From NCBI GenBank assembly GCA_003246475.1, contig QKAL01000103.1, forward strand, positions 1-42,613: a DNA stretch of 42,613 nucleotides. Reading direction: 5' to 3'. The stretch is from Lentisphaerota bacterium (GTDB taxonomy: Bacteria > Verrucomicrobiota > Lentisphaeria > Victivallales > SZUA-371). The position numbers were made by a program, and so were the translations under genes. Within the stretch, counting starts at the first letter, position 1; each line of letters opens with the position of its first letter. Positions 1 to 42,613 of this stretch are shown one piece after another. The notes beneath the pieces are model-generated. The model was not told where the DNA came from. It searched no databases and saw only the letters and a list, made by a program, of their open reading frames with translations.

Positions 1-497
1 ATCTTTTCCCACTCTTCGTCAGAAATCGTATTTGAGGTTGATGCGTTGGGCGGGGGAATGTGAAACATCAGCATAACGTTTTTTTGCCGGTTGTTTTTTA
101 GCGCTTGAGCACAGAACGCCAGCGTTTCCGGATTTAATGTCCTTTTCGAATTGTCCAGGACTATTACCAACAGACGAGAATCGGCGAGAAGATACTCCCG
201 GCGGCCGTAATATTGATTGAAAAAGTCGGTGTCGTGATTGCCGCACAAGGTGTATACCGGATTGATGGCGGCGATGCTGATAAATTCACGGACATGCTCA
301 TAAAGTTTTTTAATCCCGCATGGGACGATGTCCCCGGCGATGATGCAGCATTTGCCGGCGTTGTAAGTCAGCGCCCGAGCCAGTATGCTCATGGTGGCGG
401 TTCCAAGCCCGTCGCACCCCGGATCGCCGATTACGGTAAATTCATCCAACGATTGTTCGATCTTAGCTGTCGTTATTCTGGACAGTCCCGATTCCAT
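1..497 (-). CDS. calcineurin-like metallophosphoesterase, C-terminus truncated by window edge
   Basis: Own reverse-strand translation from ATG at 497, open to position 1: MESGLSRITTAKIEQSLDEFTVIGDPGCDG...IIAGDIVPCG...TLCGNHDTDFF...MLMFHIPPP; GD, GNHD and H motifs. Not in the ORF track because it has no stop in the window. Confidence 0.75.
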   Translation of the reverse strand, partial: MESGLSRITTAKIEQSLDEFTVIGDPGCDGLGTATMSILARALTYNAGKCCIIAGDIVPCGIKKLYEHVREFISIAAINPVYTLCGNHDTDFFNQYYGRREYLLADSRLLVIVLDNSKRTLNPETLAFCAQALKNNRQKNVMLMFHIPPPNASTSNTISDEEWEK

Positions 498-581
498 TGT
501 GTTTCCCCCCCCCAAAAAAAACGTCAAAAAATACATTAATAGTATATTATAAAAGGCGAATCGGGGTTTTGCAATCCGGGA

Positions 582-1322
582 TTAAAGGGGCGATCGAAAA
601 ATCTTCCACAACTCCAGAGGTGTCTGCAGCATTTTCAATAAGGTCAATTTTGATCCGGCCACATCGGTCCATTGGAACAGCGGACATTCGTAGATACATG
701 CCTGTGTTTTTTCGCGTCCATATATCCTGACGATACGGCGGAAAATCTCGACGTCAAACAGCCAGCGGCTGATGAACGGACGTTCGAATACTTTTTCCGC
801 CAGTCCGCGGCTGAATATTTTTGCCCCGCACTGTGAGTCATACAAGGGAATCCGCAGGAGACAACTTACGGTGGTCGCGAATACGCGCCCCAGATAATGC
901 CGCGACAGGCGGCGTTTTACAAGCGATCCGAGTCGAGCCAGACGGCAGCCAACCACAGCTTCATACCGTCTGTTATCTTTTTCTGCTATAAAACGATCAA
1001 GCTCCTCCAGCGGCGTTGCAAGGTCGGCGTCCCAGAATCCCACCCAGTCGGCATCATCCTTCAAAGCGGTGAGGATACCCTGTCTTACGGCTTCTGCTTT
1101 GCCCTGATTTCGGGGTAGATGCAGCGTCCGCATCATGGGGGTGTCTGCTGCTATGGCATTTATGATCTCGCCGGTGGAGTCGGTACTGCCGTCATTGACC
1201 AGTATAATTCCAATCTGCCCGTTTTTCTCTTTTACAAAGGACGCGATTTCAATGGTCGGAAGCCGTTCGGCTTCGTTGTAACAGGGAATAACGAGAACTA
1301 TTTTTTGCAGATCAGTAGACAT
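582..1322 (-). CDS. glycosyltransferase family 2 (dolichyl-phosphate glycosyltransferase-like)
   Basis: VLVIPCYNEAERLP...ILVNDGSTDSTGEII...WVGFWDADLATPLEEL motifs. Confidence 0.88.
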   Translation of the reverse strand: MSTDLQKIVLVIPCYNEAERLPTIEIASFVKEKNGQIGIILVNDGSTDSTGEIINAIAADTPMMRTLHLPRNQGKAEAVRQGILTALKDDADWVGFWDADLATPLEELDRFIAEKDNRRYEAVVGCRLARLGSLVKRRLSRHYLGRVFATTVSCLLRIPLYDSQCGAKIFSRGLAEKVFERPFISRWLFDVEIFRRIVRIYGREKTQACIYECPLFQWTDVAGSKLTLLKMLQTPLELWKIFRSPL

Positions 1323-1666
1323 GATAACCCCGGGATGAATATTTTGATCTTTGAAAACGCATAAACGATGCGGGCGTCACAATATAACATCCAATTCAGT
1401 AATACGGTTGTCAAACGTTTTCTGTTCCATTTGTGGATGTTTTCATATTCGTTTTTCCTGTGATGGGATATAAGATTATCCAGCAAAGGAAAGGCGAAAA
1501 AGTAACTTTTCGACAGTATGGGAAAAACACAATAATGGAACACTTTCCCCAATCGTCCCTGCCGGTAGCGGCGGCAGAGAAGGGCGATTAATTTTAAACG
1601 CGCTAGTTTCCAGGGGTGACGTTTCAGTATTTTTGTGTCATTTAAATCAGCTTCGCATAAGTGCAT
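1298..1666 (-). CDS. hypothetical protein
   Basis: 122-aa ORF between GT2 and YfhO-like genes with short overlaps at both ends; no recognised domain. Confidence 0.45.
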   Translation of the reverse strand: MHLCEADLNDTKILKRHPWKLARLKLIALLCRRYRQGRLGKVFHYCVFPILSKSYFFAFPLLDNLISHHRKNEYENIHKWNRKRLTTVLLNWMLYCDARIVYAFSKIKIFIPGLSCLLICKK

Positions 1667-4076
1667 GATTGTGATGTCGCCAACGTTTGGATTTGAAAAT
1701 ACAATATCCTGTTAAAATAATTAAACTCAGCCAGATCAGCGAACTCAATACCAATGCCGTTTGGTAGCTGACAGGCCGGAAGTTCATCGTCACTATGTGT
1801 TTGCCCGCCGGTATTTCTACTCCCTGCATAATGCCATTGGCCAGATAAATTGGCTGTGGAGTATTATCCACGCAGCATCTCCAGTCCGGATGCCATTTGT
1901 TGCCGACGACCAGAAATCCAGAGCCGTTGGATTCCGTTTCGATTACAATCCGGTTGGGGGAATATTCCCGGATTGCAACTTTGCCTACGGCATTTTCAGC
2001 TGGAAGGGGTTTTCCGTATCCCTCAAGTATAACTTTTTCACGAAAATCCTGACGGGTGAATTTCTTTAACTGTTTGAAGGCTTGTTCCTCTCCGTCGCAA
2101 ATTATCGCCCTTGGAATAAAAAATGCCCGTTCGAAAGCATTCTGGTTGGCGAAAATTTGAATCTCGCCGCTGTAAAGCGGATTGGCGTTTACCATGGTAT
2201 TGGCGGGTAATAGAAAATATTTGATGTTAAATAGATCGAGCAATGGCGAATCAGGGGTACGAAATATTACTACCCGATTCATGAAATCGCTGACCTTTCC
2301 TTCATACTGGTACAAGCGCATAAAGCGTTGGTAACGGTTGGAAATTGACGTCGAATATCCTCCGGCGTCTTCAAGTCCTGCCGCTGCTACGCCATTGATA
2401 TAGAACCTTCCGAGGGAGATTACTCGAAATGGTGTCGTCTGTTCGCGCAGTAACTTCAGCCCGGGCGTTACCGGAAAGGCTGCTGTACGGTCGCTGACAG
2501 TATTGTATCTGGCCCCGTGATACATGAGTTCTCCAATAGCTGCGGCTATCACGATCACAACTCCGGAGATCCTTAGAAGTTTGCCCTTGACAAGCATCAT
2601 CATTATCATTCCAGCCAGTCCAACGGAAAGGGCGATAAGTGACGGGGCAACCACGGGGGAGGAATAGGCGTAGAACTTCGCGGAAAAATCTTGCAACTCT
2701 GGCGGAATCTGTTTTTGATCGAAAATAAGCATAATTCCAGCGTCGGAAACGGCCCAAAGCGGCAATGCCAACATGATTGCCGACAAGATGCCCCATATTG
2801 CTACCGGACATAAACAACATCTCATCTTTCGACGCAACAACAGATCGAAGCCGAAGGCGGAGCCGACGGCCATACTGAACCCGAAAAGCTGTAGCAACCG
2901 TGTTGGTGTTGTATATTTCAGCCCCGGCACCAGGGCATAAAGCGGATAGTAAAACCATGTTCCCATGCACATCAACAGAATTAATGGCGCCGCGATCAGG
3001 TAGAAGCGCGACAGCGGATAGCGTCGCCAGCCGAAAAATGCCGTCAGCATCAGAAACACCGTTGGCACGCCGGAGAAGATGCATAGTTCGCTGTAGTTAT
3101 TATAGCTTTGTTCCGGCGATTTCTTGGGGACAAACATTGACTTCATTGCGGGGCTGCCGAAAAAATCCGGATAGATCAAGGTAACAAGATGAATCGGCAA
3201 CACCTCGCCGGTATTGTCGAAAAGTTCTGAATAACCGTAGGATTTACGACTGGATTCTTTCTGCATATCCCAGTGTAAAAGAAGTGAGCCGGATCCCGCC
3301 GCAAATGAGATCAATACGGCTGCCAGTATCGGCAGTTGCTTCCCATACAATATTTTTTTTCTGATTTTTATCCCGGTACGGTATACTGTCATTGCCGCCA
3401 GAAATATAAGTTGCAGCATAAGCAAATGCGCATAGCCAATCCCAATTGCCCAACACAAAATCATAGTGAGGCACAGCCAGTCGATCAATCTGCAGCGGCG
3501 CAAAAAACTTTCGAGAAAAAACATCCCGCCCGCCAGTGTCGCCGCCAGCAGTATAAAGGCTTCAAACTCAAACCAGCACATGACATAGCCGTTGAACATC
3601 CAAAGTAAACCTCCCAGCAGGGCTGCCGGGCGGCGCAGCCGCAGCAGTCGCAGATAAAGGTAACAGAATATTCCCGCCGCCGTAAGGTGGAAAAAGAGGA
3701 ACACATCGTGCGCGGTCAGTGGATCAAACAACAGATAGTACAAAACTTTGAAAGGGGACGTGTAAAAACCAGTCATCGGGCCCCCGCCGAGAACAGGTGT
3801 CTGCCACCAGATCAACTCGCCGAAATCCTGCCAGCAGTTATGAAACAGTACGTTGGAAAGATAGAGACAGTAAGGATAGGCGGCATTGATCGGGTCAGTG
3901 AGCAGATGATTGTTGACTGCCGCTCTGTCAACCAGCCACGGATAAAAACTCCGCAGCGTGTCGAAAGCGTAGAAGGTTTTGCCTTCCCACCAGACCGGGA
4001 AAAAAAACACGATTGCGGCCAGGATGATTATTCCAGGACAAAATAACCCCATTTTTCGTCTTGAGAAGCTATTCAT
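1647..4076 (-). CDS. YfhO-family multi-pass membrane protein
   Basis: 809 aa, many TM segments, N-terminal FYAFDTLRSFYPW and C-terminal NKWHPDWRCCVDNTPQPIYLANGIMQGVEIPAGKHIVTMNFRP typical of YfhO family. Confidence 0.8.
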   Translation of the reverse strand: MNSFSRRKMGLFCPGIIILAAIVFFFPVWWEGKTFYAFDTLRSFYPWLVDRAAVNNHLLTDPINAAYPYCLYLSNVLFHNCWQDFGELIWWQTPVLGGGPMTGFYTSPFKVLYYLLFDPLTAHDVFLFFHLTAAGIFCYLYLRLLRLRRPAALLGGLLWMFNGYVMCWFEFEAFILLAATLAGGMFFLESFLRRCRLIDWLCLTMILCWAIGIGYAHLLMLQLIFLAAMTVYRTGIKIRKKILYGKQLPILAAVLISFAAGSGSLLLHWDMQKESSRKSYGYSELFDNTGEVLPIHLVTLIYPDFFGSPAMKSMFVPKKSPEQSYNNYSELCIFSGVPTVFLMLTAFFGWRRYPLSRFYLIAAPLILLMCMGTWFYYPLYALVPGLKYTTPTRLLQLFGFSMAVGSAFGFDLLLRRKMRCCLCPVAIWGILSAIMLALPLWAVSDAGIMLIFDQKQIPPELQDFSAKFYAYSSPVVAPSLIALSVGLAGMIMMMLVKGKLLRISGVVIVIAAAIGELMYHGARYNTVSDRTAAFPVTPGLKLLREQTTPFRVISLGRFYINGVAAAGLEDAGGYSTSISNRYQRFMRLYQYEGKVSDFMNRVVIFRTPDSPLLDLFNIKYFLLPANTMVNANPLYSGEIQIFANQNAFERAFFIPRAIICDGEEQAFKQLKKFTRQDFREKVILEGYGKPLPAENAVGKVAIREYSPNRIVIETESNGSGFLVVGNKWHPDWRCCVDNTPQPIYLANGIMQGVEIPAGKHIVTMNFRPVSYQTALVLSSLIWLSLIILTGYCIFKSKRWRHHNHALMRS

Positions 4077-4112
4077 CTCTGGCCTCGATATTCCAGTTGG
4101 TAGAATTTATAA

Positions 4113-5435
4113 TCAATCTTTAAGTTTTCGGTTGTCAATGACCCGGACCGCTTTACCGACGAAACGTTCCAGTGTATTGGGTTCGACCAGTTCAATCTGC
4201 ATCCGGATGCCGGTGATGGCGTGGATCTCGTGGTCGATACGAGATTTAAGTTTCTGCATCTCGCTCATCTGGTCCGAGAAGTTTTCCAACCGCATTTCCA
4301 CCTTAACCGCGATCTGGTCCAGATTCCCGGGGCGTGATACTTCGATCAGGTAGTGCGGCGCGGTTCCCTCGACGCGTAGCAGCGCTTCTTCAATCTGTGA
4401 CGGAAAGACGTTTACGCCGCGGATTATCAGCATATCATCGCTGCGGCCTATGACCCGTCCCATACGGCGGAAAGTCCGTCCGCACGGGCAGGGGTCGCTG
4501 TAGAGCGTTGCCAGGTCGCGGGTTCGGTAACGGATGACCGGCATGGCTTCCTTGGTGAGCGCAGTGATGACCAGCTCACCCTGTTCGCCGTCCTTGACCG
4601 GTTCCAAGGTGACTGGATTGATGCATTCAACGAGGAAATGGTCTTCCTGGATGTGCATGCCGGTACGGGCGGCGCATTCACCGCTGACCCCCGGGCCGAT
4701 AATTTCGCTAAGTCCGTAGTTGTTGAAGCATTTTATCTTCAGATTGCTTTCAATGTCCCGGCGCATGGCTTCGGTCCACTGTTCGCCTCCGAAATGGGCG
4801 AATTTTAAACAAAGCGATTCCGGAGCGATACCCTTCTGCTGCAGTACCTCCGCGATGTTCAACGCATAACTGGGAGTACATATGAGCACGTCCACGCCGA
4901 GGTCCTGCATCAGCATGATCTGGCGGTCGGTATTGCCGGAAGAGGCAGGTACCGTTGCGGCACCGACTTTTTCAATCCCGTAATGCAGCCCGAACCCGCC
5001 GGTGAAGAGTCCATATCCAAAAGCGATCTGGGCGGTATGTTCGGGACGCAATCCGCCGGCAACCAGAAAACGGGCGCAGAGTTCGGCCCAGAGGTTGAGA
5101 TCGTTCTTGGTATAACCACAGAGTGTCGGTTTGCCGGTAGTCCCGGAAGATGCATGAATCCGGGCAAGCTGGGACTTGGGAACCGCCAGCATTCCGAACG
5201 GGTAGTTTTCCCGCAAGTCGGATTTTACGGTAAAAGGCAAACGACGAAGATCGTCCAGTGATTTGATCTGATCTGCCGATATTCCGGCCTGTGCGAACGC
5301 CCGCTGGTAATGCGGGATCGCCGCCGCCCGTTGTACGCAATCTTTCAGGCGCTCCAGCTGTAAGGCCTTCAATTCCGGCTGCGACAGTTTCTCAACCGGG
5401 TCCCAGATCCGGTTTTCAACGACAAACTCACTCAT
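4113..5435 (-). CDS. paaK: phenylacetate-CoA ligase family protein
   Basis: HASSGTTGKPT AMP-binding motif, YRTRDLATLYSDPCPCGRTFRRMGRVIGRSDDMLIIRGVNVFPSQIEE. Confidence 0.9.
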   Translation of the reverse strand: MSEFVVENRIWDPVEKLSQPELKALQLERLKDCVQRAAAIPHYQRAFAQAGISADQIKSLDDLRRLPFTVKSDLRENYPFGMLAVPKSQLARIHASSGTTGKPTLCGYTKNDLNLWAELCARFLVAGGLRPEHTAQIAFGYGLFTGGFGLHYGIEKVGAATVPASSGNTDRQIMLMQDLGVDVLICTPSYALNIAEVLQQKGIAPESLCLKFAHFGGEQWTEAMRRDIESNLKIKCFNNYGLSEIIGPGVSGECAARTGMHIQEDHFLVECINPVTLEPVKDGEQGELVITALTKEAMPVIRYRTRDLATLYSDPCPCGRTFRRMGRVIGRSDDMLIIRGVNVFPSQIEEALLRVEGTAPHYLIEVSRPGNLDQIAVKVEMRLENFSDQMSEMQKLKSRIDHEIHAITGIRMQIELVEPNTLERFVGKAVRVIDNRKLKD

Positions 5436-5452
5436 TTTCCGCTCCCGCTATT

Positions 5453-5881
5453 TCAGTCAAAAAGATCGATCGGCTTGATTACGTCAATTTTGTTGTCTTC
5501 CAGCACCTTGCAGGCCTTGTCGGGGTCTTCGAAACGGAAGACGATAACCGCACGGTCGTTACGGCCGAAGGTGAAAGCATACATGTACTCGACGTTCATG
5601 CCGCCGCGGTCCAGAATTGCCAGTAATTCGGCCAGCCCGCCCGGGCGGTCCTCTACCGGGATCGCGAACACCTCGGTGATTTTAACTATGAATCCGGCTT
5701 TTTCCAGTACGTTCTTTGCTGCTTCCCATTCTTTGACCAGCAGGCGCAGGATTCCGAACTGTTCCGTGTCCGCCAGTGAAAGCGTTCGGATGCTGATGTT
5801 GTTTTCCGCCAGTACCTTACAAACAGAATGCAGGCTGCCTGACTTGTTTTCGACAAACAATGATAGTTGCTTGATCCTCAT
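5453..5881 (-). CDS. tandem ACT domain protein
   Basis: MRIKQLSLFVENKSGSLHSVCKVLAENNISIRTLSLADTEQFGILRLLV; second ACT repeat EDRPGGLAELLAILDRGGMNVEYMY; adjacent to paaK and iorBA. Confidence 0.88.
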   Translation of the reverse strand: MRIKQLSLFVENKSGSLHSVCKVLAENNISIRTLSLADTEQFGILRLLVKEWEAAKNVLEKAGFIVKITEVFAIPVEDRPGGLAELLAILDRGGMNVEYMYAFTFGRNDRAVIVFRFEDPDKACKVLEDNKIDVIKPIDLFD

Positions 5882-5963
5882 TGAAGACCCCCTTGGTTTC
5901 TTTGTTTGCAACTTATGATGCTATCAAATCTTCAGAAAAGACAACACTTCCGGATGCCCGGTT

Positions 5964-6443
5964 TCAGCAGGAAGCCTTTTCTTTGAAAATCCCGATATTC
6001 AGCTCCAGAACTTTGGCTGGAAGGTTTTTTGCCAACGCTTCCAACCAGTACTTTTCGTCAATATCCAGATGGCTGCTCAGCCGTCCCAGCAACGCTACAT
6101 TCAGGCATTTTGCATTCGCCAGTTTGTCGGCATCGACATCTGCCGGGGTAATGAGAACGCCGCCTTCGCGCAGCTTGTAATGGTTGACCTCGACCTGGTC
6201 TTCGGCCAGCACCACCAGATAATCGCTTTCGCCTTCCGGCACCATCGGGCTGTTGACCTTGGCTCCGTAGCGGACTTCGCTGCTGACCGAACCGCCGCGC
6301 TGGCTCATGCCATGCACTTCGCTTTTCTTAACGTCCAGTCCAGCCATGAAGACGGCTTCCGCAAGGATGTCCGATGCCTTTAACACCCCTTGCCCGCCGA
6401 TGCCGGCAAAGGTGATATTGATAACTTTCTTGTTTTCTGTCAT
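5964..6443 (-). CDS. iorB: indolepyruvate oxidoreductase subunit beta
   Basis: INITFAGIGGQGVLKASDILAEA...SEVHGMSQRGGSVSSEVRYG. Confidence 0.9.
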   Translation of the reverse strand: MTENKKVINITFAGIGGQGVLKASDILAEAVFMAGLDVKKSEVHGMSQRGGSVSSEVRYGAKVNSPMVPEGESDYLVVLAEDQVEVNHYKLREGGVLITPADVDADKLANAKCLNVALLGRLSSHLDIDEKYWLEALAKNLPAKVLELNIGIFKEKASC

Positions 6444-6466
6444 AATCCGTTCCTCCGTTACTGCTG

Positions 6467-8053
6467 TCAGACTGCTGCCTGACCGTAGGATTTAATTTTT
6501 ACCGCCGCCAGAATGCAGGGCCGCCGGACGATGATGACGGAGGTGTCGTCCGAAGCCAGACGTTTTTCGATCAACGCTTTCAGCTCATCCTGATCGTTAG
6601 GGTCGATCACGTCGACGTTTTCCACTCCCATTGCCTTGACCACCGCGGCAATATCAATTTGGGCTGCCTCGGTGTGATCAAGTTTGCGGCCGGTACCGGG
6701 ATGCTCCTGCAAACCGGTCATGGCGGTTGTGGAATTGTCGAGAACCAGAACCAGATGGCCGGTCGCCGGCCGGTTGTAGATCATTTCTGCGATTCCGGTC
6801 AGGCCGCTGTGCATGAATGTACTGTCACCAATCACACTGACCACTTTGCGGACTTTGTCCGCCGGCAGCGTGTGGCGCAGGCCCAGGCCGACGCCGATGC
6901 TCGCGCCCATGCATACGCAGGTGTCGATAGCTTGGAACGGCGGCATTACCCCGAGGGTGTAACAGCCGATGTCGCCGGAAACGATACAGCCGAGGTCTCG
7001 CAGTATTTCGTAGCTTTTACGGTGCGGGCAGCCGACGCACAGTTGCGGCGCCTTGCCTTTGGGCGGTTCGAATTCCGGCGAAGTGTCGCCGGCGATAATC
7101 CGGCGGATACGGTTTACGTTCAATTCGCCGAAACGGTACATTTCCGGTTTGTTTTCCGCCTTGATTCCGGCGGCAGCGGCGATTTCCCACAGGAACGGAT
7201 CACCTTCTTCGACGATCAGGCAACGGTCGTATTTGGCCGCGAACTCACGCATCTTGTTGATGGGGGTTGGATAACTCATTACCACGTTGAGGACCCCCGC
7301 TTCCGGTGCGGCGTCCAGGCAATGCTGAAAGGAGATCCCGGAAGTGATTATGCCCAGAGAATGACTTTGGCCCGGCATTTCGACGGCAAGGGTCTCTCCG
7401 AATGCACGGACCTCTTCCAGCTTGCCGCGCAGTTTGTGGTGTGCGATTCTGGCGAATGCCGGTACCATTACCCGGCTGCGAATGTCGCGTTCAAAACCGG
7501 TCTGGGGTGGCTGGGGCAGTTTTTTGCTGCGTACTACGATGCACTTGGAATGGCATACCCGGGTCGTGACACGGAGAAAGACCGGCAAGCGCCATTTTTC
7601 CGAGATCTCGAATGCTTTGATGGTCAGATCGTAGGCTTCCTGAGAATCGGTAGGCTCCAGCATTGTCACTCCGGCGGCCACGGCATAACGGCGGTTATCC
7701 TGCTCGTTCTGGCTGGATGCCATGCCCGGATCGTCGGCGCTGATGATTACCAGTCCGCCGTCCGTCCCGGAATAGGCAACGGTAAACAACGGGTCGGCGG
7801 CAACGTTGACCCCGACGTGTTTCATGGTGCACAGTGCCCGCCCTTTGCCGAATGCCGCACCGATGGCGACTTCGAGCGCGACCTTTTCATTGGGGGCCCA
7901 CTGTGCCTTGCCGCCGATTTGTGAAAAATGTTCAAGGATCTCTGTGGACGGGGTCCCGGGGTAACCTGTTCCCAGGCTGACGCCGCAGTCCAATGCGGCC
8001 TGGGCGATGGCTTCATCGCCGCTTAAAAACAGCTTGTCATGCATTAAACCCAC
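6467..8053 (-). CDS. iorA: indolepyruvate ferredoxin oxidoreductase subunit alpha (N-terminal part; the ferredoxin domain seems absent)
   Basis: GTGYPGTPSTEILEHF..., CVGCPHRKSYEILRDL, GDIGCYTLGVMPPFQAIDTCVCMGAS; ends at ~528 aa after the TPP domain. Confidence 0.88.
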   Translation of the reverse strand: MGLMHDKLFLSGDEAIAQAALDCGVSLGTGYPGTPSTEILEHFSQIGGKAQWAPNEKVALEVAIGAAFGKGRALCTMKHVGVNVAADPLFTVAYSGTDGGLVIISADDPGMASSQNEQDNRRYAVAAGVTMLEPTDSQEAYDLTIKAFEISEKWRLPVFLRVTTRVCHSKCIVVRSKKLPQPPQTGFERDIRSRVMVPAFARIAHHKLRGKLEEVRAFGETLAVEMPGQSHSLGIITSGISFQHCLDAAPEAGVLNVVMSYPTPINKMREFAAKYDRCLIVEEGDPFLWEIAAAAGIKAENKPEMYRFGELNVNRIRRIIAGDTSPEFEPPKGKAPQLCVGCPHRKSYEILRDLGCIVSGDIGCYTLGVMPPFQAIDTCVCMGASIGVGLGLRHTLPADKVRKVVSVIGDSTFMHSGLTGIAEMIYNRPATGHLVLVLDNSTTAMTGLQEHPGTGRKLDHTEAAQIDIAAVVKAMGVENVDVIDPNDQDELKALIEKRLASDDTSVIIVRRPCILAAVKIKSYGQAAV

Positions 8054-8470
8054 TCCTGGACGCCGGTGATAACGGCAATAATACCGAATTTCGGCGTCTC
8101 ATCGTTGTATATTAGATTGTTTTGTATCTGATAATCAGCTCAATATAACACTGTTTTAATGTTTCCGAAACCATGATGAGAAAAAAAAATTCAACAAAAA
8201 CGTTACATTATTCTTACAGTCCCGATGTCTTATTTGACAGAACATCTCCTTTTTAATAATTAAATCGGCATTGTGACTTGAATAAAACAAAAACGCATGT
8301 AAAGTGCCGTTCATGTTTTTTCTAAATGTGAAAAATCATATGCGATCGTCTGCTTGAAAAGCATGAGGTAAGAGTGGAGATAATCCGGGGCCGCATGTAG
8401 CTGACAGATGCGCTTCGGTTGCAGTTTAAAACAAGAGAAATCTTTTAATTTAAGGAAGGAAAAAAATACA

Positions 8471-8605
8471 ATGAAGAGAACTTATCAACCGTCGAAGATT
8501 TCCCGTAAGCGGAAACTCGGTTTCAGAGCAAGAATGGCAACCCGTGGCGGCCGTGCCGTCATCAGACGCCGCCGTCAGAAAGGCCGTGCCGTTCTGACTG
8601 CTTAA
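8471..8605 (+). CDS. rpmH: 50S ribosomal protein L34
   Basis: [46 protein letters not shown] aaggaagg upstream. Confidence 0.97.
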
Positions 8606-8683
8606 GTCTACGTTGATTCGCCGGATAATGCGGCCCGTTTTCGGGCTGCCCGGCATAACCGGGTCCATTAGATAGAAAAGATT

Positions 8684-9043
8684 TTGAAAAAGACCGTTAA
8701 GCCATACAATCGTCTGCGACTGGGAAGCGAATTTGCTTATGTCCGGAGAACCGGGACTAAATATGTCGGGCGTTTAATGATTCTCGTAATAGCCGAGCAC
8801 CCGGATCAGACTGTGAAGAACGGAGTGGTTTGCGGTCGTAAATTCAGCACCAAGGCAGTGGAAAGAAACCGGGCCAGACGTTTGATCTGGGAGTCTTTCC
8901 GGCTGGAAAAAGCAGAGATTGAACCATGCCACATGGTTGTGATCCCCAGAAAAGCAATAGCTGTTGCCATGATGCCGCAGGTCCACAAAGAGCTGGAATA
9001 CCTGCTCAAAAAGGCGCAGAAATTAAAGAACCGGGTCGTTTGA
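8684..9043 (+). CDS. rnpA: ribonuclease P protein component (TTG start)
   Basis: [25 protein letters not shown]; gene order rpmH-rnpA-yidD-yidC. Confidence 0.93.
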
Positions 9044-9057
9044 CGCTCGCCGGGATC

Positions 9058-9288
9058 ATGTTGTTGTTTATAAAGATCTATCAGAAGGTCGTGTCCCCTT
9101 GGCTGCCGCCAGTCTGTCGATTTACTCCGTCATGTTCCCGTTACGCAGCCGAGGCGATTTGCCGGTATGGCGCCATCCGCGGCGGAATTCTCGCGGTTTG
9201 GCGGGTGCTTCGTTGTCAGCCGTTTTGCCGGGGTGGATACGATCCGGTCCCGGAACTGAAATTCCGGAAATTTGACCGGAATAAATGA
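9058..9288 (+). CDS. yidD: membrane protein insertion efficiency factor YidD
   Basis: [64 protein letters not shown]. Confidence 0.93.
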
Positions 9289-9313
9289 ATTCAGTAAATA
9301 GTGAAGGTGATAC

Positions 9314-11002
9314 GTGAAATTTGATAAAGTTACGATAGTCGGTTTTGCCGTTTGTATAATCCTGTTGTTTGCCTGGGAACCCATTTGTCGCTATTTGGGT
9401 TGGATAAACCCGCCGAAACCTCAGTTGACGGTTCAGACTGTCCCGTCTGCTCCGGCAGGCGTTGCCGCTACGTCGGCTGTTGCGGCTGCCGGAAAAAATG
9501 ATAAAACCCCGGCTACCCCTGCTACGGAACTTCGCCGATTTGCTCCGATGACGTTTCAGAATGACGATGTTAAGGTCGTTATTGACGTCAATAGTGGTGC
9601 TGTGGAAGAGATACAGTTGAAAAAATTCTTCAACAGCGACCGCAATTCTTTCGTAACCTTCAAGGACTCCTTTGCTCCGGGAACTCTGGTGCTAGGCGGT
9701 CTGTCCGACTGGAAAGTTGTTGCTGTCACACCCAAAACCGAAGCCGACGGCCTCAGTGTAAGCCGTGTGCTGGTTAATGGCGATCGCAAACTCGAGCTGG
9801 TGCAGAACTGGCGTTCGACAAGCAACTACCAGTTGGATTATGGCTTTAGTTTGAAAAACCTCTCCGGAGAGACGATCCGGCTGGATGACTTGCGGCTTAT
9901 GACCGGTGCTCTCGCTCCCGTGGACTTTCAGACTGGTGATCTTATTCGTTCCGAGGTCCATAACCTCGATTATTTCACGACAAAACTTTTTTCCATCTCT
10001 GCTTCGGCCAAGGATGAGAAATTCAATATTAAGGTCGATGCGCCGGTAAAATGGCTGGGTGCCAGTAATAAATATTTTGCCTGCCTGATCCGTCCCGTCC
10101 AGCCCACTCCTGAGTTTACCGGTATGGATCCGGTTCGTCGTAAGGAGATTGGCAAAATCAAGGGCGAAGAGAAGGAGTATTATACCGTTGCGGCCGAAGG
10201 CAAGTACGGTATGGTCGACCTTGCCGCCGGGCAGGTCTGGAGCTGTAAATATGTCTATTATACCGGTCCGAAGGAATTGAAGCTGCTTGATAAGTTCGAT
10301 CCCGAGTCCAGATCCATAATGCATCTCTCGTTCCTCGCTCCCATGGAATGGATCTCGCGTCAACTGTTAACGTTCCTGATCTGGCTCAAGGGCTTTTGTG
10401 GTTCCTACGGCTGGAGTATTATTATCCTCACCATTATCGTCCGCCTGATTTTTTGGCCTATTACGCAGAAAGCAAATAATTCAATGAAGAAAATGCAGAA
10501 GCTGCAGCCGATGATTCAGGAGTTAAAGGAAAAATATAAAAACGATCAGCAACAGCTTAATCTCAAGATGATGGAGCTTTACCGCGAACAGAAGATAAAT
10601 CCGCTTGGCGGATGCCTTCCGATCCTGCTGCAGATCCCGGTCTTTATCGCCCTCTATTCCACCATTGACAGCGCAGTTGAACTGCGCCACACGTCGTTTA
10701 TGTGGGCTTATGACTTGGCTCAGCCGGATACGGTTGCGGTTCTTTTCGGCTCCCTGCCTATCCACCCGTTGGTCATTATCATGACCATTCTGATGGTAGT
10801 GCAGCAGAAGATGACCCCGGCTGCAGCCGACCCGATGCAACAGAAGATCATGATGCTTATGCCCGTTGTGATGCTGTTCGTCCTGTATTCGCTCCCGGCA
10901 GGTCTTACACTCTACTGGACCGTCAGTCAGATCTTTAGTATCATCCAGTTGCTGGTCACCCGCAAAAACGGCAAAGATGCAACCCCAGTTAAAAACTCAT
11001 AA
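9314..11002 (+). CDS. yidC: membrane protein insertase YidC (GTG start)
   Basis: 562 aa; periplasmic domain plus YGWSIIILTIIVRLIFWPITQKANNSMKKMQKLQP...NPLGGCLPILLQIPVFIALYS. Confidence 0.95.
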   Translation: MKFDKVTIVGFAVCIILLFAWEPICRYLGWINPPKPQLTVQTVPSAPAGVAATSAVAAAGKNDKTPATPATELRRFAPMTFQNDDVKVVIDVNSGAVEEIQLKKFFNSDRNSFVTFKDSFAPGTLVLGGLSDWKVVAVTPKTEADGLSVSRVLVNGDRKLELVQNWRSTSNYQLDYGFSLKNLSGETIRLDDLRLMTGALAPVDFQTGDLIRSEVHNLDYFTTKLFSISASAKDEKFNIKVDAPVKWLGASNKYFACLIRPVQPTPEFTGMDPVRRKEIGKIKGEEKEYYTVAAEGKYGMVDLAAGQVWSCKYVYYTGPKELKLLDKFDPESRSIMHLSFLAPMEWISRQLLTFLIWLKGFCGSYGWSIIILTIIVRLIFWPITQKANNSMKKMQKLQPMIQELKEKYKNDQQQLNLKMMELYREQKINPLGGCLPILLQIPVFIALYSTIDSAVELRHTSFMWAYDLAQPDTVAVLFGSLPIHPLVIIMTILMVVQQKMTPAAADPMQQKIMMLMPVVMLFVLYSLPAGLTLYWTVSQIFSIIQLLVTRKNGKDATPVKNS

Positions 11003-11018
11003 AGGAGAACCTAACAAG

Positions 11019-11585
11019 ATGAGTAAAATCGAAGAACAGATGCAGAAAGCGTCGAAAACCCTGGCCACCATGCTTGACTACCTTGGCCTTGACGCTTCTC
11101 TTAAAACGGAAGAAAAAGGATCCAAGATCGCCTTGATCGTCAGTTCAGAAGATGCCGGACGCATCATCGGACGTAAAGGTCAGGCGCTTGAAAATCTGCA
11201 ATTGCTCCTTAACCGTATGATGTTGAAAACCGATGAAGAATTTCCCAAGATCATGATCGATATTGACGGCTATACCCGCAAAGAACGCGGTGGTCGCAGC
11301 GAACGCGGCGAGCGTGGCGAACGTGGTGGAAGGGGAGAACGTGGCGAACGCGGCGAACGTGGCGAACGCAGTGAACGCGGCGCTGATAACGAAGAGATGC
11401 TCAAACAGCAGGCGCTTGATGCTGCCAAGGAAGTAAAACGCTGGGGTGATCCTGTAACCCTGCCGCCGATGAATGCCCATGATCGTCGTATCATCCATAT
11501 CACATTGCAGGAAGAAGTAGAGCTTCAGACCGAAAGTCTGGGTGAAGGTGCCAAGAAAAGTGTGGTTATATCTCTGAAAAAATAA
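11019..11585 (+). CDS. jag: KH/R3H RNA-binding protein Jag/KhpB with Arg/Gly/Glu-repeat linker
   Basis: GRIIGRKGQALENLQLLLNRM KH motif; C-terminal NAHDRRIIHITLQEEVELQTESLGEGAKKSVVISLKK R3H; position after yidC. Confidence 0.9.
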   Translation: MSKIEEQMQKASKTLATMLDYLGLDASLKTEEKGSKIALIVSSEDAGRIIGRKGQALENLQLLLNRMMLKTDEEFPKIMIDIDGYTRKERGGRSERGERGERGGRGERGERGERGERSERGADNEEMLKQQALDAAKEVKRWGDPVTLPPMNAHDRRIIHITLQEEVELQTESLGEGAKKSVVISLKK

Positions 11586-11668
11586 CACTTTTCTTAGAAT
11601 TTTGAGTTGACTTTTTGGTGATTGGCGTTAATTTAAACGCATCATCAAATAATAGATGATAGTTTTGT

Positions 11669-11746
11669 CGGAGCGTGGCTCAGCTTGGCTAGAGCGCTGC
11701 GTTCGGGACGCAGAAGTCGGAGGTTCGAATCCTCTCGCTCCGACCA
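11669..11746 (+). tRNA. tRNA-Pro (anticodon CGG), encoded CCA
   Basis: Acceptor CGGAGCG/CGCTCCG, anticodon stem-loop CTGCG-TTCGGGA-CGCAG, T-loop TTCGAAT, terminal ACCA. Confidence 0.95.
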
Positions 11747-11812
11747 TTTTTTAGCTCAAATCTCACCTTTTATGAGTGAGTAAATATACAAAAAGTATGT
11801 AAGATTGTATGT

Positions 11813-11842
11813 AACCCCTGATCTAACGATCCGGGGTTTTTC
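11813..11842 (+). terminator. rho-independent terminator downstream of tRNA-Pro
   Basis: AACCCC-T-GATC taac GATC-C-GGGGTT followed by TTTTCTTTTTC. Confidence 0.75.
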
Positions 11843-12101
11843 TTTTTCTTCATTTTGTGAACCTGTTTTATATACAAATTTCAGGTAAAATTAGATTTCA
11901 CAAAAAAATCAAAGTGAAAAAGAGGCAGGCGGGGGTGAGTATTTTAAAATTGTTGGATTTTTTTGTGGCATATAGGCGGAAAACTCCGTATTTTGGGCCT
12001 TTTTCCCCACTTTCTGTCATGGTCGTACCCTTTGGATCATCCCTCTTTATCGTCACCTTAGTGGCATCTTGGCGTTGTGTTTCTTAATAAATCTTTGGTT
12101 C

Positions 12102-12370
12102 ACGGAGCGCTCCGTATTTTATGCGAATCGGTCTTGATTTCAACGTAATGTGTACTAGATTAATAATTCCGCATCACGAGCGCGGACGCCGTTACGGAGG
12201 GACTACCAATCCCTGGCGGAGGCATAGCCTGAAGACCGTAACGGTAGCTGGTACCAGGTGGTGCTGGCCAGCAATGAGGCTCGTGACCTTCCGTTACGGT
12301 TTTCTTATAGCCCCAATTGGTGTTGTGAGAAGATTTCAACGGTCTCCTCGCAACACCGTCTTTTATTTTT
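12102..12370 (+). ncRNA. candidate structured RNA: alternating 9-nt pairing elements ending in an intrinsic terminator
   Basis: CCGTTACGG (12189-12197), reverse complement CCGTAACGG (12236-12244), CCGTTACGG again (12291-12299); palindrome ACGGAGCGCTCCGT (12102-12115); terminator hairpin 12319-12357 + TTTTATTTTT; no convincing CDS. Confidence 0.45.
12319..12370 (+). terminator. strong rho-independent terminator
   Basis: GGTGTTGTGAG...CTCGCAACACC stem (one T-G wobble) then gtcTTTTATTTTT. Confidence 0.8.
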
Positions 12371-12389
12371 ACCCCATAATATTATTATT

Positions 12390-13181
12390 TCAACCCTGCG
12401 GCTCCTGATAGTTCCATGTCAGACACTCGACTTTACGTTTTCCGGCGTTGCTTTTACCGGAAACGGACAGCGGTTTGTCGAAGTCCTTGTACCTGATGCC
12501 GGGAATATCTCGCAGCGCGTCGATTTGCGGATCCGGATAGCTGGACAGCAGCCATCTTCCTTTGAGATCCGGCAGGATCATCAGAAGATCATAGAAAACG
12601 TCTTTTCCCGCTTTGTAGTGACCGCAATCGCTGTTGGCATAAGGCGGATCGAAGTAGAAAAACGTGTCCTTGGCATCGAATTTGGCGATGATATCCATGG
12701 CGTCGCGACAGAATATCTGCACTTCCTCCAGGCGTTCGGCCAGTTCCCGGGTGAAGGCCCGACGCCGGTTGGCGGTACTCCTGGCCGTGTGCCCCTTGGA
12801 GAACGCGAACCCGCCGCACACGGTATGGCTGAACGTCAGCGCGGTCTGGCACCAGAAAGCCCAGGCGCGTTTCAGCGGCGTGTGCCCTTCCGGATTTTTA
12901 ATGATCATCTTGGATTCAAGATAGGCACTCTCGGCGTGAAGTGTACGCCGGATCATGCCCTGCAGCCGTTTGAAATCGGTCTGTGCAACCTGGTAAAAAA
13001 TGACGGCCGCGTCGAGTTTGTCATTGATGACTTCGACGTCTGACTTTGGTTTTCCGAAGAACACGGCGCCGCCGCCGAAAAAAGGCTCGACGTAGGCGCG
13101 GTGGTCTCCGGGGATCAGCGGCAAAATGTGTTTTAACATTTGTGTTTTGCCGCCGTAGTAGATGATTGGTGATTTCACCAT
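12390..13181 (-). CDS. dam: DNA adenine methylase (D12 class)
   Basis: SPIIYYGGKTQMLKHILPLIP...YVEPFFGGGAVFFGK...FYFDPPYANSD (DPPY). Confidence 0.92.
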   Translation of the reverse strand: MVKSPIIYYGGKTQMLKHILPLIPGDHRAYVEPFFGGGAVFFGKPKSDVEVINDKLDAAVIFYQVAQTDFKRLQGMIRRTLHAESAYLESKMIIKNPEGHTPLKRAWAFWCQTALTFSHTVCGGFAFSKGHTARSTANRRRAFTRELAERLEEVQIFCRDAMDIIAKFDAKDTFFYFDPPYANSDCGHYKAGKDVFYDLLMILPDLKGRWLLSSYPDPQIDALRDIPGIRYKDFDKPLSVSGKSNAGKRKVECLTWNYQEPQG

Positions 13182-13201
13182 ACACCTCCCGGTTTTGTTG
13201 T

Positions 13202-14248
13202 TTATGTTTTGGTAAAGGCGTTGAGCTGCAGCTTCAAGCCTTCGATAATGGTCTTCTGTTCGGTTACAGCCGCCCCCTGGGAGATCGTGCCGACGTCCGG
13301 GTGCGTGTGGCTGGCCAGCGTGGTCAGGGCGTTGATGACGGCGGTCATGAACGAGACATCGAGAACCAGCGCGTTGACCCCGTTCGTGCCTCCCTGAATT
13401 TTGTCCTCGTTTCTGACGGCGTTAATGCCCACGTTAGCGGATATGAGCCGGCAATAGCAGTCTTCGTCCTGGTTGTATGCGGCGCCGTAACATTCGGCCT
13501 CCACCGGTACCTCGATTTTTTCGGATCCCGCGGCCATGTTTGCGTCGGCCGTGGTCAGTACCCGCACGTTGTCAGCGGCATCGGCGATGATTGTTCCGAG
13601 TGGAATCATTAGTGGCACTGCGGTGTTAAGCCGTGAAAACGTGACCTTTCCAGTCGCCCGGGTTGCCGGACCGCCGATCCAGAGCTGATTTCCCCGCATG
13701 GCCAGTTCTGATTGTTCGATGGCCGTGGTGCTTGATTTAAGGACGATTTTCCGGGCGGTCGTATTGTAATGGTCGGCCTGATCTCTGATATCCCGATTGG
13801 TGATCCGCGACCAGCTGCCGTTCCGATCGACTTCCTGAAATGAGTCGGCCGACTGCTGCCAGCGCATGGCCAGTTCGTCTATTTTGGGCAGTTTCAGATA
13901 GTGCGGCAGGACGGAACGCACGAACGGCAGGGTTTGCCGTCCGAATGCAAAAGCTATTTCAACGATGGTTCCGGGTTGCGGCAGACCGACGAATCCTCGT
14001 TCCGGCGCCGCCGCGGGAAAAGCGACGGGAACGTCGCGGATCAGCGGCATATCTTCATCGATGGACAAGTCAGGGAGCAGCAAACGCACATCGACCGCGT
14101 ATCTCGGCCGTTCGTCGGTGTGTTTCTCGCCGTTTTTCGGCGGATCCGGAATCCCGATGACAACGGCCAGCCGGGGAAGGTGTGTCCCGCTGTTCAGTTC
14201 CGGCCAATAGCGTTTGATAATGCTGGAAATCACTTGCTTCAGATTCAT
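13202..14248 (-). CDS. phage baseplate spike (gpV/gp5-like) with baseplate-J-like insert
   Basis: N-terminal OB-fold-like VDVRLLLP...FVGLPQPGTIVEIAFAFGRQTLPFVRSVLP; insert KVTFSRLNTAVPLMIPLGTI...AAGSEKIEVPVEAECYGAAYN; C-terminal ASHTHPD. Confidence 0.65.
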   Translation of the reverse strand: MNLKQVISSIIKRYWPELNSGTHLPRLAVVIGIPDPPKNGEKHTDERPRYAVDVRLLLPDLSIDEDMPLIRDVPVAFPAAAPERGFVGLPQPGTIVEIAFAFGRQTLPFVRSVLPHYLKLPKIDELAMRWQQSADSFQEVDRNGSWSRITNRDIRDQADHYNTTARKIVLKSSTTAIEQSELAMRGNQLWIGGPATRATGKVTFSRLNTAVPLMIPLGTIIADAADNVRVLTTADANMAAGSEKIEVPVEAECYGAAYNQDEDCYCRLISANVGINAVRNEDKIQGGTNGVNALVLDVSFMTAVINALTTLASHTHPDVGTISQGAAVTEQKTIIEGLKLQLNAFTKT

Positions 14249-14943
14249 GCCCAGCCCATCCTCATTTTTTCGTCGGTTGTGTTTATGGCGTTGATTTCAC
14301 GTATGGGCCCGTCGCCGATTTGGATCCGCTGTCCCGGTCGTAACGACGGCAGCAGGGCGCAGGTCGTGCCGACAATTGACGTTTCAGTAAAAATATTTGC
14401 CGGCAGTTGAATGATTTTCTTGTCGGCCGACGTTCCGGCCGCGCTGCCGACGTAGATCGAACCGTCCGGCTGACACTGCCAGCGGAACCGGTCGATTTGT
14501 AAATGTTTTCCCAGCAGATCCAGCGCTTCGTAACCGCTGGCAATGTTGATGAAATGCGGAATACTTGTCTGGGCCCATTCGGATTCTTCAATATTGAATG
14601 CCAGACCGGTTTGCGCTGAGAGCTCCGTCAATACATCCCGGGCGGTGACATTCCGGAGCGCTATTGGCCATCGTGCGGCCAATACGGCGCCCATTTCCCG
14701 GATCATCAGCCTAACCTGGCATTTGTCGATTCGCGTACAGCTTTCAATATAGCCGGTGAACCAGCGGGAAATCTTTTTCAATTCCCCGATAATCCCCATA
14801 TCGAGCGTGACCAGTCCGGAACACATTTCATCACTTTTGATCGTGGCAATGCCGCGACCGGGCGATTCGATTTCCAGTGTCCAGCTGTCGCTGACCAGAT
14901 GTTTCCTTACCCCGTTGACGGTAAATATTTTTAAATATTTCAT
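14245..14943 (-). CDS. phage late control gpD-like baseplate hub protein
   Basis: 232 aa; WTLEIESPG..., ARDVLTELSAQTGLAFNIEESEWAQTSIPHFINIASGYEALDLLGKHL resembles gpD/hub; position beside spike. Confidence 0.5.
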   Translation of the reverse strand: MKYLKIFTVNGVRKHLVSDSWTLEIESPGRGIATIKSDEMCSGLVTLDMGIIGELKKISRWFTGYIESCTRIDKCQVRLMIREMGAVLAARWPIALRNVTARDVLTELSAQTGLAFNIEESEWAQTSIPHFINIASGYEALDLLGKHLQIDRFRWQCQPDGSIYVGSAAGTSADKKIIQLPANIFTETSIVGTTCALLPSLRPGQRIQIGDGPIREINAINTTDEKMRMGWA

Positions 14944-15452
14944 TCTTTTGCTTTTTCGACGGCCTGATTGATTTTTTCCGGGTCGCTGCTGGTTACTTTT
15001 TCCGTCCCATCCGCATTCGCAGCCTGAACTTCGGTTTTTTCATTGTCGCGCTCTTCGCGTTTTTCCGCCACGGACTGGTGTTCCTGGAGCGTTAATGAAA
15101 CATCATAGCAGCGCAATCCTTCGCTCTCTCTTGCCTGGATGTCATCGACGAAAATCACCTGCCGGATTTTCGCGGCCGAACACAACGGATCGGAAACGGC
15201 ATAAACCTGTGGCGAACCATTGCTGTCGTCGGCTCCCGCCATGTCCAGCAGCTTGGTCAGACCGTCGCTTTTGTCCATCGGGATCTGCAGCGCCACACTG
15301 ACCTTTTTGGGTTTATTTCCCGCGGATGAAAACGCCGAGCTGCTGCTTTGTCCGCTGAGGTCTTTGCGTTCAAAACTTGCCGTTATGCTTATTTTTACGT
15401 TTTTGCCGATGCTTTCCAGCGTCAGCTCGGTTCCGCTTCCGGACAATATCAT
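14940..15452 (-). CDS. hypothetical phage tail/baseplate protein
   Basis: Tight overlap with the gpD-like gene; 170 aa; SVALQIPMDKSDGLTKLLDMAG. Confidence 0.5.
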   Translation of the reverse strand: MILSGSGTELTLESIGKNVKISITASFERKDLSGQSSSSAFSSAGNKPKKVSVALQIPMDKSDGLTKLLDMAGADDSNGSPQVYAVSDPLCSAAKIRQVIFVDDIQARESEGLRCYDVSLTLQEHQSVAEKREERDNEKTEVQAANADGTEKVTSSDPEKINQAVEKAKE

Positions 15453-15473
15453 TTTTCTCCTCCAGCCGTGGCT

Positions 15474-16010
15474 TCACACATCGTAATATTCCTCGATCAG
15501 CTTGATGCTGGTCCGTTCGATTTCCGCCAGGCGTTTCACCCGGGCTTCGTCGTAGTCCGGCGTTTCATCGTAATACTCGTAGAAATCCGGCGGCAACGGT
15601 TTGTCGGCCCAGAATGCCGCGTCCCCGCCCAACTTCAGCGCCTCGATGTATTCCGTGCGCCGGGAATTCCGCAGCGGCCGCAGAATCTTGCTGCCGTCGT
15701 CGATCTGGGTCTGCAGGTTTTTGGCGAACCAGAAATCCATCTTGCGTTTCCACGCCAGCCCGTCGGCCACCGACTTGAATTCCAGCGGAAACGTATAGCC
15801 CCAGTCATGCGGATGGCTGGTCGGATTGATATTCATGCCGTAAACGGTGTCCGGCGTCAGATGATACGTCCAGGACGTTTCCGAGCCGACGCCGTTGGCC
15901 ACTTCGTCGACCATCTCCGGGCAGTACTGCAGCATCAGCAGATAATCCTCCGGCCCCCGCAGCAGTAACCGTTTGGTCTCGATGAAAACCTTGTCGATGT
16001 CCATTTTCAT
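15474..16010 (-). CDS. phage protein with PLA2-like PDT-x-G ... HDWxY signature (speculative)
   Basis: 178 aa; GVGSETSWTYHLTPDTVYGMNINPTSHPHDWGY. Confidence 0.4.
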   Translation of the reverse strand: MKMDIDKVFIETKRLLLRGPEDYLLMLQYCPEMVDEVANGVGSETSWTYHLTPDTVYGMNINPTSHPHDWGYTFPLEFKSVADGLAWKRKMDFWFAKNLQTQIDDGSKILRPLRNSRRTEYIEALKLGGDAAFWADKPLPPDFYEYYDETPDYDEARVKRLAEIERTSIKLIEEYYDV

Positions 16011-16534
16011 GGCGTAATAACTCCGCTGTCGGTTTCGGCCTTGTCGGTTGAGGTTCCTCCGGAAGATACGCCGTTGCCGCTTGTGGATGTACTGGCGGAG
16101 CCTTTCCCCGTGGAACTGGAAATGCCGGTGGCGCCCATGCTGACGTTATTTGCCCTCAGTGCGGTTACCACATTTGCCAACCCATCAAGCTGTTCGCGGG
16201 TTAATCCCTGTGGAACCGTCAAAATTGCATGGTCTGCGTTGCCTCCTTCAAGATCAAATGTTGGTAGCGGATCTTCGGTACTGGCAAAAACAGCTTTGAT
16301 TTTTGCAACCCAGCCGGTCGTATACACCAGACAGGTTTTGTTCTTGGTCGACTCGGTAATAGTTTTTGCAATTGATTCGTTGGTTTCGGTTATTCGAGAG
16401 ACCTTTCCGGTTGTCGGATCGATGTCTGAAATTTTTGTCGTACTGCATCCGGCCAGCGCCATCAGCATGACGATCGCCGCCATGACGATCAACCCGGCCA
16501 GCAACATTTTTCCCATTTGTCTCATCGCTCTCAT
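16007..16534 (-). CDS. putative lipoprotein
   Basis: N-terminal MLLAGLIVMAAIVMLMALAGCSTT lipobox (LAGC); overlaps next gene by ATGA-type junction. Confidence 0.65.
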   Translation of the reverse strand: MRAMRQMGKMLLAGLIVMAAIVMLMALAGCSTTKISDIDPTTGKVSRITETNESIAKTITESTKNKTCLVYTTGWVAKIKAVFASTEDPLPTFDLEGGNADHAILTVPQGLTREQLDGLANVVTALRANNVSMGATGISSSTGKGSASTSTSGNGVSSGGTSTDKAETDSGVITP

Positions 16535-16549
16535 GATAATATCACTCCT

Positions 16550-16864
16550 TTATTGTTCCGGGACGATCCCGGCGATTTTTACCCGTTCGTCCGGCTGTCT
16601 GGAGATCATCAACAGCCGGGTCATGTCCTGACGCAGTTCGGCCAGCTCCTGCTTGACCTCTTTGAAATCTTCTTTTTGTTCCAGTTCGTGCCTGGCGATC
16701 GCGGTTTTAACCGTGCCCAGCTCCTGGATCGCGGTGGCCGCCTGGTTGAACCATCTCCCGGCATAGTCGACCGTGGCGAATACCCCGTAAACCGCCGTGA
16801 TTCCCGCAGCGGCGATGCTGGCGTATTTGCCGATGCTGATGCCCTCCTTTTTTACGTATGCCAT
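16550..16864 (-). CDS. single-TM coiled-coil protein, holin-like candidate
   Basis: KYASIAAAGITAVYGVFATVDYAG TM then ARHELEQKEDFKEVKQELAELRQDMTRLL coiled coil. Confidence 0.5.
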   Translation of the reverse strand: MAYVKKEGISIGKYASIAAAGITAVYGVFATVDYAGRWFNQAATAIQELGTVKTAIARHELEQKEDFKEVKQELAELRQDMTRLLMISRQPDERVKIAGIVPEQ

Positions 16865-16874
16865 AGCCCCCTCC

Positions 16875-17360
16875 TTATAGTGATTTTAGCTTGTTCCAGT
16901 AGTATTCCAGGGCGGCGCAATCGATCGCCGTCATGCCGGTCGTTCCGTCCGGAGCGGTACACGCCAGGCATTTGGCCAGAGCCGTGTCCACCGTATCGAC
17001 GGACGGGGCCAGATCGAGGCCGGTATATTTTTCGTTCAGGCTGGAAACGTATGCGGCAAAAGCCGCTTCGAGTTGCGTTTTCTGCTGTGCCTTGACCGCC
17101 GCCGCCTGTTCCGCCGCCGCCTTGGCCGCCTCGTTAATCAGCCATGATTCGGTTGCCGCGTCCCAGCCGCTGGCGAATGCGGGTTTGACCGGCGCATTGA
17201 CCGGCAAACCGTCCGCCCCCGGCTTGATCTCAAAACCGTTGGACTGCCCGTCCAGCAGCCCGGCGTGGCGTTCCGGCGTGATCTCGACCGCGTCGGCAGG
17301 GATTTCCAGGTGTATTTCATCGTCAAAAAAACCGTTATTCGATTGAGAATAGAAAATCAT
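16875..17360 (-). CDS. tail fibre assembly-like protein
   Basis: IPADAVEITPERHAGLLDGQSNGFEIKPGADGLPV; directly after tail fibre. Confidence 0.65.
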   Translation of the reverse strand: MIFYSQSNNGFFDDEIHLEIPADAVEITPERHAGLLDGQSNGFEIKPGADGLPVNAPVKPAFASGWDAATESWLINEAAKAAAEQAAAVKAQQKTQLEAAFAAYVSSLNEKYTGLDLAPSVDTVDTALAKCLACTAPDGTTGMTAIDCAALEYYWNKLKSL

Positions 17361-17375
17361 TTTGTTTTTCTCCTG

Positions 17376-19286
17376 TTAATAGCCGATGGCCCGCCAGTAG
17401 GCATACTGAAGGCCGGTCGGTGCCGATGAACTGTCGCGGTCGAAGACCACCGTGATCTCGGAATTGCTGTTGGCATAGGTATTGATGGCGATACACCCGC
17501 CCCCGGCGGTGGCCGCCTTCAGATTTCCGGTCACGTTGATGCAGGCGTTGGGAAATGCGATCGGCAAGGTTACCGTCACCGCCGTGCCCAACGTGCTGCC
17601 GTCCTCGACCAACGTGGCGGAAACCACCCCCCACTGCTCGATGGTGGCGCCCCCGTTGCCGTCCTGCGGCAGTTTCTGATAGCCGGAAGCCGCCCGTGAG
17701 GCGACATAGCCCGGCAGCGGAGTATAGACCGCCTGTCCTGCCGTATGGACCGTCGTACCGGTGATGACTGCCCCGTCCAGACTGGACGCATAGACATATA
17801 CGCCGGTGGCGGGGCGGGTCCCGGTGTTGGCCGGATTGTAGTTTTTGATTGCGCTGTTGAGGGCATAGATGCCATATGCGCCGCCCTCGAGATTGACCCC
17901 GGACAGCAGCAGATTGCTGTTGTCGATGCTGATGCCGCGCGAGGTCCCGGGCGAGGTCACCGCGTTCGGCAGCGCCACGCTGGCGTAAAACAGATAGACC
18001 CGGTTGGCGTTGGTGATGGTCAGTCCGTAGCAGTAATCCGTAGCCGTATTGACTGCGGTGTTCCGGATATTGATGCGGGAAAGCTCGACCGTTGCCGGGC
18101 AATCCTGTATCGCCACGACACCGCTGGCGCCGGTCAACGCTCCTCCGAACAATACCGCCTTGTTATTCGTGGTGGTCAACGCGGCCAGCCGGACTTTTCC
18201 CCCATAGAATTTACGTATGACTATGGTGGCGTCCTGATAGTAATACCCGTCATTGAAATTCAAGGCCGGAACGCAGCCGTTGACGTTTCTGATCGTCGCG
18301 TCTATTGCCGCCTGGATCTGGGCGGATGTGACTGCCTGTTTGTACCGTGCCCAGGTGGTTGCCAGCCCGGTTTCCGTGGCGGTGGTCGTGGTCGCCCAGC
18401 GGATGGTCGAGGTGAACACCTCGGTCAGCAGAAACGTGCCGTTGAAATTGACCGTATTCCCGATATTTACATAGTCCCCGGCCTCAAACCCGTGGGTTCC
18501 GGTCAACGTCGCTGACGCGGTCGTGCCGTCGGCGGTGATGGCGGAGACCAGCACCGACGGTTTGCCGGAAATGCCGAATGTCACGGACATATCGGCGGCC
18601 AGCCCTTTCGCGTATTGCGGATGCGGATTATCCGCCGCCACATGATCCGCCACGGATCCGGCCGGTTCGAATTTGCCCGGATGCGGACTGGCGGAAGAAT
18701 TGTGGGTGGAGACGGATCCGGCCGGTTCGAATTTGCCCGGATGCGGACTGGCGGAAGAATTATGTGTGGCCACGGAACCCAGCGGCTCGTAGCGGTCGTC
18801 ATGATTGTGATCATAGGCGGCATATAACCCGTCCAGATCCCATTGCCAGGTTTCGGCGTTGACGGTGATTCCCGTGAGATCGGAGACGTTATTGATCTGC
18901 AGCGCAAAATTTTTGCAGAGGATATTCCCGATGCGCAGTCCGGAAGTGGCGAATTTCAAATGCCGCGGAACATGGCAGACCGCCACCAGTACGTTTTCCG
19001 CGCTGGAATAAAGCCCGATCCAGTTGATGTAGAAATCGCCGATCTCGGCATTAAGAATTTTTGAATAGACGATGGTATCGGCGCCATTGAGACCGCACTG
19101 CTGAACATCGCATTGCATCATGATGTTCCCTGCTGCCGGCAACACGGTATTCACGGACGGAGCGACGTCGGCATCGAGCCCGGGAATGTCCGCAAAGATG
19201 AATTTATCCACATTCAATGTTTGATTGTTCGCTATTTTCTGAGCGATCAGCGCCGCTCCCGCCGCGGTTATTGTTGAGTTAGACAC
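17376..19286 (-). CDS. tail fibre protein
   Basis: 636 aa; N-terminal SNSTITAAGAALIAQKIANNQTLNVDKFIFADIPG; HNSSASPHPGKFEPAGSV repeats. Confidence 0.85.
   Translation of the reverse strand: MSNSTITAAGAALIAQKIANNQTLNVDKFIFADIPGLDADVAPSVNTVLPAAGNIMMQCDVQQCGLNGADTIVYSKILNAEIGDFYINWIGLYSSAENVLVAVCHVPRHLKFATSGLRIGNILCKNFALQINNVSDLTGITVNAETWQWDLDGLYAAYDHNHDDRYEPLGSVATHNSSASPHPGKFEPAGSVSTHNSSASPHPGKFEPAGSVADHVAADNPHPQYAKGLAADMSVTFGISGKPSVLVSAITADGTTASATLTGTHGFEAGDYVNIGNTVNFNGTFLLTEVFTSTIRWATTTTATETGLATTWARYKQAVTSAQIQAAIDATIRNVNGCVPALNFNDGYYYQDATIVIRKFYGGKVRLAALTTTNNKAVLFGGALTGASGVVAIQDCPATVELSRINIRNTAVNTATDYCYGLTITNANRVYLFYASVALPNAVTSPGTSRGISIDNSNLLLSGVNLEGGAYGIYALNSAIKNYNPANTGTRPATGVYVYASSLDGAVITGTTVHTAGQAVYTPLPGYVASRAASGYQKLPQDGNGGATIEQWGVVSATLVEDGSTLGTAVTVTLPIAFPNACINVTGNLKAATAGGGCIAINTYANSNSEITVVFDRDSSSAPTGLQYAYWRAIGY
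18653..18770 (-). repeat. 60-nt tandem repeat in tail fibre gene (20-aa unit GSVSTHNSSASPHPGKFEPA)
   Basis: Lines 18661 and 18721 start with identical gccggttcgaatttgcccggatgcggactggcggaagaatt, period exactly 60. Confidence 0.95.
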
Positions 19287-20271
19287 TTTGGGCCTCCTCC
19301 TCCGGTTTTAAATTGAATTTCAGTCTCAGTGCCGCCGGCAACTGTTCGTTGATATCGATGAACGGTTGCGCCATGGCGCAGACCTCTGTGCGAATGTAAA
19401 CTCGTTCCACCTTCTCCGGATCTCCCAGCGAACTGGTCCCCTGGGGAATTATTCCCATCAACACCGGCGGCACCCGATGCGCCTCCCGGACGTCGTTTGC
19501 CGAGAGGTTTTTGATGTTGATAAATTCGTCTTTCTGCCCGATGTCGCCGATCGGAATTATCTGGATCGCCTTTTCGCCGCCGTTCGCGATGTGGATATAC
19601 GCGCTTTTGAAGTTGCCGACGCCTTTGCCTTCCCGGAATCGCTGTTCCAATTCTTTCTTCAGCTCCGGGTGCAGTTTGGCGTCGTTGGTGTACAGAATGT
19701 AACCCAGGTGTGCCCCATTGACGTAATAGCGGCGCCGGAACAGGGTCGCGTCCTGATTCAACAATGCCGACTGCAGTCCGCCGATCCAATCGGGCATGCC
19801 GTAAATCTGCTGGTCGGTGTCGTATTCCTTGATCTGGATTACTTCCTGGTGATTGAAATCAAGATAAGAGCCGTTTTCGAGCAATAATCTGAAGCCGCGA
19901 TTGTCGGTCATAACCCGCATGTTGATGGCCGGAATGTGGCGCAAGGCGGTAATCTGGCCAAACAGATTCCGGAGGGTTTGAACGTAAGCGTTGCCGAAGG
20001 TCAGCAGATCGGTAGCCGCCGCCCGAAAATGCCCGGGAGCCAGACCTCCGCCGGTATAAGCGTTGGCGATCATGTTGCGGCGAAAAAGCACACATGACCC
20101 GTGCTGGCCGTTGGCCCGGCGCATTCTGCTGAGTCCGGACATCGATACCGGCGGTTCGTAGTATTCGCCGGCGGAATTGGGAAATGTTCCCAGGTAATCC
20201 AGAATTCGTTCCGAGTGCACCGGTTCCGGTTCGCCGAACGTGAAAAAGTTTTCGTTTTGTGTTTTCGCCAT
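19279..20271 (-). CDS. phage portal protein (GpQ/PBSX family)
   Basis: CVLFRRNMIANAYTGGGLAPGHFRAAATDLLTFGNAYVQTLRN...DVREAHRVPPVLMGIIPQGTSSLGDPEKV. Confidence 0.88.
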   Translation of the reverse strand: MAKTQNENFFTFGEPEPVHSERILDYLGTFPNSAGEYYEPPVSMSGLSRMRRANGQHGSCVLFRRNMIANAYTGGGLAPGHFRAAATDLLTFGNAYVQTLRNLFGQITALRHIPAINMRVMTDNRGFRLLLENGSYLDFNHQEVIQIKEYDTDQQIYGMPDWIGGLQSALLNQDATLFRRRYYVNGAHLGYILYTNDAKLHPELKKELEQRFREGKGVGNFKSAYIHIANGGEKAIQIIPIGDIGQKDEFINIKNLSANDVREAHRVPPVLMGIIPQGTSSLGDPEKVERVYIRTEVCAMAQPFIDINEQLPAALRLKFNLKPEEEAQSV

Positions 20272-20272
20272 A

Positions 20273-20812
20273 TTATCCCTCGTATGCCGCTATGCAGTTA
20301 AATGTTTCCAGCTCAAACTCGAACGGACGTATTCCCATCATCGATGACGACAGCGATTCAAATTCGTACCGCCGGCACGTCCGGCCATATTGCCGGATCA
20401 GCGTGTCGAGCAGCCACACATAGCGGCCGAAGATCGTTTCATCGATGCGCAGCCGGATCACGTCCCAGTTTTCCTCATCGAACCGTTCGGTCTGCGAGAT
20501 CGCGCCCAGTCCGAGCCGATTCCATATCCGGCTGAATCCTCCGGTGCTGCCGGCGTCTTTGGCGTTGACCAATGCGAATTTTACGCGCTTCCGGAACAGT
20601 GCGTCATCTTCACCCGGGAAACGGTCGATGTCCCGTTCCCAGCCCAGCAGTTCCACCAGCGATATCGGCGCGGTTTCCGCATCGATGGTTCCGGACACTT
20701 TATCCAGCCATCCTTGGGCCAGATCCCAGAAGGTGTCCGCGGCGCCGCCGATCTTTGTCAGCAATCCGGCCGCTTGCCAGAATCTAAGTGAAATGCGGTC
20801 ACGCGTTGGCAT
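20273..20812 (-). CDS. phage tail protein I
   Basis: 179 aa; ISLVELLGWERDIDRFPGEDDALFRKRVKFALVNAKDAGSTGGF; follows J. Confidence 0.75.
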   Translation of the reverse strand: MPTRDRISLRFWQAAGLLTKIGGAADTFWDLAQGWLDKVSGTIDAETAPISLVELLGWERDIDRFPGEDDALFRKRVKFALVNAKDAGSTGGFSRIWNRLGLGAISQTERFDEENWDVIRLRIDETIFGRYVWLLDTLIRQYGRTCRRYEFESLSSSMMGIRPFEFELETFNCIAAYEG

Positions 20813-22007
20813 CGATTACCTCCAGCGTGTTCAGCCGCGGCACTTCCAGCTCGTTGTCGATGTCTCCTCGGCTCCAGTTCAGTGCGGCGATGCCGGGAAA
20901 ATAGGCGTGCAGTTCGTGCGATAACTTCGACCAGCTGAAGAGTTCAAACGGCCTGACCTGAGTCACGTAATCGGCATAATCGGAATTTTCGCGAAAGGCG
21001 CAGCGGATGAACTGCTCGATCTCGGCCAGTAATGAGGCTTTGACCGTGTTCGACAGCGTATCGAGGAAGGTTACCGTTACCCCGATGTCATAGGTGGTTT
21101 CCGGTACCGCTTTGACCAGTAAGTCGTCGCCGTGTCCGTGGTTTCCGGCCGATATGAAATCGTTGGCCACCTGCAGGTACTCGGTCGGTGTGGTTCCGGA
21201 GTCGAACAGGATGAAGGCGTCGGCGGAACCCGGTCCCCGCGGAATGTTGTGATTGAAAAATATCCGGTCGATGCTGAAGCCGGTCTGCGCCGCGATCATC
21301 GCCTTGTATTTCGCGTCGGTGTGCCAGTCGGAGACGGCGGAAAACTGGTTGCGGACGCGCAGCCGTAACTCCGCGTCGTTTTCATCGTCGGTTCCCGGCG
21401 CGGTCAACCAGTCCTGCGCGTTGGTGACCTCTGTGATGCCTGGCACGTCCGAGTCCATGATCGAATAATAGGTGGCGCCCAGATTATAAGCCACGCCGGT
21501 TTTTTCCGCTGTGGCCTCGATGGATATGCTGGCCTGGCCGACGTCCATGATGGCCTCTGCCCGGGTGATCATCCGGTAGACATTCCCGTTGATCGAAATG
21601 GTTTTGACGCGGGTGCCGGCAGGAATCAGCAGCTGCTGTACGGTATTGCTGCGCGAAAACACCAGGTTGCCGACCGCTTTCGTGGCCGTTTTCCGCTCGA
21701 TGTCGAAACTCCAGGCCAGGATGTCCAGCATGGATCCGGAGGCGGTCTTCACGTAAAGATTGGGAACCACGCTTTTTATCATGTATGCGATCAGCCAGCG
21801 TGTCGGCTCCACGATGGATTTTGAGCAAAAACACCAGAACGCCGAGTAGCGGTTCGGGTTGCTGATCTCCAGGTGTGCGGCATCGGCGATCTGCTGCAGT
21901 TCGTCTTTCAGCCCGGCTTCGGTCACCGGCATTCCCGATGCGGCCATGGCGTCGGCAAACTGCTGCTGTTCGGCCGTCAGGTTATCCAATTCCAAATAAT
22001 CACTCAT
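20799..22007 (-). CDS. baseplate J/gp47-like protein
   Basis: NLVFSRSNTVQQLLIPAGTRVKT...TEKTGVAYNLGATYYSIMDSDVPGITEVTNAQDW. Confidence 0.85.
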   Translation of the reverse strand: MSDYLELDNLTAEQQQFADAMAASGMPVTEAGLKDELQQIADAAHLEISNPNRYSAFWCFCSKSIVEPTRWLIAYMIKSVVPNLYVKTASGSMLDILAWSFDIERKTATKAVGNLVFSRSNTVQQLLIPAGTRVKTISINGNVYRMITRAEAIMDVGQASISIEATAEKTGVAYNLGATYYSIMDSDVPGITEVTNAQDWLTAPGTDDENDAELRLRVRNQFSAVSDWHTDAKYKAMIAAQTGFSIDRIFFNHNIPRGPGSADAFILFDSGTTPTEYLQVANDFISAGNHGHGDDLLVKAVPETTYDIGVTVTFLDTLSNTVKASLLAEIEQFIRCAFRENSDYADYVTQVRPFELFSWSKLSHELHAYFPGIAALNWSRGDIDNELEVPRLNTLEVIDANA

Positions 22008-22008
22008 G

Positions 22009-22350
22009 TCAATCCCCTGCTAACGTCAATGTTATGGTTCCGAATTCATACGTCGACGCGGTCAGCGTCCATCTTCCGGATCCGGCGATGAAATTGTCCG
22101 CGGATGCGCCTATTTCCACCGTGCCGGGAATGATCCGGTCGTCATCCTCCGCCAGCAGAATGATTTTCGTCAACAGCAGATTCCGCCGTTCCGCGGAGCG
22201 CTCCGCCACCATTTTTACCAGGTAGCCGGATTCCCGGATGGCATGAATCAGATCCTGCGCGATCACGTCCCGGTCATAGATGGCCACCGCCTGACTGCCG
22301 TCCAGCGCCAGATCGTCGTTGCTGATAAGGATGTCTTTGTAAATCGCCAT
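22009..22350 (-). CDS. DUF2590-like phage baseplate protein
   Basis: 113 aa; YKDILISNDDLALDGSQAVAIYDRDVIAQDLIHAIRESGYLVKMV; between tape measure and J. Confidence 0.65.
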   Translation of the reverse strand: MAIYKDILISNDDLALDGSQAVAIYDRDVIAQDLIHAIRESGYLVKMVAERSAERRNLLLTKIILLAEDDDRIIPGTVEIGASADNFIAGSGRWTLTASTYEFGTITLTLAGD

Positions 22351-22353
22351 CGT

Positions 22354-24705
22354 TTATACTCCCTGCATCGCGAAAAGTTCTTCCATCTCCCCGGGTCCGA
22401 CCGGCGCCGTGGTGTTGATGGTGACGCCGCCGTAATTATTAACCTTGTTGTTGGTGTTGTTGCGAACGCCGCCGGCAGACACGTCGGTTTTCCGTGCGGC
22501 CGCCACACTCGGCACTGTCGGCTGCTTGACTTTCGCCTGGTCGGTCGTAACGTCGGGATTCAGGAACCCCAGCCCGGGAATGTTTGACAATGTCCGGAGG
22601 ATCTTGCCGACCCAGCCGTCCATCCCCGAAAAGATATTGACGATCCGTCCCCATAAATCGGTGCCGAGTCCGCCCAGCCAGGAGAACAGGGAGGAAATCA
22701 TCTGTATTGCCGGAACCAGTTTTCCGCTCAGCCACTCGGTTATTGCATTGAACTTGTCGAACATGCCGTTCCAGATTGAACTTATGAAATTTCCGACCCA
22801 CAGCAGTTTGTTCGAGATGTCATCGATGATCCCGCCCCAGATGTTGGAGAAGAACGAGCCGATATTGTTCCACACGTCTTTCCAGAATGACCAGATGCCG
22901 GTAACGCCGCTCCACCAGAGCGCAAACAATTTTTCCAGCAGATTGGCGATATTCGGACATATGTTCTTGAACGCGCCCCAGACATTTCCCAGCCACGCGG
23001 TGATTTTATCCCAGTTCCGGAAGGCGGCGATGACCAATCCGATTGGACCGAGCATCATCAACAGATAATCGGCATATTTGACCACGAAGGCACTGATTTC
23101 GTCCCAATAGTAAATACAGGCAACGATGGCCGCGATCAGCGCCGCTATTCCCACGACGATCCAGGTGATCGGACAGGCCAGCAGTGCGACGGTAAAGCTC
23201 CACACGGCGGCGCAGCTTCCCCAGAACCCCAGCGCCATGGCTCCCTGGGCAATCGCCACCAGTTGCGCCCATACTACCGAGGCCAGCATGACCGCTTTGT
23301 TCCAGATCAGATTGAGCCGCAGAAAATTCGCCGCATAGCTGACCCCTTTTATGCTGCCCTGCCAGATCCAGTTCCAGATCGCCGCCAGCTTTTGGGTAAA
23401 AGTCATCTCTCTGGTTACTACTTTCATGGCGACCAGCGCGTTGTTGACCAGGGTTATTTTCATGACCAGCGCTTGCCACAACTTTCCCGCCCCCATGACA
23501 ATCTTCATCGTGCCCCAGGCAATGGTCAGCGTCACGATCACGGCGGTCAGTGCCGCGATTACCCACCGCAACGGCGGACATACTTCCAGCAGCCAGTTGA
23601 CCGTCCTGCCGAACGCCGACATGGCATCAAGCACCATATTGACGCCCGGCAACAGAATCTGACCGAAGGTTATGGCCAACACTTGTCCGGTGCCGGTAAG
23701 TTTATCCAGCGGATCAACCATCTTTGCCGCCATGGTTGCCGCTCCGCTGCTGTCGTTGACCTTGGACAGATCTCCGGTGGCACTTTTCAGCTGATCGACC
23801 TTGTCCATAAGGTTGACCAGCGCCTTGCCGCCTTCCTCCCCGAACGCCAGCATTAATTTACCGGAATCGGCGGCGGTCAGTCCGGCCGGACCCAGCTTGG
23901 CTTTGATCTTTTCCAGTACATCGACCATCGGCAGCGCCTTGCCGGCAGTATCTGTGAATTTCATCCCCAGCGCTTTTTCCGCCTGGCTGATTTTATTGAG
24001 AAAAGATTTATAGGCGGTACCGGCATTGGCCCCGCCCATAGTCCCCTGCAGTACGCCGAGAACGGCCATCTGTTCGTCCATGCTTACCCCGTTGACTTTT
24101 CCGACGGACCCGAGATTGGTGAAGGCCGCGGACATTTCGTTCCCGGTAGTTCGAAACATTTTGATGGCGTAAGCGGTTTTTCCGGTGAGCTGATCCACCC
24201 ATTTGGCCTGTCCGACCTTCTTGGCGTCTTCCTGAAAAACGTTATACATTGCCCCCATGTATTTGGTGATTGTATCGGAGTTTGACTTACCGGCCTTGGC
24301 CAGCAATGCTCCCTGATAGGTGAACGCCGCCAAGGCGCCCTTGGCCAGTCCCGGGATCGAGGACTGGATGTCATAGGCCGACTTCGCAATCTCCGTGGCG
24401 TCGCCGCCGAACTGCATGGCGAATTGTTTTGACGCCTGTCCCAGTTTGTTGAGTTCGTCCGGAGATACGTCAAGGGAGGCGACTTCCCCCAGCGCTTTGG
24501 AAAACCCGCGTGCCGGATCCGTGGCCTTCAACATGGAAAAAGCCATGCCGCCGATCGCGCCGCCGCCCTTGGCAAAGTCGATGATTCCGGACCGTGCGGT
24601 CTGATGGATCTTTTGGATCGATTTGGCCACCCCCTTGGAGGGTCCGGACAGCTTGTCGATCAGACCGATGGAGAAGTACAGTTTTTCAATGGCGCCGGAA
24701 CTCAT
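22354..24705 (-). CDS. phage tail tape measure protein
   Basis: 783 aa; TMP motif AKSAYDIQSSIPGLAKGALAAFTYQGALLAKAG, GTMGGANAGTAYKSFLNKI; central TM helices. Confidence 0.9.
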   Translation of the reverse strand: MSSGAIEKLYFSIGLIDKLSGPSKGVAKSIQKIHQTARSGIIDFAKGGGAIGGMAFSMLKATDPARGFSKALGEVASLDVSPDELNKLGQASKQFAMQFGGDATEIAKSAYDIQSSIPGLAKGALAAFTYQGALLAKAGKSNSDTITKYMGAMYNVFQEDAKKVGQAKWVDQLTGKTAYAIKMFRTTGNEMSAAFTNLGSVGKVNGVSMDEQMAVLGVLQGTMGGANAGTAYKSFLNKISQAEKALGMKFTDTAGKALPMVDVLEKIKAKLGPAGLTAADSGKLMLAFGEEGGKALVNLMDKVDQLKSATGDLSKVNDSSGAATMAAKMVDPLDKLTGTGQVLAITFGQILLPGVNMVLDAMSAFGRTVNWLLEVCPPLRWVIAALTAVIVTLTIAWGTMKIVMGAGKLWQALVMKITLVNNALVAMKVVTREMTFTQKLAAIWNWIWQGSIKGVSYAANFLRLNLIWNKAVMLASVVWAQLVAIAQGAMALGFWGSCAAVWSFTVALLACPITWIVVGIAALIAAIVACIYYWDEISAFVVKYADYLLMMLGPIGLVIAAFRNWDKITAWLGNVWGAFKNICPNIANLLEKLFALWWSGVTGIWSFWKDVWNNIGSFFSNIWGGIIDDISNKLLWVGNFISSIWNGMFDKFNAITEWLSGKLVPAIQMISSLFSWLGGLGTDLWGRIVNIFSGMDGWVGKILRTLSNIPGLGFLNPDVTTDQAKVKQPTVPSVAAARKTDVSAGGVRNNTNNKVNNYGGVTINTTAPVGPGEMEELFAMQGV

Positions 24706-24756
24706 TTGCTTTTTTTCCGATTAGCGGTTATAGTTGCTATTAACAAAGGGGCTGTT

Positions 24757-24900
24757 ATGTTTGCGTTTATATTCGTCTTATTCTTTTTGATCGCTTCGTT
24801 TCTGCTGATCGGCGGAGCCGTGGCGGCATTCTGCATTATTCTGCTGCCCCACAGTCATCCGCTGAGTCGTTTTTTCCGGCGTACTGCCGTCAGACGTTGA
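24757..24900 (+). CDS. small membrane protein on strand opposite to tail operon
   Basis: MFAFIFVLFFLIASFLLIGGAVAAFCIILLPHSHPLSRFFRRTAVRR; SD-like AAAGGGG upstream; fills the gap between gpT and gpE'. Confidence 0.45.
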   Translation: MFAFIFVLFFLIASFLLIGGAVAAFCIILLPHSHPLSRFFRRTAVRR

Positions 24901-24901
24901 T

Positions 24902-25332
24902 TTATCCACCGAGCATTTTACCGAGGCGTTCCCAGAATTCGTTTTCCAGGAACCAGGCTTCAGCCAGGCTGTCGGTGCTGATCGGTCGCCCGGGAAAATG
25001 TTTCCGGGCATACACCATAAGCAGATCCAGACTGCCTTCATCTTTTTTTAACTGCTGAAGCCGCTGCTCTACTTTTTTACCTCGATCAGAACCTCGCCCT
25101 GAAATTCCTGAACGACCTCGCCGGCGATATTCAGCGCCAGTCCGAGATCGCAAAACTCATCGAGCGCTTTCTGTTGCTTCTCGTCGGTCAGGCTCCGGCG
25201 CAGAAAACGTTTTGCCGGCAGCACTTTATCGTCCGGTTTCATCTCATTGATGTACCGGTTGAAATTTTCACTGGTAACCGTAAAGGTGAAATCCGCCTTG
25301 CCGATGGTAACAACAATTTTTTTCTCAGCCAT
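24902..25332 (-). CDS. tail assembly chaperone gpE + E' (predicted -1 frameshift fusion)
   Basis: gpE frame 25332-25069 ends ...EVLIEVKK*; slippery A AAA AAG at 25072-25078; -1 frame continues KKVEQRLQQLKKDEGSLDLLMVYARKHFPGRPISTDSLAEAWFLENEFWERLGKMLGG*. Confidence 0.8.
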
Positions 25333-25393
25333 TTTTTTCTCGCTTTTCGTTAATGGGTTGTGAGTTGATGACTATTTATGGAACCGGGATCCT

Positions 25394-25852
25394 CTAGCTG
25401 GAGGAAGTTTCCGATTCCTGGTTGACGTATGGGGTGCCGTCGATTTCGACGAACTTCGGACTGGTGACGACATAATCCAGTTCGAATTCCGTTTCATCGG
25501 TGCTGCCTTTGTCGATGTTGAGCAGACTGGCCAGCTTGATCTTGCAGCCGTAAACATTGACCTTGAACTCATCGTCGCCCAGCTTGGCATAGCTCTGGAT
25601 GTCGAACGTGTCGAGATCCTGGAACGATTTGGCGGTCTTTGCCGCGTTGGTGAACGCCTTCAGTCCGCTCCGGTCGATGGTGATTTTGCCGCTGCCTTCC
25701 ACATCGCCCTTCAGCCAGCCGTCCGGACGGCCGTTTCGTTTGGCCGCCGTGCTGTTGTCGGTAATGTCCAGCGTGAATTTTTTCACGTGTACCGAAAATT
25801 CGCCCAGATCGATGTCGAAACTGAGCCCGTTGAACCTTTGTGTCCCGTTCAT
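25394..25852 (-). CDS. phage tail tube protein (DUF2597-like)
   Basis: 152 aa; FNGLSFDIDLGEFSVHVKKFTLDITDNSTAAKRNGRPDGWLKGDVEGSGKITIDRSGLK. Confidence 0.7.
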   Translation of the reverse strand: MNGTQRFNGLSFDIDLGEFSVHVKKFTLDITDNSTAAKRNGRPDGWLKGDVEGSGKITIDRSGLKAFTNAAKTAKSFQDLDTFDIQSYAKLGDDEFKVNVYGCKIKLASLLNIDKGSTDETEFELDYVVTSPKFVEIDGTPYVNQESETSSS

Positions 25853-25883
25853 ATCGGAATGCCTCCTGTTTTGTGGTTATAGG

Positions 25884-27005
25884 TTAGGAAAGATCGAGCC
25901 CCAGATACAGCGTGATCGATTTCGGACATTTGTACGGTTTGGCGGTAATCGCGATCGCAACATCGGTGTTGGAACTCCAGACGATCGAGATGGCATCCGC
26001 TGCCGGCGATTCGATCATCGGCGGCATTTCAACCCCGAGAATGGTGACCGGAACCGACGCTTGCCGCAATGGCCGCGCAAAATAGGTCTGGTTCGCGCTG
26101 ATGCTCTTGGCCGTGTCGTTCAGACGCCGGTCCGCGATCCGGCTGATGGCCAGAATGCGGACGCGACGCGCCAGATAATCCAGGATCCGGCGATATTCGT
26201 AGACTTGAAAATCTCCCCCCTCGACATCGAGCATCATGTGATCGGCCCAATACATGCCGTCATAACCGGTATACCACTGCGCGACGCTGAATCTCGCGTC
26301 GGACAAGGTGGACACGGTGGCCGAATTCAACGGATCGCCGTTCTTATCCACCGGAGCGGCGCCGAGTCCGACCAGGGCGCCGGTTACCACCCGCATCGGG
26401 CTGTCGGCAATCGAAGTGCCCGGATCGCAGAGTCTGCCGGAAACCACCCCGAGGTCATTGCCGTGCAGAAGAGGAACCAGGCAAACGCGATCGGCGGCAA
26501 CGTTATTGACCAGCAGTCCCAGCGCCGCCAGATAGTCGCTCCAGGTCTGGGTGGCGGCGTCAATGCCGGCCACCGCCGCGTGAATTGTCAAAAATTTGGC
26601 AAAACGGCTGAGGCATTCAACCGCCGCGACCTGTGCGCCTTCTACCTCGGCTTTGCTGGCGAGCTGGTGACAGATCACCACGGCTTCGACATTCAAATCG
26701 TGCGGTTTTTCGAGCACGGAATACAGAATTTCTTTCCAGTCGTCGACATCGAAATCGACGCCAACCGCATAACAGGCGAAATTGGTGCTCCGGGCATTCT
26801 GCCGGGCTGCGGTTATCTGCGTTTTGAGTTCGGAGGTTCCGGCGCCGAGAAGAGCGTCCAGATCGCTGTTCGCACTGATCGGAATGACCTTATGCAGTGA
26901 AGCGGCGTTCGCGATCTCGCCGAGATACAGCCACACGCGCTCGACCGCAGTGAAGTTACCCTGATTGTTGTTAACCTGAATTACATTTACGGTTCCGGTT
27001 GCCAT
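25884..27005 (-). CDS. phage tail sheath protein (DUF2586-like)
   Basis: 373 aa; VNVIQVNNNQGNFTAVERVWLYLG..., SDARFSVAQWYTGYDGMYWADHMMLDVEGGDFQVYEYRRILDYLARRVRI. Confidence 0.75.
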   Translation of the reverse strand: MATGTVNVIQVNNNQGNFTAVERVWLYLGEIANAASLHKVIPISANSDLDALLGAGTSELKTQITAARQNARSTNFACYAVGVDFDVDDWKEILYSVLEKPHDLNVEAVVICHQLASKAEVEGAQVAAVECLSRFAKFLTIHAAVAGIDAATQTWSDYLAALGLLVNNVAADRVCLVPLLHGNDLGVVSGRLCDPGTSIADSPMRVVTGALVGLGAAPVDKNGDPLNSATVSTLSDARFSVAQWYTGYDGMYWADHMMLDVEGGDFQVYEYRRILDYLARRVRILAISRIADRRLNDTAKSISANQTYFARPLRQASVPVTILGVEMPPMIESPAADAISIVWSSNTDVAIAITAKPYKCPKSITLYLGLDLS

Positions 27006-27021
27006 TTTTCAGTTTTCCTTA

Positions 27022-27819
27022 TTAATTGTTGTACTTGAATTTAAATTTTGCGGCCAACCTGCGCGGCATCAGATCCACATAGAGGTTTTCCATCACCGTG
27101 TCGCCCATGGCGCGGATCTGCTCCGGTCTCGCTCCCAGGAATGGGCGCGCCGGCGTGCCGTCCGGAATATTGCTCCATGATACTTTCTTCAACAGGGCTT
27201 CCACAATTGCCGCTGCCTTGGCCCGGGTGATATTTTCCCGGATCCAGCGATAGTCCGGCCTTCTGCCGCGGTAGACGAATCCCAGCCGGTACAGCATTGC
27301 CGCCTGGCTGATCGTACAGCCCGGCTCCCCGTTGACCCGCATCGGCTTGAGATTGCCGACCTTGGTCGGATCCAGAAAAAACGGGTAATTCGGCGCCTTT
27401 CGCGACAAACCCAGAGCCTTCCCGCCGTATTGATGTTTCGCCGCCACCCGTCCGACTCCGTCCTTGCGGTATTTTATCGTCACCGTGTCGTCGTCTTCAT
27501 GCCAGACCGAGAGATTTTTTTTTCTGGCCAGAAGCCACAGCATTTCCGGTCTGGTCTTGACGCGCTTGACGGATCCGTCCCGCTTTTTTCTCAGCTTGTA
27601 TTGTCCCTGCGGCATTTTTCGCGGATGAAACGGGACGCCGTCAACGGTCTTCTGGGTCTTGATGTTTTCATTGGAGTTCTTGACCACCATTCTGGCCAGC
27701 CGCCCCAGATAACGCCGTTTCAGCTTTGCCGGCAGCGTGGTGAGAAACAGGATCTCATTCAGGCTGTCGAAATTGATCTGCGAAAAATTTATTGCGATAT
27801 CAGCCGGTTGCGACATCCC
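27022..27819 (-). CDS. phage virion morphogenesis / tail completion protein (gpS-like)
   Basis: MSQPADIAINFSQINFDSLNEI...; long basic middle domain with PFHPRKMPQGQYKLRKK. Confidence 0.65.
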   Translation of the reverse strand, partial: GMSQPADIAINFSQINFDSLNEILFLTTLPAKLKRRYLGRLARMVVKNSNENIKTQKTVDGVPFHPRKMPQGQYKLRKKRDGSVKRVKTRPEMLWLLARKKNLSVWHEDDDTVTIKYRKDGVGRVAAKHQYGGKALGLSRKAPNYPFFLDPTKVGNLKPMRVNGEPGCTISQAAMLYRLGFVYRGRRPDYRWIRENITRAKAAAIVEALLKKVSWSNIPDGTPARPFLGARPEQIRAMGDTVMENLYVDLMPRRLAAKFKFKYNN

Positions 27820-28285
27820 CGATTGCCCCTTGTTCCGCATAGTTTACCGGGTACACTCCCAGGTCGTATTTTCCCCCGCGCCACTCGATCGGGCCGGTTT
27901 CCGACTCCACCAGAAAAACCTCATCCACAAAATTGATTTCACACATCGCGTCGACCAGATTGCCGCCCAGATCCACGGACTCGATTACCGGCTGTTCCAG
28001 TCTATATGTATTTCGGGTGTCGTCGTGTTCGTCGAGCCATGCCCGGATCATCAACGCCAGCAAAGCAAACGTCTCCCCGGGCAATCGCTCGATATAGATC
28101 ATTCCCCGATATCGGAAGTTCGCAAAATGCCAACCCTGCTCGGTTTCATTTTGCCCGCCGTTTTCGACGGTCATTTCCTCGACTTCGCTGTCGAAGTGTT
28201 CAACAGTGAATTTGAGAATATTCTTTTTGTCTTTCAGGTGCCTGCAAAGCTCCAGAAATCGGTTTCTGATCACGCCATCACTCAC
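27800..28285 (-). CDS. phage tail completion protein R-like
   Basis: 161 aa; ETEQGWHFANFRYRGMIYIERLPGETFALLALMIRAWLDEHDD. Confidence 0.65.
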   Translation of the reverse strand: MSDGVIRNRFLELCRHLKDKKNILKFTVEHFDSEVEEMTVENGGQNETEQGWHFANFRYRGMIYIERLPGETFALLALMIRAWLDEHDDTRNTYRLEQPVIESVDLGGNLVDAMCEINFVDEVFLVESETGPIEWRGGKYDLGVYPVNYAEQGAIGDVATG

Positions 28286-28296
28286 GATTGTTTACC

Positions 28297-28749
28297 TCAA
28301 ATCATCGTTATCGTCGTACTTGTCGTTCCGGTGATCGCGGCGATTGCGTCGGCCGCAAACTCCCGGTACTTTTCTTCCGTCTCCGCTCCGGTCACCGCCG
28401 CGTTTTCGGCGTCTTTGCGCCGATCGGCGGTCATGGTTTCGCGTAAAATTTCCGCTTTCGCTTCACAGTAGACCGACCGGTGCCATAGCAGCACCAGTTC
28501 GCCGGTGCCGTCAACGGTCTCCTGGGGAATCTCATCCAGCCGGGTTGCTTCCTGCTCCAGACGCCACACTTTCAATGCGCGACGGACCCGGATCACCGCC
28601 TGTTGCAGCTGTTCGATCACCGTCGCTTCCGGCAGTTCGACCGGAATGCGGTAATTCTCATAAAACTTACCGGTCGGAATCGCGGGAAAAAAATCACCGC
28701 AGAGAATGTCTCTGCTTTCCGGTACGGCAGTTTCGGTTCCCCAGCTCAT
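28297..28749 (-). CDS. head completion/stabilization protein GpL-like
   Basis: 150 aa; GDFFPAIPTGKFYENYRIPVELPEATVIEQLQQAVIRVRRAL; follows gpM. Confidence 0.7.
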   Translation of the reverse strand: MSWGTETAVPESRDILCGDFFPAIPTGKFYENYRIPVELPEATVIEQLQQAVIRVRRALKVWRLEQEATRLDEIPQETVDGTGELVLLWHRSVYCEAKAEILRETMTADRRKDAENAAVTGAETEEKYREFAADAIAAITGTTSTTITMI

Positions 28750-28860
28750 ATTTTCCTCGTTTTTATACGGTTAAAGGCGAAGCGACGTCTCCGAGTGTCT
28801 GGTCCGGCTTGTCTGAAACAATTCGTTCCCGACTCCGGACACGCCGCCCCGCGGGGTGAG

Positions 28861-29595
28861 TTATTCGTTCGTTTTGCTGCCGGGTTTCGCCTGTTCGTGT
28901 TTCAACGCTTCGGCTTTTTCGGCCACGGCCTTTTCCAGTTCTTTCCTCAGCGTCTTGACGGTGGCGGTCGGATCGATCGACTGCGCCTGGACACAACACT
29001 CCAGCGCACGTTCGATGTTGCCGGCTGCCTGGTATTCTTCCGCTGCGGCCTTCAGATACTTGACTTTGATTTCGTCATGGATCTGCCAGGTCATCACCTG
29101 TTCGAAAACTTTGGAAAAATACGGTTCGACCGGATTTTTCAATGCTTTCTGCAGCTTGCGCCAGTCCAGAAACGCATCCGCGACGAATGTTTTCACATCG
29201 CGGCCGAAGCGTTGCGGCATCGGCTGGTTCTGTGCGATCGCCACGTCGGCCATGGCCAGCGCCCGGTCAATTTCACCGAGGTCGAACAGCCACACCATTA
29301 CCCGGGTAAGAACAAGGTTCTGAAATTCCTTGCCGGAGGAAATGTATTCGTCCACCAGCGGCAGATACGAGTTTACCAGTTCGCGTTTCAGCGGATCCCT
29401 CGCCGCCCCCTGCGGCAGTTCGCTCAAACGCTTGCAGTCGATATCGAGCTGCGTCAACAGCAGTTCAAAACTCGCTTTGTCTTCCGCCATCTGCCGGATT
29501 TGCGCTTTTCCCGCGGTTTCAATGGCGGCTTTGGCGGCTTTCGCCGCGTTTTCCGCCCTTACCCGTTCACGATGTGCCCATGCCAAGCTGACCAT
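28861..29595 (-). CDS. terminase endonuclease/small subunit GpM-like
   Basis: VNSYLPLVDEYISSGKEFQNLVLTRVMVWLFDLGEIDRALAMADVAIAQNQPMPQRFGRD. Confidence 0.85.
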   Translation of the reverse strand: MVSLAWAHRERVRAENAAKAAKAAIETAGKAQIRQMAEDKASFELLLTQLDIDCKRLSELPQGAARDPLKRELVNSYLPLVDEYISSGKEFQNLVLTRVMVWLFDLGEIDRALAMADVAIAQNQPMPQRFGRDVKTFVADAFLDWRKLQKALKNPVEPYFSKVFEQVMTWQIHDEIKVKYLKAAAEEYQAAGNIERALECCVQAQSIDPTATVKTLRKELEKAVAEKAEALKHEQAKPGSKTNE

Positions 29596-29608
29596 AGCCG
29601 AAATCCCC

Positions 29609-30616
29609 TTATACGAATTTGACGTTGGCAGCTTCGATCCCGGCGGCCGCTTTCAGATTCCCGATCGCATATGCCTCATTCTGGCTGATGTAATCGGCGA
29701 CGCGGTTTTTCTTCGGCTCGTCAGCGCTCTGGCGACGGAGACTGGTCCGCTGATAATACAGCTGGAGATTCTTCGGATCCGTAACCAGCAGCCCGTTTTC
29801 CGGGAACTGCGGGACAATTACCGAACGCAGACCGCCGTAGGATTTGCCGAGGATCTGGAAGTTGACCTTTTCGGTCGGGGTTTCGGCGTGTTCGCCCAAA
29901 ACCTTGTTCATGTCATGCGCCACCAGCTGCTGGCCGATGATCACCACTTCGCGACCGGTACGGTGTTCCTGGGGAATCAGACTGGAAACATCATAGACCA
30001 GCTGGTCGATGTTCTTGTAATCGCCGGTTGCCCCGATCTGGATCTTACCGGCTTCTACTGCTCCGGTGGTCAGATAGTTTTCGGCGTTATTGGTCTTCAG
30101 GTCGTAAATCCAGCCCTTATTGACATCCTGCAGCTTCGGATTGGCAGCCCGATCCGTGGTGGCCGCGGCAGACATCCCAAACCAGCCGATCAGAATGCGG
30201 TCCAGCGCGATCCGGCGATATACCGCGTTCATGTAGCGCTGGCGGAAATTCTTGTAACGCGCCCAGGCGTCGAGCAGCGAATAGAGAATGCCGACGTCGA
30301 AATTGGTCTGTTTGCACTCGTACTGGCGACCGTCCGGAGCACCGGCCATCTGCGGCTGGCGTTCGCCGTCCCCGGTCGTATCGGTACGTCCGGCCACGGT
30401 ACTGTGGATCTGCATGTCCAGGACTTCGCCCTTGATGTCATCCACCGGGATGATTGAAATTTCCGACAGAAAAGCGTCGGACTCCTGAATGGCGTCGTTC
30501 AGCAACTGCGCCATCGGCTCGGTAGCGGAAAACTGCGCGGTCGCACTGTCCACGTCATATGCCTTGGCCATGGCCGCCAGCATCTGGTTGAATAAAAGTC
30601 TGGTCTCTCTACGCAT
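29609..30616 (-). CDS. major capsid protein GpN (P2 family)
   Basis: MRRETRLLFNQMLAAMAKAYDVDSATAQFSATEPMAQLLNDAIQESDAFLSEISIIPVDDIKGEVLDM. Confidence 0.9.
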   Translation of the reverse strand: MRRETRLLFNQMLAAMAKAYDVDSATAQFSATEPMAQLLNDAIQESDAFLSEISIIPVDDIKGEVLDMQIHSTVAGRTDTTGDGERQPQMAGAPDGRQYECKQTNFDVGILYSLLDAWARYKNFRQRYMNAVYRRIALDRILIGWFGMSAAATTDRAANPKLQDVNKGWIYDLKTNNAENYLTTGAVEAGKIQIGATGDYKNIDQLVYDVSSLIPQEHRTGREVVIIGQQLVAHDMNKVLGEHAETPTEKVNFQILGKSYGGLRSVIVPQFPENGLLVTDPKNLQLYYQRTSLRRQSADEPKKNRVADYISQNEAYAIGNLKAAAGIEAANVKFV

Positions 30617-30643
30617 GGAAGGATCCTCCTGTGTACTGCGTGA

Positions 30644-31501
30644 TTAGATGAAATCGGGGGTGTCGTTGCCGCCGGTACCGGCCGGAATCTCCTTGCCCGT
30701 GCCCTTCATCGCGGCGGTCAGCTTTTCGCTCATACCGGCAATGCTTTCCTGCATGGCCTTCTGGCTTTCCAGCAGCTTGTTGAACTGCTCATCGGTGACG
30801 CCGGTCTTTTCCGTTTCGGTCTGGCTCTTTTCGTTTTTTTCGGCTTCGGTTTTGCCCGGTACGGCGGTAAATTTGCCGACCGCTTCGACCAGCTTGGCGA
30901 CGGCGGCAGTCGTGGCCGTGATCCCGTCTGTCAACTGCTTGAACTGTGCATCGTTCATTTCGTTTTCATCCTTTTTGTTGTTGAAAATTTCCTTCAGCTT
31001 TGATAAAAATGTTTTGTCCGGATCCGCGTCCGGTTCCTTGACGGTAAACAGCTCGGCGGGCAGCTCGATGCAGTCGGCACGTTCGGCGGTAATGTCCTGC
31101 TGGCAGAAATGGATTTCGGTTGTCCCCAGACTGGCCGGACTATCCGTCAACGCCAAGCCGGTCAGATACGCCTTCCCGGTGTCGGCAAACTTCGGATTGA
31201 TTTCCATCGACGTAAACAACCGGTATTTTTCGCTGTTCTGAGCCAGCATGTATTTATTGGGCTGGAACCGGGCTTCCAGCGTGGTAGCGCCGTCCTTGGC
31301 CTTGCCGGTCCGCAGTTCCGTAACCGTGCCGAAGTTACCGTATATGTGTTCCGCATTGATAACTGCAGTATACATTTCCGGGTCATATGTCGCGGCCGCT
31401 TCGATCAGCCACGCTTCTTTGATTTCCCGGCCGTCAGCGGTCTTTCCCGCCTTGCCGATCGTCACCCAGTCGGTGGTCAATGCAACTTTTTTACCAGGCA
31501 T
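30644..31501 (-). CDS. capsid scaffolding protein GpO (P2 family)
   Basis: TDWVTIGKAGKTADGREIKEAWLIEAAATYDPEMYTAVINAEHI..., LTDSPASLGTTEIHFC. Confidence 0.88.
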   Translation of the reverse strand: MPGKKVALTTDWVTIGKAGKTADGREIKEAWLIEAAATYDPEMYTAVINAEHIYGNFGTVTELRTGKAKDGATTLEARFQPNKYMLAQNSEKYRLFTSMEINPKFADTGKAYLTGLALTDSPASLGTTEIHFCQQDITAERADCIELPAELFTVKEPDADPDKTFLSKLKEIFNNKKDENEMNDAQFKQLTDGITATTAAVAKLVEAVGKFTAVPGKTEAEKNEKSQTETEKTGVTDEQFNKLLESQKAMQESIAGMSEKLTAAMKGTGKEIPAGTGGNDTPDFI

Positions 31502-31603
31502 TTTCGCTGTCCCTCTTTAGCGTTGATTTTTCATTGATAATAACATCATGACCACATGATAACGAGAATTTTTGCAAGTCGCAACTATCTATCCATGTGG
31601 GTG

Positions 31604-31638
31604 TTTGTGATATTGCGTTCATCGCATGACATCACAAA
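31604..31638. promoter_or_regulatory. inverted repeat TTTGTGAT-N19-ATCACAAA between divergent terminase and scaffold genes
   Basis: 8-bp perfect arms at 31604-31611 and 31631-31638 in the head-promoter region. Confidence 0.5.
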
Positions 31639-31682
31639 AAATGCGCCATGCACGGTCGTAAAAAAGGCGTTATAATGCCGGT

Positions 31683-33455
31683 ATGAAATACACCGATGAA
31701 CAAAAAGACGAAGCCAAAGGGCTTTTTCTGAAAGGCGCGACGGCGCCGGAAATTTCCGAGCGGCTCGGGATTGAGCGACGGACCGTATACAACTGGGTCA
31801 AGGACGGGAATTGGGACAAGTCCGTCAACAAGGAAGACACCCTGTACACCATCCGGAAGCGGATCCGGTTGCTGGCCGAACGCGAAAATAAAACCGAACT
31901 GGAAATTCACGAACTCGACCACCTGATCGAAAACCTGATCAAGCTGGAAAATCTGCAGGCCAAACTGGTGGCCAAAGCGATGGATCAGGAATCTGACCAC
32001 GGTGGCGCCGCCGATTCCGGCACCCCCAGGAAGAAAAAGCACAAGCCGCGGAAAAACGACTTTTCCGGGATCAACTTCGACGATCTGATGGAGAAATTCC
32101 GGGACGGACTTTTCGGCTATCAGCTTGACTGCTGGGAACATCGTCACGAGCGGACGCGCAACATTCTGAAAAGCCGTCAGGTCGGGATGACCTTCTATTT
32201 TGCCCGGGAGGCGTTCACCGACGCGCTGTTGACCGGCGACAACCAGATTTTCCTGTCGGCCTCCCGCGCCCAGAGCGATGTGTTCCGTGCCTACATCAAA
32301 ACGTTTGCCCTGGAATGGTTCGGCATCGATCTGACCGGCAAAGACACCATCGAACTGATCACGCCGCACGGTACCGCCACCCTCTATTTCCTTTCCACCA
32401 ATTCGGCCACGGCGCAGAGCTATCACGGCCATGTCTATATCGATGAATATTTCTGGATCCCCAAATTCGCCACCCTGAAGAAAGTGGCCACCGCCATGGC
32501 CAGCCAGAAAAAGTGGCGGAAAACCTATTTTTCCACGCCCTCGGCCAAAAGCCACGAGGCCTATCCGATGTGGTCAGGCGATGAATTCAACGAACGGATG
32601 AAACGCGCCAACAAGCCGGTGATCATTTTCCCGTCGCGCGATGAGTTGCGGAAAAACGGCATCCGCTGCGCCGATCTGCAGTGGCGCAAGATCATCACCA
32701 TCGAAGATGCGGAAGCCGGCGGCTGCGATTTGTTCAACATCGAGGAACTGAAGCTCGAATATTCCGAGGACGAATTCCGGCAGCTGTTCCAGGCGTATTT
32801 CATCGACGACACCTTGTCGGTGTTCCGGTTCTCGCAACTGGAAAAATGCCTGGCGGATCCGGCGGAATGGAAATTCTACAATGCGGAAAACTCTCCGCCA
32901 TATCCCGGACCGGTGTGGATCGGCTACGATCCCAGCCGCACCCGCGACGGCGCCTGTATCGTGGTTCTGGCGGCGCCGCTGAAGACCGGCGGCAAATTCT
33001 ACGTCCTGGAAAAGATTATGCTGCGTAATGTCGCCTGGCAGTTTCAGGCCTCAACCATCAAGGAGCTGTATGATAAATACGGCAGCCAGGTCGAACACAT
33101 CGGCATCGATTGCACCGGACCGGGTTCCGGTGTGCTGGAACTGGTCCAGCGCTTCTATCCCGCTGCGGAAGGTATTTACTACACCCCGGACAAAAAGACC
33201 AAGCTGGTATTGAAAGCGCAACAGGTTGTGGGTGACGGACGGATCGAGTGGAACATCGAGTGGTCGGATATCGCGGCCGGGTTCATGATGATCCACCGGT
33301 GTGTCAACGGCAGCGGTCAGATCAGCTATGTGGCCGACCGCAGTGATCTTTCCGGCCATGCCGACGCCGCCTGGGCAATCATGCATGCCCTGATTCATGA
33401 AGATTTGATCCTTCCCAACGAGGATGAAGACTGTACGTTTGTTCTGGCGGGATAG
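31683..33455 (+). CDS. terminase large (ATPase) subunit GpP family
   Basis: MKYTDEQKDEAKGLFLKGATAPEISERLGIERRTVYNWVKDGNWDK; NILKSRQVGMTFYFAREA; VYIDEYFWIPKF; WIGYDPSRTRDGACIVVL. Confidence 0.93.
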   Translation: MKYTDEQKDEAKGLFLKGATAPEISERLGIERRTVYNWVKDGNWDKSVNKEDTLYTIRKRIRLLAERENKTELEIHELDHLIENLIKLENLQAKLVAKAMDQESDHGGAADSGTPRKKKHKPRKNDFSGINFDDLMEKFRDGLFGYQLDCWEHRHERTRNILKSRQVGMTFYFAREAFTDALLTGDNQIFLSASRAQSDVFRAYIKTFALEWFGIDLTGKDTIELITPHGTATLYFLSTNSATAQSYHGHVYIDEYFWIPKFATLKKVATAMASQKKWRKTYFSTPSAKSHEAYPMWSGDEFNERMKRANKPVIIFPSRDELRKNGIRCADLQWRKIITIEDAEAGGCDLFNIEELKLEYSEDEFRQLFQAYFIDDTLSVFRFSQLEKCLADPAEWKFYNAENSPPYPGPVWIGYDPSRTRDGACIVVLAAPLKTGGKFYVLEKIMLRNVAWQFQASTIKELYDKYGSQVEHIGIDCTGPGSGVLELVQRFYPAAEGIYYTPDKKTKLVLKAQQVVGDGRIEWNIEWSDIAAGFMMIHRCVNGSGQISYVADRSDLSGHADAAWAIMHALIHEDLILPNEDEDCTFVLAG

Positions 33456-33470
33456 TTACATACAATAAAA

Positions 33471-33532
33471 ATACAACTTATAGTATAAATCTGCGGCTTT
33501 TATTCTCGAAAATACAATATATAGTATTGTAT
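33471..33532. promoter_or_regulatory. paired operator-like repeats upstream of Ogr-like gene
   Basis: ATACAACTTATAGTAT (33471-33486) and ATACAATATATAGTAT (33512-33527), 14/16 identical, 41 bp apart; second overlaps IR ATACAATA-tatag-TATTGTAT (33512-33532). Confidence 0.5.
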
Positions 33533-33553
33533 AAAGCAAAAGGGGAGAGGCAC

Positions 33554-33811
33554 ATGAGGTTGAGGTGTCCTTACTGCAACGGGAAAACAGTGATAACGCA
33601 TCATCAGGTCGTCGACAAGCGGGTTTCGTTTGCGTATGTGACCTGTACCAATCACGAGTGCGGCGCCAGAAGCAAGATCCGGATCAGTTACGCCGGCACG
33701 ATCACGCCGCCGGCGTCCGACCTCTATACCGCCATGCACGAATGGTTCGCCAATCTCCCCGAAGATGAACAGAAAAAGATCGCCCGCCAATATCAACCCG
33801 CGCTGTTTTGA
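33554..33811 (+). CDS. Ogr/Delta-like zinc finger late transcription activator
   Basis: MRLRCPYCNGKTVITHHQVVDKRVSFAYVTCTNHECGARSKIRISYAGTITPP: CxxC...CxxxxC Ogr pattern. Confidence 0.8.
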   Translation: MRLRCPYCNGKTVITHHQVVDKRVSFAYVTCTNHECGARSKIRISYAGTITPPASDLYTAMHEWFANLPEDEQKKIARQYQPALF

Positions 33812-33813
33812 TT

Positions 33814-34212
33814 TTATTTTGAACGTGAAGAATGTCTAAGCCACTTAATATTTCCGGGAATTTTCTCCAGAGAAAGTTCTTTTCGCAAAGATGAGCGTAG
33901 ATCGTTCATGAGCTTATCAAGAGATGTTTTCTTTTCTCCTCGAGATATTTCATCCATAATTACCATGGCTAACTCGGCCTGTTCTCTTGAACCAAAAATT
34001 TGAATATCAGTTAAGGTATTTTCCAGTTTTATTGTCGTCTTTTCATCTATTTCCTTTTGAATTACTTCGCAAGCAAAAAAACGTATAGAGTCAACCAAAT
34101 AGCCAATAGTAATTTCTCGTTTTTTTGCTTTTTGTTCCCTGAAAACGGCAAGAAAATGCACAATTACAGCACCTAGCACGAGAGACACCAAAGCCCACCA
34201 ATTAAAAGTCAT
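33814..34212 (-). CDS. hypothetical membrane-anchored protein
   Basis: 132 aa; N-terminal WWALVSLVLGAVIVHFLAVF TM; rest soluble. Confidence 0.6.
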   Translation of the reverse strand: MTFNWWALVSLVLGAVIVHFLAVFREQKAKKREITIGYLVDSIRFFACEVIQKEIDEKTTIKLENTLTDIQIFGSREQAELAMVIMDEISRGEKKTSLDKLMNDLRSSLRKELSLEKIPGNIKWLRHSSRSK

Positions 34213-34236
34213 ATTTCCCCCCTTTATTTTTTGTTT

Positions 34237-34536
34237 TTACACTTCCAGCTGCTCGACGTGGATGCCGTAAGCTACGGCGATCTTTTCCAGTGTTGCGCGC
34301 TGGTTGTTTTCATTGTTTTCGATCTGGCTCAACGCCGCCTGGGAAATCCCCAGCTTTTTGGCCGCGTCTTTCTGGCTCATGCGCAGATAGACCCGCCACG
34401 CCTTGGCCGGGGAATAGCCTTTTTCCAGCATGAATCCGGCAACCTCGTGCGGAATTTCATCCGGCTCCAGGGGAATGTTGCCCCTTTCCGCATAGAAATT
34501 TTTCACTGAATTGAGGAAATTATATTCCGGCCTCAT
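34237..34536 (-). CDS. XRE-family HTH regulator
   Basis: RMSQKDAAKKLGISQAALSQIENNENNQRATLEKIAVAYGI. Confidence 0.88.
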   Translation of the reverse strand: MRPEYNFLNSVKNFYAERGNIPLEPDEIPHEVAGFMLEKGYSPAKAWRVYLRMSQKDAAKKLGISQAALSQIENNENNQRATLEKIAVAYGIHVEQLEV

Positions 34537-34563
34537 TTTTCATTACCGTCTGTTTCCGAATCA

Positions 34564-34854
34564 TTACGCAAAGGCCAAAGTGTGAATTCGAGGCAGTTCT
34601 TCAGCCAATTCGCTCTGTGCCTTGGCAATATCATACAGTTCCTGAAGCCCAAGCCAAAACTCCGGCTTATTGCCGAAAAACTTAGCCAGTCTGACGGCGG
34701 TGTCCGCAGTAATTGCCCGACTGCCGTTGACAATGGCATTGATCCGGCGCACCGGAACCCGTATTTCCAATGCCAGCTTATTTTGCGACAGATTGTAATC
34801 TTCCAAAAACTCAGCCAAAGCCATTCCCGGATGTACATTTGTAATATCAGCCAT
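34564..34854 (-). CDS. higA: HigA-family antitoxin
   Basis: MADITNVHPGMALAEFLEDYNLSQNKLALEIRVPVRRINAIVNGSRAITADTAVRLAKFFGNKPEFWLGLQ. Confidence 0.92.
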   Translation of the reverse strand: MADITNVHPGMALAEFLEDYNLSQNKLALEIRVPVRRINAIVNGSRAITADTAVRLAKFFGNKPEFWLGLQELYDIAKAQSELAEELPRIHTLAFA

Positions 34855-34872
34855 AATCTTTTCCCTTTTAAG

Positions 34873-35152
34873 TTAATGATAATCGGTGAATTCAACATCA
34901 GCCGCATCAGAACCTGTCCACGTAAAACAAATTCGATACTGCTTGTCCACTCGAATTGAATACTGATTTTTTCTGTTGCCGCGCAACGCTTCCAATCGAT
35001 TGCCCGGCGGCATAGACAAATCGCTCAATTCCGTTGCCAAAGTGAATGTAACGCAATTTCAAAAGTGTTTTTTGTTGCAGGACGCTGTTAAGCCTGGTCT
35101 TTTCCCCGTTCCAAATCTTTTCCGTCAATTTATCTTTAAAATTCTCGATCAT
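34873..35152 (-). pseudogene. higB: HigB-family toxin, frameshifted
   Basis: Frame 1 MIENFKDKLTEKIWNGEKTRLNSVLQQKTLLKLRYIHF then +1 frame ATELSDLSMPPGNRLEALRGNRKNQYSIRVDKQYRICFTWTGSDAADVEFTDYH*; one extra base near TTTGGCAACG. Confidence 0.85.
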
Positions 35153-35267
35153 TAATGACCCCAAGCTTTTATTTTCATGTCTCTATAAGTATAACCTCAA
35201 AGGTAATAAAAAGCAAGTTTGCTTCTATAAAAAAGGCGGCATTTTCGCCGCCCTGATGATGTACGCA

Positions 35268-35480
35268 TTATGGAACAATGCTGAAGAGCAACACCCGGAA
35301 ACGGCTTCTCTCCGTTTTGCTGGCGTTGCTTTGGGCGAACAGCCGGTCAAGCGCCCGGCGATAGCGGTTGACGGCGGCGAGCTCGATCTCACGGACTACG
35401 TCGTCCGGAACGTCGATGCTGATGTCAGTCTTGACTCCGAGCTGCCAGTGAATGATTTCTTTTGCGGCATATGTTTTCAT
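35268..35480 (-). CDS. hypothetical protein
   Basis: 70-aa ORF with SD-like aggaggaaaattgcc upstream. Confidence 0.5.
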   Translation of the reverse strand: MKTYAAKEIIHWQLGVKTDISIDVPDDVVREIELAAVNRYRRALDRLFAQSNASKTERSRFRVLLFSIVP

Positions 35481-35498
35481 GGCAATTTTCCTCCTTTG

Positions 35499-35810
35499 TC
35501 AGGTAGTGAGTTCTTCGGCTTGCTGCAACGATTCGACCAACGGCTCAGGCTTTATCTCTTCCCCGGCGTTGGCCAGCTCTTCGCAAGCCGCGAACACAAT
35601 ATTGCGGATGCACTCGTTGACGAACGGGCATTGCTTTTTGACGCACAGTTGCTGAATGACTTCGTCCGTCTGCTCGAGCAACGCGGAACGGATTGCGTCC
35701 CACAATGTTTCCTTGCCGGAAAATTCGGACAGCTGACCGATGCCGGACACCAGACTTTCCCGGCGGGCGGCGTCGGCCACTTCTTTACTGAGAAAATATT
35801 CTACAGACAT
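35499..35810 (-). CDS. hypothetical protein
   Basis: 103-aa ORF in compact minus-strand operon. Confidence 0.5.
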   Translation of the reverse strand: MSVEYFLSKEVADAARRESLVSGIGQLSEFSGKETLWDAIRSALLEQTDEVIQQLCVKKQCPFVNECIRNIVFAACEELANAGEEIKPEPLVESLQQAEELTT

Positions 35811-35936
35811 ATCACACCTCCAACAATGATCGCCGCCACCAGCCAGCAGACGGCAAAAGACATTGAACTTGTTTCGACCTCACGGGAACTGTGCCCGCAA
35901 CCGCCCAGTACGATAGGCGCGTTCATGGTCCACCCC

Positions 35937-36377
35937 TTAAACCGCGGTTTGGCCGATGAGCGGGAAGTCTTTGCGGTGTGCGCGCCAGTTATAGCGGGAA
36001 CGACAGTGCAGCTCGGCGCGGAGTTCCTTGATCTCAAGAATCAGCAAGCCAAGTTCGTGCTCGGTGTGTTTGATGACTTCGGCGCGTTGAAAGAACGCCT
36101 CCAGAAAATGCTGGATGCGCAGGTTGTCGATATTGCGGAAATGGTCGTAGTTTACCGCGCGGAAACCGGCTCCGGTCATTTCGGTGGCGACGTGTTCCGG
36201 GAGCATCAGCAGGTTGGCCAGTTTCGCGCCGAGATCGCCGACAATGCCATCCAGTGTGTCCCGGTCGATACGGTAACGGGCGCAGATTTCCTTTTTGACC
36301 AGTTCGATTTTACGGTCTGCCGCGTCATCGGCCTGCAGAACGCTTTCCGGCGGGTACGTAGTGTGCTTTCCAGACAT
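35937..36377 (-). CDS. hypothetical early phage protein
   Basis: MSGKHTTYPPESVLQADDAADRKIELVKKEICARYRIDRDTLDGIVGDL; start chosen from SD AAAAAAGGAGacatgaaaATG. Confidence 0.6.
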   Translation of the reverse strand: MSGKHTTYPPESVLQADDAADRKIELVKKEICARYRIDRDTLDGIVGDLGAKLANLLMLPEHVATEMTGAGFRAVNYDHFRNIDNLRIQHFLEAFFQRAEVIKHTEHELGLLILEIKELRAELHCRSRYNWRAHRKDFPLIGQTAV

Positions 36378-36399
36378 TTTCATGTCTCCTTTTTTCATT

Positions 36400-36544
36400 G
36401 CCCATCTCACTGGGCGTTAAAAAGGCTGACTGCGGATCGTTGAGATTACAGGTAAAGGAAACCTGCATGTCCGAAGACACCACCACAGTCAGCCAAGAAA
36501 ATCAAACGGGATTTTCCTTTTTTGTATGCCATCTCACTGGCATA
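36400..36544 (-). promoter_or_regulatory. structured leader of minus-strand early operon: two hairpins with identical loop, and a 9-bp stem followed by T5
   Basis: GCCCA-GTGAGA-TGGGC (36415-36400), TATGCCA-GTGAGA-TGGCATA (36544-36525), GGCTGACTG...CAGTCAGCC-TTTTT (36494-36419) (minus-strand reading). Confidence 0.6.
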
Positions 36545-36554
36545 TGAAACAAAC

Positions 36555-36574
36555 AATACGGCTTTTTCCGTATT
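36555..36574. promoter_or_regulatory. operator-like inverted repeat AATACGG-N6-CCGTATT
   Basis: 7-bp perfect arms upstream of the HTH gene in a divergent intergenic region. Confidence 0.4.
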
Positions 36575-36653
36575 TTGTCAAATATGATTTGCAAAAAAAA
36601 TATAGAATAACATATTTTGTAGATAGTTTTAACAAAAACGAAAGAGGGACAAG

Positions 36654-37388
36654 ATGGGAAAAGTAGATTTGGGTTTCGCAGCTGCCGATGCGCTTGACCA
36701 TTATATGAATCGTTATTGCGATGCCACTGCAAAAGAAATGGGGGAAAAACTAGGTGTTGCCGCATCAACAGTGGGCCGATGGAGAGGTAATCCATTTTCT
36801 CAAGTTGAACCGGAAAAAATTGTGTTGATAAAGAACTTATGCGCGGAAACTTGGCCCAGCCCGGAAAAGATTGCGGAAATGGAGGACGAATGGGACGGCT
36901 GCCTTATCTCCGAACGCAGAGGATGCTACTCTAAGTCCAGAGGAACTTGTGTTCCTCTTGATGATGATTCCTACAACGAGAGAGCAGAACAAAAAGAATA
37001 CGAGAGAACTGTTGCCAAACGTAAAAACGAAATGCACTACAAGCGAGTCGTTATGCTTGAGAAAAAATATAGTTTACCAGAGTTAAGAGGTAAATATTTC
37101 AGAAGCATCCGTTATAACCTTCTTATTGAGCTGTCAAAAGATTTGAGCATGCATCTGCCCGACATAATTGAAAAATATCCACAGTGCAAAGGCATAATAT
37201 ACCATAATGACCAAAAGTTCTGGGGAACCAATGCCAATAAATCACTCGTTGAGCTGGCCAACATTTCCCAAGAAAATCTGAGCCGCAATGACAGATTCAA
37301 TGTTTTCACGAAGAACGAGCAACAACAACTTGTCGGATGCTTTCCTGCAATAATTGTTATAGCGTTGTTGATCCTAGCTGTTATATAA
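36654..37388 (+). CDS. HTH-containing protein with C-terminal transmembrane helix, possible phage repressor
   Basis: N-terminal CDATAKEMGEKLGVAASTVGRWRGNPFSQV; C-terminal LVGCFPAIIVIALLILAVI*; divergent from the early operon. Confidence 0.6.
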   Translation: MGKVDLGFAAADALDHYMNRYCDATAKEMGEKLGVAASTVGRWRGNPFSQVEPEKIVLIKNLCAETWPSPEKIAEMEDEWDGCLISERRGCYSKSRGTCVPLDDDSYNERAEQKEYERTVAKRKNEMHYKRVVMLEKKYSLPELRGKYFRSIRYNLLIELSKDLSMHLPDIIEKYPQCKGIIYHNDQKFWGTNANKSLVELANISQENLSRNDRFNVFTKNEQQQLVGCFPAIIVIALLILAVI

Positions 37389-37414
37389 AAAAAGCCCGGT
37401 TTTTCAGGCCGGGC
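37387..37414 (-). terminator. rho-independent terminator for the minus-strand accessory operon
   Basis: Minus: GCCCGG-cctgaaaaa-CCGGGC-TTTTTTTATA. Confidence 0.75.
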
Positions 37415-37422
37415 AGGGGAGG

Positions 37423-37629
37423 TTATATTTTCAATGCTAGTTGTTTTGGTTCTACTTGCGGCGGATCCGGATCATTGCGGTAATCGCGGTTGAGCCGGAT
37501 CTGTTCGCGATCCCAGGTCTGGCCGCAGTGGCCGCACTTGACGATGATCCCGTCGCGGTCGACGAACGCCGCCTCCATGGGCGTCGCCTGGCCGCATTTC
37601 CCGCAGCGGATCGCAAACCGCATCGGCAA
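37423..37629 (-). CDS. zinc-ribbon protein
   Basis: CGKCGQATP...VKCGHCGQTWDREQIRLNRDYRNDPDPPQVEPKQLALKI; two CxxC pairs. Confidence 0.6.
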   Translation of the reverse strand: MPMRFAIRCGKCGQATPMEAAFVDRDGIIVKCGHCGQTWDREQIRLNRDYRNDPDPPQVEPKQLALKI

Positions 37630-37633
37630 AGTA

Positions 37634-38065
37634 TTATTCATAATGAGCCTTGAACAAACCAAGTTGCCCTTTTAACGGACGGAACGGCAATTCGATGGAG
37701 GCGGCAAGCAACCAGTGTTTTTGTCCGGGAGCCGCCCAGCGACTGGGACTGTTATCAACAATATCAATCAGCGAAGTCTGGCCGATAATACCGCCGAATT
37801 CGCCTTTAGTTGGTTTTGAACGTGCTGGAGTATCACCGAACACGACGCCGAAATGTTCGACAACCATTTTCCCAACTGTTGCCGCCTTGGCCTCTTCCAC
37901 CCAGTAAAAAAACTCCCAATCAAACGATTTCCCTGCATGAATCAGTAGCGGTCCACGGTATGCCGTCGCCCATGTACGGTTCTCGACATCCTTTCGCATG
38001 TCCGGAGGGAGTTGTTTGGTTACGATCAGCCACGCCCAGGGCTGTTTAATTGACAGGCATTTCAT
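37634..38065 (-). CDS. ASCH-domain protein
   Basis: MKCLSIKQPWAWLIV...VENRTWATAYRGPLLIHAGKSFDWEF; FGGIIGQTSLIDIVDNSPSRWAAPGQKHWLL. Confidence 0.85.
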   Translation of the reverse strand: MKCLSIKQPWAWLIVTKQLPPDMRKDVENRTWATAYRGPLLIHAGKSFDWEFFYWVEEAKAATVGKMVVEHFGVVFGDTPARSKPTKGEFGGIIGQTSLIDIVDNSPSRWAAPGQKHWLLAASIELPFRPLKGQLGLFKAHYE

Positions 38066-38433
38066 GATTTCACCTTTTTGACTTCAAAAGCATCATAATC
38101 AAGATCTAAAGCCTCAACGTAAGTGATCAGTATTCCCGTGGAGCCGTCAAGAGCTGGCCACCCCTCTTCACTTTTGAATCTTTCAATTAGGCCCTTTTCG
38201 CTGGTTGGACATTCAACCATCAGGAAAAGCGCATCACGAGCCAGCATTTTTAATACAACCTGGACAATATCGCCGTCACAATCATCCAGTCGATCCTCGG
38301 AATTACTCCAGAAATTATTGATTAAGTGCAGATCTTTATCGGTCATAACTGAATGATCGATTTCAAAATCAATTTCCCATTCAACATGAAAGAGGTCGAC
38401 TGTTACGTTATATTTTTGTTTATTACTTTTCAT
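38062..38433 (-). CDS. hypothetical protein
   Basis: MKSNKQKYNVTVDLFHVEWEIDFEIDHSVMTDKDLHLINNFWSNSEDRLDDCDGDIVQVVLKMLARDA; start preceded by GGTGAAATA. Confidence 0.6.
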   Translation of the reverse strand: MKSNKQKYNVTVDLFHVEWEIDFEIDHSVMTDKDLHLINNFWSNSEDRLDDCDGDIVQVVLKMLARDALFLMVECPTSEKGLIERFKSEEGWPALDGSTGILITYVEALDLDYDAFEVKKVKS

Positions 38434-38453
38434 TATTTCACCACTTTGAATGC

Positions 38454-38651
38454 TCATTTCTCCATTAACTCCTTGACGGTTTGGCGTAGGTCCGGTGCTT
38501 TTTCTGCGTTATGGACGCCCATGATGTTCCAGGACGGCGCTTTCTTGCGGTATTTTGCCGTGGCTTCCTCTGGTGATTCAGCGTTGATATCTGTTGCTTT
38601 GAATTGAACCGAACTCCCCATCTTTTTGAACGATTGCACTGTAAATTTCAT
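38454..38651 (-). CDS. hypothetical protein
   Basis: 65-aa ORF; AGGTGAAATCATG start module. Confidence 0.55.
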   Translation of the reverse strand: MKFTVQSFKKMGSSVQFKATDINAESPEEATAKYRKKAPSWNIMGVHNAEKAPDLRQTVKELMEK

Positions 38652-38881
38652 GATTTCACCTCTTTATTTTTTTTGACTTCAATTTCATACACGACATTAC
38701 CAGTGGTGAGTGTCATTACTCCGTTATATTCCCGCAATATGTGTTCTGCTACAACATGAATTGCCGGATTGGTCACGTCGGTTTTTTCTCCTGCCCAACT
38801 TGTTGCGTTGGGAAATGCGCGTCCGATGTAAATTCGGTTTGTCAATGGTGACAAATCAATCTGCATGATTGTCTTCGACAT
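38648..38881 (-). CDS. hypothetical protein
   Basis: 77-aa ORF with SD GGAGGTGCGCA before ATG; ATGA overlap with next gene. Confidence 0.55.
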   Translation of the reverse strand: MSKTIMQIDLSPLTNRIYIGRAFPNATSWAGEKTDVTNPAIHVVAEHILREYNGVMTLTTGNVVYEIEVKKNKEVKS

Positions 38882-39068
38882 TGCGCACCTCCTTCGGTTC
38901 CGTGTTGATAATTGCCCGGATGGCGTTGAGCATGGAGACCTTGTCGCAATCCGGCGTCGGAACGGTCCGTAAAACCAGTTCCATTTGTTCCAGTTCCGCC
39001 CGTTCCGATGATCCGACCAGACCGATCAGCGCATCCCGCAACAGCTTAATTGTTTCTTTGTTCGTCAT
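38856..39068 (-). CDS. hypothetical protein
   Basis: 70-aa ORF, overlapping starts/stops in compact operon. Confidence 0.5.
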   Translation of the reverse strand: MTNKETIKLLRDALIGLVGSSERAELEQMELVLRTVPTPDCDKVSMLNAIRAIINTEPKEVRNVEDNHAD

Positions 39069-39376
39069 TTTATTTTTGATTCCTCATAGCTAATTCGTTC
39101 ATTTTCATCCTCATTGATTACGGAATTGATTAACGCCAGCATGGTACAGCGATCGCAGTAATCAAACGCGCACCGACACCGGAGCCGGGTTATCATGGGA
39201 AGAATGGACTTCAATGTTTCCTGCAATTTTTGATTTTCCTTTTCCAGATTTCCCAACAACATCCGGGCCTGATGGACATTTAGTCCGGACGGCTGGCCTT
39301 CAAGCAATGCCGCAACCAACTGGGTTTGTTTTTCCAGTTCCTGCCGATACTCTTCAATTGTATTCAGTTCTTTCAT
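39065..39376 (-). CDS. hypothetical protein
   Basis: MKELNTIEEYRQELEKQTQLVAALLEGQPSG...; start overlaps TGA of the upstream mini-ORF. Confidence 0.55.
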   Translation of the reverse strand: MKELNTIEEYRQELEKQTQLVAALLEGQPSGLNVHQARMLLGNLEKENQKLQETLKSILPMITRLRCRCAFDYCDRCTMLALINSVINEDENERISYEESKIK

Positions 39377-39486
39377 GATTGTTTTTTCTCTTCTTTTTGG
39401 GGACCGATGATCTTCCATCCGGCCAATTGTTCCCGTTTCAGATAGGCAATAAACTTCCGAGCAATGATGTATTTTTTATCATTCAT
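39373..39486 (-). CDS. 37-aa basic protein
   Basis: MNDKKYIIARKFIAYLKREQLAGWKIIGPQKEEKKQS*; AAAGGTGAAAATCATG start module; ATGA overlap downstream; below track length limit. Confidence 0.5.
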   Translation of the reverse strand: MNDKKYIIARKFIAYLKREQLAGWKIIGPQKEEKKQS

Positions 39487-39498
39487 GATTTTCACCTT

Positions 39499-39963
39499 TT
39501 ATCTAAAGAGAATGTTTTCGCGTTGTTGATACGCCTGACAACATCCAAGGGCAAACCGTTTAGTTGTTTCGTACCACTGTGAATAATCAGGATCATCCTT
39601 ACTCTGACGGATAATCAGCAATAATCGCAGGGCAATTTTGCCAGCATTATGCCAGCGGATGCAGCCGTCACAATCAGAATGATCCAGCAATATCTTGAGT
39701 GGATCAGAAATTGATTGCCAAGATATGCCTTTGCAATCCTGCATATGCCGCAGAACTTGATATCCTGAATGCAACGGTTCATTATAACAGTCTGCGCCAA
39801 GTTGTTTCCGTATCGCGTCAACTTCCTCCGTGGTTACATAATAGCCGGTGTGTCCTTGCATCATATCCAGCGGCAATCCGATTTGCTTTGCCAGCCAAAT
39901 GCGCCAGTAATTAAAAGTATGGAATCCGCCATGATAACAATCATGTGTGATGTCAAGCCCCAT
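39499..39963 (-). CDS. hypothetical phage protein with HSDCDG motif
   Basis: MGLDITHDCYHGGFHTFNYWRIWLA...LLDHSDCDGCIRWHNAGKIALRL. Confidence 0.65.
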   Translation of the reverse strand: MGLDITHDCYHGGFHTFNYWRIWLAKQIGLPLDMMQGHTGYYVTTEEVDAIRKQLGADCYNEPLHSGYQVLRHMQDCKGISWQSISDPLKILLDHSDCDGCIRWHNAGKIALRLLLIIRQSKDDPDYSQWYETTKRFALGCCQAYQQRENILFR

Positions 39964-39965
39964 GA

Positions 39966-40235
39966 TTATTTTCCCTCCGTCTTTTTCTTTTTTGCGTACA
40001 GTTCACATTCCCCATCCAAGCCCAAATACATGCACCTAAAAGGAGCAAGGCTGCAGACCTCAATTTTTCGGGCCTGGCGTTTGTGGTATTCGTTGTATAT
40101 GGAATAAAACATCGACAACAATACGAAAAACACTGCGATGTGCAGAAAGATCAATTCCCAGACGGCGTCCGGAACCAGAAACGACAGCATCAGAAAAATC
40201 AGCGCATAGAAATCAAGGCGAGGTATTGTAATCAT
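39966..40235 (-). CDS. small membrane protein
   Basis: 89 aa, two hydrophobic segments. Confidence 0.55.
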   Translation of the reverse strand: MITIPRLDFYALIFLMLSFLVPDAVWELIFLHIAVFFVLLSMFYSIYNEYHKRQARKIEVCSLAPFRCMYLGLDGECELYAKKKKTEGK

Positions 40236-40282
40236 AATTTTCCTTTCGCCCGGGTCGGAGCGAACCGTCCCGGGCAGTGAGT

Positions 40283-40420
40283 TTATTTTTTCGGTTTGGC
40301 TACGTTAAACATCTTGCGTTCCCGGAACTCTTCCAGCTTGCCTTTGTTCCAGTTGCACGTCGGTCGGAAGTAGCCGCACACCCGGCTAAACACTTCCGTG
40401 GGCTGTCCACATTTACTCAT
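40283..40420 (-). CDS. stand-alone protein resembling the C-terminal glycyl-radical tail of anaerobic ribonucleotide reductase (NrdD)
   Basis: MSKCGQPTEVFSRVCGYFRPTCNWNKGKLEEFRERKMFNVAKPKK*; NrdD-tail pattern RVxGYxRPxxNWNxGKxEEFxxRK; SD AAAAAAGGA upstream. Confidence 0.7.
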   Translation of the reverse strand: MSKCGQPTEVFSRVCGYFRPTCNWNKGKLEEFRERKMFNVAKPKK

Positions 40421-40436
40421 GATACTTTTTCCTTTT

Positions 40437-40673
40437 TTATTGATATTCAATGGTGTCGCACTTGCGGCAACGCATCCGGTTCTGGCCGGAATGGGGATGG
40501 ACGCCGTCCGGCCGAAATTCATGTCCGCCGGTTTTCAGGCAAACCGCCACGTCCAGCTGGCGTATTTCCGATATCAGCTTGTTAGCTTCGCTGTTCAATT
40601 CGAGCACGCGAAGCTGCCGGGCATTCATGGCCGCATACAATTCGTCCGGCGTTGCCTGGGGATCGATGTACAT
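40437..40673 (-). CDS. hypothetical protein with C-terminal CxxC
   Basis: MYIDPQATPDELYAAMNARQLRVLELNSEANKLISEIRQLDVAVCLKTGGHEFRPDG...MRCRKCDTIEYQ. Confidence 0.6.
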   Translation of the reverse strand: MYIDPQATPDELYAAMNARQLRVLELNSEANKLISEIRQLDVAVCLKTGGHEFRPDGVHPHSGQNRMRCRKCDTIEYQ

Positions 40674-40674
40674 C

Positions 40675-42135
40675 TCAAACCTCCAACATGCTTTGAGGTA
40701 CGGGGATTTCATTGATCGCGGACATCATGTATTCATCCCATTCCAGGTTCAGCAGCTTGCAGACCTCGAGCGCGGCATCGATGGACAAATCAGCCAGCCG
40801 AGTTTCCGATTCGCATTTGATCGCCTGACCGATGTCGCCTTTGATCCAGCGCCACTGCCGCCGGGTAATTTCCTTCATCGGCGCGGCCATGGCGGCCGCC
40901 AGACTGTCGAGGCCCGGCTCGAAGGGACAATCATCCTGCCAGCCGCCGATGCTGTCGACGCCGCGCAAGCCGATCAGACGGACCAACGTTTCGAGATCCG
41001 GCTCCGGCAGTTCGTTATTCAGGATATGTTCGTACAGCTTTTCCAGGGCGCGTTTCCAGCGGCGTTTTTCCAGACGTTCAACCGGATCCTCGACGATCAC
41101 CGGCGCGGCAGTACCGCCGGAGGAAGGGGCGGCGGTATCATTCTTTCGGATCCGGCAGTAAGTCCCGGCGCCGTCACCTCCGACGATATAGGCGTTGGCT
41201 TCCGCTTCCGGAACATCATTGTCCAGAATTTCAAAGTCATGCTTGTCGACGGAACCGAACTTTGGTTTTTCGTTGTAACAATAACTGTTGGTGACCAGTT
41301 CGATTTTTCGTTCCGGCTGAGTCTTGATCACTTTGACTTCGGCCTGGACGGCGGCGGCGGTTTTACGGTCCCAGCATTTGGGATCGAGACACCGGTCTTC
41401 TTCCGGATCCTTCAGTTCATCGAACAGCCACGGTTCGGCCAGCGACCGATGCGGACAATCGGCACATTCGCCGGTGGGGAATCCGGCATCGAGCAGCCGC
41501 CGGCAGAAATATTTATCCAACATGAAGGTAAAATTCTCGACGCTGCCGGGATGATCGAAGGTGCCAGGCTGATGGAACCCCTTGTGCAGATGTTCCTGGA
41601 CGGAGGCAGGGAAGCGGCTGATCGCGGCGTAATGCCCGATCTTCATTGCCGGGAAGCGCTCTTTCATCATGGCGTCCATCCAGTACGGAATCAGACTGCA
41701 GAACTGCAGCCGCAGCCGGATGTATTTTTCCGACCGGCCCAGCAGCGAGGCGATTTCCGCGACGTCATAGCGTTCCCGGAGCTGACTGAGCTGTGCAACT
41801 TCCTCCGTCAACGCCACCGCCCGGCGTTCGAAGTTTTCGACAAAGGAAATAAGTTCCGGATCGTCGGTGTCCAGCAGCCGGTAGTGGTCTGCCGGCAGCT
41901 CGTACCGTTCCAGGAGCATCAGTGCCAGGAAGCGGCAGCGTCCGGCGATGACGTCATATTTCTTGCCGTCGATTTCCGGTGCCAGCCTGGCCAGCGTGAT
42001 CGGATTAATCAGACCGGTGTTGCCGATCGACGCCGCCATGCTCTTGACGTCGTCGTCGGTGATCTCGCGGTTCTTGACACAGCGGATCTCGTTCAGGTTA
42101 ATGTTTACAGGAACTTTCGCGGTTGCCTTTTTCAT
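40675..42135 (-). CDS. ParB/sulfiredoxin-fold nuclease domain protein
   Basis: NLNEIRCVKNREITDDDVKSMAASIGNTGLINPITLARLA...YDVIAGRCRFLALMLL; HTH-like YDVAEIASLLGRSEKYIRLRLQF. Confidence 0.85.
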   Translation of the reverse strand: MKKATAKVPVNINLNEIRCVKNREITDDDVKSMAASIGNTGLINPITLARLAPEIDGKKYDVIAGRCRFLALMLLERYELPADHYRLLDTDDPELISFVENFERRAVALTEEVAQLSQLRERYDVAEIASLLGRSEKYIRLRLQFCSLIPYWMDAMMKERFPAMKIGHYAAISRFPASVQEHLHKGFHQPGTFDHPGSVENFTFMLDKYFCRRLLDAGFPTGECADCPHRSLAEPWLFDELKDPEEDRCLDPKCWDRKTAAAVQAEVKVIKTQPERKIELVTNSYCYNEKPKFGSVDKHDFEILDNDVPEAEANAYIVGGDGAGTYCRIRKNDTAAPSSGGTAAPVIVEDPVERLEKRRWKRALEKLYEHILNNELPEPDLETLVRLIGLRGVDSIGGWQDDCPFEPGLDSLAAAMAAPMKEITRRQWRWIKGDIGQAIKCESETRLADLSIDAALEVCKLLNLEWDEYMMSAINEIPVPQSMLEV

Positions 42136-42263
42136 TTTTCTTCTCCGGCTTCTTTGATTTCGACAGTTGTTTTGCCGAGGGAACGCAACGTTCCAGTTTT
42201 GTACAGCTTGCGCAATTTGGAGAGTTTGAACTTCGGGTTGTTACTGCGATTTGTCTTTTTCAT
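42132..42263 (-). CDS. 43-aa basic protein
   Basis: Own translation MKKTNRSNNPKFKLSKLRKLYKTGTLRSLGKTTVEIKEAGEEK*; ATGA overlap with ParB gene. Confidence 0.5.
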   Translation of the reverse strand: MKKTNRSNNPKFKLSKLRKLYKTGTLRSLGKTTVEIKEAGEEK

Positions 42264-42285
42264 GGTCTCACCCCATTGTTTTCCG

Positions 42286-42594
42286 TTATTCCACGGAGGT
42301 TAATTTTTCAGCCAGGACGCGCCCGGCTTCGGTCAACATCAAATCCCGCATGCGACGGTCACCGACTTTGTATTCGACGGTCACCAGTTTCAGGCGGGTC
42401 CATTTCTTGTTTTTTCTGCCGTTGGCCAGCATGGCCACTTTTTCCTGGACCGTTTTCTGATCCATGAGCAGAACTTCGGACAGCTCCCGGATGCAGAAGC
42501 CGGGATGCTCGTAAATCGTCAACAGAATCAGAAGGCTGGCGAGATCCAGCGACGGATATTGCCCGGCCACATCGATAAGATTATTCATAATCAA
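42286..42594 (-). CDS. winged-helix (MarR-like) DNA-binding protein
   Basis: LLILLTIYEHPGFCIRELSEVLLMDQKTVQEKVAMLANGRKNKKWTRLKLVTVEY. Confidence 0.65.
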   Translation of the reverse strand: MIMNNLIDVAGQYPSLDLASLLILLTIYEHPGFCIRELSEVLLMDQKTVQEKVAMLANGRKNKKWTRLKLVTVEYKVGDRRMRDLMLTEAGRVLAEKLTSVE

Positions 42595-42613
42595 TCCCAG
42601 TATCTTTTATATA

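Follow-up and report, generated by a model that had tools for sequence, protein, structure and literature searches.

The window, by which we mean the whole stretch of 42,613 nucleotides analysed here, is a bacterial contig with a P2-like prophage, recognizable by its P2-family capsid, terminase, portal, tape measure and Baseplate_J proteins. Among the genes of this prophage lies a very short ORF that matches the C-terminal end of the class III (anaerobic) ribonucleotide reductase NrdD. The features needed to follow the analysis are given below with their coordinates in the window.

29609..30616, minus strand: P2-family major capsid protein of the prophage (PF05125, E value of 5.6e-104)
31683..33455, plus strand: terminase large subunit of the prophage (Terminase_6N/6C and Terminase_5, gpP-like)
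40283..40420, minus strand: free-standing NrdD glycyl-radical tail of 45 amino acids, MSKCGQPTEVFSRVCGYFRPTCNWNKGKLEEFRERKMFNVAKPKK (Pfam NRDD and TIGR02487 matches)
40373..40375, minus strand: codon of the presumed radical glycine, Gly16 in RVCGY, aligned to the NrdD radical glycine
40409..40411, minus strand: codon of Cys4 in KCG, by alignment the presumed fourth zinc-ribbon ligand of NrdD
40430..40434, minus strand: AAGGA, a Shine-Dalgarno-like sequence upstream of the tail start (direct reading)
40437..40712, minus strand: upstream phage gene of 91 amino acids with a C-terminal, CxxC zinc-ribbon-like stretch (Pfam scan and ORF reading)
40675..42135, minus strand: ParB-like phage protein heading the tail's gene run (PHROGs ParB-like, 1.6e-13)

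The ParB-like protein also matches Pfam ParB_N at 1e-5, slightly below the cut-off, and a gene shaped like the 91-amino-acid upstream gene precedes a tail on another contig of the host genome, C188, as well. A protein identical to the tail is carried by a viral contig in IMG/VR (L046), which, together with the P2-type structural genes around the ORF, bears out the first-pass annotation of this DNA in calling the protein phage encoded. Two further small phage genes in the window, at 37634-38065 and 39499-39963, match PHROG 3193 (9e-36) and PHROG 11026 (2e-13), respectively, both without an assigned function.

The tail ORF starts with ATG, with AAGGA located 9 bases 5' of the start in the upstream sequence AAAAAAGGAAAAAGTATC. 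There is also a longer in-frame ORF of 79 amino acids (40283-40522), but this overlaps the upstream gene, and homologues of the phage tail begin at the identical M-[SA]-K-C-G, so that 45 amino acids is the correct length. Scanned against Pfam and NCBIfam up to an E value of 1, the tail matched only NrdD families. The sole Pfam family was NRDD (PF13597), matched over its last 37 positions (526-562 of 562) with 39.6 bits and an E value of 3.6e-10, above the curated gathering cut-off of 26.2 bits; NCBIfam TIGR02487 was matched at positions 545-579 of 581, and the Gly_radical family of the pyruvate formate-lyase type was not matched. A profile search of PDB sequences with the tail returned weak NrdD matches only (E values of 0.3-0.4); by itself, the tail does not have the length for a strong match. 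The core motif of the tail occurs once in the window and in none of 50 shuffles. The ORF shares with the glycyl-radical domain of class III NrdD the residues CG and E.YSR..GY.RP...WN.GK..EF..R, including the radical glycine, and its Cys4 aligns with the last cysteine of the CPxCG knuckle in full-length NrdDs. It differs from ordinary NrdD in being free-standing and 45 amino acids long, without the catalytic barrel that holds the radical cysteine; in the host, a separate gene encodes the catalytic chain, which stops short of this segment. Among the listed ORFs of the window, we recognized neither a catalytic NrdD nor an NrdG. Direct reading and profile searches therefore agree with the first-pass annotation on the position and sequence of the ORF and on its match to the extreme NrdD C terminus only, and the family match and the conserved glycine support its view of the protein as a free-standing glycyl-radical tail; its statement that the window holds no catalytic partner agrees with our reading of the listed ORFs, and a genome search places NrdD elsewhere. 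What the window alone could not reveal is that the NrdD of the host is itself divided at this point.

NrdD is thought to keep its radical and its active site in one chain. To see how the enzyme is encoded in the host, we searched the whole genome to which the window belongs (315 contigs, 78% complete), which holds four free-standing tails and one large NrdD. The large protein, on contig C9, is a 668-amino-acid NrdD with an ATP-cone and NRDD positions 1-525, ending in SICPVHGYIPGVHAECPLEADGNTDFKVVNN followed by a TAA stop. After a 90-nucleotide gap and a GGAGG, it is followed by a 51-amino-acid tail ORF, MSKCGAQTEVYSRVCGYFRPVTNWNKGKKEEFKDR, and then by NrdG2; the phage tail gene in the window adjoins neither a large NrdD nor an NrdG. 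Given that TIGR02487 covers the large ORF at positions 1-544 and the 51-amino-acid ORF at positions 545-580, the two ORFs add up to precisely one NrdD. They are divided within the second knuckle of the zinc ribbon, so that three presumed ligands (C..H..C) belong to the large chain and a single cysteine to the tail. Of the presumed ligands, the phage tail likewise has Cys4 alone; large chain and tail may complete a zinc site together, and some viral tails have no such cysteine. The phage tail is 67% identical to the C9 tail. A second host tail (C60:13014-13148; L011:6988-7149), 64% identical to the phage tail, lies where its contig ends, next to metabolic genes and a radical-SAM-like gene; it may be a chromosomal orphan, or it may belong to another split NrdD that the end of the contig interrupts. 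No class I or class II ribonucleotide reductase was found in the window's genome, at its 78% completeness, or in that of Victivallis vadensis, so that the supply of deoxynucleoside triphosphates (dNTPs) in these organisms seems to depend on class III.

The split is not peculiar to this genome. In all 21 split loci read in this order (the host and 20 more), the large ORF ends just after H..CP, and the tails are separate ORFs, usually with a visible Shine-Dalgarno sequence. Across these loci the frame of the tail relative to the large ORF is 0, 1 or 2, which rules out readthrough or sequencing error as a general cause of the split; recoding or programmed bypassing over the host stop is ruled out by this difference in frame between species and by the tail's own ribosome-binding site. 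Split NrdD was found in V. vadensis DSM 14823 (L221), in Malonomonas rubra and Geothermobacter hydrogeniphilus, and in several metagenome-assembled genomes of Desulfuromonas, Pelobacter and Geopsychrobacter. Relatives of a Desulfuromusa genome yielded about 32 split NrdDs and not one intact, and the 80 named loci that were fetched gave 36 split, 26 full-length and 20 orphan tails. Within one order, as seen in 60 relatives, full-length and split NrdD both occur. On one phage contig there is a complete split NrdD with NrdG (L105:6001-6120 plus the ORF before it), broken only after a full zinc ribbon; since the bacterial break is within the ribbon, splitting has probably occurred more than once. 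Because the host and most of its near relatives encode NrdD as two pieces, the phage tail has its paralogue in an ordinary subunit of the host. With neither a large NrdD nor an NrdG beside it, it is a homologue of the small subunit of a two-piece NrdD that acts, if at all, in trans.

We searched 12 orphan-tail genomes whole, and in all nine with a recoverable large NrdD this protein was split, the other three holding contig-broken pieces only. Among the 60 relatives, orphan tails occurred in 15 of 31 genomes with a split NrdD versus 2 of 23 with full-length NrdD only (Fisher p of 0.003, from hand assignment and ignoring kinship). In the two exceptions the orphan tails are on short contigs with the phage cassette described below, and these contigs may be mis-binned. 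Viral orphan tails are also nearer to split-type than to full-length tails in 71 versus 13 of 84 decided cases, a count of likeness in tail sequence to which the first scan contributed a bias towards split-type tails because its pattern contained SRVCG.

These observations bear on the first-pass proposal that the phage protein is a spare part for, or a means of retuning, the host NrdD. The notion of a free-standing tail stands, and that of an orphan part for an ordinary NrdD does not, given that the host NrdD is split and has a dedicated tail gene. GrcA-like repair is a close rival, no longer the leading reading. In this case, the phage tail would chiefly replace tails, or C termini of full-length NrdDs, that oxygen has cleaved at the glycyl radical, so that dNTP synthesis could go on after exposure to oxygen. 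GrcA and its phage T4 counterpart Y06I set the precedent for this with pyruvate formate-lyase, and spare parts have been predicted for further glycyl radical enzymes (PMC8683613); replacing a detachable tail would cost little, and V. vadensis has two full-length NrdDs besides its split one. However, the host already possesses a tail gene of its own, orphan tails go with split rather than full-length hosts, and we saw no oxygen-linked gene neighbours, the recurrent neighbours of viral tails being replication genes. We therefore regard repair as the chief role as unlikely, while noting that it is compatible with subunit substitution, the two not being mutually exclusive. V. vadensis (G019/G066) offers a natural strain for comparing the roles of spare part and subunit, with full-length NrdDs on C1 and C6, each adjoining NrdG, a split NrdD on C44, and an orphan tail.

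To gain an idea of how widespread and how conserved the viral tails are, we scanned IMG/VR with a pattern free of the glycine, which yielded 341 relatives; about 71 of the best 80 are short free-standing ORFs. The glycine, whose conservation among homologues had been singled out as a check, is present in 72/72 homologues gathered by the glycine-blind pattern. Pooling both scans gave an alignment of 104 distinct viral orphan tails, 102 of which cover the glycine position, and all 102 have the glycine, followed by Tyr (84) or Phe (18). The residue before it is variable (72 Cys, 22 Val, 5 Thr and 2 Ser), while E10, R14, R20-P21, W25-N26 and R36 hardly vary, which is also the case in full-length NrdD. 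This pattern disfavours the repurposed fold that had been offered as an alternative. Several viral forms (the ANMV-1 virus, L089, L113 and L116) do bear other CxxC zinc-ribbon-like N termini, as would be expected of a small zinc-ribbon protein without a glycyl-radical role. Nevertheless, the glycine, arginine, Arg-Pro, Trp-Asn and a further arginine are near-invariant just as in NrdD, and the viral tails L107, L168 and L187 retain the glycine motif yet have no cysteine at the zinc-knuckle position, making a mere zinc-ribbon function very improbable. Given these three tails, a common zinc site cannot be universal.

In pairwise comparisons of viral tails (41 pairs, 36 codons each), dN/dS was 0-0.05 for the closest pairs, with a median of 0.28, which points to purifying selection on close pairs. 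This selection rules out that the ORF is the 3' remnant of a decayed full-length nrdD acquired by the phage, as do the more than 100 distinct copies in viruses, many of them at a fixed place in the gene order, the ORF's own start and Shine-Dalgarno sequence, the start site kept in homologues and the lack of an upstream nrdD remnant. The match to the C terminus alone is what such decay would leave, and signs of it, which had been named as evidence that would count against a functional tail, were looked for; given the above, we attach next to no probability to this origin.

In some 25 viral loci, the tail has one set position within a conserved replication and recombination cassette, in the order PD-(D/E)XK nuclease (DUF3799), ParB_N protein, AAA_24 ATPase, tail, DUF669, RusA and DEAD helicase. 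Judged by gene content, such a module is a place where a function in dNTP supply would be expected. The phage in the window has a different tail neighbourhood, without this cassette. On one phage contig, the AAA_24 ATPase adjoining the tail (L300:1145-2971) has an intein-like insertion after the P-loop region. Tails are rare among named phages: 3 of 50,697 records match, among them that of the ANMV-1 virus, with a 144-amino-acid protein annotated simply as anaerobic ribonucleoside triphosphate reductase. In this virus of an uncultured archaeon, the NrdD tail follows another CxxC...CxxC ribbon (L014:5686-6120), and about 4 kb away a DUF5131 protein (phage Gp37/Gp68; L014:10160-10822) has a weak radical-SAM match.

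For a structural view of the two pieces, a related split NrdD of the same order (L242) was read through its single TAA and modelled by AlphaFold with full-length and large-chain relatives. The fused model has a mean pLDDT of 81.5 with a disordered linker, and the tail forms a hairpin and a short helix with moderate confidence (pLDDT of about 54-72). Foldseek returned NrdDs as the best matches, with that of Prevotella copri on top, mostly reflecting the large subunit. The model agrees with docking of the tail onto the large chain, but it is no test of docking, since the full-length relatives in the input carry the tail placement. In the P. copri enzyme, the tail domain contains a structural zinc and a short helix along with the radical Gly711 and the conserved Tyr712; dATP exerts its effect by making this glycyl-radical domain disordered (PMC11226230). 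As dATP disorders this very domain, a differing tail could change feedback, and the phage tail, being merely 67% identical to the host's, might thus retune or inhibit the host NrdD or NrdG by displacing the host tail, soaking up the activase or escaping dATP feedback. That viral orphans keep the residues of full-length tails, including the radical glycine and the Tyr or Phe next to it, argues instead for a working tail, and an inhibitor would not require the glycine; we hold retuning or inhibition to be improbable.

Taken with the split host enzyme, the presence of the tail gene in phages makes it probable that the virus fits the host enzyme with a tail of its own. Based on gene and protein sequence, we consider it likely that the phage tail is an exchangeable glycyl-radical subunit given to the split NrdD of the host, securing dNTPs. 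The host enzyme would consist of two polypeptides, a large one with the ATP-cone, the barrel and the first three presumed zinc ligands, and a tail of about 50 amino acids that contributes the remaining zinc cysteine and the radical glycine as well as a C-terminal anchor. The glycine loop of the tail would enter the barrel, with the split zinc ribbon helping to clamp the tail; NrdG2 would install the glycyl radical, and the tail would hand it on to the active-site cysteine. From a gene cluster of early type, a replicating prophage would then provide its tail, which would join the host large subunit, so that dNTP synthesis would be secured or raised. The sequences themselves show the split and how well it is kept, the phage copies, the unchanging glycine, the selection and, for related viral tails, the setting among replication genes; from these we infer binding, radical formation, the common zinc site and a benefit to the phage. 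A wider reading, to which we give somewhat less than even credence, is that of a widespread two-polypeptide class III ribonucleotide reductase with an exchangeable radical subunit and an interchain zinc ribbon, for which many phages of anaerobes would supply tails and so gain control of dNTP synthesis in the host, possibly escaping dATP feedback.

Several known systems resemble parts of this arrangement. GrcA (YfiD) and Y06I are likewise small free-standing glycyl-radical proteins, found in bacteria and in phage, that match the C terminus of a large enzyme. Y06I, the GrcA-type spare part for pyruvate formate-lyase encoded by phage T4 (PMC8683613), is the closest precedent, which the first-pass annotation had missed. 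In contrast to GrcA, of about 14 kDa and of the pyruvate formate-lyase-type Gly_radical family, the phage tail has 45 amino acids and belongs to the NRDD family, and its partner NrdD is constitutively split, making the tail a normal subunit and not a repair part alone. The split class II reductase NrdJa/NrdJb of Pseudomonas also pairs a barrel chain with a C-terminal chain containing a zinc finger, but class II uses B12 and no glycyl radical, and its tail sequence is unrelated. We know of no phage copies of the NrdJ C-terminal chain. In phages, nrdD split by introns, inteins or fragmentation has been described (Dwivedi et al. 2013, PMC3653736); there the whole nrdD is interrupted, whereas here the phage has the tail only and the split in the host has a fixed place, the zinc ribbon. 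In a literature search covering few subscription journals, neither a split bacterial NrdD nor a free-standing NrdD tail turned up. GrcA-type free-standing proteins and split reductases such as NrdJab are each known, and we did not find the two-piece NrdD with phage tails described.

A 2022 phylogeny of the ribonucleotide reductase family discarded sequences shorter than 400 amino acids (PMC9531940), and our reading, if true, would account for database entries of small length that bear the name anaerobic ribonucleoside-triphosphate reductase and that this filter removed. It would also mean that, in whole groups of anaerobes, an essential enzyme consists of two pieces with a plug-in radical subunit of roughly 50 residues, turning an oxygen-sensitive cofactor into one that is cheap to replace and providing a clean two-part system for studies of glycyl-radical installation and transfer. 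For the phages, the tail would be a very small viral means of taking over nucleotide metabolism.
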